DNA from: Limnobacter sp. 130
GTDB lineage: Bacteria > Pseudomonadota > Gammaproteobacteria > Burkholderiales > Burkholderiaceae_B
Reading direction: 5' to 3'
NCBI RefSeq assembly: GCF_902506325.1
Contig: NZ_LR732330.1
Coordinates: forward strand, 372,001-436,000
Length of the DNA stretch: 64,000 nucleotides
Shown here: in pieces, positions 1 to 64,000 of the stretch
Numbering within the stretch: position 1 is the first letter of the stretch
Layout of the letters: the number at the start of each line of letters is the position of its first letter
The notes under the pieces: model-generated
The model's database searches: none
Told to the model about the DNA's origin: nothing
The model's input: only the letters and a program-made list of their open reading frames with translations
Program-made: the position numbers and the translations under genes

Positions 1-297
1 CGTGAATTCTGGCCTCAGCGTGAGTTCATCGCCATTCAAGCGATCCACAAAGCTGAACATCTCTTTTTCAACAATGTCGGTGACTTCACCAATGCCACGG
101 CGAAACAGCGACGTAGGTTCAAGTACAGGCGTTTTAATCAAACGGTAGCCATAGGAAGTCAACCATTCGCGCAGCATGACCTCAAGGTTTTCCCAGTGAA
201 TGCCCTCTACAGGCAATACATCGTTCATGCCCTTAACGGATTGAAGACGGGGTTGCTTCTTGGCTTTGGATTGTTCCGGCGACTCAGGATGACTCAT
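1..297 (-). CDS. hisS: Histidine--tRNA ligase, N-terminal part (cut by window edge)
   Basis: This class II aminoacyl-tRNA synthetase charges tRNA-His in the cytoplasm. Only the first 99 codons lie in the window; the rest is beyond base 1. After a short charged leader rich in Lys and Gln, the residues [12 protein letters not shown] match the conserved HisRS start (KGMxDxLP). Further on, [18 protein letters not shown] and LTLRPE are the motif 2 region that contacts ATP and the acceptor end. The ATG at 295-297 is the only sensible start. The gene follows ispG on the same strand with a 50-base gap, the usual ispG-hisS order of beta- and gammaproteobacteria, so they are probably co-transcribed. 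Identification is firm although the gene is partial. Confidence 0.93.
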
Positions 298-347
298 TGA
301 CGCATTCAACTTAATTTCTCAACCCGGTATTGTCGCCTATTCTTGGG

Positions 348-1595
348 CTACTTGTTGCCGCCAGCGTACCTTTGCTCAACATAACGCTGCACAATTGCCT
401 GAAATTCCTGGGCAATATTCTCACCCTTCAGTGTCACCGTGCGCTTTCCGTCCAAAAACACAGGTGCTGATGGTGCTTCGCCGGTACCAGGCAAGGAAAT
501 ACCAATGTCGGCATGCTTGCTTTCACCGGGGCCATTCACCACGCAACCCATCACAGCAACTTTCATTTCTTCAACACCCACGTATTGATTTTTCCAAATG
601 GGCATTTGGTCACGAAGATAGGTTTGAATTTGATCGGCCAACTCTTGAAATACAGTACTGGTGGTGCGGCCGCAGCCCGGGCAGGCAATAACTTGTGGCG
701 TAAAGGCACGCAAGCCAAGGGACTGCAAAATTTCCTGACCAACCAGGACTTCCTTGCAGCGGTCGCCATTGGGCTCAGGGGTTAGCGACACTCGAATGGT
801 GTCGCCAATTCCCTCTTGCAACAACACAGACAAAGCCGAGGTCGACGCCACAATTCCTTTGGTGCCCATACCCGCCTCGGTCAAGCCAAGGTGCAAGGGA
901 AACTCGCTTCGACCAGCCAATTCACGGTACACAGCAATCAGGTCTTGCACCTGACTTACCTTGCACGACAATATAATTTTATTGGCTGGCAAACCAAGCT
1001 CAACGGCTTTGTGGGCACTACTCACAGCCGACTCAATCAGGGCCTGGTACATCAGCTGTTGCGCTGGCAGTGGATCGGGTTTTTTACCGTTTTCATCCAT
1101 CATCCGGGCCAACAGGTTTTGGTCCAGGCTGCCCCAGTTCACGCCAATGCGCACTGGCTTGTCGTGCTCGGCCGCAATCGCAATCATGGCGGCAAAGTTG
1201 TCGTCTCGCGAACGGGATGAGCCCACGTTGCCAGGGTTAATTCGGTACTTCGACAAGGCCTTTGCGCAATCTGGATACTTTTGCAACAACAAATGGCCGT
1301 TGTAATGAAAATCACCCACCAAAGGTACAGGGATCCGCATCTTGTCCAACTGCTCACGAATGTAAGGCACGGCTTGTGCAGAGGCATCGTTGTTCACTGT
1401 AATTCGAACCATCTCGCTGCCGGCAAGATAAAGGGCCTTGATCTGCAAGGCAGTGTTCAAAGCATCTGCCGTGTCAGTGTTGGTCATCGACTGCACCAAC
1501 ACGGGCGCGCCGCCGCCAATGGACACGACGTGTTCTTTCCAGCGGACATCCACTTGATGGGTTTTTTGTCGCTTCAAGGGGGTATTTGGAATCAC
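348..1595 (-). CDS. ispG: 4-hydroxy-3-methylbut-2-en-1-yl diphosphate synthase (flavodoxin)
   Basis: IspG (GcpE) makes HMBPP from methylerythritol cyclodiphosphate in the MEP isoprenoid pathway, using a 4Fe-4S cluster and electrons from flavodoxin. The 415-residue protein has the TIM-barrel start (VQSMTNTDT, about residue 34) and the cluster ligands Cys305, Cys308 (ACPGCGR) and Cys351 (GCVVNGPGE). Its length fits the longer proteobacterial form with an inserted segment. The start codon is GTG with a weak upstream GAAG; an alternative downstream start would cut conserved sequence. It lies between rodZ (65-base gap) and hisS on the same strand, so an operon is likely. Confidence 0.95.
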
Positions 1596-1660
1596 GATGA
1601 ACTTCTGGCGAGATAAAAACAGGTTGCTGACAAAATGGGGGGCACTACCCCCAAATGATT

Positions 1661-2755
1661 TTACTGAACAGTAATCCGTGCAACTTCACCGCGAATGGAC
1701 GAAGTTAGATCAACTGGTTTTCCGTTGCTTGACACATTCACTGCCGTGGCATTGCCAACAATCAGCTTGAATGGAGCCAAACCCTTCACTTCCAGGTTGC
1801 TGCCACCATCGTTAAGCTGGGAAATCAACACCTTGTCGTTTGCATCGCGCACGGTAACCCAGGATTGTTCCTGGAAATTAAAGCGCAACACACCTTCCGA
1901 ACCGCTGGCCACCGGTGGCACCACAGCGGCAGGCGCGGCAGCTTCAGCCGCTGGCGCAGAGACTGCGGGTGCAGGAGCTGCGGGCGCAGCTACCGCAGGC
2001 GCTACAGTTTGACTTTCAGGGGCTGATGGCTGTTGAAGCGCAGGGAACACCGCAGTGCCACCTGCGGCTGCCGGTGCTTCCAGAGCCAATGGCAGTGAAC
2101 CATCGGCCTGCACCGCACTGTCAGGCGCTGGTGCAAGCGCAACAGGTGCCTCGTTGGGCTCAATGACCTCGGCATCGCCCACAGCAACTTCTTGACTCGA
2201 CATGAACACCGGAATGTAAAACACAGCCATGACAACCACTGCTGCAAGCACAATGCCGTAGCTCAGCGATTTCTTGCCAGTTTTGCGGTCAAAGTTCAAT
2301 GTGGACAAGCGCTTGGAGCTGTTGGGCATTTTAGGTTCAAACGGCTCTGGGCGACCGCCTTCGGCTTGCCCTGGCCTTGTGGCCTTCATCTGAACACTGC
2401 TCTCGGAAAACCCGAAAGACAGGATAACAGGGGCAGCATCCATTTTCAGGGCTTTGCAATAGCTCTTGATGAAAGCCTTGGCAAAGGTTTCAGGCGGCAA
2501 ACGACCCACGTCTCCGCTTTCAATGGCTTCAAGCTGGCGCTCGTTGATTTTGGTTTGAGCGCTGATGTCGCTCAAGGTATAGCCGGCCTTCTCGCGGGCA
2601 GCGCGCAGAATTTCACCTGGGTTTTGACCAGATTCCAGCAGAGTCAAATTGGGGTGCTTTTCGGCCACGGAGCCCATGTTCTGCTCCGATTTAACATCTT
2701 GACCTGCACTGGCATCTGATGATTCAGTTTTGCTCATCGCACGATTTTCATTCAT
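1661..2755 (-). CDS. rodZ: RodZ-like cytoskeleton/cell-shape protein (HTH, one TM, DUF4115)
   Basis: RodZ links the MreB cytoskeleton to the membrane and helps set rod shape. The 364-residue protein has a Cro/CI-type helix-turn-helix at about 46-105 ([19 protein letters not shown]), a cytoplasmic linker and a single membrane helix near 164-185. A long Ala/Pro-rich periplasmic linker follows, then a C-terminal beta domain (about 285-364, [12 protein letters not shown]) typical of DUF4115. I chose the ATG at 2755 because GGAAAG lies six bases upstream; a GTG nine codons earlier has no good ribosome site. Its own promoter is visible upstream. In related genomes a PilF/PilW gene often sits between rlmN and this gene; here there is none. 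Confidence 0.85.
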
Positions 2756-2830
2756 TTGGTCTTTCCAAGCGTCGGCAGGCACAACTGGCCCCGATTATTA
2801 ATTGTAGTTCTTTACCGCCACCACCTTTGC

Positions 2831-2860
2831 AGCATAATCGATGCTGGCAGATGGATTCAA
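2831..2860 (-). promoter_or_regulatory. Putative sigma-70 promoter of rodZ-ispG-hisS
   Basis: Read on the minus strand, a -35 TTGAAT (2855-2860) and a -10 TATGCT (2831-2836) are separated by 18 bases, about 75 bases before the rodZ start. The surrounding region is AT-rich and non-coding. The motif match is fair. It implies that rodZ-ispG-hisS can be transcribed independently of rlmN. Confidence 0.45.
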
Positions 2861-3021
2861 GCGATTTGTATGAAAATTCAATGTGTTGAGGAGTTTTTTG
2901 AGAAATTGCCACAAGTTTGGCAACAAAATATGATTTTCATAAATCAATCAATACAAACCTACACCGCCACAACACAGACAATCCTGTTTTCATTGTATGA
3001 CAAAGCGTGCAGGGTGTTTGC

Positions 3022-4161
3022 CTAGCTCCTACGTTTGGAGGAACCCCTCAGTTCTTCAAGCGAAACAGTGCTAACCGATCTTTCCCGGACTTTTGTCCGA
3101 TCCCGAACTTCGCCAGCCAATTGACCACACGCTGCGTCAATATCGTCTCCGCGAGTTTTGCGAACTGTGGTCACTACACCTGCACCAGCCAACACATCAA
3201 CAAACGTTTTAATCGCAGGGGTGGTTGACTTGAACAAACCCGATTCAGGAAAAGGATTAAATGGAATCAGATTGAATTTGCAAGGCACAATTTTGGCAAT
3301 TTCGAGCAGTTGTTGAGCATGCTCTGGTTTGTCATTGACGCCATCGAGCATCACATACTCAAAGGTAATGAAGTCGCGGGGGGCAAATTTCAGGTAACGC
3401 AGGCAGGCGTCCAGCAACTCGCGCAACGGATACTTTTTATTCAGTGGCACCAGTTGATCGCGAAGCGCGTCGTTGGGTGCATGAAGCGAAACGGCCAAGG
3501 CCACAGGACAGTCTTGAGAAAGCCTGTCCATGAATGGCACCACACCCGAAGTTGACACTGTGACCCTGCGGCGCGACAGGCCATAGGCTGTGTCGTCCAG
3601 CATCAATTGCAAAGCGGGCACCAAGGCATCGTAGTTCAACAAAGGTTCGCCCATGCCCATCATGACCACATTGGTAACCGGGCGTTCTTGGGCGTAAACG
3701 CGATCGCCAGCCTCGCGAAGCAACACATTGGCTTTCCACAACTGGGCGACGATTTCAGCCGTGCTCAAATTGCGCGAAAAGCCTTGTTTGCCTGTGGAGC
3801 AAAAGCGGCAATTGACCGCACAACCAGCCTGCGAACTGACGCACAACGTTCCGCGGCGCTCTTCGGGAATAAATACAGTTTCAACCGCATCGCCATTGCC
3901 AACATCAAAGAGCCACTTGCGTGTGCCGTCTTTGGAGACATTGTCGGAAATGATGTTGGGGGCCTTGATACAGGCACGGCTATTCAAATTCTGGCGAAAT
4001 GACTTCGCAAGATCAGTCATGGACTCAAAATTGTCCATGCCAGACTGGTGAATCCACTTGGCCAATTGTTTGGCACGAAATGGTTTTTCACCCAAATTGC
4101 CACACCACTGAATCAACTCGGGTACCGAGTAGTCCAGCAAGTTATCGAGTTGTTCACTCAT
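3022..4161 (-). CDS. rlmN: Dual-specificity 23S rRNA/tRNA adenine-C2 methyltransferase RlmN
   Basis: This radical-SAM enzyme methylates A2503 of 23S rRNA and A37 of some tRNAs, supporting accurate translation. The 379-residue protein has the CX3CX2C cluster motif ([11 protein letters not shown], Cys114, Cys118, Cys121), the SAM-binding GMGEPLLN motif, and near the C-terminus Cys345 (DIDAACGQL), the methyl-carrying cysteine. The ATG at 4161 is preceded by AAAGGAC at good spacing; a reading extended 17 codons upstream lacks support. It follows ndk on the same strand, the normal ndk-rlmN pairing of Burkholderiales. The C-terminal tail is Ser/Arg-rich and not conserved. Confidence 0.95.
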
Positions 4162-4227
4162 GGTGTGTCCTTTCAAAACAAACGGGGACGCCAGTGCGCC
4201 CCCGGAATTCAACGCAATCTGGTTAGA

Positions 4228-4653
4228 TTAGCGTGAAAATACATATGACGCTGGGAAGAAGTAAGCGATTTCATTCGCAGCAGTTTCAGGGGCATCAGAG
4301 CCGTGAACAGCGTTGGCATCAATGCTTTCAGCGAAATCAGCACGAATGGTACCGGCGGCAGCTTCCTTGGGGTTTGTGGCACCCATCAATTCACGGTTCT
4401 TGGCAATGGCGTTCTCGCCTTCCAGAGCTTGAATCATGACTGGGCCGGAAATCATGAACTCAACCAGGTCATTGAAGAACGGGCGTGCTTTGTGTACAGC
4501 ATAGAAGCCTTCAGCTTCAGCGCGTGACAGGTGCGCCATGCGTGCAGCAACTACCTTCAGGCCAGCAGCTTCAAAGCGGCTGTAAATTTGACCAATAACG
4601 TTTTTTGCAACAGCATCAGGCTTGATGATGGACAGGGTGCGCTCGATTGCCAT
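4228..4653 (-). CDS. ndk: Nucleoside diphosphate kinase
   Basis: Ndk transfers the gamma phosphate of ATP to nucleoside diphosphates through a phospho-histidine, balancing the NTP and dNTP pools. At 141 residues it has the standard bacterial length. It starts with [12 protein letters not shown] and carries the active-site His117 in [10 protein letters not shown]. The gene has its own promoter upstream and is followed after 66 bases by rlmN on the same strand. Nothing unusual was seen. Confidence 0.97.
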
Positions 4654-4701
4654 AGTGTAACCACTCCGAAAAGATTAGAAAAGCGTGAAAATTAACCCGC
4701 G

Positions 4702-4730
4702 ATTATAGCTGGTTTATGTAAAAAACCCAA
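4702..4730 (-). promoter_or_regulatory. Putative sigma-70 promoter of ndk
   Basis: On the minus strand a perfect -10 TATAAT (4702-4707) lies 17 bases from a weak -35 TTGGGT (4725-4730), about 50 bases before the ndk start. It would also serve rlmN downstream. Confidence 0.5.
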
Positions 4731-4825
4731 TCACAGGACTGACCCACACCTTGAATTGAAACTTTTCGCCATTACCATTACTCTAAATCCATACAAATTC
4801 GCGTTTTACAAAGGAGCGAGTACAC

Positions 4826-5530
4826 ATGTCTGAATTCAGAACCGCACAATTTGGCCGCACGGCCGGTGGTGTATCTACCGTAGAAACCAACCGTGTTCTG
4901 CGAAACACCTACTTCTTGCTGGCCCTGTCAATGATTCCGACAGCCTTGGGCGCGTTTGCAGGTATTCAATTCGGCTTCTTCCGTTTGTTTGCTGGCAGCC
5001 CTATTCTTTCATTCGTGGTCATGCTTGCCGCCATGTTCGGTTTCATCTGGGGTATCCAGCGAAACCGCAACAACTCGTTTGGTGTGGTGCTCATGTTGGG
5101 CTTCACCTTTTTCATGGGTCTCATGCTGTCGGGCATTCTATCGGTCGCCCTGAGCCTGTCGAACGGTAGTTCCATCATCATGATGGCTGCGCTGGGTACA
5201 GCGGGTATTTTCTTCGGCCTGGCCAGTTACGCTGCGGTCACCAAACGTGATTTCACCAACATGGGCAAAGGTCTGTTGATTGGCTTGGTCATGGTGATTG
5301 TGGCTTCTGTGGCCAACATTTTCCTGCAAATGCCAGCACTGTCGCTGACCATTTCCACCATTTGTGTGGGCCTGTTCTCGCTGTTTATTCTGTATGACCT
5401 GCAGCGTGTAATGCGCGGTGGCGAAACCAACTACATTTCCGCAGCGCTGAGCATTTACCTGAGTTTGTACAATTTGTTTGTTAATTTGCTGCAGCTGCTC
5501 ATGGTGTTTGCAGGTGGCAGCCGCGAGTAA
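4826..5530 (+). CDS. Bax inhibitor-1 / YccA family membrane protein
   Basis: This 234-residue inner-membrane protein belongs to the BI-1 family (TMBIM; bacterial YccA, YbhL, BsYetJ). Known members are pH-sensitive calcium leak channels or modulators of the FtsH protease. After a 25-residue polar N-terminus (FRTAQFGRTAGG) there are about seven hydrophobic helices filling the rest of the protein. The last ends LFVNLLQLLMVFAGGSRE, typical of the family. An AAAGGAGCGA ribosome site precedes the ATG. It is divergent from ndk and is followed by a terminator. Family assignment is firm; which member it equates to cannot be said. Confidence 0.88.
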   Translation: MSEFRTAQFGRTAGGVSTVETNRVLRNTYFLLALSMIPTALGAFAGIQFGFFRLFAGSPILSFVVMLAAMFGFIWGIQRNRNNSFGVVLMLGFTFFMGLMLSGILSVALSLSNGSSIIMMAALGTAGIFFGLASYAAVTKRDFTNMGKGLLIGLVMVIVASVANIFLQMPALSLTISTICVGLFSLFILYDLQRVMRGGETNYISAALSIYLSLYNLFVNLLQLLMVFAGGSRE

Positions 5531-5549
5531 ATACGCGAGTTCTGGAAAA

Positions 5550-5575
5550 AGTTACTGCGAAGTAACTGATTTTTA
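5550..5575 (+). terminator. Intrinsic terminator after the Bax-inhibitor gene
   Basis: A perfect 7-bp stem AGTTACT/AGTAACT (5550-5556 with 5561-5567) closes a GCGA tetraloop and is followed by GATTTTT. It lies 20 bases after the stop codon and separates this gene from the candidate small RNA downstream. Confidence 0.7.
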
Positions 5576-5644
5576 AGCAGTTTTTTTGACACTTTGCAGC
5601 ATCGAAAGTTGTTGCAAAGTGAATTTCAAAAGCGCAGTATGAAG

Positions 5645-5733
5645 TTTCAGTGGGTCGGTATCTATACTGACCGCCGAGTTGGTGAGGCAAACGCACCAAC
5701 GAAAACGGGGCCGCAACGGCCCCGTTTGTTATT
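5645..5733 (+). ncRNA. Candidate free-standing small RNA (three hairpins, own terminator)
   Basis: Between two terminated genes lies a roughly 90-base segment without a convincing reading frame. It holds three consecutive hairpins. Stem 1 is 5653-5672 (8 bp, one G-T pair, loop TCTA). Stem 2 is GTTGGTG/CACCAAC (5678-5684 with 5694-5700). Stem 3 is a G/C-rich terminator at 5703-5727 followed by TTGTTATTT. A possible promoter precedes it: -35 TTGCAA (5612-5617), 17 bases, -10 CAGTAT (5635-5640, weak). The upstream gene has its own terminator, so this is probably a separate transcript. Strand and 5' end are inferred. It could instead be the convergent terminator of the rlmD transcript with extra structure. 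Confidence 0.45.
5703..5730. terminator. Strong GC-rich hairpin terminator, possibly bidirectional
   Basis: An 11-bp stem built around ACGGGGCCG/CGGCCCCGT with a CAA loop (5703-5727) has T-rich sequence on its right and AAAA on its left. It can therefore end the candidate small RNA on the plus strand and, less well, rlmD transcription on the minus strand, whose stop codon is 25 bases away. Confidence 0.75.
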
Positions 5734-5752
5734 TATACGCTCAGTAAAGTAA

Positions 5753-7126
5753 TCACAAATAATCGCTGTAGGCCAACCGCTCAAACACCGCAATTGATTC
5801 AACATGCGCCGTGTGTGGAAACATGTTGACCACCCCTGCTTTCATGAGTTTGTATGAACCTAGATTGCACAACACGGCAGCGTCACGCGCCAAGGTGCCA
5901 GGATTACAACTCACATACACAATACGTTTGGGCTGAAATTCAGCACGCGCGCCCACAATGGCCTTACAAATTTCCAAAGCGCCATCACGCGGTGGATCGA
6001 CCAACACTTTGTCGTACTGCCCCCAGCTTTCCCACTCGGGTGTTTCCACTTCGAACAGATTGCGTACATGAAATTCTGTTTTGTCTGCCAAACCATTGAA
6101 CTGCGCGTTTTCACCAGCCCGGTCAACCAGGTCTTGCGAACCTTCAAAGCCTCTCACGTAACTGCTTTTTGTAGCCAAAGGCAAAGAAAAATTGCCCAAA
6201 CCACAAAACAGGTCAAGCACACGGTCTTCGGCCTTTAGGTCGAGCAATGAGACAGCACGGCTAATCATGGCGTCGTTGATCAGGTGGTTCACTTGCGTGA
6301 AGTCGGTGGGCCGAAAACGCATACGAATTCCAAAACTGGGAATTCGATAGGTCAGGTCCACTGGTTTGTCTGCTTCCAGACGATGCGCAGTGGCCGGGCC
6401 ACCAGGTTGCAACCACCAGTCGATTCCCCACTCAAGGCCGAAGGCACGAAGTGTATCCAAATCGGAGTCACTAAAAGGTTCGAGATGGCGCAACACCATT
6501 GCGGTAACGCCATCGCCCACGGCCAACTCAATTTGGGGCACACGCATGTAAATGCTGAGCGTAACCAACATATTGCCAAGCGGCACAATCATGTTGGACA
6601 CATGCTTGGGCAACACATGGCATTGCTGCATGTCGGCCACATACGAGGAAGCTTTCTCGTGAAAACCCACAAAAAAGCGATCTTTCTTGATCACGAAACG
6701 GGTGCTTAGGCGTGCACGGTGACGATAACCCCAAAACGAGCCGTAAATAGGCGGCATCATTTGTTCAGGGGTTTGGCGGCCAATTCGTTGCAACAGGTCT
6801 TCAAGGGCACGATTTTTAATGGCCACCTGGGCATTGGGTTCGATGTGCTGCATGGCACACCCGCCACACACGCCGTAATGCGGGCACTTGGGTGTGGTTC
6901 GCGTGGACACGCTGTTGAGCACCTGAAGCGTTCTGCCCCTTGAATAACTCGGCTTGACGCGAGTAACTTCAGCAACAACAGTTTCGCCGGTGATGGCACC
7001 ATCGATAAAATGCACCTTGCCATCGACATGACCAATACCATTGGCATCCAGATCAATCGACTCAATGGCAACTTGCACCTGTGGAAACACCACAGGTGTT
7101 CTTTCTTTTTTCTTTTTGCGGCCCAT
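5753..7126 (-). CDS. rlmD: 23S rRNA (uracil-1939-C5)-methyltransferase RlmD
   Basis: RlmD (RumA) methylates U1939 of 23S rRNA with SAM. The 457-residue protein has an N-terminal TRAM domain (about 15-70), then Fe-S cysteines Cys81, Cys87 and Cys90 (CPHYGVCGGC) with a fourth near residue 168 (QQCHVLPK). A Rossmann methyltransferase half carries DLFCGLGNFSLPLA, and VYVSCNPGTLARD holds the catalytic Cys. The Lys-rich N-terminus (MGRKKKKER) is compatible with RNA binding. It lies 18 bases after the nlpD-like gene on the same strand. In many relatives rpoS occupies that junction, but here it does not. Confidence 0.94.
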   Translation of the reverse strand: MGRKKKKERTPVVFPQVQVAIESIDLDANGIGHVDGKVHFIDGAITGETVVAEVTRVKPSYSRGRTLQVLNSVSTRTTPKCPHYGVCGGCAMQHIEPNAQVAIKNRALEDLLQRIGRQTPEQMMPPIYGSFWGYRHRARLSTRFVIKKDRFFVGFHEKASSYVADMQQCHVLPKHVSNMIVPLGNMLVTLSIYMRVPQIELAVGDGVTAMVLRHLEPFSDSDLDTLRAFGLEWGIDWWLQPGGPATAHRLEADKPVDLTYRIPSFGIRMRFRPTDFTQVNHLINDAMISRAVSLLDLKAEDRVLDLFCGLGNFSLPLATKSSYVRGFEGSQDLVDRAGENAQFNGLADKTEFHVRNLFEVETPEWESWGQYDKVLVDPPRDGALEICKAIVGARAEFQPKRIVYVSCNPGTLARDAAVLCNLGSYKLMKAGVVNMFPHTAHVESIAVFERLAYSDYL

Positions 7127-7144
7127 GGCTACTTTCGATAAAAA

Positions 7145-7954
7145 TTAACGGGCTGGCAGGTAATCCATTGGGTCAACAGGTTTGCCCTGCTTGCGAACCT
7201 CAAAATGTAATTTGGGGCGATCGGAATCGGACTGCCCTGCTTCCGCAATTTTTTGGCCCTTGGTCACGGGTTCACCTTCTTTGACCAACAAGGTTTTGTT
7301 GTGCGCATAGGCTGTCAACAAATTGTTGTCGTGTTTCAAAATGATCAGGTTGCCATAACCACGCAAGGCGTTACCGGAATACACCACACGCCCGGCCTGA
7401 GAGGCCATTACGGGGTCACCCACTTTGGCAGCAAGGTCAATGCCCTTGTTCACACCTGCTTTGTACCCTTGAATAATTTCACCCGGGTGCGGCCAAATAA
7501 AGCCCAAAGTAACCGCCACTGGCGCAGGCGGCTTGATTTCGGGCGCTGGCGTTGCCTCAACGGGCTTTGCGCCACCCGCCGGGGTAATCGGGGTCACTTC
7601 AACACCGCTGTCTTCAATGGTTGAGCCTGCCACGACGCCAGGCGCGCCTGTTACACGCAGTTTTTGACCAATACTCAGCTTGCTGGGATCGCTCAAGTTA
7701 TTGGCTCGAGCCAGTTCACGCCAATCAAGACCAAAATCAAGGGCAATGCTGTACAGGGTATCGCCGGCCTTCACGGTGTAAACACCATCGGTGGCCACTG
7801 CAGTATCGGAGGATCTGGACGGCAAACGATCCACAACCGGGGCTTGATTCCCAGTTGTAGTACACGCGCCAAGAAAAATAAGGGTTGCAAACCCAACTGC
7901 CAATGCACGTGTGTGACCCAGCAATGGGGTTCTAGTTAATGCGCCACGTTTCAT
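7145..7954 (-). CDS. nlpD: NlpD-like lipoprotein (LysM plus degenerate LytM/M23 domain)
   Basis: This 269-residue outer-membrane or periplasmic lipoprotein probably activates peptidoglycan amidases at division. Its signal peptide ends in the lipobox LGAC (Cys31). A LysM peptidoglycan-binding domain lies at about 57-101 (YTVKAGDTLYSIA). After a Pro/Ala-rich linker comes an M23 domain at about 150-265. The zinc ligands look degenerate: NKGIDL replaces HxGxD, and the final HxH reads KLHFEVR. This is the NlpD rather than the active endopeptidase pattern. The start overlaps the pcm stop by four bases (ATGA), so the two are translationally coupled. The surE-pcm-nlpD order supports the name. Confidence 0.88.
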   Translation of the reverse strand: MKRGALTRTPLLGHTRALAVGFATLIFLGACTTTGNQAPVVDRLPSRSSDTAVATDGVYTVKAGDTLYSIALDFGLDWRELARANNLSDPSKLSIGQKLRVTGAPGVVAGSTIEDSGVEVTPITPAGGAKPVEATPAPEIKPPAPVAVTLGFIWPHPGEIIQGYKAGVNKGIDLAAKVGDPVMASQAGRVVYSGNALRGYGNLIILKHDNNLLTAYAHNKTLLVKEGEPVTKGQKIAEAGQSDSDRPKLHFEVRKQGKPVDPMDYLPAR

Positions 7955-8691
7955 ACGATGCGAGTTCCTTGTAACAGGGGTACGAATTTTACCAAGTCTT
8001 TTTTCTCACGATGCCATTTATCGACCTTCAAGCGATCAACAATGACCAGATTTTGCTGATTTTGATCAGCCACGGGCACAATAAGACGCCCGCCAATTTT
8101 GAGTTGCTTTAATAAAGCTTGCGGAATTTCCAAACCAGCTGCGGCCACAATGATGACATCAAATGGTGCCTGTGCGGGCAAGCCCGCTAGCCCATCACCA
8201 TGAATTACTTTGACTTTCGGAAAGTCTGCAAGCTTTAAATTACGCTGGGCCTTGTCATACAACGCCTCAATGCGCTCTATGCTGACCACTTGCTTTGCAA
8301 TCTTGGCAAACACAGCGGCCTGATAGCCACAGCCTGCCCCCACTTCGAGCACATTGTCGAGCTCAGTCCGACCATCCAGCGCATATTCCGCAAAACGCGC
8401 CACGGTGAACGGGCGCGAAATGGTTTGTTGGTGACCGATGGGTAGTGCTGCATCTTCATAGGCCCGCGAAGCAAAGGCTTCATCCACAAAAAGGTGGCGC
8501 GGTACTGTGCCAATCACATCCAGCACACGCTGGTTCGTGATGCCCAATGTTTTAAGCTTTTGAACCAGATGCCCGCGTGCGCGCTCAGAGGTCAGGCTTG
8601 ACCCACCGAGGCGTTCCGGTATGCGATCCAGTTTGCGCGCAGACTGGGTAATCAGCGCAGGTGCTGGCTTGAAGCGAGGCTTTTGATCCAT
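7951..8691 (-). CDS. pcm: Protein-L-isoaspartate O-methyltransferase
   Basis: Pcm uses SAM to methylate isoaspartyl residues of damaged proteins and so starts their repair. The 246-residue form counted from the ATG at 8691 has a basic N-terminal extension of about 40 residues not found in E. coli Pcm. The core motifs are MVGxGTH-like regions (here ALPIGHQQTISRP) and the SAM-binding motif VLEVGAGCGYQAA, followed by IHGDGLAGLP. A TTG six codons upstream (8709) overlapping the surE stop is an alternative start; neither has a strong ribosome site. Coupling with surE upstream and nlpD downstream is evident from overlaps. Confidence 0.93.
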   Translation of the reverse strand: MDQKPRFKPAPALITQSARKLDRIPERLGGSSLTSERARGHLVQKLKTLGITNQRVLDVIGTVPRHLFVDEAFASRAYEDAALPIGHQQTISRPFTVARFAEYALDGRTELDNVLEVGAGCGYQAAVFAKIAKQVVSIERIEALYDKAQRNLKLADFPKVKVIHGDGLAGLPAQAPFDVIIVAAAGLEIPQALLKQLKIGGRLIVPVADQNQQNLVIVDRLKVDKWHREKKDLVKFVPLLQGTRIV

Positions 8692-8699
8692 TTTTTGTT

Positions 8700-9461
8700 T
8701 TACAGCCAATCGGCCAGGGTTTTCATTTGTTCAAGGTCAGTCAAATCAGCCTTCAATGGGCTGATTGAAATTTTACCCTGCTTCACCGCATAAAAATCGG
8801 TTCCAGGGCCAGCATCTTTCGCGCCACCGGGTGGGCCAATCCAGTAAACGGTTTCATCTTTGGGATTCTGGGTTGGAATAACTGGTTCAGCATGGTGCCG
8901 TTTGCCCAAGCGGGTGCATTCATAGCCCTGCATGTCGTCGTAAGGAATGGGAGGAATATTCACATTCAGCAAGCAGTGTTCAAGCCCCAGTGGATTGTTC
9001 AGAAAACGGTCCACGATTTCAGCAGCAACACGGGCCGCGCTGTCCAGGTGCGCATAACCCTTGCCGGCCAGCGAAAAAGCAATGGCAGGCAGACCACACT
9101 GGAAGCCTTCCATGGCTGCGGCCACGGTGCCCGAGTAAATGGTGTCGTCGCCCATATTGGCACCGTTGTTGATACCGGAAACGACAAGATCGGGGCGGCG
9201 TTCCAGCAAACCTGTTACTGCCACATGCACACAATCGGTGGGGGTGCCATTCACATAGCGAAAACCGTTGGCCGCTTTGCGCACAGTGAGCGGGCGATCA
9301 AGCGTAAGGGCGTTTGATACACCTGAACGGTCTTGTTCGGGCGCCATGACTTCCAGGTGAACTGTGTTGCCGAATCGTTCTAGCAAGGCACCATGCAGGG
9401 CCAGAATGCCAGGGGCGCTGTAGCCATCGTCGTTGCTGATTAAAATATGGGGAATGGTCAA
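8700..9461 (-). CDS. surE: 5'/3'-nucleotidase SurE
   Basis: SurE removes phosphates from nucleoside monophosphates and short polyphosphates with a divalent metal and is linked to stationary-phase survival. The start chosen is TTG at 9459-9461. AAGGAAG lies eight bases upstream inside the end of yaaA, and this gives 253 residues, the same as E. coli SurE. The sequence begins [18 protein letters not shown] with the metal-binding Asp pair. [10 protein letters not shown] and [20 protein letters not shown] are family signatures. A GTG ten codons earlier would extend the protein into the yaaA coding region and is less likely. Confidence 0.94.
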
Positions 9462-9463
9462 AA

Positions 9464-10234
9464 TCAGGCTTCCTTGCGGCGAAACACCCAAGTGTTTTCA
9501 GTGGATTCTTTGGCTGCAAAAGAATAACCGGCGACCTTGAATTTTTTCAGTTGCTCTACATCAGTGATGCGTTGATCAACAATGTGACGGGCCATCAGGC
9601 CGCGGGCCTTTTTTGCAAAGAAGCTAATGATTTTGTACTGACCATTTTTATAGTCTTGAAAGGCAGGCTGTACCACACGTGCATTCAAAGCCTTGGTATC
9701 GACCGACTTGAAATATTCATCCGAAGCCAGGTTCACCAGCACCGGGTCTTTTTTGCCGAGCTCTTTGTTCAAAGCGGGCGCCACAGTTTGCTTCCAGTAC
9801 GCGTACAAATCTTTGCCTGCCGAATTGGGCAGCTTGGTGCCCATTTCAAGCCGATAAGGTTGCATTAAATCGAGCGGGCGAAGAATGCCGTACAAACCCG
9901 ACAAAATACGCACATGCTTTTGGGCAAAGGCCAGTCCATCTTCGTCCAGGGTTTTGGCATCAAAACCATCGTACACATCGCCATTGAACGCCAGCAATGC
10001 AGGCCGCGAATTTTTCTTGGTGAACTTGGTTGACCATTCGCTGTAACGCGTTGCGTTAAGCACCCCCAACTTGTCAGAAACTGACATGAGTTTGGAAATA
10101 TCAGCCGGACTCATAGGGCGAAGAATGTTCACCAACTCGGCTGCCTGCTCAACAAATTGGGGCTGCGTGCTGGTTGAAACGGACAAGGGTGTTTCGTAAT
10201 CGAGCGATTTTGCGGGAGAAAGAACTACAAGCAT
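9464..10234 (-). CDS. yaaA: Peroxide stress resistance protein YaaA (DUF328)
   Basis: YaaA lowers intracellular free iron and limits Fenton damage during peroxide stress; it is a DNA-binding protein of the DUF328/UPF0246 family. The 256-residue protein starts [17 protein letters not shown], almost the same as the family start, and contains [35 protein letters not shown] and VNLASDEYF. Another ATG two codons upstream (10240) is possible. The TGA stop lies two bases before the surE TTG, so yaaA heads a yaaA-surE-pcm-nlpD transcription unit. It is divergent from lexA across a 299-base gap. Confidence 0.93.
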
Positions 10235-10476
10235 GGACATGCATCACCTGGTTGTTACTACGGGTTTATTATCGCAGGATCTGGCAGGTGATTCAGGGAC
10301 AGGGTGGTGTGAAGCCGGGAAAAATACCCAATACAAGGTATGCGAGACACTGGTTTTTTTGAGGTTGGCCGCGGATGCGACATTGTCGCTCCGCTTCTGG
10401 CCGTGTCTCCCAGGCTGTCTCTCCCGAAGATGAATGTATTACCTGTCATATGCACAAATGGATTCAAGCAAATGTG

Positions 10477-10510
10477 TTGGCAAGTTTTGATTTACTGTAT
10501 ATAATCACAG
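10477..10510 (+). promoter_or_regulatory. lexA promoter with overlapping LexA (SOS) box
   Basis: A near-ideal sigma-70 promoter is present: -35 TTGGCA (10477-10482), 17 bases, -10 TATAAT (10500-10505). Overlapping the -10 is CTGTATATAATCACAG (10495-10510), a full match to the LexA operator CTGT-N8-ACAG. LexA bound here would block RNA polymerase, giving autoregulation and SOS induction. No second box lies before imuA, so the whole lexA-imuA-imuB-dnaE2 run probably depends on this site. The rest of the 299-base gap to yaaA shows only a short GCGAC/GTCGC inverted repeat. Confidence 0.88.
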
Positions 10511-10533
10511 CATGTCAATTCGAGATTGGTGCC

Positions 10534-11196
10534 ATGAAAGGTTTAACTGCTCGTCAACAAGAAATTCTGGATCTGATTCGCGATCAAATCGCGCAATTTG
10601 GCCGCCCCCCTACCCGTGCTGAAATTGCACGGCAATTGGGCTTTCGCTCTGCCAACGCGGCAGAAGATCACTTACAGGCTTTGGCCAAGAAAAACGTCAT
10701 CGCGCTCGATGCCAGCACCTCGCGCGGCATTCGCCTGCTGGGTGAATATGCTGAAGGTTTGGAAGAAACCGCCAGCAAGGCAGCCGAACGTGCATTCGAG
10801 CATTTCATGCAACTGCCGCTAATTGGCCGTGTTGCAGCAGGCAGCCCGATTCTTGCGCAAGAACACGTGGAAAAACAAATTCCGGTTGATCCATCGCTCT
10901 TTCCCGACAAGCCCGATTACCTGCTGAAAGTACGTGGCATGTCCATGAAAGACATCGGCATTATGGATGGCGACTTGTTGGCAGTAAAAAAAGCAAGCAC
11001 CGCACGCGCAGGTCAGGTGGTGGTTGCGCGTGTGAACGACGATGTCACCGTGAAACGTTTTTTTCAGAAAGGCCATGTGGTTGAGCTGCAAGCTGAAAAC
11101 AGCGATTTCGCCCCCATTGAAGTCGACTTGCGAACAGAAACATTCGCAATTGAAGGTTTGGCTGTTGGTTTGATCCGCCAGGGCCAGTTGCACTAA
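10534..11196 (+). CDS. lexA: SOS repressor LexA
   Basis: LexA represses DNA-damage genes and cleaves itself when RecA filaments form. From the ATG at 10534 it has 220 residues. The N-terminal winged HTH (residues 1-65) has [16 protein letters not shown]. The self-cleavage site is Ala102-Gly103 (VAAGSPI), and the catalytic dyad is Ser137 (RGMSMKDIG) and Lys174 (VTVKRFF). The start fits the usual MxxLTxRQxE beginning of the family; open sequence further upstream contains the promoter and is not coding. It is followed 24 bases later by imuA. Confidence 0.97.
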
Positions 11197-11220
11197 AAAG
11201 CAGTCATTGCACCAAGAGCA

Positions 11221-11985
11221 ATGTCGGGGGTTGTTGTGTCATCTGATCTTGCCAACATTCACCCTGGCGTTTGGCGCGCCCATCAGCTTGCCAGCGACAC
11301 CAGCGCACGCATACCTAGCGGCTTTGCTGCCCTGGATCAACAATTGCCAGGGGGTGGCTGGCCCACCCGAAACCTGATTGAACTGCTGTTGAAACACCAC
11401 GGCATCGGCGAGCTTCGCTTTCTGATCCCCGTGTTACGCAAGCTTTCGCTGGAACAAAAAAAACTGGTGCTGATTGGCGCGCCACTGCTTCCACTTACAC
11501 CCGTATTTGAACAGTTCGGTGTGGCTTTAAACCAAGTCCATTTAATTCAAACCGACAAACCTCAAGATCGGCTTTGGGCGATTGAACAAGTACTTCAAAG
11601 CGATTCATTTGGTGCGCTTTTCATGTGGTTGCCCGAGGAAAAAGCATTGTGCAGCCCCACCGTGTTACGCCGCTTGCAATACCAGGCCACACGCTCACAA
11701 GGTTTAAGTTTTGTATTTCGCCCTATTCGGGCACAAATTCAGCCCTCCCCGGCTTCGCTGCGTTTGTGCCTGACCGCGCAAAGCCCCAACAGCTTGCGCG
11801 TGCATTTGATCAAACGCAGGGGCCCTGTGCTGGAACAAGCAGTATTGATTGATTTACCCAAACCGCAAGGTGCTTTACCCGACACCCCGCACTCACAGGA
11901 GCTTGTTCGTGCGCTGGATCGCCCTGAGTTACAAACAAACTTTCAAACAACCCTGCAAGCCACAGGAAACTACACCTCAGTTTGA
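11221..11985 (+). CDS. imuA: ImuA, translesion synthesis-associated RecA-like protein
   Basis: ImuA is a RecA-like accessory protein of the ImuA-ImuB-DnaE2 mutasome, which copies damaged DNA at the cost of mutations. The 254-residue protein shows the family start PSGFAALDQQLPGGGWP followed by LIELLLKHHGIGELRFLIPVL, where a classical Walker A would sit but is poorly kept, as in other ImuA proteins. It lies 24 bases after lexA with AAGAG as ribosome site. It overlaps imuB by 77 bases in a different frame, which suggests tight coupling. Confidence 0.9.
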   Translation: MSGVVVSSDLANIHPGVWRAHQLASDTSARIPSGFAALDQQLPGGGWPTRNLIELLLKHHGIGELRFLIPVLRKLSLEQKKLVLIGAPLLPLTPVFEQFGVALNQVHLIQTDKPQDRLWAIEQVLQSDSFGALFMWLPEEKALCSPTVLRRLQYQATRSQGLSFVFRPIRAQIQPSPASLRLCLTAQSPNSLRVHLIKRRGPVLEQAVLIDLPKPQGALPDTPHSQELVRALDRPELQTNFQTTLQATGNYTSV

Positions 11986-13282
11986 CGCCAATTCACTATT
12001 TGAATTGGCAGCACATTACAGCCCGATGGTGTGTTGGCGACAAGACCAACACCATGAATATGCGGGGTGGTTGGTTGAAGTGCACAGCAGCTTCAGGCTG
12101 TTTGGTGGTGCACAGGCTTTGCTTTCGCAATTGTGGCAAAGCGCAGAAGAGTTTCCTGGTGAACTGCAACTGGCCAACCACCACACCGCCACTGGGGCTT
12201 GGTGGCTTGGTAAATGTGCACCTGCGCACACTGAAAGTGACTTTCTGGCCATGCTGAGTTTCAATGACAACAGCTTGTTGTCCCTGCCAACACATGCACT
12301 GGATTGCGATTTAAAGTTACAAACCACCTGGCAACAATGCGGCTTTAATCGCATTGGTGATTTGTGGCGTTTGCCGCGCGACGGGTTTTTAAAACGCTTT
12401 GGCGCACAGGCACTGGCAGAACTTGATTCAGGCTTTGGCGTTCAAAACAAATTGGCACCAGGCGCGGTTACCCACACACCTGCCAACACCTTTGAACAAG
12501 AAACAGAATTGCCGTTTCACAGCGACAGGCTAGACCTGATTGAGCACCATGCACAAACCCTGCTTCAAGCAGTGTGCCGCTGGTTAAAGCAGCAAAAACA
12601 TGGTGCGCGTGAATTGCACTGGTCCTTCAAGCATGCGCATGGTGAAGAAATCTTGCGCCTTCGAAGTGCGCAGCCCACCGACTGCCTTGATACCTGGAAA
12701 CGGCTGCTGCACCACCAACTGGGGCGAATGCAATTTGAAGATGACGTACGCAACCTGCGGGTACAGTGCGCGCACAGTGAATTGCTGCCCAATATAAACA
12801 CCAGTTTTTTACCCGATCCTGGGAAAAGCTTGCACAATTGGGACAATACCTGCGATGTTCTGCGCGCGCGCCTGGGCGAACAAACCGTGTTGTTTGCAGC
12901 CACTGAAAGCGACCCAAGACCGGAATGCAGCGTTGTGTTGCAGCCTGTCCCCTTAATTAAAAATTCAAATACTGCCTTTAAAAAAGGCGATAAAACACAC
13001 GCCCCTGAACTGAACAACGCCACCTTGCCCTGCAGTGCGCCAAGGCCTTTGTGGTTGTTGCCACAGCCCAAACCCTTGCAAGGTAAAACCCCAAGCTGGC
13101 AAGCCGGTGGCCCCTGGCAGTTGCTCAGTGGCCCTGAGCGTGTTGAGTTTGGCTGGTGGGATGCCCAACCTTGCAAACGCGATTACTATTGCGCACGCGA
13201 CAGCAACTCGAGTTTGGTGTGGCTGTACCAAGACCTGCTTGAAAACAACACACGCTGGTTTTTACACGGTTACTTTGCATGA
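11909..13282 (+). CDS. imuB: ImuB, catalytically inactive Y-family polymerase subunit
   Basis: ImuB is a Y-family polymerase relative that acts as the hub of the mutasome, binding ImuA, DnaE2 and the beta clamp. The likely start is GTG at 11909, preceded by AGGAG at seven bases and giving the typical (V)RWIALS beginning; it lies inside imuA. The 457-residue protein keeps the palm and finger layout (FELAAHYSPMVCW, IGDLWRLPRDGFLKRFG) but lacks the polymerase acidic triad. That agrees with ImuB being non-catalytic. It ends with a four-base ATGA overlap with dnaE2. Confidence 0.88.
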   Translation: MRWIALSYKQTFKQPCKPQETTPQFDANSLFELAAHYSPMVCWRQDQHHEYAGWLVEVHSSFRLFGGAQALLSQLWQSAEEFPGELQLANHHTATGAWWLGKCAPAHTESDFLAMLSFNDNSLLSLPTHALDCDLKLQTTWQQCGFNRIGDLWRLPRDGFLKRFGAQALAELDSGFGVQNKLAPGAVTHTPANTFEQETELPFHSDRLDLIEHHAQTLLQAVCRWLKQQKHGARELHWSFKHAHGEEILRLRSAQPTDCLDTWKRLLHHQLGRMQFEDDVRNLRVQCAHSELLPNINTSFLPDPGKSLHNWDNTCDVLRARLGEQTVLFAATESDPRPECSVVLQPVPLIKNSNTAFKKGDKTHAPELNNATLPCSAPRPLWLLPQPKPLQGKTPSWQAGGPWQLLSGPERVEFGWWDAQPCKRDYYCARDSNSSLVWLYQDLLENNTRWFLHGYFA

Positions 13283-16200
13283 CTCAAACCATGGAAAATC
13301 CGATCCGCTTTGCGGAACCACTGGCATTGAGCAATTTCAGTTTTTTAAAAAGTGCATCGCACCCCGAAGAACTGGTTCAACAGGCGAAACTACTGGGTTA
13401 CAGCGCCATTGGCATTGCCGATGAATGTTCGCTTGCCGGCATTGTTCGCGCACACCAGGCCGCCAAGGAAAGCGGCATACAACTGCTGGTGGGTGCGCAA
13501 TTTCTGTTTGCACACAGCAGTCAATTTGCTGGCCAGCGCATTGCCCTGGTTGTGAAAAATAAGACGGGTTACACCCACTTGTGCCGGTTGATTACACAGG
13601 CACGCAGCCGTGCATTCAAAGGCGATTACCTGTTTACCCGCGAAGACCTTGCCGACATTCCACCCGGACTGCATTTATTGCTGCTACCCGATGAGCGCAA
13701 CAAAGAAAACTTGGCTGTACTGCTAAGTTGGTGCGCCAAACGCTTCACTGGCCGAATGCACTTGGTGTGCAATTTGCAGCACAGGGGGTTTGACAAAGCA
13801 TGGTTGCTGCACTTGCAAACTTTGGCCCACTTGCACCATGTCGAATTAATGGCCAGCAATTTGCCTGTGATGCATTCAAGCGAACGAAAAAACCTGCATG
13901 ATGTGCTCACTGCCATTCGGCTGAACTGCAGCCTGAACGAGGCCAGACCCTTTCTGGAAACGAATGCGCAACGTTGCCTGCAACCCTTGCAGGTACTTGC
14001 CCAAATTTACCCGCACACCTTGCTTGAGCAAACCACGACACTGGCGGCGCAATGTGTATTTTCGCTCGATGAATTGCGCTACCAGTACCCCCGTGAAATC
14101 AGCCCAGAAGGCCTGGAGCCCACAGAGTACTTGCGCCTGCTTGTAGAGCAAGGTGCGATGCAGCGCTACAGCAACGCAGTACCCGCAAAAGTTCGAAAAC
14201 AGATTGAACATGAATTGACGCTGATTGAAGAACTGAAATTTGAGGCTTACTTTTTAACCGTTCACGACATTGTTCGCTTTGCGCGTTCGCGCAATATTTT
14301 GTGCCAGGGACGTGGATCTGCCGCCAATTCCGTGGTGTGTTATTGCCTGCACATTACTGAAGTAAACCCCGACAAAATGGCGGTGCTGTTTGAGCGTTTT
14401 ATTAGCCGCGAACGCAACGAGCCACCCGACATCGACGTGGACTTTGAACACACACGCCGCGAAGAAGTGATTCAATACATATACAAAAAATATGGTCGTG
14501 ACCGGGCCGCATTGGCCGCCAGTGTAGTGGTGTACCGGCCCCGCTCGGCACTGCGGGATGTGGGGAAAGCATTGGGATTGCCCACTGACGTGATTGAGCA
14601 ATTGGCCAAGTCACAAGATGGCGGTTACAGCCGCAGCATGCGTGTCGACCACATGGTGCAGGCGGGAATTGATGTGCGTCAAACCACGATTCAACATTGC
14701 GTGCATTTGGCTGATGAACTACTGGGTTTTCCGCGGCATTTGTCGCAACACACAGGTGGCTTTGTGATTGCGCGCGACAGCCTGACTGAACTGGTGCCGG
14801 TTGAAAATGCATCCATGCCAGGCCGCAGCGTGATTCAGTGGGACAAAGACGACCTGGATGCCATGGGCCTGATGAAAGTGGATGTATTGGCGCTGGGAAT
14901 GCTGAGCGCCATCCGCATGACACTGGACGAACTGCACAAAAAGCGGGGCGCCCCCCAAACCCTGCAAGCCATACCGCCTGAAGACAGCGCAGCTTACGAC
15001 ATGATGTGCAAGGCCGACACTGTGGGTGTGTTTCAAATAGAAAGCCGCGCACAAATGGGCATGCTGCCACGACTGCAACCCCGCGAATATTACGACCTGG
15101 TAATTCAAGTGGCCATTGTGCGACCCGGCCCCATTCAAGGCGGCATGGTTCACCCGTTCCTAAAACGCAGGCAACGCCTGGAGGCAGTGAACTACCCCTC
15201 GGATGCCTTGAAAGAGGCACTGGGTCGCACCGAGGGCGTACCGATTTTTCAGGAACAAGTGATGCAGGTGGCCATTTTGGCCGCAGGCTTTACACCGGGC
15301 GAGGCCGATGCGCTGCGCCGCGGCATGGCAGCCTGGAAGCGCAAGGGTGGCCTGCACCATTTTTATGAACGTGTGGTGGGTGGCATGGTAGAACGCGGCT
15401 ACACCCGCGAGTTTGCCGAAAGTATTTTCAGGCAAATGGAAGGCTTTGGCGAATATGGCTTTCCGGAAAGCCATGCAGCCAGTTTCGCGATGCTGGTGTA
15501 TGCGTCGGCCTGGCTGAAATGCCACCACCCGGATGCATTTTTGTGTGGCTTGCTCAACGCTCAACCCATGGGTTTTTATGCACCTTCGCAACTGATTCAA
15601 GATGCGCAAAGGCACGGGGTGAAAGTATTGCCCGTGGATGTGCAATGCAGTGCGTTTGAAACCCGGCTGGACAGTTGCAACGGCACCCTGCTCCCTGTTC
15701 GCTTGGGCCTGAACCGTGTGAATGGCCTGAAAAACGATGCTGCTTTGCGCATTGTTCGAACCCGTGAACAAGGCCTGTTTGAAAGTGTGGAAGACCTGAC
15801 CAAACGCGCACAGCTTGACCGCGCTGACCTGCTTGCGCTGGCCGACGCCAATGCGCTGGAACAACTGGCCGGGCACCGCCGCCAAGCTGTGTGGCAAACT
15901 GCAGCAACCGAAACAAATGGCTTTCGACATGGCGCAAGAAACCCAGACTTGCTAACCCACACCCGAAGCAATGAAACACCGCTTGCATTGCCAAAGGCCA
16001 GCGAACTGGAAGACATGCTGGCTGATTACCGCGCAACCGGTGCAAGCCTTCAACACCACCCTATTTCATTTTTGCGCAAGCAACTGGCACCTTACAAAAT
16101 AAGGCAGGTTGAAGAATTGCGCACCTACCCGAACGGCCGATTGGCGCGTGCCTGCGGCATTGTGACGCACCGGCAACGCCCGGCCACTGCGCATGGCACC

Positions 16201-16419
16201 GTGTTTTTAAACCTTGAAGATGAAACAGGCAATGTGAATGTCATTGTGTGGAACAGCCTGGCAGAGGAACAGCGGCAAGTGTTACGCAATGCGCAAATCA
16301 TGGGCGTATTTGGCATATGGCAGCGCGAAGGCGAAGTATGTAATTTGGTAGCACGCAGGCTGGTGGACTACACCCACCTGCTTGCGCAACTACAAACACC
16401 TTCTCGCGATTTCAAATAG
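13279..16419 (+). CDS. dnaE2: Error-prone DNA polymerase DnaE2 (ImuC)
   Basis: DnaE2 is the C-family polymerase that performs error-prone lesion bypass after SOS induction. The 1046-residue protein has an N-terminal PHP domain (FSFLKSASHPEELV, beginning about residue 15). The catalytic Asp residues sit in PPDIDVDFEH (about 382-390). SQHTGGFVIA and GFGEYGFPESHAASFA are conserved polymerase motifs, and a C-terminal OB fold lies near 950-1020 (ARACGIVTHRQRPATAHG). The DnaE1-type C-terminal tau-binding region is absent, as expected. Its stop is only 12 bases from the convergent parE stop, and no terminator is visible between them. Confidence 0.95.
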   Translation: MTQTMENPIRFAEPLALSNFSFLKSASHPEELVQQAKLLGYSAIGIADECSLAGIVRAHQAAKESGIQLLVGAQFLFAHSSQFAGQRIALVVKNKTGYTHLCRLITQARSRAFKGDYLFTREDLADIPPGLHLLLLPDERNKENLAVLLSWCAKRFTGRMHLVCNLQHRGFDKAWLLHLQTLAHLHHVELMASNLPVMHSSERKNLHDVLTAIRLNCSLNEARPFLETNAQRCLQPLQVLAQIYPHTLLEQTTTLAAQCVFSLDELRYQYPREISPEGLEPTEYLRLLVEQGAMQRYSNAVPAKVRKQIEHELTLIEELKFEAYFLTVHDIVRFARSRNILCQGRGSAANSVVCYCLHITEVNPDKMAVLFERFISRERNEPPDIDVDFEHTRREEVIQYIYKKYGRDRAALAASVVVYRPRSALRDVGKALGLPTDVIEQLAKSQDGGYSRSMRVDHMVQAGIDVRQTTIQHCVHLADELLGFPRHLSQHTGGFVIARDSLTELVPVENASMPGRSVIQWDKDDLDAMGLMKVDVLALGMLSAIRMTLDELHKKRGAPQTLQAIPPEDSAAYDMMCKADTVGVFQIESRAQMGMLPRLQPREYYDLVIQVAIVRPGPIQGGMVHPFLKRRQRLEAVNYPSDALKEALGRTEGVPIFQEQVMQVAILAAGFTPGEADALRRGMAAWKRKGGLHHFYERVVGGMVERGYTREFAESIFRQMEGFGEYGFPESHAASFAMLVYASAWLKCHHPDAFLCGLLNAQPMGFYAPSQLIQDAQRHGVKVLPVDVQCSAFETRLDSCNGTLLPVRLGLNRVNGLKNDAALRIVRTREQGLFESVEDLTKRAQLDRADLLALADANALEQLAGHRRQAVWQTAATETNGFRHGARNPDLLTHTRSNETPLALPKASELEDMLADYRATGASLQHHPISFLRKQLAPYKIRQVEELRTYPNGRLARACGIVTHRQRPATAHGTVFLNLEDETGNVNVIVWNSLAEEQRQVLRNAQIMGVFGIWQREGEVCNLVARRLVDYTHLLAQLQTPSRDFK

Positions 16420-16431
16420 ACCGGGGACAAA

Positions 16432-18393
16432 TCAGATATCCACTTCAACCAAATTGCCTTTGTCTTCCAGCCAGATGCGGCGTGCACCACTTTCAGTGCG
16501 TCCCATCAACATGTGCATCATGGCGTTGGTTTGGTCTACATCGAGGCTGCCCAAAGTAACCGGCAACAAACGGCGCGTGTCTGGGTTCAAAGTGGTTTCC
16601 CAAAGTTGCTCCGCATTCATTTCGCCCAAACCCTTGAAGCGGGAAATCTTGATGTTCGCCTCTTTCACACCTTCCTTGCCCAGCTTGTCTTGCACGGCGT
16701 AAAGCTCGGCTTCGTCCAGACAATACAGTTTGCGTGCAGGCTTCTTGCCCTGTGCAGGCACATCCACGCGGAATAACGGCGGGCGAGCCACATACAAATT
16801 CTGGCTGCGAATGAGCGCAGGGAAATGTTTGTAGAACAAGGTGAGCAGCAACACCTGAATGTGCGAACCGTCCACATCGGCATCGGAAAGAATACAAATT
16901 TTGCCGTAACGCAAACCGCTCAAGTCGGGGTTGTCGTTCACACCATGGGGGTCTACACCAATGGCCACTGCAATGTCGTGAATTTCCTGATTGGCAAACA
17001 GACGGTCTTTGTCGGTTTCCCAGGCATTGAGCACCTTGCCGCGCAAAGGCAACACCGCTTGAAATTCTTTGTCGCGCCCCATTTTTGCAGAGCCACCGGC
17101 GGAATCGCCCTCGACCAGGAATACTTCGTTCAAAGTAATGTCAGTGCTTTCACAATCGGTTAACTTGCCCGGCAAAATGGCCACCGAAGAGCTTTTTCGT
17201 TTTTCAACTTTTTGCGCTGCACGCGAACGGGCTTGCGCTTGTTTAATGGCCAGTTCAGCAATTTTTTTGCCGTCTTCCACATGCTGGTTCAACCACAACT
17301 CGAACGCAGGCTTCACCAGTGAGGACACCAAACGCACTGCATCGCGGCTGTTCAAGCGTTCCTTGATTTGACCTTGGAATTGCGGGTCGAGCACCTTGGC
17401 TGACAGCACAAAGTTGGCCTTGGAAAATATGTCATCAGGCATCAATTTAATGCCCTTGGGCATGAGCGAATGCATTTCGCAGAATGCCTTGATGGCCTGG
17501 AACACAGCCTCGCGCAGGCCCGATTCATGGGTACCCCCGGCAGAAGTTGGAATCAGGTTGACATAACTTTCACGCACAGGCGCACCTTCGGCCACAAAGG
17601 CCAAGGCCCAGGCTGCGCCCTCGCCTTCAGCGAAACCTTCGTCGCGCAGCACATCCACGTTCAGGTCGCCACTGAACATGGGGGCGACCAGTTCACGGTC
17701 CAGCAACTCCTCGCGCAAAAAGCCACTCAAACCATCCTCAAACTTCCAGCGTTTGGCTTCACCGGTTTTCTCGGTCACGAGTACAACTTCCACGCCCTTG
17801 AGCAACACCGCCTTGCTTCTCAGCAAGCGATCCATTTCATTGAGAGGCAGTACAGCTGAGTCAAAGTACTGGGGATCGGGCCACACGCGCACCGTGGTTC
17901 CCTTTTTGGGATCGCCGCTGGCTTGGGGACGTACTTTCAGGGGCTCGATCACATCGCCACCGCTGAACACCAGTATGCCCACCTGCTTGTCGCGCACCGC
18001 GCTCACTTCAAGCCGGGTAGACAAGGCGTTGGTGACAGAAACACCCACACCGTGCAAACCGCCTGAGAAGCGGTAAGCTCCGCCATCGGCCTTGTTGAAC
18101 TTGCCACCTGCATGCAAGCGGGTAAACACCAGCTCGATTACGGGTACTTGTTCTTCAGGATGAAGGCCGATCGGGATGCCCCGCCCTTCGTCTTGCACCG
18201 ACACACTGCCATCGGTGTGAACGGTGACCGTAATTCTTGAACCAAAACCACCTAAGGCTTCATCAGCCGCGTTGTCGATTACCTCTTGAATAATGTGCAA
18301 GGGGCAGTCGGTGCGGGTGTACATGCCAGGGCGCTGCTTGACTGGCTCTAGCCCCTTAAGGACACGGATGGACGATTCTTGGTACTGGCTCAT
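16432..18393 (-). CDS. parE: DNA topoisomerase IV subunit B
   Basis: ParE is the ATPase subunit of topoisomerase IV, which with ParC decatenates sister chromosomes. From the ATG at 18393 it has 653 residues. The GHKL ATPase part is at the N-terminus (RPGMYTRTD, EVIDNAADEALGGFG, DEGRGIPIG, GLHGVGVSVTNALS). The TOPRIM part has VEGDSAGG and ILSDADVDGSHI. It ends with GAEYRRxWIEDxG-like SGARRIWLEDKGNL. Sequence upstream of 18393 in frame is not conserved. parC is not adjacent in this window, although parE and parC often sit together in relatives. Confidence 0.94.
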   Translation of the reverse strand: MSQYQESSIRVLKGLEPVKQRPGMYTRTDCPLHIIQEVIDNAADEALGGFGSRITVTVHTDGSVSVQDEGRGIPIGLHPEEQVPVIELVFTRLHAGGKFNKADGGAYRFSGGLHGVGVSVTNALSTRLEVSAVRDKQVGILVFSGGDVIEPLKVRPQASGDPKKGTTVRVWPDPQYFDSAVLPLNEMDRLLRSKAVLLKGVEVVLVTEKTGEAKRWKFEDGLSGFLREELLDRELVAPMFSGDLNVDVLRDEGFAEGEGAAWALAFVAEGAPVRESYVNLIPTSAGGTHESGLREAVFQAIKAFCEMHSLMPKGIKLMPDDIFSKANFVLSAKVLDPQFQGQIKERLNSRDAVRLVSSLVKPAFELWLNQHVEDGKKIAELAIKQAQARSRAAQKVEKRKSSSVAILPGKLTDCESTDITLNEVFLVEGDSAGGSAKMGRDKEFQAVLPLRGKVLNAWETDKDRLFANQEIHDIAVAIGVDPHGVNDNPDLSGLRYGKICILSDADVDGSHIQVLLLTLFYKHFPALIRSQNLYVARPPLFRVDVPAQGKKPARKLYCLDEAELYAVQDKLGKEGVKEANIKISRFKGLGEMNAEQLWETTLNPDTRRLLPVTLGSLDVDQTNAMMHMLMGRTESGARRIWLEDKGNLVEVDI

Positions 18394-18458
18394 GACAACC
18401 TGATAGTTCAATGACCGCTTGATGATACCAATAATTTCAGCCCATTTCGGGCCGTACT

Positions 18459-18487
18459 GGAACCATCTGCGGCTGTGCCAGCACTCA
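18459..18487 (+). promoter_or_regulatory. Putative ECF-type (hrp-box-like) promoter upstream of the sigma factor gene
   Basis: GGAACC (18459-18464), 16 bases, then GCACTCA (18481-18487) matches the HrpL hrp-box consensus GGAACC-N15/16-CCACNNA at all but one defined base. GGAAC is also the general -35 hallmark of many ECF sigma factors. It points at the sigma factor gene beginning at 18682, which would give a leader of roughly 190 bases. A single motif match can be chance; its position before an ECF gene and a chaperone-like gene is what makes it credible. Confidence 0.4.
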
Positions 18488-18549
18488 TGATCAAGATAGG
18501 AAATTTGTAGCGCGTGGTTAGCACACTTTTTAAGGCTAATAAAGCAGCA

Positions 18550-18578
18550 TGTCACCCCACCCCCTATCCATGGTGACA
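18550..18578. promoter_or_regulatory. Inverted repeat upstream of the ECF sigma gene
   Basis: TGTCACC (18550-18556) and GGTGACA (18572-18578) form perfect 7-base arms around a 15-base C-rich spacer, in the 288-base gap between parE and the sigma factor gene. It could be an operator or an RNA hairpin in the leader. No regulator can be assigned. Confidence 0.35.
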
Positions 18579-18681
18579 CCTCATTCGGACTTTTTGCAGC
18601 CTTGATACGCTGTGGCGTTATTTAAACCATTTGCCAAGGCCGACCATGATTCCACTTCCGTTTCAAGTAGAGAGGCTCGAC

Positions 18682-19257
18682 ATGAAACCGATTGCCCCCA
18701 AGTTAAAGATCACCGCAATTCAAAGGTGCTCGAGGGCGAATCTGGAAACAACCCGCTCGGAGTTCGAGTTGTTGGTGGCCAAGCAGGAAAAGCGGTTACG
18801 CAACTTCATCATCAAACATTTTCGTGATGAAAATGCAGTTGAAGATGTGTTCCAACAAACCCTGATTGAGGCTTACTGCTGCTGGGACAGTTTTCGGGGC
18901 GACGCAAAAAGAGCCACCTGGCTGTTCGGCATTGCACTGAACATTATTCGAAACACGGCCCGCCGCTCGCCACAGTATAAATTTCATTTCACCTCGGATG
19001 AAGATCTTGAACTGGAACAGGCAGAAGGCTCAGACCCCATGCAGCACTGCATGAAAAACGAGTTCAGCATCAAACTGGAATCGGCCATTGGAAATTTACC
19101 CAACGACCTGCGTGAGACCTTGATTCTGGTCGTTCAGCATGGCAATTCTTACCAGGAAGCGGCTGACATTCTAGGCATTCCAATTGGCACCGTGCGGTCA
19201 CGCATTTCAAGATCACGTGCGCAATTGAAATCAATCTACGATTTGTACATGGACTAA
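18682..19257 (+). CDS. ECF-type RNA polymerase sigma factor (first of two)
   Basis: This 191-residue sigma-70-family factor has region 2 at about 40-105 (QKRLRN-type start, DENAVEDVFQQTLIEAY, SFRGDAKRATWLFGIALNI) and region 4 at about 130-185 (LPNDLRETLILVVQHG, YQEAADILGIPIGTVRSRISRSRAQL). The ATG at 18682 has GAGAGG six bases upstream and lines up with the start of its paralogue at 21696-22301; ATG at 18646 and TTG at 18631 are alternatives. The stop overlaps the ATG of the next gene (TAATG), so the two are coupled. No anti-sigma factor is adjacent. It resembles the second ECF factor in this cluster closely enough to suggest duplication. Confidence 0.82.
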   Translation: MKPIAPKLKITAIQRCSRANLETTRSEFELLVAKQEKRLRNFIIKHFRDENAVEDVFQQTLIEAYCCWDSFRGDAKRATWLFGIALNIIRNTARRSPQYKFHFTSDEDLELEQAEGSDPMQHCMKNEFSIKLESAIGNLPNDLRETLILVVQHGNSYQEAADILGIPIGTVRSRISRSRAQLKSIYDLYMD

Positions 19258-19688
19258 TGAACGCAAATTTGTCGACCCGATATGGGGCACTCAACAAAAT
19301 TCTGGAGTCTTTGGGAATGAGTCCCAGCGACACCGAGCAATGTGCGGCCACAGACGGTTATCGAATCGATTTTGAAAAGAATTTCACAGTTGAATTGCAA
19401 CACTTGAGCGGCTCAGATTGCCGAGTAAGCTCGAGAGTATTCAGCCTGGGGAAATCGCTTCAAGTTCAGGAAAACCAGATCAAATTGGCCTTGGCCTTGT
19501 TCGGCGCGCTGAAAGACGACATGCCCGCTGGCGTATCCATTGCAATTTCACACCACGACAACTGTTTGCGGCTGTGTCTGGAAATTGTGAGTGAGAACAA
19601 CGACATTGTTATGACTCAATTTCAGGGATTTGTTCATGTGGCATTTGCCTACAAACAAACCTACTTCCAGAATAAAAGCGCAACCTAG
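19257..19688 (+). CDS. CesT-like type III secretion chaperone candidate
   Basis: This 143-residue acidic, soluble protein has no signal peptide. The layout fits class I type III secretion chaperones of the CesT/SycE fold. It has an N-terminal helix with LNKILESLGM, a strand region around FTVELQHLSG and a helix NQIKLALALFGALKDD. The strand pair SIAISHHDNCLRLCLEI follows, then a C-terminal helix FQGFVHVAFAYKQTYF. The similarity is by pattern only; I recognise no specific orthologue. It is translationally coupled to the ECF sigma gene by a one-base overlap. A chaperone that can release or bind a regulator would make sense in that place. It might instead be an unrelated small regulator. Confidence 0.45.
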   Translation: MNANLSTRYGALNKILESLGMSPSDTEQCAATDGYRIDFEKNFTVELQHLSGSDCRVSSRVFSLGKSLQVQENQIKLALALFGALKDDMPAGVSIAISHHDNCLRLCLEIVSENNDIVMTQFQGFVHVAFAYKQTYFQNKSAT

Positions 19689-19693
19689 CGTAT

Positions 19694-20032
19694 TCAATCC
19701 CGACTTTGCGCCGCACTAAGTTGATCAAGTAAAACCGCTTGCAGCCAAGCTTCGAATTTTTCCCTGGCAGCAAGCAGATTGATTGCAGACATGGCCATGG
19801 ATATTAGCAAGGTCGAATGCTCAGCCTCGTAAACACAGGTTTGCTCGAGAGACTTTGCTCGCCAACGTTGCGAAAGCCAGTTACGAAGGCAATTACTTTC
19901 ATAGCTGTTCAAGACAAGCGTGGCTTGGAAATCGGAGGGGCAAGAAGAGGATTGCAACAATTCGCCATGCCCCAAACCCTCAACAGCCTGCTGATCAATC
20001 AAGAACCAGTTTCCGGAAGCGCCAGGCGACAT
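19694..20032 (-). CDS. Unknown 112-residue protein
   Basis: I do not recognise this gene. It encodes a soluble 112-residue protein without signal peptide or membrane helix. The C-terminal half is predicted helical (ISMAMSAINLLAAREKFEAWLQAVLLDQL), and it contains several Trp and Cys residues. The ATG follows CCAGG at eight bases. It is the last gene of a minus-strand run (enhancer-binding protein, 69-residue gene, this gene), 14 bases after the previous stop and convergent with the CesT-like gene only five bases away. Its place in the cluster suggests a role with the sigma factors or a secretion system; that is inference. Confidence 0.5.
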   Translation of the reverse strand: MSPGASGNWFLIDQQAVEGLGHGELLQSSSCPSDFQATLVLNSYESNCLRNWLSQRWRAKSLEQTCVYEAEHSTLLISMAMSAINLLAAREKFEAWLQAVLLDQLSAAQSRD

Positions 20033-20046
20033 GAATAAACCTGGCC

Positions 20047-20256
20047 CTACACGATACCAGCGGTATCGCTGTGAACTTGCTGTGCAAGACTGCGGGGCGA
20101 AGTAAGGCCCGCAAAACGCTGCATGGCAAGGGGTTTCAGGGGGCGCGTATTCAGCTCGGAAAGAATGGATTTGAAGGTGCTGCGCGCGACCGAGCCAACG
20201 GAGTTTGCCGCATTGACTGCACCAGCCTGAATTGACGGGGTATTGGGATTAATCAT
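20047..20256 (-). CDS. Unknown small protein (69 residues)
   Basis: This short frame of 69 residues starts with MINPNTPSIQAGAVNAANSV. It is polar, rich in Ala, Ser and Asn, and has no Cys, signal peptide or membrane segment. Its size and composition are within the range of small secreted or filament-type type III proteins, but there is no motif to prove it. It begins 25 bases after the enhancer-binding protein stop. The ribosome site is poor, and a TTG start further upstream (20331) overlapping that gene is possible. Whether it is a real gene is uncertain. Confidence 0.35.
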   Translation of the reverse strand: MINPNTPSIQAGAVNAANSVGSVARSTFKSILSELNTRPLKPLAMQRFAGLTSPRSLAQQVHSDTAGIV

Positions 20257-20281
20257 TTGCAAGATGCCAATAAACTTAGTT

Positions 20282-21616
20282 TCATGAAAATTGAGTGGCT
20301 TTGCCAGCCAAAGGGTTCCCGACTTTCTCAAGAATATCGAAGCGTTTCATGCGGTAGTACAAGGAATGAACAGGTATGCCGAGACTTTCGCTGGCAAGGC
20401 GCACGCACCCCTGATGAGCGTGAAGTGTTTGAATCAACACTGCCTTTTCAAATGCCAGCAGCCGCTGCTTCAAACCCGTTGCGGGCTCAACGCCAACGGC
20501 CATGCAAGAAGGTGTACCCAGGCCGATGACATGACGTTGTGCAAACGCGTGCAACTCCCGTACATTCCCCGGCCAGGGTTTGCTCAAGAGTTCATCAATA
20601 TCGTCATGCTCAAGATCGGGCACCCCGAGTTTGAATTGTGTAGCCACTTCACCAAGAAAATGCCGATACAAGGGAATGATGTCTTCAAGTCGTTCAGCCA
20701 AGGCGGGAATGCGCACCTGAGATACGCTGAGTCGAAAATGCAGATCTTCCCGAAACTTCCCCTGCGCCACCAAAGTTTCCAGACTGGCTTTGGTGGAGGC
20801 AATGACCCTGAATGCAGCGCTGTAAGATGTTTGCCCACCCAGGCGCGTGGCCCCGCGATACTGCAAGGCATTTAATAACTTGGCCTGACAGGACAAAGGC
20901 AGGCTGTCCATTTCATCCAGATACAGCGTGCCATTGTGCGCCTGTTCCAGTTTGCCGGGTCTGTCTTTTAGGGCTCCGGTAAAAGCACCTGCCATCACGC
21001 CAAATACCTCGGCCTCGAAAAGTTGTTCTGGCAGCGCTGCACAGTTGACGTGAACAAACTCCCCCTTCACGCCAGACTGCGAATGTAACCAGCGTGCTGC
21101 GGTGTCTTTGCCAGCGCCTGTTGGCCCCAAAAGTACAGTATCAACAGGCAGTTGCTTTAATCGTTGAAGCTGGGATACCGCATGGCGCATGGGCTGTGAA
21201 CGCACGAACTCCTCGCTGTAAGGCCCGGGATGATTGGCATGAAATGGTTTTCGGTCTGATCTGAACGGCTTGGTGCGTGTCAGCTTTTCCAGTACTTGCA
21301 TGGCAGCCAATGGGTTGGCGGGGTGAACGATCGAAGCAAAAATAGGAATGTCGTGATAAACGTACTCTTGCCAGGGTGTTTCAATAAACCGGATGATCTG
21401 GGTTTCCGGATTACGCCCCTGTGCCTTGAAATGCTCGATTAAATCACCAATTGCTTCCAGCCCATGGTCCACCAACAACCAGTGTGCGGGCAGGTTGCGC
21501 TTGGCCATCAATTCAGCAAGTGACAATTCATGAACACTGGCCTGCATCAACAAAGCTGCTGCACGAAGTCGGCTTTTAAGTTCTTGCGATTCAATGCAAA
21601 GGATCAACTCGGTCAT
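20282..21616 (-). CDS. Sigma-54-dependent enhancer-binding transcription activator
   Basis: This AAA+ activator opens sigma-54 promoters. The 444-residue protein has an N-terminal domain of about 115 residues that looks like a degenerate receiver (LILCIESQELKSRLR, HWLLVDHG) without a clear phospho-acceptor. The AAA+ domain has Walker A GPTGAGKD (164-171), the sigma-54 contact loop GAFTGA (210-215), Walker B LYLDEMD (231-237) and WPGNVRELHAFA. A Fis-type HTH lies at the end (CVRLASESLGIPVHSLYYRMKRF). The ATG at 21616 is preferred over a GTG five codons earlier. It lies directly downstream of an ECF sigma gene that has a sigma-54 promoter. That recalls HrpRS controlling hrpL, although HrpS lacks the N-terminal domain. 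Confidence 0.88.
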   Translation of the reverse strand: MTELILCIESQELKSRLRAAALLMQASVHELSLAELMAKRNLPAHWLLVDHGLEAIGDLIEHFKAQGRNPETQIIRFIETPWQEYVYHDIPIFASIVHPANPLAAMQVLEKLTRTKPFRSDRKPFHANHPGPYSEEFVRSQPMRHAVSQLQRLKQLPVDTVLLGPTGAGKDTAARWLHSQSGVKGEFVHVNCAALPEQLFEAEVFGVMAGAFTGALKDRPGKLEQAHNGTLYLDEMDSLPLSCQAKLLNALQYRGATRLGGQTSYSAAFRVIASTKASLETLVAQGKFREDLHFRLSVSQVRIPALAERLEDIIPLYRHFLGEVATQFKLGVPDLEHDDIDELLSKPWPGNVRELHAFAQRHVIGLGTPSCMAVGVEPATGLKQRLLAFEKAVLIQTLHAHQGCVRLASESLGIPVHSLYYRMKRFDILEKVGNPLAGKATQFS

Positions 21617-21630
21617 TTGTAGCCTTGGCA

Positions 21631-21654
21631 CAATAAATTGAACAATATTTATTG
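21631..21654. promoter_or_regulatory. AT-rich palindrome (CAATAAAT-N8-ATTTATTG)
   Basis: Perfect 8-base inverted arms (21631-21638 and 21647-21654) lie just upstream of the enhancer-binding protein start, in the gap to the ECF sigma gene. One half-site, ATTTATTG, recurs at 22394-22401, about 40 bases upstream of the sigma-54 promoter of that ECF gene. It may be the binding site of the adjacent activator, used for autoregulation and as an upstream activating sequence. Confidence 0.4.
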
Positions 21655-21695
21655 TGAGGGCTGCTTACGCCAAATGAATCACCCCTTGGGATTAG

Positions 21696-22301
21696 TCAAT
21701 GCTGTGATTCTGACTGCGCCATCACCTCCACCCGAAGCATGTCCCTTGCACGAGACAATCGGGACCGAACCGTACCAATGGGCAAATCCAGCTCAAGTGC
21801 GGCGTCCTGATAAGTAAAACCCTCGAGCAAAACAAGCTGCACCACTGTTTGCATTTTGCCCGGAAGTTGATCAATCGCCGACTTCAGGGTTTCCATGCGC
21901 TCCTGGCGCATCAAGGACTCTTCGGGCTCGCAGATTGAATCGGCGGGAATCATGCTGATCTGCTCATCGAAATCGTCGCCTTGAAACCGAAAACTGGTGT
22001 CGCGGTAGCGAAAGTTTTTCACCAGGTTCAGTGCAATGCCAAACAGCCATGTCTCGGGTTTGGAGTCGCCACGAAAACGGGCCCAGTTGCGAAACGCGGC
22101 CATGTGCGTTTGCTGGATAAGATCATCCACATAATCCTCCCGGCGAAGGTGCTTGCGAACAAAATGGGTCAAGCGCGATCGCTGCGATTTCAACAAGGCT
22201 TCAAGCGTGCAAAGTTGTGCTGCGTTCAGCGGTGCGGGTGTGCTTTCATCAATACCCGACACGGTGATTTCGAACTGTTGAACGTTTGCGATTTGTTCCA
22301 T
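21696..22301 (-). CDS. ECF-type RNA polymerase sigma factor (second of two)
   Basis: This 201-residue sigma-70-family factor has region 2 (RREDYVDDLIQQTHMAAFRNW, then WARFRGDSKPETWLFGIALN) at about 45-110 and region 4 (LPGKMQTVVQLVLLEGFTYQDA, then LELDLPIGTVRSRLSRARDML) at about 140-192. It is clearly a paralogue of the factor at 18682-19257; both share the FRGD(S/A)K-TWLFGIALN and PIGTVRSR(L/I)SR blocks. The ATG has AGAGG at suitable spacing. A -24/-12 promoter lies about 40 bases upstream, so its expression is probably sigma-54 dependent, an unusual arrangement best known for hrpL. No anti-sigma gene is adjacent. Confidence 0.83.
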   Translation of the reverse strand: MEQIANVQQFEITVSGIDESTPAPLNAAQLCTLEALLKSQRSRLTHFVRKHLRREDYVDDLIQQTHMAAFRNWARFRGDSKPETWLFGIALNLVKNFRYRDTSFRFQGDDFDEQISMIPADSICEPEESLMRQERMETLKSAIDQLPGKMQTVVQLVLLEGFTYQDAALELDLPIGTVRSRLSRARDMLRVEVMAQSESQH

Positions 22302-22340
22302 GGCCTGCCTCTATTTGCTTGTGTGTGGTAACAAGCGTTG

Positions 22341-22356
22341 TGCAGTGTGCATGCCA
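22341..22356 (-). promoter_or_regulatory. Putative sigma-54 (-24/-12) promoter of the second ECF sigma gene
   Basis: The minus strand reads TGGCATGCACACTGCA, against the consensus TGGCACG-N4-TTGCW. The essential GG (-24) and GC (-12) are present with exactly ten bases between them, and 10 of 12 defined bases match. Transcription would start near 22330, about 30 bases before the ATG at 22301. The next gene downstream encodes a sigma-54 activator, which supports the call. Confidence 0.6.
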
Positions 22357-22521
22357 GGGACAGGTAATTTTCAAATGCCTGATTTCATGGTGTATTTATT
22401 GATTAGCTCTTGTAAGTTCTTTGATTTTTTATAAATTCCGTACTCAATATGATCCAAAATCTCTAAATCAGAACCCGGTCGGGCTCAGGCTGACGGCAGA
22501 TGCGGTGTAAAATGCGCTCAT

Positions 22522-22596
22522 CTCGCGGTAGTACAATGGATAGTACGAGGCCCTCCTAAGGCTTAGATACAGGTTCGATTCCTGTCCGCGAGACCA
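22522..22596 (+). tRNA. tRNA-Arg (anticodon CCT)
   Basis: The 75-base cloverleaf has a 7-bp acceptor stem CTCGCGG/CCGCGAG, TA at positions 8-9 and a D stem GTAC/GTAC. The anticodon arm is AGGCC-CTCCTAA-GGCTT with anticodon CCT. The T arm is ACAGG-TTCGATT-CCTGT, with discriminator A and an encoded CCA. It reads AGG codons. A TAAAAT box (22508-22513) lies just upstream as the likely -10. The strong hairpin eight bases downstream ends the transcript. The 220 bases between the ECF gene and this tRNA hold the sigma-54 promoter and an AT-rich stretch (about 22382-22460) with no gene seen. Confidence 0.95.
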
Positions 22597-22603
22597 GGCA
22601 TAA

Positions 22604-22633
22604 AAAAAGCCCCTGACAAGTCAGGGGCTTTTT
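22604..22633. terminator. Bidirectional intrinsic terminator between tRNA-Arg and the TRAP operon
   Basis: A perfect 13-bp stem, AAAAAGCCCCTGA with TCAGGGGCTTTTT around a CAAG loop, has T runs on both strands. It ends the tRNA on the plus strand and the TRAP permease transcript on the minus strand, whose stop codon is 20 bases away. Confidence 0.92.
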
Positions 22634-22652
22634 CAATTGAACGGCAAATAAA

Positions 22653-25370
22653 TTAGCTGGCTTGCTCAGTCAGAATCTTCCAGCGACCATCTTCTTTCTT
22701 CAATCGCAAAGTTTTGCGCACGTTGTCAGAATACTTGTCAGCTTTGTAGGCCTGATCAAACTCGGCAGTGGCTTCTTCGCCATTGATTTGAATATTCAGG
22801 TTGCTGATGTCAACCTCAATATTCGACTTGTTGGCAATTCGGGCACGGCGCTGGCTTTCCCACTGTGAACGGCTTAGTGCACCAGGCAGCTCGAAGTTGG
22901 CAGAATAAAAGCTGAGGTAACCCTCCACATCGCGGGCACTCCAGGCTGCAGCCCAATTGCTCACTGCTTCTGTCACTTCAATTTGCAGCTGAACCGGGCT
23001 GGGCCCAGCAGGTGCAGCGGGTACCGCCACAGGTGCTGCAGCTGCCATGGGGTCGCTTGCAGCAGGCATTTCACCGCCCAACAAATCGTCCGCAGGCGGC
23101 AACGTAGGATCCAGCAAGGTGTCTGCTGCTGGATCAATTGCGGGGTCTACAGCAGGTTCTGCAACGGGTGCAGGTGCGGCAGCCGGTGCGGGCGATTGGT
23201 CAAGTACTGCCGGGCGAAGTTGGTCAAGTCCCAGGAAATGACTGACTGGCTTCAAGTTGTCGGCATTGTTGATCAAGGCTTGACCACCATAGGTCACGAT
23301 CAGCAAACCAATGAACAAGGTGTACACGGGCAGCAACCAACGTTCGTACCTGTAGTAGAACGGCTTGCCTTTCACTTCGTCGGCAACCTTGTCCATTTCA
23401 GCTTCACCCACGACCTGGCGAGTGAGCAGTTGGTTCAATGCCACCGGCGGCGAAAGATAACCCAACTCGAACGCTGTAATGACGATCATCCAGAAGTGGA
23501 CCGGGTGTATGCCATTGCTGTAGGCAATTGGCGCCACTGTGGCCGACACAAGAATAACCGCGCCGAATGGATCCATCACCATGCCGATGAATACCATCAT
23601 GATCATGAACAGCGTCAATGCACCCCAAATGCTGGCCATTTCGGCAGGAACAATGCTCATCAAGCCAGAACGTTCAATCATGCCGCCCACACTGATAGAC
23701 AAGGCCATCAACATGATCAGGGCACCAATGTGACCAATGGTTTCAGAGGTGGCACTGCGCACCGCCATTTCCAGACCCTGGTTTTTCTTCTTGTCTGCTG
23801 GCGTATCACCACCTACTTTGGTGGGGCCGCCGCGCAGCTTGTCGAAAATAATCACGAACAGCATGATCACAGGCAGCATCACGGGCGCTGTGAACTCATC
23901 CAGTTTGGTGTCCAGCAAATACTCGTAACCAAATACCACCAGCATCACGATCACAATGTAAGGCGATACGGGTACCAATGCTCGCAGGGATTGTGGCAGT
24001 GCTTCCTTCGCCTTGGCACGTTCAGTGACACGCCCTTCTGCTTTTAGCAGCGCGATCAACATGAAGATAGTTGAAGTCAGTATGAATACGAACAGACCCC
24101 AGCCATACAGTTCACTGGTGGTCACTTCCTTGTTCAATGCGGCAATTACCACAATCAGCAAACAGGGGCGAAGCACCACACCGAGCGAGCCCGACATGGC
24201 TGTTGCGGCCAATGCAAATGGACGACGTGCGCCAGAGGCAAGCACTTCCCGATAAACAATCGCACCGGCGGCGATCACGAACACACCGGAGGCGCCTGTG
24301 TAGGCGGTTGGAATGGCCGCTGCGAGCAACACAATCCAGGTGAATATTTCAGGTGGAAGCTTCCAGGGCTTGAGAATGTCCATGAACAAGGACACCACAC
24401 GGGTCTGCTTGAGCAACATACCGGCCCACAGATAGAGCGCCAAGTTCAGGAAAATGCTCGACAACTCGGTGATCTGGCCAAAGTAAATGGCCAAACCAGC
24501 AATGTAGTCGTCCATGAAAAAGTTGATACCCGCATTCAAGGCCATGAATGCATACAGCGGGATACTCAACAGGCCCATGCCGTAGCTTCCGCCCTCTTCA
24601 GCCTGTGCTGGAATTTTCAGCACGTCTTTCAGACTGATGAACGACAGGCTGGCAAACAGGGCAATGGCAACAATACTGATCAGCGGATTTTCAACCGCCA
24701 CACCCGAGTCGTATTGAAGCTTCAGGTAGTAGGTAGCTGAAATGGTCATCAACAGGTTTGCACCCAGCATGGCCAACGAATAGACCTGGAAGTCTTTCTT
24801 GGTGCGTGGTGGACGCAAACTGATGTGGTGGAACTGCTTGGTGGTTGAAATGGCAGCAATTGCGACCATGATCAACAAAATCAGGGGACGGTTTTCAGTA
24901 CCGAATTTGAAAATACCAAAAAAGCCGGTTTCAACTTCTCGAAACACCTCGACTTCGGGTGTGATGGCTTTGCTCACCCGTTCATATACAGCAAATCGCT
25001 CGCGGCATTGATCACGGGCGGCTTCCAAAGAAGCTCGAATCTCGTTGGGGTCAACAGCGACATCACCGAATAACAAATCCAGATCAGACTTCGGTGCACT
25101 CTCTGCATCGGCGACCTGTTTGGTCACAAGCGCGTCAATGTCGGGATTGGCTTCGCAGGTGGGTGCTGAAGGATCTGCACGCAGCAAAAAGTATTGAACC
25201 TGATTTTCAGGATCGCCGAACATGCGCTCGCCTAGCCGCAAGAGCTGACCGTGCACCATTTCACCCGTACCAATAATCAGGGTGAGTAACAACAGGGAGA
25301 AAATCGGTAGGCTGGATAACCACTCGGACGGTGTGCGACCCATCCATTTCTTGCCGGCGGAACTCTGCAT
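22653..25370 (-). CDS. TRAP transporter large permease (DctM-like) fused to a C-terminal NTF2-like domain
   Basis: This 905-residue inner-membrane protein is the permease of a TRAP-type importer that uses an ion gradient. A helix at about 19-37 is followed by a Cys-containing periplasmic segment (about 40-150). Then come many membrane helices with DctM features (AIPTAYTGASGVFVIAAGA, MVMDPFGAVILVSATVAPI, ELGYLSPPVALNQLL). After the last helix comes a low-complexity Ala/Pro/Asp linker (about 724-792) and a soluble domain (793-905; VSNWAAAWSARDVEGYLSFYS, RWKILTE) of the NTF2-like/SnoaL type. Usual DctM proteins have about 430 residues and no such tail. It is third in the operon after the TatT-like lipoprotein and the binding protein. 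The substrate is unknown. Confidence 0.82.
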   Translation of the reverse strand: MQSSAGKKWMGRTPSEWLSSLPIFSLLLLTLIIGTGEMVHGQLLRLGERMFGDPENQVQYFLLRADPSAPTCEANPDIDALVTKQVADAESAPKSDLDLLFGDVAVDPNEIRASLEAARDQCRERFAVYERVSKAITPEVEVFREVETGFFGIFKFGTENRPLILLIMVAIAAISTTKQFHHISLRPPRTKKDFQVYSLAMLGANLLMTISATYYLKLQYDSGVAVENPLISIVAIALFASLSFISLKDVLKIPAQAEEGGSYGMGLLSIPLYAFMALNAGINFFMDDYIAGLAIYFGQITELSSIFLNLALYLWAGMLLKQTRVVSLFMDILKPWKLPPEIFTWIVLLAAAIPTAYTGASGVFVIAAGAIVYREVLASGARRPFALAATAMSGSLGVVLRPCLLIVVIAALNKEVTTSELYGWGLFVFILTSTIFMLIALLKAEGRVTERAKAKEALPQSLRALVPVSPYIVIVMLVVFGYEYLLDTKLDEFTAPVMLPVIMLFVIIFDKLRGGPTKVGGDTPADKKKNQGLEMAVRSATSETIGHIGALIMLMALSISVGGMIERSGLMSIVPAEMASIWGALTLFMIMMVFIGMVMDPFGAVILVSATVAPIAYSNGIHPVHFWMIVITAFELGYLSPPVALNQLLTRQVVGEAEMDKVADEVKGKPFYYRYERWLLPVYTLFIGLLIVTYGGQALINNADNLKPVSHFLGLDQLRPAVLDQSPAPAAAPAPVAEPAVDPAIDPAADTLLDPTLPPADDLLGGEMPAASDPMAAAAPVAVPAAPAGPSPVQLQIEVTEAVSNWAAAWSARDVEGYLSFYSANFELPGALSRSQWESQRRARIANKSNIEVDISNLNIQINGEEATAEFDQAYKADKYSDNVRKTLRLKKEDGRWKILTEQAS

Positions 25371-25426
25371 AACGGATCCTTATCAGCGCCAACTTTGAGT
25401 TGGCTGATCAAATAGCGAATAAAAGT

Positions 25427-25454
25427 AATAAAAAGGGGGCAACGGCAAGCCCCC
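25427..25454 (-). terminator. Intercistronic terminator/attenuator between binding-protein and permease genes
   Basis: On the minus strand a GGGGGC/GCCCCC stem (25435-25454, 8-base loop) is followed by TTTTTATT. It sits in the 131-base gap between the solute-binding protein and the permease, together with two further hairpins (about 25473-25491 and 25383-25409). It would let the binding protein be made in excess over the permease. Confidence 0.6.
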
Positions 25455-25501
25455 ATTACTGCAAAGGCAAACAGGCGGGAATAAGCCCCGCCCTGGATCG
25501 A

Positions 25502-26542
25502 TTACAGCTCAGTCTTTGTTGCGCACTCGGAGTCCGCGCGGTTCACGCTACAACGAATCTGCTTCATGATATTCAAGGCCTTGGGATCGTATGAACCGCT
25601 CTTGGCCAACGCCACGCGTGATTCACGCAGCAAAATAGTGTATTTCACAGAGTCGGCAGCAGGAATGTCCATCCACGCTGCGTTGGGGATACCCTTCTCA
25701 GCATTGGTAATGATTTGCATGCCTGCAGGGAATTTCTTGAACCAGTAGTCGCGAGATTTCTGGGCAAAACCCTCTGGGAACTTGCTCTTGTTCACGATGA
25801 CCTGGTAGGTCAAAACAGCCACCGGGAAGCGAACAATTGCACCTGCGCTGCCCAAGCCTTTGTAAAGCTCAAGCGGTTTATAAGCGGCGGCGGGCGCAGC
25901 AATAATGTCGACAGAACCATTGTTGAATTTGGCGCCGAAGTTGGAAATATCGGCTGAAACAGGAGATGCACCTACCTTGGAAATCATTTCCTTTTGGGCA
26001 GAGTCGTAGTCAAACGAGGCGATCTTCTTGCCGGCCAGCTTTTCAACTGAGTTGATGTCACGGCTTTTTACATACAGGTACGCAGCGCCGAAAGGAATGA
26101 TACCGGCTACTTGATAGTTGCCCTGAGTCATCAACGCATCTGCTTTTTCAGTTGCGAACAGTTGAATGGTGCGCTTGACCACTTCGTAGCTTAGTCCCAT
26201 GTCCACTTTGCCGTCTTTCACCACGGACGCCGCGCCCAATGCGTCGATTGAACCGGCAACCGAGTTGTAGGCACGTGTGCGGAATGAGGTTGCTACCAAC
26301 ATGTCGCACTGGCCTGTTTTGAAGTTCTCAGAGGCGATTTTCTCGTCAGTAAACGCTTCCAGTTCCAGGTCGGCACCGAAACCTTTGGCTGCCAACACGT
26401 AGTCTTTGCTCAGGTTAAATACGTCGCCGCCTGCGCCCAGAATGTCGAATACACAAACTTTCTGTTTGGCCAAGGCCGGTGATGCGGATGCCATCAAGGC
26501 CAAGCCCAAGCCGGCGGTGATTGCTTTGATTTTCAACTTCAT
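25502..26542 (-). CDS. TRAP-type periplasmic solute-binding protein
   Basis: This is the periplasmic binding protein that delivers substrate to the TRAP permease encoded next to it. The 346-residue protein has a clean signal peptide (KLKIKAITAGLGLALMASAS, cleavage near ALA-KQ). A periplasmic binding fold with VCVFDILGAGGDVFNL, TGQCDMLVATSFRTRAYNS and WMDIPAADSVKYTILLRESR follows. It belongs to the less-studied group of putative solute-binding proteins rather than the classical DctP group. The ATG at 26542 begins the signal peptide; an upstream in-frame ATG five codons earlier is less likely. The ligand cannot be read from the sequence. Confidence 0.78.
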   Translation of the reverse strand: MKLKIKAITAGLGLALMASASPALAKQKVCVFDILGAGGDVFNLSKDYVLAAKGFGADLELEAFTDEKIASENFKTGQCDMLVATSFRTRAYNSVAGSIDALGAASVVKDGKVDMGLSYEVVKRTIQLFATEKADALMTQGNYQVAGIIPFGAAYLYVKSRDINSVEKLAGKKIASFDYDSAQKEMISKVGASPVSADISNFGAKFNNGSVDIIAAPAAAYKPLELYKGLGSAGAIVRFPVAVLTYQVIVNKSKFPEGFAQKSRDYWFKKFPAGMQIITNAEKGIPNAAWMDIPAADSVKYTILLRESRVALAKSGSYDPKALNIMKQIRCSVNRADSECATKTEL

Positions 26543-26625
26543 TGTCTGGTCTCCCAAAATTGTGTTTTTGCGAACCCGGGATTTTTTGCTAGAGAATCTA
26601 ACCCAGGTCTGCTGTGAGCAAAAAC

Positions 26626-27654
26626 TTAGTTCAACAAGTCGTCCACGTTCATGCCTGCTGGCATCGCGGCTTCTTCATCCCAATATTTACCCATGCTGTT
26701 CACGGGGGTACGGGTGCCCACGTTTTCTGTCCAGTAACGGTCTGAAAGATTCAGCATGACCGCACCAGCCAAGCTGTCGACCAACGCGTATTGTTGGCTT
26801 GACTTGAAGTCTTTCACGTTTGCAAAACGCTTGGTTGCGTCGCGGAAACGGGGGGTATCACCCACGGCCAGTGCGGACAAGCCGTACATCACGTGAGAAA
26901 GACGCACACCTTGGCGCTCGCCAATCAACATGGACAAGCGGAATGTTCCCCATACGTCTTTGCCTTCAGAGGCACCTGGCAAAATACTCCAGACCACGGC
27001 GCGGGCGGCATTTGGCGCGCCCCACCACTTGGCATTGGAAATACAAGTGAGCGCACGTTCGGATTTTGGCGCGATGTCGGTGGGCACACCCACCATTTGC
27101 TGGGAAGCAATGTCGTTCACCACAGCTTGCAAACCAGCAACGGTGCCCAACAGGTAAGTCAGTTCATCAAAATCACGTTCGAACTCGGGGCAACCTTCAC
27201 CATATTCGAAGTTGTATTTGTCTTCCAGCTTGTTGCGCATGGCTTCAAATGCGCGCAACTGGCGACGTGCGGTAATTTCCAGCAAACGTTTCTGGCCAAT
27301 ACGCGCGTCTTGCGCTTCTACAATATTGTTTTGCTTGGAAGCGCGCAGGTAACGCAGTTCTTCTTCCACAGCACGCTGCTCAGAGCACGCGGCAGACGAG
27401 ACCAGCAAAAGAGATTCGAGCAGTTGGGGATCGCCACCAAAGGCGCGGGTGCCGCCAGAAATCAGGGGAAAGTTGCCTGTGGCAAAGCGACAGGCCATGT
27501 CGACATCGTCAATTTCAAGCTGAGGCGGAATAATTCTGCGTTCAATCAGGTTGATCGCGAGGTTTGTAGCCCCTCTTTCGACGCTTGCGCAACCTGCCGC
27601 AAATGCAACTACTCCCGAAATGGCCAAAATACGCCATACGCCAGCTCTGATCAT
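26626..27654 (-). CDS. Lipoprotein, probably TRAP-associated TatT-like component
   Basis: This 342-residue lipoprotein has a signal peptide ending FAAGC (Cys22). The mature part is largely helical with repeated helix pairs (LRYLRASKQNNIVEAQDARI, RQLRAFEAMRNKLEDKYNFE, FDELTYLLGTVAGLQAVVND). This suits the TPR-like TatT proteins that trimerise and dock onto TRAP binding proteins. The call rests mainly on its place as the first gene of the TRAP operon, 83 bases ahead of the binding protein, and on its fold pattern. It has several Cys residues after the lipobox. The 260-base gap to the divergent regulator gene holds no other gene that I can see. Confidence 0.55.
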   Translation of the reverse strand: MIRAGVWRILAISGVVAFAAGCASVERGATNLAINLIERRIIPPQLEIDDVDMACRFATGNFPLISGGTRAFGGDPQLLESLLLVSSAACSEQRAVEEELRYLRASKQNNIVEAQDARIGQKRLLEITARRQLRAFEAMRNKLEDKYNFEYGEGCPEFERDFDELTYLLGTVAGLQAVVNDIASQQMVGVPTDIAPKSERALTCISNAKWWGAPNAARAVVWSILPGASEGKDVWGTFRLSMLIGERQGVRLSHVMYGLSALAVGDTPRFRDATKRFANVKDFKSSQQYALVDSLAGAVMLNLSDRYWTENVGTRTPVNSMGKYWDEEAAMPAGMNVDDLLN

Positions 27655-27914
27655 TGATGTCTCCGTTGATTTTTCTTTTATACCTTGTCTAGTCAATATT
27701 TGGATTTGACCTTTGAGTAACAAGATTTGCGCACGTTATTAAACCATGAAATATTCACCCATCCAAGTGAAAGTAAACAGTTGTTAATAGAAGCGTTATT
27801 CTATTTGAGGCGCCAAATTTGAAGACAGATGCCTAAACACCCCCCAATTGAAGGCAACGAACTGTTAAAAAGCGTGGAGAATAAAGTATCTTCATTTGTT
27901 GCCTTTCGAAATTC

Positions 27915-29312
27915 ATGACGCAGATCGATCTACCGGCAGACAACTCTGATACGGTTGCGAGGAACAGCACCGATAAACCTGACCGGATGAAGCAGGCCGT
28001 AAAGGACATGACACCACTGAAGGGCAAAACTGCGCTGGTGGTGGACTCAGCCTTGGCCACGCGGCGTGCGCTTCAGGAGCAACTTTCTCAACTGGGTGCA
28101 AAAGCGGTCATTTTCGCCAGTTCGGTTTCCGAAGTTGAACAGCACTTGAGTTCTCGCGAGTTCGCGCTGATTGTGTGCGAATATCAGCTGGAAGGCGACC
28201 GCAATGGTCAACAACTGCTGGAAGACCTGCGAGTGAACAAAAAACTGGCGTGGTCAACCGCTTTCATGATGGTGACTGGCGAGCGGAGCTACGGCAATGT
28301 GGTGGCAGTGGCTGAATTCGAACCCGACGATTACCTGATCAAACCTTTCACGGCCTCTACGCTTTCAGACCGTGTTGTTCGAGTATTCAACCGAAAAATT
28401 CGATTGGCCGATGCGTACCGTTCAATGTTTGAAGAACGGTTTCAAGAAGTGCCTGCCATTTGCGAAGATCTGGAATCAAAATTTCCGCAGTATTTGAATG
28501 AACTCGAACGCATGCGTATTGAATCGTTCTACAGATTGGCGGAATACGAAAAAACCGAACAGGAATTGCAGGCAAAGATTGAGAAGGCGCCAAAACCATG
28601 GATGCAACTGTTGCTGGCCAAGGTCAACCTTGAGAAAAAACAGTTTGAGCAAGCCAATGACCTGCTCACTGAGGTGGTAAAAACAAACCCGGAGTACCTG
28701 GCCGCCAGCGACTTGTTTGCCGACGTGCTTTGGGAGCAGAACCGCCCGGCCGATGCCCTGGATATTCTTGAAAAAATGGGAGCGAAGGCACTGTCATCGA
28801 CGACCCGCCTGCGCAAACTTGCTGATCTCGCTGTTCGCATTGGTGACAATACGCGCTCGAAAAACTACCTGACGAAAGTAATTGATCGATCCCGAAACAC
28901 CTCACTTTCGCAAATACACGACTACCTTCAGTTGTCGAAAATTTACGTGCAGGAAGGTCGACATGAAGAAGCCGAGAAGCTGACCGCAAAAATGCGCAGC
29001 ACGGTGAATTCCACTGAACTTGATTTGGCGCGTGCCATGATGGCGATTCAAAAAGACATTGCCGATGGGCGCGGGGAGAAGGCAAGTGACAAACTGCTTT
29101 CGTTTTTCGAAGACAACACAGAAGCGTTGCCCAAGCTTGAGCCAGAAACCTTAACCAGTCTGCTGGAATTGTGTTTCGCAGTGAGTATGGACACCAAAGG
29201 CTATGAACTGGCCAGCCAGATCACCAAGCACAAACCGTCCAAAGCCATGCTGGACAGAATTCGAACTGCCATATCGGACTTCAAGGGCAGCCAGAGTACT
29301 GCCAACGACTGA
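27915..29312 (+). CDS. Response regulator-like protein with TPR-type repeats; phospho-acceptor Asp replaced by Glu
   Basis: This 465-residue cytoplasmic protein begins with a receiver domain at about 37-160 (TALVVDSALATRR, LIVCEYQLEG, MMVTGERS, DDYLIKPF). A long helical C-terminal region with TPR-like repeats (WMQLLLAKVNLEKKQFEQA, DLFADVLWEQNRPADALDI) follows. At the phosphorylation position the residue is Glu89 (codon GAA, 28179-28181) instead of Asp; Thr121 and Lys143 are kept and Asp44 is the metal-binding acid. Such a change often mimics the phosphorylated state. There is no DNA-binding domain, so it probably acts by protein contacts. No kinase gene is adjacent; it is divergent from the TRAP operon and convergent with the sox cluster. 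Confidence 0.82.
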   Translation: MTQIDLPADNSDTVARNSTDKPDRMKQAVKDMTPLKGKTALVVDSALATRRALQEQLSQLGAKAVIFASSVSEVEQHLSSREFALIVCEYQLEGDRNGQQLLEDLRVNKKLAWSTAFMMVTGERSYGNVVAVAEFEPDDYLIKPFTASTLSDRVVRVFNRKIRLADAYRSMFEERFQEVPAICEDLESKFPQYLNELERMRIESFYRLAEYEKTEQELQAKIEKAPKPWMQLLLAKVNLEKKQFEQANDLLTEVVKTNPEYLAASDLFADVLWEQNRPADALDILEKMGAKALSSTTRLRKLADLAVRIGDNTRSKNYLTKVIDRSRNTSLSQIHDYLQLSKIYVQEGRHEEAEKLTAKMRSTVNSTELDLARAMMAIQKDIADGRGEKASDKLLSFFEDNTEALPKLEPETLTSLLELCFAVSMDTKGYELASQITKHKPSKAMLDRIRTAISDFKGSQSTAND

Positions 29313-29321
29313 ATTTACGGT

Positions 29322-29765
29322 CTACAAGGCCCATGCGGCCTTGATCAACTGGTCCAGATAAGCGCCATAAAACTCGGGTAAACTGGCACCCAACAAGGGT
29401 TTGCCCGCCACAGCACCTTTTGCATTGAACACCATGACCGTGGGCGAAAACTTCACATTCAGCGGACTGGCCAGAGATTTTCCGGTGTATCGATTTCCAT
29501 CAAACCAGATAAAACTGCGCTTGCTGTCTGAAAAATCGATTTCGTAAACAGCCACCTTGCCCTTGTAATCCGGATCGGTGCTGACATGGCGTAATGACTG
29601 CTGCCGGACCTTTTCGCAGTAAGCACAATCCGGCAAGGAAAACAGCACAACAACAGCTGGCACTTGCTGTTGTTGAAGATTAACCGGAAAAGAAAGTGCT
29701 TCTCCACCTGCACTGTGTGCAGGCGAGAGCCAGACCAACACAAGAAACACCCAGATTGCTTTCAT
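29322..29765 (-). CDS. Periplasmic thioredoxin-fold protein of the sox cluster (SoxW/SoxS-like)
   Basis: This 147-residue exported protein has a signal peptide of about 18 residues. Its thioredoxin fold carries the redox pair in LPDCAYCEKVR (CAYC) and the cis-Pro region VKFSPTVMVFNAKG. It is the last gene of the sox run, five bases after soxB. SoxW and SoxS proteins in other sulfur oxidisers keep Sox cysteines, above all the SoxY carrier, in the active reduced state; the same role is likely here. No SoxV/CcdA membrane partner is present in the window. Which of the two names applies cannot be decided. Confidence 0.75.
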   Translation of the reverse strand: MKAIWVFLVLVWLSPAHSAGGEALSFPVNLQQQQVPAVVVLFSLPDCAYCEKVRQQSLRHVSTDPDYKGKVAVYEIDFSDSKRSFIWFDGNRYTGKSLASPLNVKFSPTVMVFNAKGAVAGKPLLGASLPEFYGAYLDQLIKAAWAL

Positions 29766-29770
29766 GCAAT

Positions 29771-31498
29771 TCAGACCACATATCCCGGGTTGTCGTTCAT
29801 TCCAATCAGTTTTGGTGTGTAAGGCACTTTGGTGGCAATGGTTTTTTTGGCTTTCAAATAGGTTTCAACCACATCCCAAATTGGCGGTTCACCATTGTTG
29901 CGAGCCTCTTCGGCCACCGGAGCCCAGCCCGCCACCTTGTATGCTTTTGACGCCTCAATGGGTTTACCGTTCAAACGCATATCGGAAATGCGCTGGCCTG
30001 CTTCCCCGTTGGGATTGCAGGTGTAAGTCAAACCACCCACACGCACCATGTCGCCGCCCTGCTGATAATAAGGGTCCGGGTTGAACAAGTTGTCGCACAC
30101 GTCTTCCAGCACAGTTTTGATGAACTCGCCTTTCATGTCGACCAAAGTAGTATTTGGATAGGTAATCGCTGTTTGGTCCATCAGGTGTTCACGCGTGATG
30201 GTTTGACCTGGCAGCAGGCTGGTGCCCCAGCGAAAGCCTGGAGAAAAAGCAATTTCAGCGCCCTTCACTTCCATCAGTGCATCAACAATCAATTGATCCC
30301 AACTGCCATTGAAGTTGCCACGGCGATACAGCAAACCTTCACTGACTGCCAAGGGTTCGCTCAGCTTTTCAATGTAGGGTTTGCGCACGTTGGTCACAAA
30401 GGTTTCCATCGCGGGGTCGGCGGGCAGCATGTTCGAGAACACTGGCAAGAGGCGGTATTTGAAATCGCGCAATTTGCCGCCACGAATGTCCATGTCAAGC
30501 ACGCCCAAAAACTTGCTGTTGCTGCCTGCATTGGTGACATAGGTTGTGCCAGAAGAGTTTTTCACGGGAATGGCGTTGGGCACACCGTCGTGCGTGTGGC
30601 CACCCAAAATGAAATCGATCCCGGTCACGCGGCTGGCCAGTTTCAGGTCAACATCCATGCCATTGTGAGAAAGCAGCACCACCGCTTGCGCGCCTTTTGC
30701 CCGCACTTCGTTGACCACTTCCTGCATGCTTTCTTCCTGAATGCCGTAGGACCAGTCTTTGACGAAGTAACGCGGATTGGCAATTGGGCTATACGGAAAG
30801 GCTTGCCCGATGATTGCAACCTTGGCCCCATTGATGGTTTTCATCACATGGCTTGGAAAAACCGGATCACCAAAATCAGTGGTTTTAATGTTTTGGGCAA
30901 CAATGTCGATTTTGCCTTTGAAATCTTTCTCGGCCACTTCAAGAATTCGGTCTGAGCCATAGGTGCATTCCCAGTGCAGGGTCATGACATCGACGCCCAG
31001 CATTTTTGCAGCATCAACCATGTCTTGCGCATTGGTCCACAAACTGGTGGCCGAGCCTTGCCAGGTGTCGCCGCCGTCCAGCAACAAAGCGCCAGGCCGG
31101 TTGGCCTTCATCATTTTCACCAAGGTAGACAAATGCGCAAAGCCACCCACCTTGCCATAATGCTTGGCGGCTTCTTCAAAATTCAGATAAGTGAACGCGT
31201 GCGCTTGTGCGGAACCCGGCTTGATATTGAATGCCTTGAGCAATGACTCGCCCACAAGGTGTGGGGCTTTGCCAAAGGCATCGGCCACACCCAAATTCAC
31301 ATTCGGTTCGCGGAAATAAATGGGCACCAGTTGCGCATGGCAGTCGGTCATGTGCAACAGGCTGGCATTGCCAAATGGTTTCAGGTCATACAGCTTTTCA
31401 CCGTGACCACCGGCCAGTACATGCGGTGAGTTGATCGCCATGCCCGCCGCCGAGGCGGCCGCGAGCATGCCCATGAATTCGCGTCGATTCATCTGCAT
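29771..31498 (-). CDS. soxB: Thiosulfohydrolase SoxB
   Basis: SoxB is the dimanganese enzyme that hydrolyses the sulfonate group from the SoxY-bound cysteine S-thiosulfonate, releasing sulfate. The 575-residue protein has a Tat-type signal (NRREFMGMLAAASAAG). Its metallophosphatase motifs are LLHMTDCHAQL, LLLDGGDTWQGS, VVLLSHNGMDVD and ILGGHTHDG. The C-terminal 5'-nucleotidase-like domain follows (GNFNGSWDQLIVDALM, FSPGFRWG). Its length is typical. It lies downstream of soxX with a 72-base gap and is followed at once by the thioredoxin gene. Confidence 0.96.
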   Translation of the reverse strand: MQMNRREFMGMLAAASAAGMAINSPHVLAGGHGEKLYDLKPFGNASLLHMTDCHAQLVPIYFREPNVNLGVADAFGKAPHLVGESLLKAFNIKPGSAQAHAFTYLNFEEAAKHYGKVGGFAHLSTLVKMMKANRPGALLLDGGDTWQGSATSLWTNAQDMVDAAKMLGVDVMTLHWECTYGSDRILEVAEKDFKGKIDIVAQNIKTTDFGDPVFPSHVMKTINGAKVAIIGQAFPYSPIANPRYFVKDWSYGIQEESMQEVVNEVRAKGAQAVVLLSHNGMDVDLKLASRVTGIDFILGGHTHDGVPNAIPVKNSSGTTYVTNAGSNSKFLGVLDMDIRGGKLRDFKYRLLPVFSNMLPADPAMETFVTNVRKPYIEKLSEPLAVSEGLLYRRGNFNGSWDQLIVDALMEVKGAEIAFSPGFRWGTSLLPGQTITREHLMDQTAITYPNTTLVDMKGEFIKTVLEDVCDNLFNPDPYYQQGGDMVRVGGLTYTCNPNGEAGQRISDMRLNGKPIEASKAYKVAGWAPVAEEARNNGEPPIWDVVETYLKAKKTIATKVPYTPKLIGMNDNPGYVV

Positions 31499-31570
31499 TG
31501 AATAATTTCGCTTTTCAGAGAGTTAGCACCTGCACTTTTTTCAAGCACAGGTGATCGGAACAATTTGTGT

Positions 31571-32212
31571 TTACTTGTTGACCGGCGAATCGGTTGCCAT
31601 CAACAAGGCCATCACGTCTTTCAACTGATCTTCCGTCAAAATGCCTTCCGCGCCAAAACGAGGCATGTTGGAACATGCGTTGTAAGCATGTGAATTCCAG
31701 ATTTTCGCCCAGGTGTATTTCATGATGGCATCCGAGTTGCCCCGCAACTTGCCATACTGATACAAGGACGGACCAATGTTTCCATAAGACAACTCCTGGG
31801 GTGCCAACTGGTGACAGGCGTAACAGTTGCCACCAGCAGCTGTACCTTCTTTGTCCGAAAACTGAAAACCAACGCCGGTCTGGGCAATTTTTTCACCGGC
31901 TTTCCAGTCGCCAAGGTACTTGCCATCGCCTGGATATTTCACCGAGGCCAAAGCGGCATTTTGCAGCGCAGTTCGCTGGGTATCGGGCAAACCTCCCGGT
32001 GCAGTTTCAGCCAGTGAACAGGCTTGCTGCAATTCGGTTTGCTTGATCCGATCCAGTTTGGCCTGGCCTTTGTCTTTGAACGAGGCCAACATCAACTGAG
32101 TGATTTCCTCATTGCTTGGCTCTGCGACCACGGGCTTGCTGTCTGTGTTCGCGCATGCCCCCAAAAGGGCAATGAGCAAAACACTGGCCGAATATTTAAT
32201 TGTGCTGTGCAT
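31571..32212 (-). CDS. soxX: Cytochrome c SoxX (lipoprotein form)
   Basis: SoxX and SoxA form the c-type cytochrome that couples thiosulfate oxidatively to SoxYZ. The 213-residue protein has one heme motif, CYACH (130-134), and a Met-ligand candidate in NMPRFGAEGILTEDQ. It starts with a lipoprotein signal: IALLGAC with Cys20. An N-terminal segment of about 80 residues before the heme domain makes it longer than the small soluble SoxX of Paracoccus. Anchoring SoxXA to a membrane is therefore likely. The ATG at 32212 has AAGGAG upstream; an extended frame further upstream runs into soxA. Confidence 0.92.
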   Translation of the reverse strand: MHSTIKYSASVLLIALLGACANTDSKPVVAEPSNEEITQLMLASFKDKGQAKLDRIKQTELQQACSLAETAPGGLPDTQRTALQNAALASVKYPGDGKYLGDWKAGEKIAQTGVGFQFSDKEGTAAGGNCYACHQLAPQELSYGNIGPSLYQYGKLRGNSDAIMKYTWAKIWNSHAYNACSNMPRFGAEGILTEDQLKDVMALLMATDSPVNK

Positions 32213-32229
32213 GTTTGTTCTCCTTGTTA

Positions 32230-33066
32230 TTAGCGCTTCAGCGATGTGGCCTGCATGGTACCGCCCTCGGCTTTCACGCCCAGGAAGGTAATCAGGTCGA
32301 TCGACGCTTGCGAGCCATACTTCAACTCGGGGAAACGTTGCTGCCGGAAACAGTCGTACATGCGCCATTGCATGGAACGCACAGCACCCTGAGAAACGCG
32401 ATACGCTGGCCAAGCAGCAAATGCAGCTTGAGCAGGTTCGGGTTTGGTCAAGTTGGGCAGACCTTGCAAACGAATGCGCTGGTCGTCAGTTGCGTGGCAA
32501 CTTGCGCAGGAAAAGTCATAAGGGCCTGCACGGTAAAAGAAGATTTTTTCGCCGCGTGCGCGGGATGCCTTTTCTTCAGGATGGCCTTGTGGAACCTTGA
32601 TCATGGCACCACGGGATTGTGCGTACACATAAGCAACCAAAGACTCCATCTCGGTGGGTTTTTCACCCGCACTTGAGAAAGGTTTCTTGGTTATTTCAGC
32701 AACATCGCGCCCTTGCAATGTCACCATGCAATGCACCAGACGAGATTCCACGTCCATGACTTTGCCTGTGTCGCTGAAGAAGCGGGGCATGGTCGCCACT
32801 GCCCCTTCCAGCTTGCCGGGGCCTACGCCCAAATCGCATTGCTCAAGCGATGCATTCTTGGGGCCTTGCGGCTTTTGCCAAATGTCTTCGCCGCGCAACT
32901 CGACCAACTCGGCAGGATTGCCGTCGGCCAGCATGTCGCGGTATTCCTGAATACCCTGCTCGGTGGTTTTTTGTGCATGTGCGCTCATTGTGAAGGTCGC
33001 CATTGCACCTGCGCCCACAAAGGCCACAGCGGCTAGCTTGACCGCTGTTCTTGCTGTTTGCCTCAT
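32230..33066 (-). CDS. soxA: Cytochrome c SoxA (single-heme type)
   Basis: SoxA carries the active heme of SoxAX, which joins thiosulfate to the SoxY cysteine. The 278-residue protein has a signal peptide (cleavage near SAHA-QK), one heme motif CASCH (187-191) and the catalytic cysteine ligand Cys239 in MYDCFRQQRFPE. The N-terminal heme of diheme SoxA is absent. Two cysteines remain (Cys77, Cys113) that could form the disulfide seen in single-heme SoxA. The start at 33066 has AAGGGG at seven bases; an ATG nine codons earlier is weaker. Confidence 0.94.
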   Translation of the reverse strand: MRQTARTAVKLAAVAFVGAGAMATFTMSAHAQKTTEQGIQEYRDMLADGNPAELVELRGEDIWQKPQGPKNASLEQCDLGVGPGKLEGAVATMPRFFSDTGKVMDVESRLVHCMVTLQGRDVAEITKKPFSSAGEKPTEMESLVAYVYAQSRGAMIKVPQGHPEEKASRARGEKIFFYRAGPYDFSCASCHATDDQRIRLQGLPNLTKPEPAQAAFAAWPAYRVSQGAVRSMQWRMYDCFRQQRFPELKYGSQASIDLITFLGVKAEGGTMQATSLKR

Positions 33067-33103
33067 CTCACACCCCTTCTTATGGTTATGCATTAATTGG
33101 AGA

Positions 33104-33415
33104 TTACGCCACTTTGGTCTTGTCAGTTCGGGAGTCGCCCTTGTTGTCAGTCCATGTCACTTCCACTGTATCACCGGCTTTGCCCCCATTGAAAGAGAAG
33201 GACAAGAAGGGATTTTTGGATACGGCAGGACCCCAATTGGCCTGCAAAACCACCTTGTCGTTGCACTTGGCGGTCACGTTCTGAATAAACCAGGCAGGAA
33301 CCAAACTGCCATCGGAGGCTTTGCGCTGGCCAGTTTCCATTTCATGCGCCATCAATACTTTCACTTCCACTTCATCGCCGTTGGCCTTGGCGCGAATTTT
33401 CATTGGATCACCCAT
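33104..33415 (-). CDS. soxZ: Sulfur-oxidation carrier subunit SoxZ
   Basis: SoxZ pairs with SoxY to form the periplasmic carrier that holds sulfur intermediates. At 103 residues it is normal in length and, as usual, has no signal peptide of its own; it is carried out with SoxY by the Tat system. Family sequence includes MKIRAKANGD, HEMETGQRK, PAWFIQNVTA and VEVTWTDNKGD. It follows soxY by 21 bases. Confidence 0.96.
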   Translation of the reverse strand: MGDPMKIRAKANGDEVEVKVLMAHEMETGQRKASDGSLVPAWFIQNVTAKCNDKVVLQANWGPAVSKNPFLSFSFNGGKAGDTVEVTWTDNKGDSRTDKTKVA

Positions 33416-33436
33416 ATTTTTCTCCTGAATTTTGAA

Positions 33437-33910
33437 TTAACCGCCACAACCGCCGAGGGTTACTTTGACCTCTTTTTTGGCAAAGTAATACTTGCCATCG
33501 GCCTTGACGAGCGCATAAACATCACTGGACTTACCCATTTTTACGCGCGTGTTTACCTTGGCCTCTGTGCCAGCGGGAATCATGAACTGGGCCGACATCA
33601 TGGAGGGGTTATTGGCAACCAACAGGGCTACTTCTGTGGTGTTTTTTAACTTGCTGTCAGCACCAACTGGCACCACGGCGCCGTTTTCAGCGATGTCAGG
33701 AGCAATCACTGTAATTTCCTTGCTTTCCGTGGGCATACTGCCGCCCAAGGCTTTCATCAGTTCATCCAGAGACTTGGCACCAAATGCTTTTTCTGGGTAC
33801 CCAGCGGCTGCGAACACCTCATTGGGTTTGATCAATCCGGCGGCAACTGCCAAGCCCAATACTGTCAGGCCCGACGAGGCTTTCAGCATGGTGCGTCTGT
33901 TTTGGTTCAT
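33437..33910 (-). CDS. soxY: Sulfur-oxidation carrier subunit SoxY
   Basis: SoxY carries sulfur covalently on the cysteine of its C-terminal swinging arm during thiosulfate oxidation. The 157-residue protein ends GGCGG, with the substrate-carrying Cys155, exactly as in the family. It starts with a twin-arginine signal (NQNRRTMLKASSGLTVLGLA) that also exports SoxZ. The mature part shows the immunoglobulin-like fold typical of SoxY. It follows soxD by 29 bases. Confidence 0.97.
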   Translation of the reverse strand: MNQNRRTMLKASSGLTVLGLAVAAGLIKPNEVFAAAGYPEKAFGAKSLDELMKALGGSMPTESKEITVIAPDIAENGAVVPVGADSKLKNTTEVALLVANNPSMMSAQFMIPAGTEAKVNTRVKMGKSSDVYALVKADGKYYFAKKEVKVTLGGCGG

Positions 33911-33939
33911 TGACTAACTCCTCCTAAAAATTCCATCAA

Positions 33940-34962
33940 TCACTTCTTCTTGGACAAAAACCAGTCAGAAAGTGCGTTCAAATCTTCTTCAGACAAATGC
34001 GACTGCGCCGGCATGGGCATGTCACCCCAAACACCGCTGCTACCTGCCTTGATTTTACCCGCAAGATAGGCTTTTGCATCGGTTTTGTCAGCGTACTTAT
34101 TGGCCACTGCCACAACAGACGGCCCCAATTTTTTACTGTCCATGCCGTGGCAGGCCACACAACCATTTGCGCTAAACAGGGACTCACCTGAGTGCTTGCT
34201 CATTTTGAGGCCTGCGGATTTTTCATTTGCCTGCGCCACAGTGAGTACGCCCCGAATCGGGCCAACCAAACGATTTTGATCCTTCAAATTGCCATGCGCA
34301 TCACGTGCGTAATCGGGCAAAAAAGAAATGACTTTCGCGTCAGGTTTGCAGTTTGACATGCAACGTGGCGCTTTCACATCGGGTTTACCCGAGGCAAGCC
34401 ACATGCCATGATTGGTTTGCATGCCGTTGCGGTTCGGCAGTCGGGCTTGAGTTTGCGCCATGTTTTGGTCGCTGAGGACAAAGTCATCACCCACGATTCC
34501 ACCCATGTTCAAAATATAAGCAGTCACCGCATACACTTCCTCGGTACTCAGGCTTTTGGGTGCGGTCCAGGGCATGGCACGGTTGATGTAGTCCCACAAG
34601 GTGGACAGGGTAGGCACTTTCATCAAGGTAGTGCGTTGGGGAGAGGATCCGTCAATCAGCGATTGCACGCGACCCTTTTTAATGTCTTCGGCTGTAGTAC
34701 CGCCAACGATGGGCGTGAATGCCTCATTGCTTTCGCCAAACACGCCGTGGCATGAGGCGCATTGCGATTCCCACACCTGCATGCCTTTGGTGACACTGCC
34801 ACTGCCTTTGGGTAAGCCCACAAAATCAGGGCGAACGTCGATGTCCCAGGCTTTGACTTCATCGGGCGTTGCCACACGCCCCAAACCCTCAAAACCAAAA
34901 GCGTGGGTGCTGATTAAAAGCGTTGCACAAAGGGCGAGCAGGGATTCAAATTTGAATTTCAT
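33940..34962 (-). CDS. soxD: Diheme cytochrome c subunit SoxD of sulfane dehydrogenase
   Basis: SoxD takes the electrons released when the molybdenum subunit SoxC oxidises SoxY-bound sulfane sulfur. The 340-residue protein has a signal peptide (cleavage near HAFG) and two heme motifs, CASCH (68-72) and CVACH (268-272). The Met-rich segment MPMPAQ near the end may supply an axial ligand. A CMSNCKPD segment between the heme domains gives two further cysteines. It starts three bases after soxC. The presence of SoxCD means thiosulfate can be oxidised fully to sulfate without sulfur globules. Confidence 0.94.
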   Translation of the reverse strand: MKFKFESLLALCATLLISTHAFGFEGLGRVATPDEVKAWDIDVRPDFVGLPKGSGSVTKGMQVWESQCASCHGVFGESNEAFTPIVGGTTAEDIKKGRVQSLIDGSSPQRTTLMKVPTLSTLWDYINRAMPWTAPKSLSTEEVYAVTAYILNMGGIVGDDFVLSDQNMAQTQARLPNRNGMQTNHGMWLASGKPDVKAPRCMSNCKPDAKVISFLPDYARDAHGNLKDQNRLVGPIRGVLTVAQANEKSAGLKMSKHSGESLFSANGCVACHGMDSKKLGPSVVAVANKYADKTDAKAYLAGKIKAGSSGVWGDMPMPAQSHLSEEDLNALSDWFLSKKK

Positions 34963-34965
34963 GCC

Positions 34966-36330
34966 TTACCCCACATGCACATTGTGCACTTCACCAGCGG
35001 CATCGACTCGCCAGCTTTGAATTGCGTTGTTGTGATAAATGCTTTTGTTGTCACGCTTCTCGCGAAGCGTGCGGTAGCTGGGCTGCACGTAACCGGTGCT
35101 ATCAACCGCCCTGCTTTGCAGCAACACCTCACTTTTTCCATCCCAAACCCAAGGCAAGTTGAAACGGGTCAGCGACTTGTCATGTACAGGCCCCTGCAGT
35201 TTGGCAGTTTCCCAGTTTTTACCCCCATCGGTGGACACATCCACTGCAGTAATTTTCCCTCTGCCGCTCCAGGCCAGCCCTGTGATGTTATAAAAACCCG
35301 GGCTGAGTAATTGTTGACCGCCAGATGGCGTTGTGATCACTGATTTACATTCTTGAATCGATGTGTATTGACGGTGCGTGCCATCGGGCATCAAGTCAAC
35401 GTAATGAATGGCTTCGTCTTTGGTGCCATAAGGTTTGTCGCCCACTTCAATGCGTCGCAGGTATTTGACCCAGCTTACGCCTTGAACCCCGGGCACCACC
35501 AAACGCAATGGATAACCATTTTCAGGCCGCAGCATTTCACCGTTTTGGCCATAAGCCAACAACACCTCGCCGCTTTCAACCAGCTCCATGGGAATGGTGC
35601 GGGTCATGGATGAACCATCGGCACCCTCGGCCAGAATGAAGCGACCCTTTTTCAAATTCACGCCGCAGTATTCCAACACCTTGATCAAGGGCACACCCGT
35701 GAATTCGGAACAGCTCAACATGCCATGGGTGTACTGCACGGTGGGCACCGCCACATTGGCCCATTCCATGCCGGAATTTGCGCCACACTCAATGAAATGC
35801 ACACGCGAAACCGATTCCATGCGCATGAGTTCATCGACTGTGAACACCATTTCTTTTTTGACCAAACCGTTGATCATCAAGCGGTGTTGGGTGGGGTCGA
35901 TGTCCCACCAACCCTGGTGATGGCGCTCAAAGTGAAGCCCGGAGGGTGTGATGACACCAAACAAACCCTGCAAAGGGCAAAACGAAACAGACGAGCCGCC
36001 CACGCGGGTCAAGCCCGGTGATTCACGGCGTTGCAAATTCTTCTCGTACTGTGAGGGCATGCCGTAAGGCATGGTGGCCACGGGCTGACCAAGCCCTTTG
36101 CTGTGTGCAGGCAAGTTGAGTATGGCTGGGTCGCCCTGCGCTGCACGAGCCAAAGCAGGTGTTGCCACCACCGCTCCCGCGGCAGCTGCTGCGAATGCTT
36201 TTTTGAAAAAACCACGACGATCCGTTTCACTGGCACGATTGACAAAGGCAATGTCACTGCGGCTTACAAAGTTTTCTGGTGCGCGTCGAACTTGACCCAA
36301 CGGGGTGTCTGAAGAAATGTCAAACGACAC
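34966..36330 (-). CDS. soxC: Molybdenum subunit SoxC of sulfane dehydrogenase
   Basis: SoxC belongs to the sulfite-oxidase family and, with SoxD, oxidises the sulfane sulfur on SoxY by six electrons. The protein (454 residues) has a Tat signal with DRRGFFKKAFAAAAAG beginning about 35 residues in. The molybdopterin cysteine lies in VHFIECGANSG, and the C-terminal dimerisation domain has ITAVDVSTDGGKNWETA. I prefer the GTG at 36330 because AGGAG lies six bases upstream; an ATG seven codons earlier is also possible. It is first in the sox operon. Confidence 0.94.
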   Translation of the reverse strand: MSFDISSDTPLGQVRRAPENFVSRSDIAFVNRASETDRRGFFKKAFAAAAAGAVVATPALARAAQGDPAILNLPAHSKGLGQPVATMPYGMPSQYEKNLQRRESPGLTRVGGSSVSFCPLQGLFGVITPSGLHFERHHQGWWDIDPTQHRLMINGLVKKEMVFTVDELMRMESVSRVHFIECGANSGMEWANVAVPTVQYTHGMLSCSEFTGVPLIKVLEYCGVNLKKGRFILAEGADGSSMTRTIPMELVESGEVLLAYGQNGEMLRPENGYPLRLVVPGVQGVSWVKYLRRIEVGDKPYGTKDEAIHYVDLMPDGTHRQYTSIQECKSVITTPSGGQQLLSPGFYNITGLAWSGRGKITAVDVSTDGGKNWETAKLQGPVHDKSLTRFNLPWVWDGKSEVLLQSRAVDSTGYVQPSYRTLREKRDNKSIYHNNAIQSWRVDAAGEVHNVHVG

Positions 36331-36386
36331 AAATGTCTCCTGGATATGCATGTTTTTCCATACGACGCACTTGATTATTAAATCTT

Positions 36387-36439
36387 ATATGCGCATATGA
36401 TCATATCTAGAATTTACGCTCTAAATTTGACTTGTGCAA
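36387..36439 (-). promoter_or_regulatory. sox operon promoter with overlapping tandem palindromes
   Basis: On the minus strand a -35 TTGCAC (36434-36439), 17 bases and a -10 TAAATT (36411-36416) form a fair sigma-70 promoter about 80 bases before soxC. Immediately downstream, where a repressor would sit, two perfect 12-base palindromes overlap by four bases: ATATGCGCATAT (36387-36398) and ATATGATCATAT (36395-36406). Sox operons are often repressed by an ArsR-family SoxR. No such gene is in the window, so the regulator is unknown. Confidence 0.55.
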
Positions 36440-36450
36440 GCAGTTTGAAC

Positions 36451-36816
36451 CTAGGGTTTCTTCTTAGTCTTCTGCACAGATTTCTGCTTTCGAAGACTGT
36501 CGTGGTCTATTTTGTAATCGGGTTTGGAAATGCCCTGGCTGGTGGGGTCGGTGGGCAAAACATTGTGCACGGCCTGCGCACCCACCTTGGCCACCAAACG
36601 AACGGTGTCATAAGCGGAGTGGGTGATCTTCTTTTCCACCATGTGTACCACCGATGAAATGGGTGCAATTGGGCGAATCTTCTTCAGCACGGAAAATGGA
36701 ATGTCTGCAATTCGACGATGAACACCCTCAACTTGCCGGGTGCCTTCGTCAAGTGTGGCGGATACCAAGTCAACAATGCCGCGCAAATGGGGCTCAAGTG
36801 ACTTTTTTCGGGACAT
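36451..36816 (-). CDS. Unknown 121-residue protein resembling the N-terminus of some alpha/beta hydrolases
   Basis: I do not recognise a full family. The 121-residue protein is basic and soluble, with no signal peptide. Its first half (LRGIVDLVSATLDEGTRQVE, then GVHRRIAD) looks like the leader region found before the catalytic domain in some Burkholderiales alpha/beta hydrolases, where it is helical. Here the catalytic domain is missing. The C-terminus is a Lys-rich tail (SVQKTKKKP). AGAGG lies five bases before the ATG at 36816. It may be a free-standing small protein or the remains of a larger gene; no second fragment is visible downstream toward soxC. Confidence 0.5.
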   Translation of the reverse strand: MSRKKSLEPHLRGIVDLVSATLDEGTRQVEGVHRRIADIPFSVLKKIRPIAPISSVVHMVEKKITHSAYDTVRLVAKVGAQAVHNVLPTDPTSQGISKPDYKIDHDSLRKQKSVQKTKKKP

Positions 36817-36932
36817 ACAAACCTCTTTGGGCCTTGATTGTTGTTGATCGAATTCTAGAAGAGATTCAAATTCAGCAGTAGGCAAACCATTCCACTGTAA
36901 AATACCCAAATTCAGAGACAGATTCAAATATT

Positions 36933-37415
36933 GTGGCAATCATTATTTACGACCTGGAGTGTGAGTACTCCCACCGCTTCGAGGGCTGGTTTCGATCCAA
37001 CGAGGATTTCGACAACCAGCGCGAACAAAAACTTCTCACCTGCCCCGAGTGTGGCACATCTGCCATTCGTAAAGTGCCTTCAAAAATCAATATTGGCAGC
37101 AAGGCCGATCATGCACATGCAGTTACCGGGCAAAAAGCAGAAGAGTTACCTGCGGCACCCGCTGTGCAAAAACCAAATTCCGTGGATGTGGCCACTGCTT
37201 TTGTCATGGCACGGCAAGCCATACAGGCTTTAATTAATCATTCTGAAGATGTGGGCGACCGCTTTGCCGAAGAGGCCCGAAAAATTCATTACGAGGAAGC
37301 GCCCATACGCGCCATTCGCGGACAAGCCAGCCCAGAAGAGTTCGACGAACTGCGCGATGAAGGCATTGAAGTCATTGCACTGCCGGTGTTGCCCAGCGAA
37401 GAAGAGTTGAATTAA
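36933..37415 (+). CDS. DUF1178 family protein
   Basis: This 160-residue protein of unknown role is common in alpha- and betaproteobacteria. It starts at GTG (36933) with AIIIYDLECEYSHRFEGWF and has a zinc-ribbon-like Cys in LECE plus CPECG (about 35-39). After a variable linker comes the conserved C-terminus (DVGDRFAEEARKIHYEE, IRGQASPEE, IEVIALPVLP). The family layout is complete. It is divergent from the small unknown gene and convergent with regA. Confidence 0.85.
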   Translation: MAIIIYDLECEYSHRFEGWFRSNEDFDNQREQKLLTCPECGTSAIRKVPSKINIGSKADHAHAVTGQKAEELPAAPAVQKPNSVDVATAFVMARQAIQALINHSEDVGDRFAEEARKIHYEEAPIRAIRGQASPEEFDELRDEGIEVIALPVLPSEEELN

Positions 37416-37439
37416 AACAGATTACCCGACCACCGCCAG

Positions 37440-37988
37440 CTACTTGACCCTACGCTTTTCAAGCTTGCGGGCCAGGGTTCGGCGGTGCATGCCCAACCTG
37501 CGCGCTGTTTCAGAAATATTGAAATCTGTCTCGACCAGCACCTCGTGAATACGCTCCCATTCCAGGTTTTTGATCGAGGTGGTTCGGTTGGTCAGCTCGA
37601 CGGGTTCACTACCAGCCACATGTCCAAATGCAGCCTCAATGTCGTCGGTATTTGAGGGTTTGGCCAAGTACTGACAAGCGCCCAGCTTGATTGCTTCAAC
37701 CGCCGTATTAATGCTGGCAAACCCCGTTAACACCACAATCAACATGGCTGGGTTGTGCGCATGCAAGGCTTGAACACAATTCAAGCCCGATGAGTTTCCA
37801 CTGAGCTTCAAATCCACCACCGCATGCGTTGGCGTTTGTTTCAACAACACTGTCTGCATTTCTTCCTGACTGCTGGCATGAAGCACTTTGTAATCGCGCC
37901 GCTCAAATGAACGCTTGAGCACGCGGGCAAATGCTTCGTCGTCTTCGACCAGCAACAAAAGCCTTTCCGTACTGCTACTTTGGCTCAT
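37440..37988 (-). CDS. regA: RegA/PrrA/ActR-type redox response regulator
   Basis: This is a DNA-binding response regulator for respiratory and other redox-controlled genes. The 182-residue protein has a receiver domain with acidic pair EDD (15-17) and phospho-acceptor Asp59 (HAVVDLKLSG), a Pro-poor linker and a Fis-type HTH. The HTH ends NISETARRLGMHRRTLARKL, which is the nearly invariant RegA signature. It begins two bases after the sensor gene regB and forms the last gene of the cyo-surf1-regBA run. Likely targets are the neighbouring cyo genes and perhaps sox. Confidence 0.92.
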   Translation of the reverse strand: MSQSSSTERLLLLVEDDEAFARVLKRSFERRDYKVLHASSQEEMQTVLLKQTPTHAVVDLKLSGNSSGLNCVQALHAHNPAMLIVVLTGFASINTAVEAIKLGACQYLAKPSNTDDIEAAFGHVAGSEPVELTNRTTSIKNLEWERIHEVLVETDFNISETARRLGMHRRTLARKLEKRRVK

Positions 37989-37990
37989 GG

Positions 37991-39322
37991 CTATTGGTTC
38001 TCCTGCAAGACCAGTGAGCTTAATGGCAATGTAATCACCACTTCTGCACCGCCCTCTTTGCGATTGTTGACTGCCAATGTGCCGCCCAAGGTGCGCGCCA
38101 CATTCATTACCAAAAACAGACCCAAACCACCACCTGGGCGCCCCTTGCTTGAGTTGTAGGGCGTGCCCACCTGTTCAAGAATATCGGCCCGGAAACCAGG
38201 CCCACGGTCTGAAACAATCAGGAACAATTGCTCCTGGTTTTTGGACACCTCAAATCGCAACCAATTCGGAGAAACTTCAAGTGCATTGTCCAGTACGTTG
38301 AACAGCATTTGTTTCACCGTTGAATCAAAGGCCACGGTGAACTCTTCATCAATGCAATTGTTGTACTCAAAGTGCTGGGCCGGGCGACTACTTTCCCATT
38401 CTTCAACCAGACTTTCAAAGAAGTTGTCCAGACTGGTTTTTGATGAGGACTCCCCACGGGTTTCGCCAGCCGACAACAAAATACCGCTGACGATACTTTT
38501 ACAGCGCAGCAGCTGACCTTCAATTTCTTCGATTTCCTCGAGCATGGCCGCATTGCCTGAAAATTGAGGCATTCGCTTCCAGTCACCCAACACAACCGAC
38601 ATGGTGGCCAATGGCGTGCCCAGTTCATGGGCTGCACCACTGGCCAACAAGCCCATGCGAACAATGTGCTCTTCCTCGGCGGCACGTTGTCGCAAGCTGG
38701 CAAGGGCAGCATCGCCAGCGCGCAAATTGCGCCCAATGCGGGTAATAAAGATAACCAGCAAGGCTGCGTTAAGCACAAAGCAAATGAGCAAACCGATGGC
38801 GTACAAATCAGCAAGCTTGTATGGGCTGTTGGCTGGCCACACCAGGGGCTTGTTCACAACCGACAGAAAAGCCAGACACAGGGTGGTGATGGCGACCACC
38901 AGCCAGGTGGATTCGGCGCGCAGCAGCACGGCACTTAAAATGACCTGCAGCAAAAACAGAAACACGAAGGGGTTGTTGATGCCCCCGGTGAAGTACAACT
39001 GCGCGGTAAGGCTGGCGATATCGACCAGCATGGCCAAAAACAATTCACGATTGCTGACCACGCGTTCTTCGTGCCAACGCAAGTGGCCACCCACATTGAA
39101 AGCAATCAGGCACACCATCACGGCAAGCATGTTGAACAGCGGCAACTGAATGCCAAAACCCCAGGTGGCCACCAGAATTGTGGCGATTTGACCACCCACA
39201 GCCAGCCAGCGCAGGTGAATCAAATGCAACATGTTTTTGTGGCCGGTTTCATTCAATACGTTTGTTTCATCAAACGCACTGGCGCCCTGCCGAATGGAAA
39301 CAATGTCGGAATTAATGGCCAT
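37991..39322 (-). CDS. regB: RegB/PrrB-type membrane redox sensor histidine kinase
   Basis: This sensor kinase reads the quinone pool and redox state and phosphorylates RegA. From the ATG at 39322 it has 443 residues. Six membrane helices lie at about 35-195, with the quinone-binding signature GGINNPF at 113-119 in the second loop. The H-box ASGAAHELGTPLATM has His232. Cys274 (LLRCKSIVSG) is at the position of the redox-active cysteine of Rhodobacter RegB. The ATPase domain has NVLDNALEVSP, DRGPGF and GGGLGLFL. An in-frame extension upstream of 39322 is not conserved. Confidence 0.92.
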   Translation of the reverse strand: MAINSDIVSIRQGASAFDETNVLNETGHKNMLHLIHLRWLAVGGQIATILVATWGFGIQLPLFNMLAVMVCLIAFNVGGHLRWHEERVVSNRELFLAMLVDIASLTAQLYFTGGINNPFVFLFLLQVILSAVLLRAESTWLVVAITTLCLAFLSVVNKPLVWPANSPYKLADLYAIGLLICFVLNAALLVIFITRIGRNLRAGDAALASLRQRAAEEEHIVRMGLLASGAAHELGTPLATMSVVLGDWKRMPQFSGNAAMLEEIEEIEGQLLRCKSIVSGILLSAGETRGESSSKTSLDNFFESLVEEWESSRPAQHFEYNNCIDEEFTVAFDSTVKQMLFNVLDNALEVSPNWLRFEVSKNQEQLFLIVSDRGPGFRADILEQVGTPYNSSKGRPGGGLGLFLVMNVARTLGGTLAVNNRKEGGAEVVITLPLSSLVLQENQ

Positions 39323-39375
39323 TGAAATGTGAATCCTGCTGCTGAACCTGTAAAAACGGGGTTGACCTGATCGGA

Positions 39376-40110
39376 CTACTTTCGATTCAGCCACACAGTG
39401 ACACCCGCCACCATCAAGGCCAAAGCATACCAAGTGAAGGCGTACACCAAATGGCTGTTGTGAAACTTGATCACAGTTAATCCATCCACTGGATAAGATT
39501 TCGGGGTAAAGCCTGTGATTTCTTCGCCCAGGTTGCGCGGTGTTCCAGCATCGATGAAGTAAGGCGCGGTACCTTCCAAACCATGGTGGGCAGACAGCGC
39601 CGCAATGTCGCGAGAATACCAACGTTGACCGGCCGGGTCGTTCTCTCTTAAAAACGCCCCGCCCGCTTCGCTGATTCGCAACAGGCCGCGCACTTCAAAC
39701 TGCCCTTGGGTGTTTTCCGTTGTCATGGGATCTGCTTCATTGACCGGAATGTAGCCACGATTGATCCAGACAATGTTGCCCGCTGAATTGCGCAGTGGTG
39801 TCATCAACCAGTGCCCCGCACCCAAGGCTGTGGTGGCTTGCACACGGGTGGTGTATTCAGGCAGCAATTCGCCCTGCACTTTCACGTTCAGGTATTCGTG
39901 GGTATTCCGGCTAACCGCGGGCCATTCTGATTTGGCCGGTGCATCAACAGGCTGGGCATGCACCCGATTGTCTACCCGCTCAATCAGATCAAGCTTGTAA
40001 TCCAGCCGATAAACCTGCCAGGTTCCCAGCGCACAAAATGCAAGGAAAAAAAAGGCCGCCAGGGCAAAGCCCAGCAGCCTTTTTACCGTATTGGTCGAGC
40101 TGTTTTTCAC
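39376..40110 (-). CDS. SURF1 family oxidase assembly protein
   Basis: SURF1 proteins help insert heme into heme-copper oxidases. The 244-residue protein has the family layout: an N-terminal helix (LLGFALAAFFFLAFCALGTW), the motif GTWQVYRLDYKLDLI and a periplasmic domain with VQGELLPEYTTRVQAT and INRGYIPV. The C-terminal helix (LVYAFTWYALALMVAGVTVW) carries the conserved HxxYAxTWY pattern. Its ATG overlaps the cyoD stop by four bases, so it is part of the cyo operon. Confidence 0.92.
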   Translation of the reverse strand: MKNSSTNTVKRLLGFALAAFFFLAFCALGTWQVYRLDYKLDLIERVDNRVHAQPVDAPAKSEWPAVSRNTHEYLNVKVQGELLPEYTTRVQATTALGAGHWLMTPLRNSAGNIVWINRGYIPVNEADPMTTENTQGQFEVRGLLRISEAGGAFLRENDPAGQRWYSRDIAALSAHHGLEGTAPYFIDAGTPRNLGEEITGFTPKSYPVDGLTVIKFHNSHLVYAFTWYALALMVAGVTVWLNRK

Positions 40111-40508
40111 TTCAGTTGTTGAATCGACTCAATGGCCTCGTGATTCATGCCGGGCATCATGTTCGTGTTCAGGTGATACATCACCCAAATCGAACCGACC
40201 AAGGTGATCACCACGATAATCAAGGTGAACATCAAAGCCAGCATGGTCCAGCCACCTTCCGATTTGCTGTTCATGTGCAGGAAGTAAACCATGTGCACCA
40301 CCATTTGAACAGCACCCAAAGCCAGAATAACCAATGCAGTGGTGGTCGAGCTTTCAAATACACCACCCATGACCAAAGCAAAAGGGATCACGGTGAGAAT
40401 GACCGCCAACACGAAGCCGATGGTGTAATCGCGCATGCTGACATGCACTTCATCTTCATCATCGTGGTGATCGTGATGGTCATTTGTATTGTGTGGATGT
40501 GCGCTCAT
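40107..40508 (-). CDS. cyoD: Cytochrome o ubiquinol oxidase subunit IV
   Basis: CyoD is the small subunit that stabilises the bo3 quinol oxidase. The 133-residue protein has a His/Asp-rich N-terminal tail (HNTNDHHDHHDDEDEVHVS) that could bind metal, then three membrane helices (FVLAVILTVIPFALVM, LVILALGAVQMVVHMVYFLH, LMFTLIIVVITLVGSIWVMY). The ATG at 40508 overlaps the cyoC stop by four bases. Confidence 0.94.
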   Translation of the reverse strand: MSAHPHNTNDHHDHHDDEDEVHVSMRDYTIGFVLAVILTVIPFALVMGGVFESSTTTALVILALGAVQMVVHMVYFLHMNSKSEGGWTMLALMFTLIIVVITLVGSIWVMYHLNTNMMPGMNHEAIESIQQLK

Positions 40509-41140
40509 GGCAATACTCCCATCAAATAAACGAAGGTAAACACACCGATCCAGATCACGTCGAGGAAGTGCCAGAACATGGACAGGCACATGACGCGGCG
40601 GCGGTTTTCAGGAATCAGCCCGTGTTTTTTCAACTGGAACAACAACACCACCAACCAGATAATGCCGAAGAACACGTGCAAACCGTGCGTGCCCACCAAG
40701 GCAAAGAAGGCCGTTAGAAAGCCACTGGTTTGCGGTGTGGCGCCAATGCTGATGAAGTGCCAGAACTCGTAGATTTCGACTGCCAAAAAGGCCAGACCAA
40801 GTACGCCAGTAATTGCAAGCCACTGAATGGTTTTCTTCTGGTTGCGGTTTTGCATGCCGACCATGGCCACGCCATAGGTGATTGAACTCAGCAACAAAAA
40901 TGCTGTGTTCAGAGCCACCAGATTCAAGTCGAAGATTTCCGCACCGGTGGGGCCACCGGCGTAGTTGCGACCAATCACCGCATAGGTTGCAAACAGACAA
41001 GCGAAAATCAGGCAGTCGCTCATCAGGTAAATCCAGAAGCCCAGCGACGAACCATTTTTCGGATGGTGGTCTTTCACGTAATAACGTGCACTAGGGTCAG
41101 CGGATTCGTTCATGGCTGCATTGATTGTTAAGTCAGACAT
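40505..41140 (-). CDS. cyoC: Cytochrome o ubiquinol oxidase subunit III
   Basis: CyoC is the five-helix subunit III of the heme-copper quinol oxidase. The 211-residue protein has [20 protein letters not shown] at the first helix and the conserved carboxylate region [29 protein letters not shown] and [15 protein letters not shown]-like [14 protein letters not shown] mark the later helices. The ATG at 41140 overlaps the end of cyoB by eight bases. The N-terminus is polar and carries no signal. Confidence 0.95.
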
Positions 41141-43136
41141 GGGCTTGCTCCAGTTTCGTGCGCGCGGCTTCCGTGTTGGCCACCACATCGGCCTTGATGT
41201 AAAAGTCGCGTTTGTAATTGAATGTGTGTGCAATCACGGCCGCCAAGAGGGCCGCTGCACCGCCTGCGGCAAGCCACCAGATGTGCCACACCAAGGCAAA
41301 GCCGATCACAGCGCTGATTGCTGAAATAATGAAACCAGCAGCGGTGTTCTTGGGCATGTGAATGTCGACAAAACCACTGCTTGGGCGCTTGTAGCCATTC
41401 TTTTTCATGTCGGCCCAGGCGTCGGTGTCGTACACCACGGGTGTGAATGCAAAGTTGTACTCTGCAGGTGGGCTTGAAGTGGCCCACTCCAGCGTACGGC
41501 CACCCCAGGGATCGCCGGTGGTGTCGCGCAACTTGGCACGATCACGGTAAGTTGCATAGAACTGCATCAACATGGCCGCAATACCCACGGCAATCATGCC
41601 GGCACCCAAGGCTGCGATCTGGAACCAGATTTGCAGTGAGGGATCGTCAAACTGGCTCATGCGGCGCGTAACGCCCATCAGGCCCAACACGTACAGCGGC
41701 ATGAAAGCGAAGTAGAAACCAATCACCCAGAACCAAAAAGACACCTTGCCCCAGAACTCGTTGAGCTTCACACCCAGCGCTTTGGGCGCCCAGAAGTTAA
41801 TGGCTGCAAACAAACCAAACAACACACCACCAATAATCACGTTGTGGAAGTGCGCAATCAGGAACAGGCTGTTGTGCAAGACAAAGTCAGCAGGCGGTAC
41901 GGCCAGCAACACACCAGTCATGCCACCGATCACAAAGGTGATCATGAAAGCAATGGTCCACATCATGGGCAACTCGAAACTGATTTTGCCCTTGTACATG
42001 GTGAACAGCCAGTTGAAAATTTTCGCACCCGTTGGGATGGAAATAATCATGGTCGTGATGCCGAAGAAGGCATTCACGCTGGCCCCACTGCCCATGGTGA
42101 AGAAGTGGTGCAACCACACCAGGTAAGAAAGAATCGTAATCACCACGGTGGCGTACACCATGGAGCTGTAACCAAACAGGCGCTTGCGGCTGAATGTGGA
42201 CACCACTTCGGAGAACACGCCAAACAACGGCAGGATCAGAATGTAAACCTCGGGGTGGCCCCAAATCCAGATCAGGTTCACGTACATCATGGAGTTACCG
42301 CCAAGATCGTTCGTGAAGAAGTTGGTGCCCAAATAACGGTCCATGGTCAACATGCCCAATACTGCGGTAAGCACAGGAAAGGCAGCCACGATCAACACGT
42401 TTGCACACAGGGAGGTCCAGGTGAAAATCGGCATTTTCATCAGGCTCATGCCGGGGGCACGCATTTTCACAATGGTCACGATCAGGTTGACACCCGAGAG
42501 CAAGGTTCCGACCCCCGCAATTTGTAGCGCCCAGATGTAGTAATCAACCCCAACATATGGACTCTGGAAAATACCGGACAGCGGTGGATAGGCCAGCCAG
42601 CCAGTCATTGCGAATTCACCCACAAACAGCGACGCCATAATCAACGCGGCACCCATGGCGGTCATCCAGAAACTGAAGTTGTTCAGGAAGGGAAATGCCA
42701 CGTCGCGCGCACCAATTTGCAGCGGAATCAGGTAGTTCATCAGGCCAGTGATCAAGGGCATGGCCACAAAGAAAATCATGATCACACCGTGGGCCGTGAA
42801 AATCTGGTCGTAATGGTGTGGTGGCAAAAACCCCTCGTTGCCGTTAAAGGCAATGGCTTGCTGTGCACGCATCATGATGGCGTCTGCAAAGCCGCGCATC
42901 ATCATGACCAAGCCCAGGATCATGTACATGATCCCGATCTTCTTGTGGTCAATACTGGTAAACCAGTCGTGCCACAAAGTACCCCACAAACGGTGCTTGT
43001 GAATTAGCGCAAGAATCACGATACCCAGCGCCATTGCCACGGCCAGCGTACCCATGATGATGGGGTCGTAGTATGGAATCGCGTTGAGTGTTAGCCGCCC
43101 GAATATCGGGCTTGTTTCAATTGGATACTGAGTCAT
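41133..43136 (-). CDS. cyoB: Cytochrome o ubiquinol oxidase subunit I
   Basis: CyoB is the catalytic subunit with heme b, heme o3 and CuB; it reduces oxygen and pumps protons. The 667-residue protein is near the E. coli length and has about 15 helices. The motifs are [20 protein letters not shown] (low-spin heme ligand), [20 protein letters not shown] (CuB His and the cross-linked Tyr), [10 protein letters not shown] (CuB His pair) and [16 protein letters not shown] (heme o3 and b ligands). The ATG at 43136 lies inside the end of cyoA (20-base overlap). Confidence 0.97.
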
Positions 43137-44157
43137 AGCCGTTCTTCTTGGATGAAGTAATGAGTGGAAGCGCGTCAGCGTTGGGTGCAATTGTGCACAT
43201 GGCTTCGTTGATCAGAATTGCCAGTTCGTCGGCAGACAGATTGGTGCGGTTGCGCATGGAATCCGCCATCATCTGTGTGTCCATACACACTGTGCCCTCG
43301 ACCACGCAACGGTTGACGATGGCATGAAACAGGTTTTGTTCCACATTGCCGTAGTACTCCACCGGATGCTTGGTGGTGGGCTTTTCCAGATCGATGTACT
43401 CTGCACGGTCTAGTGTTTGTCCCGCAGATTTGACCTGGGCTACCCATTGATCAAACTCGCCCTCGCTCACGCCGCGATATTTAAAACGCATGTGGGAAAA
43501 ACCAGCGCCACTGTAGTTGGCCGAGAAACCTTCCCACTCGCCCTGCTCGTTGATTACGGCGTTCAGCGTGGTTTCCATGCCGGGCATGGAATAAATTTGA
43601 CCAGCCAGTGCCGGAATGTAGAAAGAATTCATTACAGTGCTTGAAGTGATCTTGAAACGCACAGGCACATTGGCGGGCGTTACAAGTTCATTCACGGTGG
43701 CAATGCCCTGCTCGGGATAAATGAACAGCCACTTCCAATCCAGCGAAGTGACTTGCACCACCAGTGGTTCGTGATCAGCAGGCAACGGTGTGCTTGCATC
43801 GATCCGGTCCAGTGGGCGATAGGGGTCAAGTTTGTGGGTGCTTACCCAGGTGACCAAACCCAAAATAATAATGATCAGCAGCGGTGCGCCCCAAATGACC
43901 AACTCAAGCTTCGTGGAGTGGTCCCATTCAGGATCGTACTCGGCCTGGGTATTGGCCTTGCGATACTTCCACGCGAAGAAGCAGGTAAGAAAAATGACCG
44001 GCACAATGATGATCAGCATCAACACCGTGGACAGCACGATCAAATCGGCCTGTTGCGAAGCGATATCCCCTTTGGGATTCATCACGATGGTGTTACACCC
44101 TGCAAGCAGGAACAATGGCACCAGCAACAAAAGACTACGTTTCAGTGGCTTGAACAT
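43117..44157 (-). CDS. cyoA: Cytochrome o ubiquinol oxidase subunit II
   Basis: CyoA is the quinol-type subunit II. The protein (about 346 residues) has a lipoprotein signal with LLAGCN and two membrane helices ([39 protein letters not shown]). A cupredoxin domain ([36 protein letters not shown]) follows. The CuA-binding cysteines of cytochrome c oxidases are absent, which confirms quinol as donor. A GTG four codons upstream (44169) is an alternative start. It is the first gene of cyoABCD-surf1; no cyoE heme-o synthase is present here. Confidence 0.94.
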
Positions 44158-44212
44158 AAGACCCAGCACAGTTAGGAAATGATTTCATGCTAATTTACTG
44201 ACATGGGGTGCT

Positions 44213-44258
44213 GCTGGGCATTGGACATATTGTCCCAGCCAGCAGATTTCACTTTCAA
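44213..44258 (-). promoter_or_regulatory. Putative cyo promoter overlapped by a nested inverted repeat
   Basis: On the minus strand TTGAAA (44253-44258), 18 bases and GACAAT (44229-44234) give a plausible sigma-70 promoter about 70 bases before cyoA. A nested inverted repeat covers the -10: inner GGACA/TGTCC (44223-44235) and outer GCTGGG/CCCAGC (44213-44239). It lies between two divergent genes and is a candidate operator, possibly for the nearby RegA or another regulator. Confidence 0.4.
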
Positions 44259-44313
44259 GCCATTGAAAATAAAAATAATATTGTTGCAAGCAAAGATTCG
44301 AGGAGAGCTTCAA

Positions 44314-45633
44314 ATGTCCGGCACAAGTACAGTTCACGCGGAACAAGGCGTCACACCGGGCCACCACGGCAGCAACAGCAACGTCACACCCGGCGAAATT
44401 GCAATTGGGGTTGTGATCGGGCGCGCGTCTGAATATTTCGATTTTTTCGTCTACGCAATTGCGTCGGTGTTGGTATTTCCTGCAGTGTTCTTCCCTTTTG
44501 AAGACCCGCTCACTGGCACTCTGTATTCCTTCCTGATTTTCTCGTTCGCCTTCATAGCCCGCCCATTCGGCACAGTGGCGCTCATGATGGTGCAGCAAAA
44601 GTTTGGGCGTGAAACCAAACTGACAGTGGCCTTGTTCATGCTGGGTATTTCTACGGCAGGTATCGCCTTCCTGCCCAGTTATGCGTCGTTGGGCGCAGCA
44701 GCCATCGTGTTATTGGCGGTGCTCCGGATCGGTCAAGGCTTGGCTTTTGGCGGCTCCTGGGATGGCCTGCCTTCCTTGCTGGCGTTGAACGCACCTGAAA
44801 ACAAACGTGGCTGGTACGCCATGTTGGGCCAGTTGGGCGCGCCCATTGGCTTTATTGTGGCCGCTGGTTTGTTTGCCTATTTGTTGTCTGCCTTGTCCAA
44901 CGCTGACTTTCTGGATTGGGGTTGGCGTTATCCCTTTTACGTGGCATTTGCCATCAACGTAGTGGCCTTGTTTGCACGCCTTCGCTTGGTGGCCACCAGT
45001 GAGTACGCACGCCTGCTGGAAGAACGCGAACTTCAACCCGTCAAAGTGACCGAAATTGTGGGCTCGCAAGGCCATAATATTTTGGTGGGTGCGTTGGCTG
45101 CCTTGGCCAGCTATGCCCTGTTCCACGTGGTTACCGTATTTCCGCTCTCGTGGATTGCGCTGCACTCCGAGCGCTCCATTTCCGAATTTTTGTTGATTCA
45201 AATTGCAGGTGCCGTGTTAGCCGCAGGTTCAGTCGTGTTGAGTGGTGTGATTGCCGACAAGCTGGGGCGCCGCAATACATTGGGCTTTCTGGCCATTTTG
45301 ATCGCCTTGTTCAGCTTTTTTGTACCCCACATGATGGATGGTGGCTACAGTGGTCAAAATGCATTCATCTTGATCGGCTTTGTGTTGTTGGGTCTTTCTT
45401 ATGGGCAAGCCGCTGGTGCGGTAACCGCCAACTTCAAGGCAAAGTATCGTTACATGGGTGCGGCACTTACATCTGATTTGGCCTGGCTGGTGGGCGCAGG
45501 CTTTGCGCCGCTGGTGGCCTTGGGTCTGGCCGCTCACTTTGGCCTGGAATACGTAAGCTTGTATCTGCTTTCGGGTGCAGTGGGTTCACTTGCCGCGCTG
45601 AGCCTGAACCGTGCACTTGAGCTGAAAGACTAA
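44314..45633 (+). CDS. MHS-type major facilitator superfamily symporter
   Basis: This is a 12-helix inner-membrane proton symporter of the metabolite:H+ symporter group, which takes up small organic acids or zwitterions. From the ATG at 44314 (AGGAGAGC upstream) it has 439 residues. The group features are VVIGRASEYFDFFVYAIAS in helix 1, FIARPFGTVALMMVQQKFGR in the 2-3 loop, RIGQGLAFGGSWDGLPSLL, and SGVIADKLGRRNTLGF in the 8-9 loop. The substrate cannot be told. It is divergent from cyoA and followed after 14 bases by the nitronate monooxygenase gene, perhaps a two-gene unit. Confidence 0.85.
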   Translation: MSGTSTVHAEQGVTPGHHGSNSNVTPGEIAIGVVIGRASEYFDFFVYAIASVLVFPAVFFPFEDPLTGTLYSFLIFSFAFIARPFGTVALMMVQQKFGRETKLTVALFMLGISTAGIAFLPSYASLGAAAIVLLAVLRIGQGLAFGGSWDGLPSLLALNAPENKRGWYAMLGQLGAPIGFIVAAGLFAYLLSALSNADFLDWGWRYPFYVAFAINVVALFARLRLVATSEYARLLEERELQPVKVTEIVGSQGHNILVGALAALASYALFHVVTVFPLSWIALHSERSISEFLLIQIAGAVLAAGSVVLSGVIADKLGRRNTLGFLAILIALFSFFVPHMMDGGYSGQNAFILIGFVLLGLSYGQAAGAVTANFKAKYRYMGAALTSDLAWLVGAGFAPLVALGLAAHFGLEYVSLYLLSGAVGSLAALSLNRALELKD

Positions 45634-45647
45634 CCCTGAAGTTTTAT

Positions 45648-46688
45648 ATGATTTTCAACACGAAATACCCAATTGTGCAGGCACCCATGGCGGGTGTTCA
45701 AACCAGTGCCTTGTGCATTGCAGTCAGCAATGCTGGTGGCCTGGGCTCCCTGCCCTGCGCCATGCTCTCGGCCGAACAACTTCGTGCTGAACTACTGGCA
45801 ATTCGTGCTGGTACAGACCAGCCTTACAACGTCAATTTTTTCGCCCACACGCCACCGGAAATTAACGCAGCACGCAATTTGAAATGGAAAAACACCCTTG
45901 CGCCTTATTACCGTGAATTTGGCTTGAATATTGATGAATTCCCAAGTGGCCAAGGGCGTACGCCTTTCAATGCCGAGTCAGCCGAACTGCTTGAAGAATT
46001 CAAACCGCCCATTGTTAGTTTTCATTTTGGCTTGCCAAAACCGGAATTGCTGAAACGCGTGAAGGCCATGGGTGCGCAAATTATTTCGTCGGCCACCACG
46101 GTTGACGAAGCAATTTGGTTGCAGGCCAATGGCTGCGATTTCATCATTGCGCAGGGGCTGGAAGCTGGCGGGCACCGCGGGCATTTTTTGAATCATGATT
46201 TGAACTTGCAAATGGGTACGTTCGCCCTGCTGCCCCAAGTGGTTAAAGCAGTTCAAGTACCGGTGATTGCAGCAGGTGGAATTGCCAATCCACAAGGTGT
46301 GGCAGCTGCAATGGCTCTGGGTGCCAGTGCAGTGCAAGTGGGTACAGCCTACCTGCTTGCGCCAGAATGCAGCACCAGCGCCATTCATCGCAAGGCCCTG
46401 CAAAGTGAAGCGGCCCGCCACACGGCGCTGACGAACTTGTTCAGCGGTCGGCCAGCGCGCGGCATTGTGAACCGTGTCATTCGCGAATTGGGGGCTTTGT
46501 CTGAATCGCCTCCCGAATTTCCATTGGCCACACCCGGCATTGCCCCCTTGCGAGCCAAGGCGGAAAGCATGGGCTCTGGTGACTTTTCGCCATTGTGGGC
46601 GGGCCAAAACGCCAGTGAATGCACTGCAACGGCTGCAGCCGAGACAACGCGCCGCCTTGTCAGTACTCTTTTGCCCGTAAAGGACTGA
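45648..46688 (+). CDS. Nitronate monooxygenase family FMN enzyme
   Basis: This TIM-barrel FMN enzyme of the 2-nitropropane dioxygenase/NMO family oxidises alkyl nitronates such as propionate-3-nitronate to harmless products. The 346-residue protein has PIVQAPMAGVQTSALCIAVS at the start and SNAGGLGSLP for FMN contact. It also has QGLEAGGHRGHF with the catalytic-region His, and VIAAGGIANPQGVAAAMALGA with GASAVQVGTAYL as the phosphate site. This pattern fits class I NMO. It follows the MHS transporter closely, which may import a nitro- or acid-type substrate; that link is inference. Confidence 0.87.
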   Translation: MIFNTKYPIVQAPMAGVQTSALCIAVSNAGGLGSLPCAMLSAEQLRAELLAIRAGTDQPYNVNFFAHTPPEINAARNLKWKNTLAPYYREFGLNIDEFPSGQGRTPFNAESAELLEEFKPPIVSFHFGLPKPELLKRVKAMGAQIISSATTVDEAIWLQANGCDFIIAQGLEAGGHRGHFLNHDLNLQMGTFALLPQVVKAVQVPVIAAGGIANPQGVAAAMALGASAVQVGTAYLLAPECSTSAIHRKALQSEAARHTALTNLFSGRPARGIVNRVIRELGALSESPPEFPLATPGIAPLRAKAESMGSGDFSPLWAGQNASECTATAAAETTRRLVSTLLPVKD

Positions 46689-46747
46689 ATCCAATAGAGG
46701 TTTTTTGAAGTAGAAGTGGTATAAACATCACAACAACTTCACGAGAC

Positions 46748-47407
46748 ATGCAACACCCAACAAACCCCGCCTCACGCCGAAAAAACGTGCTTATTGCGCT
46801 ATGCGCGCTTCTCGTTCTGGCGCTTGTCGCGGGTATCTTCACTTACAAAACCACAAGTAAACCAGCCAGCACTGTCAGCGCCATTGACTCGGGCTTTGCA
46901 CGCAGCATGCTGTTGCACCATGCCCAGGCCATTCAAATGTCGATGATGATGCGCAGCGAGGCGTCTCCTGAAATTCAAGCCTTGGCTCAGTCCATCATCA
47001 TGAAACAGACGCGGGAAATGGGCGTGATGGAAGGTTGGCTCACAGCCTGGAATGAACCCGTGATGTTGGCAGGTCAGCCCATGGCTTGGGTGGAAAACGC
47101 AAGCCATGTGCGCCATCTGGATGACCAGTTGTACCAGGCCCAATGCAAAGCCGACGGTGGCGCCATGGCTGGCATTGCCACACCGGAGCAACTGGAACAA
47201 CTCAAAAATGCCAAGGGTTCAGAGAAAGAAGTTCTTTTTCTTGAGCTGATGCTGGCCCACCACCGTGCAGCCATTCCCATGGCCTGGTTTGCAAACCGAA
47301 ACGGCCAGTCCAGCCTGGTTAAAGCCCTGGCCAGCAGCATGATCCGCGACCAAGGCATGGAGATTGGCTGGATCCAATTGAAATTACAACAAATCAAAAA
47401 TTCCTGA
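46748..47407 (+). CDS. DUF305 (ferritin-like) exported protein
   Basis: This 219-residue protein has an N-terminal signal anchor (VLIALCALLVLALVAGIFTY) and a DUF305 four-helix domain. Both characteristic His/Met-rich blocks are present: ARSMLLHHAQAIQMSMMMR and ELMLAHHRAAIPMAWFA. Such proteins are periplasmic, often found near copper or other metal-handling genes, and may bind metal. It is followed 19 bases later by an LVIVD-repeat lipoprotein, a pairing that recurs in actinobacteria and proteobacteria. The exact role is unknown. Confidence 0.87.
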   Translation: MQHPTNPASRRKNVLIALCALLVLALVAGIFTYKTTSKPASTVSAIDSGFARSMLLHHAQAIQMSMMMRSEASPEIQALAQSIIMKQTREMGVMEGWLTAWNEPVMLAGQPMAWVENASHVRHLDDQLYQAQCKADGGAMAGIATPEQLEQLKNAKGSEKEVLFLELMLAHHRAAIPMAWFANRNGQSSLVKALASSMIRDQGMEIGWIQLKLQQIKNS

Positions 47408-47426
47408 AATGGAGACATTCCCAATC

Positions 47427-48893
47427 ATGTTAAAGAAACCGACACAAGTGGTACTCGCCGCCTTGTTGTTGCCCACGCTGGTCGCGGGCTGCCTGGGCGG
47501 CTCAGATTCCAGCAGCAACGTGGGTGCGCGCACCAATTCCAGTCAAGTGGTCAACGGTTTGAATGTAACCGCCACACCGCAAAGCCAATGCGGCCCGGGC
47601 TCGCGCCCTGAAACGGGCATGCAAGGCCGCGTTTCGCAGGCAGACCATGACGCAGGCCTGGCCACAGCTGGTTTTACGTGCAACACACAAATGGTGGGCT
47701 CGTTCGCGCCTGAACGCGTGATCGGTACCGTAGGTGGCTTCAAAGTGGAACGCTACCGCGACAAAGCAGGTCGCGACTGCGCATTCGCAGACAGCACCTT
47801 GTTGTTCCCCACCAATATTCTGGACATGGAATTGGGCGTGAATGTGTTCGACATGAGCGACCCCACCAAGCCAGTGCGCACTACACGTTTGATTACGCCT
47901 GCGATGTTGTCGCCGCATGAATCACTGGTGGTGAGTCAGGAAGGGGGCGTTTTGGCTGCTGTATTAGGCAACCCTGCATTTGGCCCGGGTATTGTCGATA
48001 TTTACGATGTGTCAGAAGACTGCCGCAACCCTGTGTTGAAATCATCCACCCCTTTGGGCCTGTTTGGCCATGAAAGCGGTATTTCTCCCGACGGCAAAAC
48101 ATTTTTCTCAGGTTCGCCCTCCACTTCCACGCTGGTGGCGCTTGATATCTCCAACCCCAGCCTGCCACGCCCACTTTGGGCAGGGCAATATTCATCACAC
48201 GGATTGTCGATTAGCCCCGATGGCAACCGCGCCTATGTGGCCAGCATTGGCGACCCTGCTGGCATGCTGATTCTGGATATTTCTGATATTCAGGCCCGCA
48301 AAGCCAACCCGGAAGTGCGTGAAGTTTCCCGTCTAACCTGGGACACGGTGACCATTCCACAAAACGCAATTCCGTTTACCCGCAATGGTAAAAAGTATGT
48401 GATGGAAGTTGATGAATATTCAGGTGGCAACAGTGGACCCTTGCCTGTGGGCGCGAATGGTCCCAATGTGGGCGCGGCTCGAATTATCGATATTTCAGAT
48501 GAAACAAAACCCAAGGTCATTTCAAACTTGCGGCTTGATGTACACAACATTGCCAACCGCGAAGAAATTGCCAACGACCCGGGCGCACAAAACCCGACAG
48601 GTGGTTACGCAGGGCATTACTGCAACATTCCAACGCGTGTGAACCCCACCATTGTTGCTTGCAGCATGATTTTGTCTGGTTTGCGAATTTTTGACATTCG
48701 CGACCCCGCCAACCCTGTTGAAGTGGCCTATTTCAACGCTCCGGTGAAGCCGCGTGTGTTAACTTTGCCAGCACCTGCCAGCAACTGGGCCATGTCCAGC
48801 CCGGCATTTGTGCCTGAACGCAAAGAGATTTGGTACACCGATGGTTACCAAGGCTTTTATGTGGTCAAGGTCACCAACAACGCTTGGAAATAA
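47427..48893 (+). CDS. LVIVD-repeat beta-propeller lipoprotein
   Basis: This 488-residue lipoprotein has a signal LLLPTLVAGC and a Ser/Asn-rich spacer, followed by a predicted beta-propeller. The LVIVD-like repeats read NVFDMSDPTKPVRTTRLI, VALDISNPSLPRPLW, MLILDISDIQARK, ARIIDISDETKPKVISNL and LRIFDIRDPANPVEVAYF. Such propellers are thought to be surface or periplasmic binding domains. Several Cys residues in the first 100 residues (QSQCGPG, FTCNT, RDCAF) may form disulfides. GGAGAC precedes the ATG at 47427; an ATG six codons earlier is possible. It probably works with the DUF305 protein upstream. Confidence 0.8.
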   Translation: MLKKPTQVVLAALLLPTLVAGCLGGSDSSSNVGARTNSSQVVNGLNVTATPQSQCGPGSRPETGMQGRVSQADHDAGLATAGFTCNTQMVGSFAPERVIGTVGGFKVERYRDKAGRDCAFADSTLLFPTNILDMELGVNVFDMSDPTKPVRTTRLITPAMLSPHESLVVSQEGGVLAAVLGNPAFGPGIVDIYDVSEDCRNPVLKSSTPLGLFGHESGISPDGKTFFSGSPSTSTLVALDISNPSLPRPLWAGQYSSHGLSISPDGNRAYVASIGDPAGMLILDISDIQARKANPEVREVSRLTWDTVTIPQNAIPFTRNGKKYVMEVDEYSGGNSGPLPVGANGPNVGAARIIDISDETKPKVISNLRLDVHNIANREEIANDPGAQNPTGGYAGHYCNIPTRVNPTIVACSMILSGLRIFDIRDPANPVEVAYFNAPVKPRVLTLPAPASNWAMSSPAFVPERKEIWYTDGYQGFYVVKVTNNAWK

Positions 48894-48913
48894 TTCAACC
48901 GGAATTTATCTCA

Positions 48914-49687
48914 ATGAACTTTCAGTATTTGAATCTTGAAGTAGCAGAACGCGTGGCCACTGTCACGATCAACCGGCCCGACAAGGGCAATGCCTTGGCG
49001 CCTGATGTGCTTGAAGAAGTAACGGCGATGTTCAACGCGCTGGGTACAAGGCAAGACGTGAACGTGATTGTGTTCACCGGTGGCGAGCGATACTTTTCAG
49101 CAGGCTTTGACCTGAACGAAATTCGCAAACTGGAAAAGGTTAACAACGAAGCCTACACTGCCCTGTTTCACCGCGCATACCGTGCAATTTTGTTTTGCGA
49201 ACAACCCGTGATTTGCGCTGTGGGCGGCGCCGCAATTGCAGGTGGGTTTGACTTGACCATGATGTGCGACATTCGTTATGCATCAACACGCGCCAAGTTC
49301 GGGCAGCGTGAAATTGTGTTGTCGCTGACCCCCATCATGGATCCGCTGTGGCGCATCATTGGCATGGGTCGAGCCAAGGAAGTGGCGCTGACTGGTCGCA
49401 TTTATGATGCGGCTGAAGCCGAGCGCATGGGCTATGTCAGCAAGGTGTTTCCCGAAGGTGAACTACTAAGCTCGGTTGCGCAAATTGCGCGCGACATGGC
49501 GCAATACGACCGCGCCTGCTTGGCTGAAACGAAGCGGCTTTCGAATGTGGTGTTGAACCAGGATTTGGACATGTCCATGCGAACTCAAGAATGGCTGTTC
49601 AGAAGTTACATTGGTTCCGAAGACAACCACCAGCGCATTGATGCGCTGCAAGCACAATTGGCTGCAGCGCGGAAAGCAAAAAGCTAA
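48914..49687 (+). CDS. Enoyl-CoA hydratase/isomerase family protein
   Basis: This 257-residue crotonase-fold enzyme acts on CoA thioesters. The oxyanion-hole regions are visible: FSAGFDLNEI (about 67-76) and CAVGGAAIAGGFDLTMMCD (about 104-122). The usual second catalytic Glu of hydratases (in the region REIVLSLTP) is not clearly kept, so isomerase, thioesterase or other crotonase chemistry is possible. It starts at ATG 48914, 20 bases after the LVIVD gene, but shows no functional link to it. Confidence 0.85.
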   Translation: MNFQYLNLEVAERVATVTINRPDKGNALAPDVLEEVTAMFNALGTRQDVNVIVFTGGERYFSAGFDLNEIRKLEKVNNEAYTALFHRAYRAILFCEQPVICAVGGAAIAGGFDLTMMCDIRYASTRAKFGQREIVLSLTPIMDPLWRIIGMGRAKEVALTGRIYDAAEAERMGYVSKVFPEGELLSSVAQIARDMAQYDRACLAETKRLSNVVLNQDLDMSMRTQEWLFRSYIGSEDNHQRIDALQAQLAAARKAKS

Positions 49688-49694
49688 ATCTGTT

Positions 49695-50522
49695 TCAACT
49701 GTAGCGCGCGTACTCCACGGGGTCGTGCGCACAGAACAGCTCAACTTCATCGCCGCTGCTTTTCACCAACTCACGCAAACGCGCCTGCGTCGCAACGCGC
49801 TCTGCAGGCAATGTTTGCACCAGCTTTTCAAAAAATGCCACGCCCGCAGGCATGGGGTCTTCGTGCTTCAATGCCACTTCGCTGCGGTGAAAATAAGCAT
49901 CGCCACAATGCAGTAGCCACTTACTACCCGACTCGTTGCCCTGCTTCACCGCCACACCCACATGGCCGCGGGTGTGTCCAATCAAGGGCACCATCAGCAA
50001 ATCAACACCGGCAATCGGGCGAATGGCTTGAAAGCCATACCAGGTTTCAACTGGTTCTGAATGAATGACCCACTGTGGGCCATGCTCAAACTGCGCTTTT
50101 CTGAATCGCATGGAATCGCGCAAACTCGGGTTGATCGCATGCCGGTGTTCTGGCTCAAACACATGCACCTGCGCATCGGGAAAATCGCTCAAACCGCCTG
50201 CATGGTCCAAGTCGAGGTGAGTCGGCACAATGTGCTTCACATCACTCGCGTTAAACCCCATGGTCTTGATTTGCTCAATGGCTGTTTCTTCCATTTTCAA
50301 TTGTGGTGCCAACATGGCCATAAAACCGGTGCCCAAGCGCCTTTTTGGCTCGAGTATATCGCCCGTGCCCACGCCGGTATCCACCAAAACAAGACCCTGC
50401 TCGCTTTCAACCAACAAGCAATGGCACACCATGTTCGCCCGTTCAAAAAAACCACCACTGCCGTTGATCAAGCGTTTACAGATCGGGCACATGGTGCCGC
50501 AATTCATGTGGTGAATTTTCAT
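49695..50522 (-). CDS. Metallo-beta-lactamase fold hydrolase
   Basis: This 275-residue cytoplasmic MBL-fold hydrolase has LVLVDTGVGTGD (about 45-55) and the metal motif THLDLDHAGG (101-110). The second His of HxHxDH is Asp here (His102, Asp104, Asp106, His107). Further metal or active-site residues lie in LIGHTRGHVGVAV and LLHCGDAYFHRSEV. A Cys-rich N-terminus (MNCGTMCPICKRL, then MVCHCLL) may bind an extra zinc. The substrate is unknown; the fold includes lactonases, so a lactone is possible. It is convergent with the enoyl-CoA hydratase gene. Confidence 0.85.
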   Translation of the reverse strand: MKIHHMNCGTMCPICKRLINGSGGFFERANMVCHCLLVESEQGLVLVDTGVGTGDILEPKRRLGTGFMAMLAPQLKMEETAIEQIKTMGFNASDVKHIVPTHLDLDHAGGLSDFPDAQVHVFEPEHRHAINPSLRDSMRFRKAQFEHGPQWVIHSEPVETWYGFQAIRPIAGVDLLMVPLIGHTRGHVGVAVKQGNESGSKWLLHCGDAYFHRSEVALKHEDPMPAGVAFFEKLVQTLPAERVATQARLRELVKSSGDEVELFCAHDPVEYARYS

Positions 50523-50590
50523 CAGTCAGATTCCGTGTGGTTGTGTGTATTCAGTTTAAATTGCAACCCATCCACAATGCCTTAAGCTGT

Positions 50591-51442
50591 TCAATTCTCC
50601 AACTCCTGAACCAACAATTCAGCAAAATAATCACAAGGCGGGCGCTTGGATTTCGAACTTCTGGACAACACCACCTCCACGGGCTGCAACGGTGGCAAGC
50701 CCTCCGCTGTACCCAGTCGCACCAGGTGCGAAGGCACGCCACACTGGGCCAAGGGCGCAATTGCAAGGCCAGCGTCTACCATACTCACCAAACCCTGCAC
50801 GGCCGGGCTTTCGTACGACATGCGATAGGGAATTTTTGCTTGCTGCAAGGCTTTCAGAGCATGGGCACGTGCGGTGCTGCCCTCACCAAACACAGCAAGC
50901 GGCAACGGGCGCTCTTTCCAGATATTTTTGTTGCTGGGCGAGCCAGCCCACACCAAAGGTTCCATTCTCAACAACACACCAGGACAACCCTTGGTGCGTG
51001 TAATCACGGCCAAATCCACTTCATTGTCTTTCACCAATTGCGCAATGTGCTGGCTGGGCCTGCCCACCACTTGAATTTCCACCCTGGGGTAAGTGGCAGA
51101 AAATTTGCGCAACACTGGCGGCAGCAAAGACGAAGCATAGTCATCGGGCACACCGATACTGACACGCCCAGTCAATGCAGGCCGGGTTAATTCTGCAAAC
51201 GCCTCATCCCGCAGAGCCAACATTTGTCGGGCATAGCCAATCAAAGTGTGTCCCTCAGCTGTCAACTCCAGGTTTCGAGTGTCGCGCAAAAACAGAGGCT
51301 TACCTAGCAAGCTCTCCAGCCCCTTGATTTGCATGCTGACCGCCGAGGGCGAGCGATGTACCAAAGCAGCACCAGCTGCAAAGCTGCCCGAGTCAGCTAC
51401 TGCAATCAACATGGCCAAGGCATCCAGATCGAGTTTTTTCAT
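50591..51442 (-). CDS. LysR-type transcriptional regulator
   Basis: This 283-residue regulator has an N-terminal winged HTH (LDLDALAMLIAVADSGSFAA, then GAALVHRSPSAVSMQIKGLE) and a co-inducer binding domain (about 90-280, VSIGVPDDYASSLLPPVLRKF). The pattern is close to the LrhA/HexA side of the family. It is divergent from a LysE-type exporter across a 104-base gap containing an inverted repeat, the classical regulator-target layout, so it probably controls that exporter. Confidence 0.88.
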   Translation of the reverse strand: MKKLDLDALAMLIAVADSGSFAAGAALVHRSPSAVSMQIKGLESLLGKPLFLRDTRNLELTAEGHTLIGYARQMLALRDEAFAELTRPALTGRVSIGVPDDYASSLLPPVLRKFSATYPRVEIQVVGRPSQHIAQLVKDNEVDLAVITRTKGCPGVLLRMEPLVWAGSPSNKNIWKERPLPLAVFGEGSTARAHALKALQQAKIPYRMSYESPAVQGLVSMVDAGLAIAPLAQCGVPSHLVRLGTAEGLPPLQPVEVVLSRSSKSKRPPCDYFAELLVQELEN

Positions 51443-51477
51443 TTAATCAGTTTTTCTGAATAATTAGTTCAATTTAA

Positions 51478-51490
51478 TTCGTTTTACGAA
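51478..51490. promoter_or_regulatory. Inverted repeat in the lysR/lysE intergenic region
   Basis: TTCGT-TTT-ACGAA is a perfect 5-base dyad in the AT-rich gap between divergent LysR and LysE-type genes. It is a candidate operator of the LysR protein, although the arms are short and the typical T-N11-A spacing is not exact. Confidence 0.35.
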
Positions 51491-51546
51491 ACTTATCCAG
51501 TGTTCAATAATTCACCTCGCAATTCACTCAACAAGGAATTCTTCAA

Positions 51547-52182
51547 GTGCAAGACCTGAGTTCACTGTATGCATTTTTAGTGGTGGGCAGTTTGCTGTCC
51601 ATTACCCCCGGTCCCAACATGATTTACGTGATCTCACGCTCAATAACACAAGGGCGGCGCGCCGGGCTGACTTCGCTGGGCGGCGTCATTGTGGGCTACC
51701 TTTTTTACATGTTTGGTGCTGCATTCGGAATTACTGCTTTTTTTAAAACACAGCTTCATGCCGCGCAAATACTCAGCGCCTGTGGTGCGGTGTACATGGG
51801 TTGGCTGGGCTGGAATACCATTCGCCCCGGCGGTCGTTCACCACTTGAAATTCGCGACCACTTACCGCGCGAACATACAGGCAAACTATTCGCGATGGGT
51901 GCCACCACCAGTTTGCTGAACCCAAAACTGGCTTTGATTTTTCTCACTTTGTTGCCGCAATTCATTGATGAAACCCAAGGCGAAATGTTGCAGCAGTCGC
52001 TTTTTTACGGCGGCTTGTTAATCTTCATGTTCGCCTTCGTGAATGCTGGCATGGCCCTGTTCTCGGGCAGCATGGCTGCTTTTCTTGCGCGTAAACCTGG
52101 CTGGCTGTTGGCTCAGCGTGTGGTGATGGGTGTTACCTTGCTGACCTTGAGCGCAGAGATGGCATTGCAGGCTTTGGGTTGA
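51547..52182 (+). CDS. LysE/RhtB family amino-acid exporter
   Basis: This 211-residue inner-membrane exporter has about six helices. It starts at GTG (51547) after CAAGGAATT. The family block LLSITPGPNMIYVISRSITQG is at about 17-37, followed by GVIVGYLFYMFGAAFG and LLNPKLALIFLTLLPQFID. RhtB-type proteins export homoserine, threonine, leucine or related compounds. It is divergent from a LysR gene. The substrate is unknown. Confidence 0.9.
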   Translation: MQDLSSLYAFLVVGSLLSITPGPNMIYVISRSITQGRRAGLTSLGGVIVGYLFYMFGAAFGITAFFKTQLHAAQILSACGAVYMGWLGWNTIRPGGRSPLEIRDHLPREHTGKLFAMGATTSLLNPKLALIFLTLLPQFIDETQGEMLQQSLFYGGLLIFMFAFVNAGMALFSGSMAAFLARKPGWLLAQRVVMGVTLLTLSAEMALQALG

Positions 52183-52227
52183 TATGCTGTAGTGTGTTAC
52201 GGTCAGTTTTACCGAAGGAAGTACCCC

Positions 52228-52851
52228 ATGTCGCAAGCGTCCATGCCACTGTTTCCGTTGGCAACAGTCCTGTATCCACAAGGTGTTTTGAATCTTCAAA
52301 TTTTCGAGGTGCGCTATCTCGACTTGATGAAAAAATGCCTGCGTGACAACACACCCTTTGGTGTGGTCAGCCTGCTCGATGGCAATGAAGTTCGCCGCCC
52401 CGATGAACAAATTCAGTTGGCCAAGTTCGGCACACTGGTCAATATTGAACACCACGAATTCACCACGCCCACATTGATGAACATTTCCACCGTGGGAACA
52501 CAGCGTTTCAAGTTGCTGAATGCCGAACAAGAAAAAAATGGTTTGTGGATGGGCGAGATACAAACCCTGCCCGCTGACTCCGTGGTTGAAATACCCGACT
52601 ACCTGCAAGGCAGCGCCAATGCCCTGGCCAACCTGATCAACTCAATCGACGAGCAAGGAATTGCCGAGGATCAATTGCCATTTCGCAAACCCTATAAATT
52701 GATGGACAGCGGCTGGGTTGCCAACCGTTGGTGCGAACTGCTGCCCCTGGACAAGCCCACCAAACTACAACTGCTGGCTTTGGACAACCCATTGCTGCGG
52801 CTTGAGTTGATTGACGACACTTTGGCAGCGCAAGGTTTGCTCAAAAGTTGA
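52228..52851 (+). CDS. LON N-terminal-like (substrate-binding) domain protein
   Basis: This 207-residue cytoplasmic protein consists of the LON N-terminal domain only. It starts MPLFPLATVLYPQGVLNLQI and then FEVRYLDLMKKCLRDNTPFG, and has the domain's second part with helices near the end (LPLDKPTKLQLLALDNPLLR). It lacks the AAA+ ATPase and protease parts of Lon. Such free-standing proteins are common in beta- and gammaproteobacteria; their role is unsettled. AAGGAAG lies before the ATG at 52228. The 219 bases up to the next gene hold no gene I can support. Confidence 0.88.
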   Translation: MSQASMPLFPLATVLYPQGVLNLQIFEVRYLDLMKKCLRDNTPFGVVSLLDGNEVRRPDEQIQLAKFGTLVNIEHHEFTTPTLMNISTVGTQRFKLLNAEQEKNGLWMGEIQTLPADSVVEIPDYLQGSANALANLINSIDEQGIAEDQLPFRKPYKLMDSGWVANRWCELLPLDKPTKLQLLALDNPLLRLELIDDTLAAQGLLKS

Positions 52852-53070
52852 CCAAACCAGCAATGCGACCTACTATTGCGCCATGCCTACCTTCAAAAAA
52901 CATGCCGCAGCCGCACTGCACGCCTTGCTCAACTGCAAGGCACGCTGCCGCGCGCGTGTTTGCCCGCCGGCCGCACATTCTTAAGCCCGGCGATCACCCA
53001 CCCTACCCAATTCGCGCACACCACACGCATCGCCGGGCACACTCCAAGCGCAACAGCCTGAGAGTTAAAC

Positions 53071-53469
53071 ATGAAGAAATTACGCACGCCCGAGCGATTG
53101 ATGAACGAACTGGATTTGGCCCGCATTTCCAAATTGACTGCTCCATTCCCGCCGGAATTGCTGGAGGCGATTGATGATTCTGAAGTGATCACGCCGAAAG
53201 AAATTCCTGCCGACGTGATCACAATGAACAGCCTTTTTACCGTAGTTGAAACAGAAAGTGGACACAGCAACAAACTGATGCTGTGTTACCCCAACGATGC
53301 GGAACCTGCGAAAGGCTATATTTCCGTACTGTCGCCTGTGGGTGCCAGCTTATTGGGTCGTAAAGCGGGCACGCTGGCACAATGGGCAACCCCGAACGGA
53401 GAACAGCATTTCGCAGTGGTGAAGGAAATTCTGTTTCAGCCCGAGGCCAGCGGCGATTACACAACTTAA
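53071..53469 (+). CDS. rnk: Rnk-like nucleoside diphosphate kinase regulator (GreA/GreB C-terminal fold)
   Basis: This 132-residue protein has an N-terminal short helical region and the GreA/GreB C-terminal FKBP-like domain (about 55-125): VITMNSLFTVVETESG, KLMLCYPNDAEP and ISVLSPVGASLLGRKAG. Rnk binds RNA polymerase without acting as a cleavage factor and affects Ndk levels. A close relative is the transcription factor-like GreA family, but the coiled coil is absent here, which favours Rnk. A perfect palindrome (ACAACTTAAGTTGT, 53461-53474) covers its stop codon. Confidence 0.82.
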   Translation: MKKLRTPERLMNELDLARISKLTAPFPPELLEAIDDSEVITPKEIPADVITMNSLFTVVETESGHSNKLMLCYPNDAEPAKGYISVLSPVGASLLGRKAGTLAQWATPNGEQHFAVVKEILFQPEASGDYTT

Positions 53470-53474
53470 GTTGT

Positions 53475-54455
53475 TTAAGTGTTGGCTGTGATCACCACCT
53501 TGCCCACCACTTTTCTGTCCAACAAATCTTGCAGGGCCTGTGCGCCCTGCGAGAGTGGATACACCTTGGACACCAGTGGTTTCAGTTTGCCTTGTTCGAT
53601 CAAGGCAAACATTTCACCCAGGTCTTTGATGAAATCGAACAACTGACGATTCACAAAGTCACCCCAAAATACACCCACAATCGCTGCGCCTTTAAGCAAG
53701 GGCAAATTCAGTGGAATACTTGGAATTTCACCGTCTGCAAAACCGATCACCAAATAGCGCCCACTCCAGCCAATGCTGCGAAATGCCGGTTCAGCATACT
53801 TGCCACCCACCGGATCAAAAATAACATTCGGACCTTTACCGCCAGTCAATTCTTTCACGCGTTCACGCAAATCGCTGGTGCTGTAATTAATTAATTCATC
53901 AGCTCCGTTCTCTTTGCAAATGGCCAGCTTTTCTTCCGTAGAAGCGGCTGCAATCACTTTCGCACCCAAGGCCTTGGCAATTTGAATAGCAGCCAAACCC
54001 ACGCCACCTGCAGCACCCAACACCAACAGGGTTTCACCTTCTTTCAGTTGTCCACGGGCTTTCAATGCGTGGTAGGAAGTGCCATAGGCCAAGGTGAACG
54101 AGGCAGCAGTTTCGAAATCAATGGCCGCAGGCATTGGGATAATCTGCTTGGCTTGCACCAGCACTTTTTCAGCGAAGGCACCGTGTGTGCACATTGCAAT
54201 CACGCGGTCGCCCACTTTCACGTTCTTTACACCGTCACCCAGTGCAGCCACCACACCAGCCAGTTCTGCGCCCGGCGCAAAGGGCAAGGCAGGCTTGAAC
54301 TGATACTTGCCCTGGATAATCAAGGCATCGGGAAAATTAACACCAGCGGCTTTCATGTCCACCACCACTTGGCCTGGGCCCGGCTGCGGGTCGGCGGTTT
54401 CCTCATGCACCAGGGTGTCGGGCAATCCCAAAGTTTTACACAGCAATGCTTTCAT
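53475..54455 (-). CDS. NADPH:quinone oxidoreductase family protein (MDR superfamily)
   Basis: This 326-residue medium-chain dehydrogenase/reductase has no catalytic zinc. It has the GroES-like N-terminal domain (GQVVVDMKAAGVNFPDALI, PGAELAGVVAALGDGV) and the Rossmann domain with LGAAGGVGLAAIQIAKALGA. FDPVGG and WSGRYLVIGFADGEIPSIPL follow. This is the QOR/quinone reductase group, which reduces quinones or enoyl compounds with NADPH. It lies 15 bases after an SDR gene on the same strand, so both may share an operon. Confidence 0.9.
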   Translation of the reverse strand: MKALLCKTLGLPDTLVHEETADPQPGPGQVVVDMKAAGVNFPDALIIQGKYQFKPALPFAPGAELAGVVAALGDGVKNVKVGDRVIAMCTHGAFAEKVLVQAKQIIPMPAAIDFETAASFTLAYGTSYHALKARGQLKEGETLLVLGAAGGVGLAAIQIAKALGAKVIAAASTEEKLAICKENGADELINYSTSDLRERVKELTGGKGPNVIFDPVGGKYAEPAFRSIGWSGRYLVIGFADGEIPSIPLNLPLLKGAAIVGVFWGDFVNRQLFDFIKDLGEMFALIEQGKLKPLVSKVYPLSQGAQALQDLLDRKVVGKVVITANT

Positions 54456-54470
54456 TGTTTTGTCTCCTTC

Positions 54471-55310
54471 TTATTTTGGCAGTGTGGGATTTTGTTGCCC
54501 CAGAATTTCTTGCATACGGGTTTCAATCACCGGGAACATGTAGCTGTGTGGAATCACATAGAAACGGTTCTCTGAAATTGCATTGAAAGTTTCCACGGCC
54601 ATGTCATCTGCAGTTAACTGCCCGCTGGCAATTGCCTTGCCAATTCGCTTGTTCAGTTGAGCAGAAAATCCCTCGATTGGCATGGTTTGCGCCACATCAC
54701 TGGGTCGGTTGCGCTCGGAATTGCCAATGCCTGTCGGTACCCATGCCGGGCACAACAGAGAAACACCCACCGTTGATTGAGTCATTTGAAGCTCAAGGCT
54801 CAAGGTTTCACTTAGCGTTACCACACCGTGCTTACTCACGTTGTAAGCCGCCATGCCGGGGTTAGACACCAACCCTGCCACCGAGGCTGTGTTCACAATA
54901 TGCGCCGCGCCGCCCTGTGCCTGCATGCGGGGAAGAAATTCAGAAATGCCGTGCACCACACTCCACAGGTTCACCTGCAACACCCATTCCCAATCGGCCA
55001 CGGTGTGTTCCCACGTGGTGCGCGCCAAGGCCACTCCCGCATTATTGAACAGCAAATGCACGGCGTTGAATTTTGAATATGCTGCATCGGCAAGGGATTT
55101 TATTTCTGCTGCATGGCGCACATCGATGCGCAACGCCAACACCCGATCAGCCGGCAAGTTCAGTTGTTCTGTCGCCGCAAGAAGTGCAGCCTCATCAATG
55201 TCGGCCAGCACCATGTTCATGCCCTGTGCTGCTGCATGTTTGGCCAAAGCCAAACCAATGCCGCTGGCCGCCCCAGTGATCACGGCGGTTTTGCCGTTGA
55301 ATTCATTCAT
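54471..55310 (-). CDS. Short-chain dehydrogenase/reductase (SDR)
   Basis: This 279-residue classical SDR has the coenzyme motif TGAASGIGLALAKHAA (about 12-27), NNAGVAL near 92, the catalytic Ser in IVNTASVAGL and the YxxxK pair in AAYNVSKHGVVTLSE. Asp near residue 38 (LADIDEAAL) suggests NAD(H) preference. It is followed by the quinone oxidoreductase gene. Its substrate is not evident. Confidence 0.9.
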   Translation of the reverse strand: MNEFNGKTAVITGAASGIGLALAKHAAAQGMNMVLADIDEAALLAATEQLNLPADRVLALRIDVRHAAEIKSLADAAYSKFNAVHLLFNNAGVALARTTWEHTVADWEWVLQVNLWSVVHGISEFLPRMQAQGGAAHIVNTASVAGLVSNPGMAAYNVSKHGVVTLSETLSLELQMTQSTVGVSLLCPAWVPTGIGNSERNRPSDVAQTMPIEGFSAQLNKRIGKAIASGQLTADDMAVETFNAISENRFYVIPHSYMFPVIETRMQEILGQQNPTLPK

Positions 55311-55411
55311 GGATTGTTGTCTCCGAATTTCTTCTTTTGCTTTTCAGCTTCTGCTGAGTTAAAACCAGATTAACAGAACCAAAGGAACAGTTTTATCTCA
55401 GAGGCTTTGCA

Positions 55412-56131
55412 ATGAAAAATCGATTAAATAAGTTGTTGGCGATGTCAGTCTTGCTGCCGTTGTTTTGGATTGGGAATAATGCCTGGGCCAGCTGCACCTA
55501 CGCCACCATTGCCAACCCCCACCCCGATGGAATTGGCAAATCGTATTGCGACCGTCAAATTTCAAAAGTAATGGGTTGGCAAGGTGCGCCCTGGCTTGAG
55601 CGCCCTCAACGCCTTGAAGAAGAGCGCACCGATTTGCTGATCCAGAAATTGAATTTAAAACCCGGCATGGTGGTAGGCGACATTGGCGCGGGCACAGGGC
55701 ACATTGCCCAAATGATCGCCGACAAAATTGCACCGAACGGTGTGGTTTGGGCAGTTGATATTCAGCCGCAAATGATCAAAATGCTGCAAAAGAAGGCAGA
55801 TGGTTTACCCAAAGGCCGCATGCAAATTCGACAATCGGGCGAGAAGAACTTGAACCTGCCCGACCGAATACTGGATGTAGCGATTATGGTCGATGTGTAT
55901 CACGAGCTTGAATACCCGCGTGAAACGCTTCAATCGCTGATGAAGGCTGTAAAAAAAGGCGGAAAAATTGTGTTTGTAGAATACAGGGCCTTTGACCCCG
56001 ATGTGCCGATTAAAGCGCTGCACACCATGAGCGTGGCACAGGTTCAAAAAGAAGCGGAAAACCTGGGGCTGAAATACGAAAAAGCCGAAAGCCTGAGCTG
56101 GCAGAACATGATTACGTTCATCAATCCGTAA
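55412..56131 (+). CDS. Class I SAM-dependent methyltransferase with a signal peptide
   Basis: This 239-residue protein has a clear signal peptide (KLLAMSVLLPLFWIGNNAWA, cleavage near AWA-SC) and then a Rossmann methyltransferase domain. Motif I is VVGDIGAGTGHIAQMIA and the acidic second strand reads VWAVDIQPQMIKML. VDVYHELEYPRETLQ marks motif III/IV. The mature part has cysteines near its start (SCTYAT, YCDRQ). A SAM enzyme outside the cytoplasm is odd, because SAM is cytoplasmic. The segment might instead act as a membrane anchor. It overlaps the convergent flavoprotein gene by 11 bases. Confidence 0.8.
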   Translation: MKNRLNKLLAMSVLLPLFWIGNNAWASCTYATIANPHPDGIGKSYCDRQISKVMGWQGAPWLERPQRLEEERTDLLIQKLNLKPGMVVGDIGAGTGHIAQMIADKIAPNGVVWAVDIQPQMIKMLQKKADGLPKGRMQIRQSGEKNLNLPDRILDVAIMVDVYHELEYPRETLQSLMKAVKKGGKIVFVEYRAFDPDVPIKALHTMSVAQVQKEAENLGLKYEKAESLSWQNMITFINP

Positions 56132-57371
56132 TTGAGTCGTAATGCCAGCGCAACACGCCCTGCCCTGCAGCCATTCCGGTTGCAAAACAGGCAGTGAGCA
56201 AATAACCGCCAGTGGGTGCTTCCCAGTCCAGCATTTCACCTGCCACAAATGTACCCGGCTTGTGCGTCAGCATGTAATTGCTGTCCATGCCTTCAAAACA
56301 CACACCACCTGCTGTGCTAATTGCCTCGTCGATGGGGCGTGTTGCGTGAACAGTAATCGGCAGGGCCTTGATGGTTGAAACCAGTTTGTCAGAATTCTTG
56401 AAACCATCTTTACCCAACACTTCATGCAACAGGGCCAACTTCACGCCTGCAATTCCCAATTTGCTCTTGAAGTAGCTGGACATGGACTGACTGCTGCGAG
56501 CCAAACCCGCCACGTCAGTTCGAACCCGATCAACACTGCGCCCCGGCAACAAATCGAGCGTGAAAGTTGCACTGCCCTGCGCATTCAACCGTTGGCGAAT
56601 CTCACGCGAGAATGCATAAATCAGGCTACCCTCAACACCGTACTGGCCAATCACCATTTCACCTGGCCGCTCGGTTTCCAGACCTTGCAAGTTGGTAAAT
56701 TTCAAAGCCACCGATTTAAGCGGTGCGCCTGCAAATTTCTCGCGAAGGTAATCGCTCCACTTCACCTCAAAACCGCAATTCGCGCTTTCAAGTTCAGCCA
56801 CGCCAACACCAGCGCCACGCAAGAGGGGCACCCACGCACCATCGGAACCGAGCTTGGGCCAGCTTGCACCGCCCAGCGCCAGTATTGTGGCCGTGGGTGA
56901 ACATTCAACTGAACCATTCGGCGTAGAAAATTGCAATTGACCCTGCGCGCACCAACCTTGCCACCGGTGGCGCACATGCATGCGCACACCCTTGCTTCGC
57001 AATCGATGCAACCAGGAACGCAACAAAGGCGCTGCTTTCATTTCCTTCGGGAACACCCGGCCTGAGGTACCCACAAAGGTTTCAATACCCAAACCATGCA
57101 CCCATTCGCACAATTGCTCCGGTGTCATCAAATCAAGTGTGGCTTGTAAATGCGGTTGCCGGTCTGCATAGCGGGAGCAAAACTTTGCGTACTCTTCGCT
57201 GTGCGTAATGTTGAGCCCACCAATGCCAGCCAACAAAAACTTGCGCCCAAACGAAGGCATGGCATCAAACACATCCACCTGCACGCCCGCATTGCTGAGC
57301 ACCTCCGCGGCCATCAAGCCCGCAGGACCGCCGCCAACAATGGCCACTGATTTATTCAAGGTGTCAGGCAT
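56121..57371 (-). CDS. YhiN/HI0933-type FAD-dependent flavoprotein
   Basis: This 416-residue flavoprotein has an N-terminal FAD-binding Rossmann motif (VAIVGGGPAGLMAAEVLSNA) and the HI0933-like insert. FGRKFLLAGIGGLNITHSE near 42-60 is the family signature of the TIGR03862 subgroup. The C-terminal FAD part reads FVAGEMLDWEAPTGGYLLTA. The biochemical role of these proteins is not established. It is followed by a small DUF3820 gene after 12 bases on the same strand (which begins at 57605 and is transcribed first). Confidence 0.87.
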   Translation of the reverse strand: MPDTLNKSVAIVGGGPAGLMAAEVLSNAGVQVDVFDAMPSFGRKFLLAGIGGLNITHSEEYAKFCSRYADRQPHLQATLDLMTPEQLCEWVHGLGIETFVGTSGRVFPKEMKAAPLLRSWLHRLRSKGVRMHVRHRWQGWCAQGQLQFSTPNGSVECSPTATILALGGASWPKLGSDGAWVPLLRGAGVGVAELESANCGFEVKWSDYLREKFAGAPLKSVALKFTNLQGLETERPGEMVIGQYGVEGSLIYAFSREIRQRLNAQGSATFTLDLLPGRSVDRVRTDVAGLARSSQSMSSYFKSKLGIAGVKLALLHEVLGKDGFKNSDKLVSTIKALPITVHATRPIDEAISTAGGVCFEGMDSNYMLTHKPGTFVAGEMLDWEAPTGGYLLTACFATGMAAGQGVLRWHYDSITD

Positions 57372-57383
57372 GCAGTGATAGGC

Positions 57384-57605
57384 TTAATTTGAAGTTGAAT
57401 TGCGAAGTGGTTTAAGCAAGTGGCTTAAACCGTTGTGGTCAATTTCCTGCATCAAGGCAAGCAAACGACCAATTTCACCTTTCGGAAAGCCCTCACGGGC
57501 AAACCAGTTCAGGTAATTGCCGGGCAAATCTGCAAGCAACTTGCCCTGGTGCTTACCAAAAGGCATTTTCATGGTCACAAGCTTTTGTAGATCGTCTGGA
57601 TTCAT
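57384..57605 (-). CDS. DUF3820 family small protein
   Basis: This 73-residue protein contains the family core MPFGKHQGKLLADLPGNYLNW (shared with the exonuclease-associated PFGKYKGxxLxDLP motif) and then FAREGFPKGEIGRLLALMQEI. DUF3820 domains also occur at the ends of DnaQ-like exonucleases, but here the domain is alone. The ATG is preceded by TTTAAATG-type AT-rich sequence, so the start is not strongly marked. It is upstream of the YhiN-type gene. The function is unknown. Confidence 0.85.
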   Translation of the reverse strand: MNPDDLQKLVTMKMPFGKHQGKLLADLPGNYLNWFAREGFPKGEIGRLLALMQEIDHNGLSHLLKPLRNSTSN

Positions 57606-57658
57606 TTAAAAATTATAAAGCATGAAGCCCGCCGCCCAGCAAGGTTTACCCTTGCGCG

Positions 57659-59548
57659 TTAAATCTGTACCCGCGTACCCAACTCCACCACCGCATTCGA
57701 GGGCAACCTGAAAAAATCCACCACACCGCCTGCATTGCGACTCATGGCAGCAAAAAGTTGCTCGCGCCACCTGGCCATGCCCGAACCCGCCGTGGGCACC
57801 ACGGTTTCACGGCTCAAAAAGTAAGTGGTTTCGAACAGAGAAACTTTTAGGCCCACCTCGTCAGTCAACTCCAAAGCCTTGGGAATGTCAGGCGTGTTCA
57901 TAAAGCCATAGCGCACCGTCACTTGCCAAAACCCGCGGCTTAGCGAATTCACTTCAACCCGGTTCAAATTGCCAACCCAAGGCACGCTTTCAAACACCAC
58001 CGTCAATATCACGTTCGATGCATGCAGCACCTGGTTGTGTTTCAAGTTGTGCAGCAAAGCCATGGGTACTTTGTCAGGGTCAGCCACCGGGTACACGGCA
58101 GTGCGGTAAGCACGGTTAATTTGATCCACATTCAGTGTGGGCAAAAAATCGTTCAAATCAATGCCGTCTTTCTGAATACTTTTCATCAGCAACTTGCGGC
58201 CACGCCACCAGGTAGACATGGCTACAAACAAGGCCAAGCCCAACACGATCGGAAACCAGCCACCATCCAGCAATTTGAATGCGCAGCTAACCACCAGCAG
58301 TATGTCGATCAGAATGAAGAAGATGGTGGCCCCCACCGACAACCATGCAGGCAGACCCCAGCTGTGACGAATCACAAAGTAGGTCAGCGTGGTGGTGATC
58401 AGCATGGTCAAGGTGACCGCGATACCATAAGCCCCCGCCAGGTTGGAGGAATTATGGAACATCAATACCGCCAGCAACACGCCCGCCAACAACAACCAGT
58501 TTACGGCGGGCATGTAAATTTGGCCCGACTCTTTGGCGGAGGTGTAGTGAATTTTCATGCGCGGTAAAAAGCCCAGCTGAATGGCTTGCTTGCTCATGGA
58601 ATACGCACCAGAAATAACCGCCTGCGATGCAATAATGGCGGCCATGGTGGCCAAGGCCAATGCAGGAATTACCATGGTTTCGGGGAACGAACGATAGAAT
58701 GGATTTTCAATGGCGCTGGGGTCTGCAATCAACAAAGCCCCCTGCCCCAGATAATTCAAAGCAAGGCTTGGAAAAACAAAGAATGTCCATGCTAGCCGAA
58801 TTGGTTTTTTCCCGAAGTGTCCCATGTCGGCATATAGCGCTTCTGCGCCGGTTAAGGCCAACACAATTGCGCCAAATGCAGCAAACAAACCCCATCCTCT
58901 GTCGAGCACAAATTGAACGGCATGCACCGGGTTCAGTGCGTATAAAATTTTGGGTGCACTGGCAATATTGACAATGCCCACCACGCCCAAGGTAATAAAC
59001 CACACAACAATAACAGGGCCAAAAAACTTGCCCACCACCGAAGTACCGTGACGTTGAACAGCAAACAGCCCAATCAGGATCAATACACTAAGCGGAATAA
59101 TGTAGGGCGTTAAGGTGGGCGTAATCAGCGTCAGCCCTTCCATGGCACCCAGCACTGAAATAGCTGGTGTAATTACGCTGTCGCCATAAAAAAGCGTGGC
59201 ACCAAACACACCAATTAACAACAACACAGTTTTCAGTTTCGGGTTCTTGCGAACTGCTTCCGAGGCCAATGCGGTAAGCGCCAAGCCACCGCCCTCGCCA
59301 TTGTTGTCAGCCTTCAAAATCAGGACCACATACTTCAAAGTGACCACCAACATCAAGGCCCAAAAAATGACGGAAATGGCGCCAGTTAGATTCTCGGGAT
59401 TCAATGGCACGCCACTGTTCTCGCCAAACACTTCCTTAACTGTGTACAGCGGGCTGGTCCCAATGTCGCCGTACACAACGCCGATGGCACCCAAGGTAAG
59501 TGCGGCCAGGCCAGCTTTGGTTTTGTCTTTTGATTCGGGTTTGTTCAT
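57659..59548 (-). CDS. kup: Low-affinity potassium transporter Kup
   Basis: Kup imports K+ (with H+) across the inner membrane. The 629-residue protein has twelve helices and a soluble C-terminal domain. Signatures include [20 protein letters not shown] at about 17-36, [35 protein letters not shown] and [19 protein letters not shown]. Its length is typical. It lies just downstream of a KdpDE-like sensor pair on the same strand (73-base gap), so potassium-dependent control of kup is plausible. Confidence 0.95.
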
Positions 59549-59621
59549 GTTTGCAACGCATCTGCAGTGTGAAAACAGCCTGCATCATGCGCTGCAACAT
59601 ATAAGGAAGTTATAAGGAAAC

Positions 59622-60323
59622 TTATTCGCTGGCTAACATACGATAGCCAACACCGGTTTCCGTCAAAATAAAGTGTGGGTCTGCGGGGTTGTTCTCAATT
59701 TTCGCGCGCAACTGGCCAACATACAAGCGGGTGTATTGGGTGTGCTCAAGGTACTCCGCACCCCACACATCAGCCAACAATTGCCGATGGCTTACAGCCT
59801 GCCCGGCACTTCGCACCAGGCGAGCCAGTAACTCATACTCGGTGGGCGTTAATTTGATTTCAGCGCCTTGCAGGGTAATTTCACGCTTCACCAGGTCAAT
59901 GTTCAAACCATCACGCTGATACATCAAAGTGGCTGGCTGCGCCAAATTGCCACGGTGGCGCAAGGCCACACGGATGCGTGCCAATAACTCGCCTACGTTA
60001 AAGGGCTTCACCAGGTAGTCGTCAGCCCCGGCATCCAGTAATTCAATTTTGCTGTCTTCATGCGGGCGCGCTGAAATCACAATCACTGGTGCACTGCCTG
60101 CCCGGCGGGCCAGTTCCAAAAAGCTTTTGCCATCGCCATCGGGTAAACCCAAATCCAGCAAATACAAATCAAAAGCCTGCCCATCGGGCTGATTGGCCAA
60201 CAAGGCTTTGGCTTCAGACAAACTGGCCGCCGTGGCCACCGAATGCCCTTCCGTGATCAAAGTGTTGCGCAGCGCCTTGCCCAGCTCGCGGTCGTCTTCA
60301 ATCAACAAAATACGAATGCTCAT
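59622..60323 (-). CDS. KdpE-like OmpR-family response regulator
   Basis: This 233-residue regulator has a receiver domain with acidic residues IEDD (8-11) and phospho-acceptor Asp57 (LYLLDLGLPDGDG). The lysine lies in DDYLVKPFNVGELLARI, and the C-terminal winged helix has LTPTEYELLARLVRSAGQAV and LRAKIENNPADPHFILTETG. The whole pattern is that of KdpE. The ATG at 60323 overlaps the sensor gene by four bases. No kdpFABC pump is near; kup follows instead. Confidence 0.87.
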   Translation of the reverse strand: MSIRILLIEDDRELGKALRNTLITEGHSVATAASLSEAKALLANQPDGQAFDLYLLDLGLPDGDGKSFLELARRAGSAPVIVISARPHEDSKIELLDAGADDYLVKPFNVGELLARIRVALRHRGNLAQPATLMYQRDGLNIDLVKREITLQGAEIKLTPTEYELLARLVRSAGQAVSHRQLLADVWGAEYLEHTQYTRLYVGQLRAKIENNPADPHFILTETGVGYRMLASE

Positions 60324-61771
60324 GTGTTGTTGTCCTGCACCGCGGCCAAGGGCAACGCAAAGGTAGCCAAAACGCCCTGACCGGAATTTGCTGGCGAGGA
60401 AAAACTCAAACGGCCCGAATGAACCTGCGCCACGGCATGGCAAAGCTGCAAGCCAATGCCCAAACCCCGGAATTCATCACCCTGCAATTTATGTTGACCC
60501 TGCATGCCCTGCCCACGGTCTGCCACTTGAAACACCACCTCACCCTGCTGTTGCAACACAAGCAATTCGACTGAACCAGGAGCGCCCGAATGTTTCATCG
60601 CATTGTCAATCAGATTGTCCAACACCTGCTCCACCAGCACCATATTGCAATTCACCAAGGGCAAGCCAGCATCAACTTTCACGGTGGGCAAATACAGGGT
60701 CTTGCGTTTTCTCAGGCGCTGCAACACGGCCGCTACCATGTCCTCAACCGATTCCAGTTGCATGGGCACCTGCACCTGTTCACCACTAAGCCGCGCCAGC
60801 GTCAGCGTGTTGTCGGTAAGGCGTGCCACCTGCTGCGATTCCTCTTGAATCAACTCAGCATAATGCCTAATTTCATCTTTGCTCAAACGGTCAGTTTGCT
60901 CCAGTATCGCCGAGGCGGAAGTCATGATACTGGCCAGCGGTGTGCGCTGATCGTGCGCAATCGATGTTAAAAACAAGCTGCGGGTTTTCTGGGTTTGTGC
61001 CGATTCACGTGCACTTTGGGCACGTAACACATTGTCTCGACGCTCGCAGGCAAGGCCCATTTGATCCAACAGTGCCTGCGCGTCCCGCACCCACAAAGTC
61101 TCGTTAAAATCAACATCACCACCCACACACACGCACACACCATAGGCTTTCGATTTTCCACGCATGGGCAGGTAAAGGTCTTCAAGGTTGTCGTAACGCC
61201 CAGTGCTTTTCCCCAGCGCCTTGTTCTCTTTCAGGCAGGCATTGAACGCTTTGATTTGTGCAGCATTCAGTGAATCAACCTCCGTAGCAGTAAACTCCAC
61301 AACCACTTGTGCACAACCCTCGGCCATGCCAAGCAACAACTGCTGTAAATCTGAAAGCAGTTGTTCCGGCTTGTCGACCTCACGCAGCTTTTCACTCCAC
61401 TGCATCAGCTGCAAGGTGCGCTGCGCCTGTTGCCGCTCAAGCGCAGCAATTTGCTTTTGACGCCGCAACAAATAGGTAACCAGCCACGACACACTCATCA
61501 TTGTGATCAGCAAAATGCCATGCTCGTGAAGGTCAACATGAAATGTGTGCACGGGGGGCACCATTTGGTAGTTGAACATGAGTACCGCAAGCGCGCTGAG
61601 TGCCAACGAAAGCGCCAAAGGCAATAAAAGGGAATAGATGGAGGACACCAGAATGAGCACCACGGGCGCATTGGAAATCGTAACCCAGTCGTGCGGGTAG
61701 GCAAGCACCAACATCAGGGTGGCCCACAGGGCAATGCCCAAAACACCAGTCAGCAACGTGATCGATTTCAT
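60320..61771 (-). CDS. KdpD C-terminal-like sensor histidine kinase (DUF4118)
   Basis: This 483-residue membrane kinase corresponds to the C-terminal half of KdpD. Four membrane helices lie within the first 105 residues (DUF4118 module, e.g. LALSLALSALAVLMFNYQMV), then a GAF-like region (about 130-250). The H-box SIAHDQRTPLASIMTSASAI has His273, and the ATPase domain has NLIDNAMKHSG, DRGQGM and GLGIGL. The N-terminal KdpD and UspA domains that bind c-di-AMP and sense K+ are missing. The Cys-rich GVCVCVGGDV at about 211-220 is unusual. It is coupled to the regulator gene. Confidence 0.86.
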   Translation of the reverse strand: MKSITLLTGVLGIALWATLMLVLAYPHDWVTISNAPVVLILVSSIYSLLLPLALSLALSALAVLMFNYQMVPPVHTFHVDLHEHGILLITMMSVSWLVTYLLRRQKQIAALERQQAQRTLQLMQWSEKLREVDKPEQLLSDLQQLLLGMAEGCAQVVVEFTATEVDSLNAAQIKAFNACLKENKALGKSTGRYDNLEDLYLPMRGKSKAYGVCVCVGGDVDFNETLWVRDAQALLDQMGLACERRDNVLRAQSARESAQTQKTRSLFLTSIAHDQRTPLASIMTSASAILEQTDRLSKDEIRHYAELIQEESQQVARLTDNTLTLARLSGEQVQVPMQLESVEDMVAAVLQRLRKRKTLYLPTVKVDAGLPLVNCNMVLVEQVLDNLIDNAMKHSGAPGSVELLVLQQQGEVVFQVADRGQGMQGQHKLQGDEFRGLGIGLQLCHAVAQVHSGRLSFSSPANSGQGVLATFALPLAAVQDNNT

Positions 61772-61779
61772 GAATTCAT

Positions 61780-62688
61780 TTATCCAGAAGCTGTAGTTAA
61801 GCGTTCAATCAAATGCCTTGCAAAAGGCGTCAAATTGTCGTTATTTCGAATGCACACTTGCAAATTGCGTTTGGCCCAGGGTTCATCCAGGTCAATCACA
61901 ACCAGGTCAGCTCTTGGCGAGCCATCGTGATTCACCAAGGCGCTGCGGGGCACCAAACCAACACCCACGCCCGCCGACACCATTCGACACACTGCCTCAA
62001 AGCTTCGAACCTGAATACGAACATCCAGGTGCCGCCCCAGTGCAGCGGCTGCATTCAGCGTAAAGGTGTGAATCGAAGAACCCGCATGCAACATGACAAA
62101 AGGATCGTCCAGCACCTCGCTGAATTTGATACGTTTGCGACGTGCACGCGGGTGGCTCAAGGGTGCAATCAACACCAGGCGATCCGAACGGTAGGGTAAC
62201 AGCCTTACATCAGCCCCCTCCACTTCCTCGGCCACCACACCAACATCCACCTCGCCACGAACCAAAGCCATCACAATATCAAGGCTGGAGTGCTCCTCAA
62301 GCGAAATACTGACCTGCGGAAAGTCTTTCAGAAAGGCCGACAAATCGGCCGGTAAATAAGTATGTGTGGCATGGGTATTGGCCCACAGGCGAACATGTCC
62401 ACGCACACCCCTCGCCAAGGGAGAAAGGTCGGCGTGCATTTGCTCAAGCTGGGCAAACACACGGCGAGCATGGCGCATCAGCGTTTCGCCAGCGGGCGTT
62501 AAGGTAACGCCACGCGCCTGCCGGGTGAACAAAGGCGTGCCAATTGCTTCCTCCAGGCTTTTAAGCCGATGGCTGGCTGAAGATGGTGCAAGGTTTACCT
62601 GCTGCGCACCGCGGGTCAGATTGCGCGCCTGAGCAATGGCCAGAAAAACCCGAAGGTCATCCAGGTCGTAACGCAAAGGATTCGTCAT
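61780..62688 (-). CDS. LysR-type transcriptional regulator (CysB/Cbl-like side of the family)
   Basis: This 302-residue regulator has an HTH at about 8-65 (LDDLRVFLAIAQARNLTRGA, QQVNLAPSSASHRLKSLEEA) and a co-inducer domain with VSISLEEHSSLDIVMALVRG and VCRMVSAGVGVGLVPRSAL. The ATG at 62688 is chosen; an ATG 12 codons earlier is possible. It is divergent from an EamA-type exporter across a short gap, so it probably controls it. It ends eight bases before the sensor kinase gene on the same strand, but a functional link with that pair is not evident. Confidence 0.88.
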   Translation of the reverse strand: MTNPLRYDLDDLRVFLAIAQARNLTRGAQQVNLAPSSASHRLKSLEEAIGTPLFTRQARGVTLTPAGETLMRHARRVFAQLEQMHADLSPLARGVRGHVRLWANTHATHTYLPADLSAFLKDFPQVSISLEEHSSLDIVMALVRGEVDVGVVAEEVEGADVRLLPYRSDRLVLIAPLSHPRARRKRIKFSEVLDDPFVMLHAGSSIHTFTLNAAAALGRHLDVRIQVRSFEAVCRMVSAGVGVGLVPRSALVNHDGSPRADLVVIDLDEPWAKRNLQVCIRNNDNLTPFARHLIERLTTASG

Positions 62689-62774
62689 TTTCGAACGCTC
62701 ATGTGCAGAAATAGCAATTTTCATTCAATTCTAAGCGGTTCATCATTCGATCCACAAGAACTCTGCACACAATC

Positions 62775-63695
62775 ATGATTGCCACTGCCACCCTGTACTT
62801 CAACCGCATGTCGCCCGAACGCATAGGCGTACTGCTTGCAGTGTTGGCCGCCACAGGTTTTTCCATGAAAGCAATTTTCGTGAAACTGGCCTATGGTGCA
62901 GCACCCATCGACCCCATCACCACCTTGTCGCTGCGCATGCTGTTTTCATTGCCCCTGTTTTTGTGGATAGGCCGCAACGTGTTGTTCAGTGGCCCCGCCT
63001 TAAGCCGAGGAAATTGGGGCATGTTGGTGGCTTTGGGTTTGCTGGGCTATTACGGTGCCAGCATTCTCGACTTCATGGGTTTGCAATATATTTCGGCAGG
63101 CTTGGAAAGGTTGATTCTGTTCACCTACCCCACCATTACTTTGCTAATCGGCGTGCTGTTCATGGGCCATGCGCTGAGAAAGTCGCAAGTGGCTGCGGTG
63201 GTGCTCTCATACGTGGGCATTGGTATTGCGTTTTGGCATGACTTGAGTTTTACCGAGAACACCACTGAATTGTTGTTGGGCGCAGCCCTGGTTTTTGGCT
63301 CGGCCATTTCATATGCGCTGTACAGCGCAGGCACCGAGGGCATGGTGCGCAAAATCGGTTCACTGCGATTCGCTGTGTTGGCCACTTTAGTATCCACAGT
63401 GGCCACGCAAATTCATTTTGTGAGTAGCCAGCCAATCAGCGACCTGGTGCAACCTGCGCCGGTTTATTTCTATTGCGCAGCCATGGCCGTGTTTTCAACC
63501 GTGTTGCCCGTGGTGTGGCAGTCGATGGCCATACGCTCAATAGGTTCGGCACGTGCAGTGTTAATTGGCACATTGGGCCCAGTGCTTAGCATTGTGTTTG
63601 CATGGGCACTTCTGGCTGAACCCATTTCCGTGTATCAGTTGATCGGTGCAGGGTTTGTGCTGGCTGGGGTGTACCTGGTGTGGCGCACTCGCTAA
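62775..63695 (+). CDS. EamA/DMT-family membrane transporter
   Basis: This 306-residue inner-membrane protein has ten helices and two EamA repeats. The first has LLAVLAATGFSMKAIFVKLA, and GLQYISAGLERLILFTYPTI follows. The second ends GARAVLIGTLGPVLSIVFAW-like (here SARAVLIGTLGPVLSIVFAW) and EPISVYQLIGAGFVLAGVYL. Members export amino acids or other small metabolites. No strong ribosome site is seen; the ATG at 62775 or the one at codon 12 could be the start. It is divergent from a LysR gene. Confidence 0.88.
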   Translation: MIATATLYFNRMSPERIGVLLAVLAATGFSMKAIFVKLAYGAAPIDPITTLSLRMLFSLPLFLWIGRNVLFSGPALSRGNWGMLVALGLLGYYGASILDFMGLQYISAGLERLILFTYPTITLLIGVLFMGHALRKSQVAAVVLSYVGIGIAFWHDLSFTENTTELLLGAALVFGSAISYALYSAGTEGMVRKIGSLRFAVLATLVSTVATQIHFVSSQPISDLVQPAPVYFYCAAMAVFSTVLPVVWQSMAIRSIGSARAVLIGTLGPVLSIVFAWALLAEPISVYQLIGAGFVLAGVYLVWRTR

Positions 63696-63726
63696 GCGGT
63701 GTCATGTGGCAGCGGTATACTGCGGC

Positions 63727-64000
63727 ATGAACGAATTACTTCTGCGCCTGAAACTGGCGGTTGCACACCCTCACGACGACAAAGTTTCCGTGCGATTTTT
63801 AGCCGACATGCACGGCGAATCCGCCCACGGCGCATTGCTGCTTTTTCTCGCAGTGCTCACCCTGCTGCCCATTCCCTTCTCAGGCTTTTTGTTCTCATTC
63901 GGAATCTGGGCAATTGCACGCATGATGTGGATCAACGACAGCAGCCACGGCCTGCCTGAATCGGTGTGCCGCGTTGAACTGTCCAAAGCATCGGCCACCC
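63727..64000 (+). CDS. ExoD-like protein, N-terminal part (cut by window edge)
   Basis: The first 91 codons are visible. After a polar start (NELLLRLKLAVAHPHDDKVS) the segment HGESAHGALLLFLAVLTLLP, followed by IPFSGFLFSFGIWAIARMMW, matches the first conserved block of ExoD-type membrane proteins (G-x-G-x-LLLxLA..LPxPxxG). ExoD is linked to exopolysaccharide production in rhizobia, though its biochemical role is unclear. The gene runs off the end of the window. Confidence 0.65.
   Translation, partial: MNELLLRLKLAVAHPHDDKVSVRFLADMHGESAHGALLLFLAVLTLLPIPFSGFLFSFGIWAIARMMWINDSSHGLPESVCRVELSKASAT

Follow-up and report, generated by a model that had tools for sequence, protein, structure and literature searches.

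Genes of the locus

The window, a stretch of 64,000 nucleotides from Limnobacter sp. 130, contains a group of genes (Table 1) in which two ECF sigma factor genes, ECF1 and ECF2, stand around genes for a sigma-54 activator, a CesT-like protein and two small proteins, sm112 and sm69. The initial annotation had described the locus in this way, and Pfam matches and a predicted fold now confirm it. Both sigma factors have sigma70 regions 2 and 4 above the Pfam cut-offs. The start codons best fitting conservation are the ATG at 18646 for ECF1 and that at 21616 for the activator, and the ATG of the CesT-like gene overlaps the stop codon of ECF1. ECF1 is flanked by a gene that we take to be parE-like. 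A tRNA-Arg gene lies upstream of ECF2.

Table 1. Genes and promoter elements of the locus, by position in the window.
Feature	Position	Strand	Basis or remark
hrp-box of ECF1, GGAACC-N16-GCACTCA	18459-18487	+	About 160 nt 5' of ECF1 ATG; conservation in 7/7 genomes
ECF1, HrpL-family sigma factor, 203 aa from ATG 18646	18646-19257	+	Pfam and relatives
Predicted class I (CesT/SicP/ExsC-like) type III chaperone, 143 aa	19257-19688	+	Predicted fold
sm112, 112-aa protein, second gene 3' of hrp-box	19694-20032	-	ORF kept in relatives
sm69, 69-aa protein, first gene 3' of hrp-box	20047-20256	-	ORF kept in relatives
Sigma-54 activator, 444 aa: receiver-like N-terminus, AAA+ domain, Fis-type HTH	20282-21616	-	Pfam, model
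Perfect hrp-box GGAACC-N15-CCACTCA, within activator 3' end	20292-20319	-	About 36 nt 5' of sm69 ATG
ECF2, HrpL-family sigma factor, 201 aa	21696-22301	-	Pfam and relatives
-24/-12 sigma-54 promoter of ECF2, TGGCATGCACACTGC / TGGCATGCACACTGCA	about 22341-22356	-	Motif kept in 9/9 genomes

The 143-aa protein matches no Pfam or NCBIfam family. Its predicted model (mean pLDDT 86.0) has the alpha-beta3-alpha-beta2-alpha fold of class I type III chaperones, and each of the 13 PDB chains that the model matches at E<=0.001, among them VecA, ExsC, SicP and SigE, is a type III chaperone or a chain from a chaperone complex. The initial suggestion of a type III chaperone gains from this: by its fold the protein is a predicted class I type III chaperone. 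Of the small genes, sm112 was found in all six further Limnobacter loci and sm69 by sequence in four, with an open reading frame in place in the other two. Neither product matches a family in Pfam or NCBIfam. Profile matches were also sought that would make sm112, or the product of a 153-aa target gene described below, a relative of the chaperone, and there were none.

The activator combines a Sigma54_activat domain (175.5 bits) with a Fis-type HTH. Its N-terminus is less usual. An ordinary receiver was considered and rejected: no Pfam receiver family matches at E<=1, and a profile of the region run against PDB sequences gave six matches (best E 0.18), none of them a receiver. Nonetheless, a predicted model of low overall confidence (pLDDT 62.1, better in residues 1-80) arranges the strands and helices of residues 1-115 in the order of a receiver. 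The PDB fold matches of the model are sigma-54 activators, the best being the receiver-bearing NtrX and NtrC types. An alignment read by eye shows that the lysine usual in receivers has not been retained. We describe the N-terminus as a receiver-like domain, which is probably not phosphorylated. Homologues of the activator occur in 25 of 151 genomes of the family at E<=1e-60, and the match takes in the N-terminal domain in only nine, seven of Limnobacter (including the window's own) and two of a sister genus.

Promoters at the locus

The two sigma genes differ in their promoters: ECF2 has a sigma-54 site and ECF1 does not, carrying an hrp-box instead. That one ECF gene had a -24/-12 promoter and the other a near hrp-box was part of the initial annotation, and conservation upholds both. 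TGGCA-N6-CTGC precedes ECF2 in nine of nine genomes, the sister genus included, and in the seven Limnobacter genomes 54-59 nt separate the first base of the motif from the assumed start of the gene. Of 12 more Limnobacter-type loci, which partly come from the same genomes, 11 also have it 5' of ECF2. In the window's genome, which has rpoN, TGGCAYG-N4-YTGC occurs 20 times, against 2 for a reversed control.

The boxes at the locus are called hrp-boxes because they match the HrpL-dependent consensus, GGAACC-N15-CCACTCAAT, given for Herbaspirillum rubrisubalbicans in the available part of PMC3487950. The box of ECF1, GGAACC-N15/16-[GC]CAC, is kept 5' of the gene in all seven Limnobacter genomes (with a spacer of 15 in one) and in all 12 further Limnobacter-type loci, some of them from the same genomes, even though much of the spacer has changed. 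The box of sm69, GGAAC[CT]-N15-[CGA]CACTCA, is likewise kept in seven of seven genomes, and it is at its place in 10 of the 12 further loci (again, some from the same genomes). It is the stronger of the two hrp-boxes at the locus and did not figure in the earlier reading from sequence.

The strict pattern GGAACY-N15/16-SCACTYA, taken bare, shows no clear enrichment in the window's genome (three matches, two of them at the locus, against four for the reversed control) and little over seven genomes (38 against 30). The case for the boxes therefore rests on conservation and position. The looser GGAACC-N14-18-CCAC was set aside as uninformative, with 17 matches against 129 for its reversal.

Conservation and ancestry

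The gene order is the same in six further Limnobacter genomes, with ECF1, ECF2, activator and chaperone gene in all six. Two genomes of the sister genus have one ECF gene with the activator and parE, and lack ECF1, the chaperone gene and the small genes. Close relatives carry Limnobacter names, apart from some MAGs. Among the four nearest genomes ECF1 is 95-99.5% identical in protein sequence while 38-71% of fourfold sites have changed, which points to strong purifying selection. Recent transfer as the cause of the conservation is ruled out, since synonymous sites have diverged.

Outside Limnobacter and the sister genus, 43 relatives were examined. T3SS-like genes lie within the retrieved stretch in 34 of them, and 25 show, in the 400 nt upstream, a -24/-12 motif under a loose definition. 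This supports membership in the HrpL family, to which the ECF genes had been likened at the outset. In the phylogenetic tree, a branch (100/99) sets 39 HrpL-like rows apart from ECF1, ECF2 and the ECF of the sister genus, the last of which lies between. ECF1 and ECF2 are one group apiece. The tree has no certain root, and its long branches make the order of the ECF duplication unsure. In alignment ECF1 and ECF2 resemble each other over sigma regions 2 and 4, above all in the last helix, and since these are the recognition regions, separate targets for the two factors can only be suggested.

A type III secretion system on another contig

The locus had been described as lacking a visible secretion apparatus. 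Within the window this stands; across the genome it does not. The search for type III structural genes that the initial annotation called for turned up a non-flagellar type III secretion system (T3SS) on contig C3, unlinked to the regulators on contig C1. The genome has two FHIPEP genes, one on each of these contigs, and the one on C3 scores 682.8 bits with the SctV model against 536.8 bits with FlhA. Around it, SctC, SctJ and SctR exceed the NCBIfam cut-offs. A T3SS model is also the best match, at scores below its cut-off, for SctS, T, U, V, N, L, Q and D, and an SctI-like gene matches weakly. A genome without a T3SS is ruled out by these genes. The SctC model matches in 142 of 151 genomes of the family at E<=0.001, because other secretins match too. 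Above its cut-off it matches in 25 of 151, including six of the seven Limnobacter genomes and G051, and excluding G034 and G012.

Genomes G090, G112 and G066 carry an orthologous cluster, with SctV 69-72% identical to that of the window's genome. The T3SSs of G131 and G147 are more distant, their SctV sharing 42-47% identity with the others and with each other, and both adjoin the same conserved gene of 1289 aa, presumably putA. In G034 the 10 kb covered at the T3SS place contain no more than part of SctV and two ZorAB-like fragments. In the literature available to us we found no account of the regulation of the Limnobacter T3SS, and the available part of PMC4557100 is unsure about the system. 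Nor did we find any paper on ZorA/ZorB with type III secretion, except one that is unrelated.

Boxes at secretion operons and other genes

A two-part weight matrix, built only from the 14 boxes of the locus in the window and its relatives, served to scan the seven T3SS regions (about 470,000 positions, both strands, the best 12 sites kept per region) and 314,856 background positions. The background gave six matches of at least 15 bits, one of at least 16 and none of at least 17. Among the best 12 sites of each T3SS region, five reached at least 17 bits, all at operon heads and on the right strand: two in G066, two in G112 and one in G090. They lie 5' of the SctV operon (G112 and G066), of the ZorA-like gene (G112 and G090) and of the gene ahead of SctJ (G066). 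Between the putA-side box and SctV in G112 and G090 is an open reading frame of 185-190 aa. Boxes also head the SctV operons of the two further SctV lineages, with 16.3 bits in G131 and 15.3 bits in G147.

Tests at operon heads gave p<0.05 in 13 of 20 cases, a count in which the pre-SctJ, SctI-side and putA-side positions were chosen after the scan. For the heads of the SctV and ZorA-like operons, four of eight gave p<=0.0023 and four p>=0.10. In short, hrp-boxes before T3SS genes are clear in G066, G090, G112, G131 and G147 and weak in the window's genome and G034. The window's genome has poor boxes at the SctV operon (cGAACT-N16-CCACCTA, p=0.46), the ZorA-like operon (p=0.26) and the pre-SctJ position (p=0.55); only the box 5' of the SctI-like gene (p=0.008) is good among its four tests. 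The top-scoring site of its T3SS region, at 16.9 bits, lies inside an unrelated open reading frame on the wrong strand.

Apart from the two boxes at the locus, the strict pattern occurs in the window's genome (G000) 5' of a 153-aa gene (C3:1026089), and this gene is preceded by a box in four genomes, G000, G090, G112 and G147. The existence of other hrp-box promoters in the genome, for which the initial annotation had proposed a search, is supported. Secretion genes and second-site promoters, whose absence the initial annotation had named as speaking against its proposal, are thus both present. Open reading frames with boxes also flank a gene that we take to be aroG in four genomes. They do not occupy a common slot: 5' of aroG stand those of G090 and G147, the only related ones, and 3' of it those of G066 and G000, which are different (the G000 box is GGAACC-N16-CCACGAA). 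In G131 a box precedes an open reading frame of the IpgD family (Pfam E 4.9e-30), and in G034 a pair of boxes, 82 nt apart, lies 5' of one of 195 aa, which has no Pfam match and looks secreted. Among the box-preceded genes are candidate substrate genes, one of them of the IpgD family. Ten loci were inspected of 30 retrieved, from 38 strict-pattern matches in the seven genomes, and several of the other matches may be due to chance.

A probable regulatory cascade with two HrpL-type factors

The locus appears to be a regulatory module for type III secretion, situated away from the machine it serves and built with two HrpL-type sigma factors; we put the probability of this at roughly 70%. It would best be read as a HrpS/HrpL-type cascade with HrpL doubled, a new variation on HrpRS-HrpL. 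We found no report of this regulator, and in a literature search covering few subscription papers none on two ECF sigma factors in a cascade for type III secretion.

The cascade might run as follows. The activator, with sigma-54, would start ECF2, as promoter and gene order suggest, and since the activator gene lies about 80 nt downstream of ECF2 on the same strand, it is probably started from the ECF2 promoter too. An HrpL-type holoenzyme would then start the operon of ECF1 and the chaperone gene, and also the two small genes, from the hrp-boxes; conservation shows the boxes, and we infer the sigma factor that reads them. Finally, through hrp-boxes that are evident in relatives and weaker in the window's genome, ECF1, with or without ECF2, would drive the operons of the T3SS together with the 153-aa gene and substrate genes scattered elsewhere. 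ExsC and ExsE couple secretion to transcription. One might speculate that the chaperone gene and the two small genes do the same here, in the manner of ExsC/ExsE, BtrA/BtcB or HrpV/HrpG.

Certain observations count against this cascade, among them the poor T3SS boxes of the window's own genome and the likeness of the recognition regions of ECF1 and ECF2. The conservation of ECF1 far exceeds that of the T3SS proteins. A second conserved element lies directly 5' of the ECF1 ATG and could be another promoter. Also, G034 keeps the activator, both sigma factors and the chaperone gene despite having only a remnant of the T3SS.

In its most extended form the cascade would be a two-tier HrpL relay throughout the genus, a fixed and unlinked regulator presiding over three successive SctV lineages at the same place, with feedback through the chaperone and small proteins in the second tier. 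We hold this form tentatively, at a little under even odds. ECF1 may be transcribed by ECF2, by ECF1 itself or by both. The core of the initial proposal thus stands in outline, and its two-step relay is one possibility beside an amplifying loop. The loop, a sub-case of the cascade differing in its second step, would have both factors read the same hrp-box, with ECF1, once started by ECF2, mainly amplifying itself and its regulon. The likeness of the recognition regions speaks for it, as does the single motif, with spacer 15 or 16, shared by the boxes of ECF1, sm69 and the T3SS; however, the separate groups of ECF1 and ECF2 in the tree and their unlike conservation suggest different duties. The loop seems to us quite conceivable, if on the doubtful side.

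It is unlikely that the regulon of the module is now a wider or another one, with control of the T3SS being partial or ancestral. Such a shift would suit G034, where regulators and boxes persist beside the remnant and where a pair of boxes precedes the secreted-looking 195-aa open reading frame. It would also suit the weak T3SS boxes of the window's genome and the different SctV lineages found between species under the same regulator. On the other hand, three SctV lineages have boxes at their operon heads, ECF1 shares its operon with a predicted type III chaperone gene, and an IpgD-family gene is a likely target. Finally, two ordinary ECF genes might lie beside an unrelated sigma-54 activator and the motifs be due to chance, as the counts of the bare pattern would allow, but position-specific conservation in seven of seven and nine of nine genomes, HrpL relatives that adjoin T3SS genes and operon-head matches above background make this very improbable.

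Relation to known systems

HrpR and HrpS are paired activators not known to have a receiver domain, whereas Limnobacter has a single activator with a receiver-like N-terminus. The favoured cascade resembles that of Pseudomonas syringae, where, according to the available parts of two sources (PMC8999054, PMC8228185), a sigma-54 activator drives the gene of the ECF32 factor HrpL from a sigma-54 promoter and HrpL reads hrp-boxes before T3SS genes. The Limnobacter module differs in having two HrpL-like genes, in being unlinked to the T3SS, in the overlap of the chaperone gene with the second sigma gene and in the hrp-box that this second gene has in place of a sigma-54 site. The HrpL of H. rubrisubalbicans, as far as PMC3487950 was available, is similar in being betaproteobacterial and in its GGAACC-N15 box.

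In Bordetella, the available part of PMC10732220 describes BtrS as an ECF sigma factor for the T3SS, under the control of BvgAS and of a secreted anti-sigma factor, with an antagonist, BtrA, served by a CesT chaperone, BtcB. That part describes no sigma-54 step and no second ECF factor, and the likeness to Limnobacter is one of description. Roseateles sp. YR242, like Limnobacter, has two HrpL-family genes (L121 and L124), about 26 kb apart, one of them beside T3SS genes. The tree separates them from the Limnobacter pair, and since both have the loose -24/-12 motif, they perhaps act in parallel, not in series.

The HrpL cascades of the literature, in those parts of it that were available, have one sigma gene in or near the cluster of the machine; in Limnobacter the gene is doubled and lies apart.

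Limnobacter is an aquatic genus, reported from algal cultures. Its species offer a natural way to test the contribution of a second sigma tier (a threshold, a delay or a memory) and to see how a regulator can outlast the exchange of the machine it controls. The boxes, moreover, give a direct route to listing the substrates of these secretion systems.

Elements flanking the sigma genes

Two further elements of the window may bear on the two HrpL-family ECF sigma genes, ECF1 and ECF2 (table). The perfect inverted repeat between ECF2 and the sigma-54 activator gene is partially conserved in several other Limnobacter loci and is a possible operator, and the conserved element 5' of ECF1 is a possible second promoter.

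Location of the features
Feature	Position	Context
Perfect inverted repeat CACAATAAAT-N8-ATTTATTGTG	window 21629-21656	between ECF2 and activator gene
Conserved ttgNtacNct element	window about 18602-18614	directly 5' of ECF1 start
Perfect-type hrp-box GGAACC-N16-GCACTCA and downstream ORF	L168:1501-3028 (G131)	
Two hrp-boxes, 82 nt apart	L169:1446-1528 (G034)	upstream of 195-aa ORF
ZorA/ZorB-like genes	L014:1103-2877 (G000 C3 about 1586103-1587880)	MotAB-type motor genes

Related sites in other genomes

In Limnobacter genome G131, the ORF directly following a perfect-type hrp-box carries a domain (Pfam E 4.9e-30) of the IpgD family, a family of type III effectors. The ORF following the paired hrp-boxes of G034 has a secreted-looking product, and the usual T3SS site of this genome holds just a remnant of the system. 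An hrp-box with an ORF lies on one side of the gene that we read as aroG in some Limnobacter genomes and on the other side in others (L056, L188, L189, L181); the flanks resemble substrate exchange sites. Outside Limnobacter, Roseateles sp. YR242 has two HrpL-like genes (L121 and L124) about 26 kb apart, each with a loose -24/-12 motif.

Motor-like genes of a T3SS operon

ZorA/ZorB-like genes head a T3SS operon in the window's own genome (G000), G090, G112, and G066; in G112 they occur a second time, about 100 kb from the first copy. The matches fall below the NCBIfam cut-offs (ZorA1, 235 versus 750 bits; ZorB1, 337 versus 400 bits). A search for ZorB gave no match in Limnobacter genomes G131 and G147. 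It also covered 18 other genomes with a T3SS, of which 8 gave matches, all of them weak (26 bits or less). An ion-driven motor within a T3SS operon would be an unusual arrangement.
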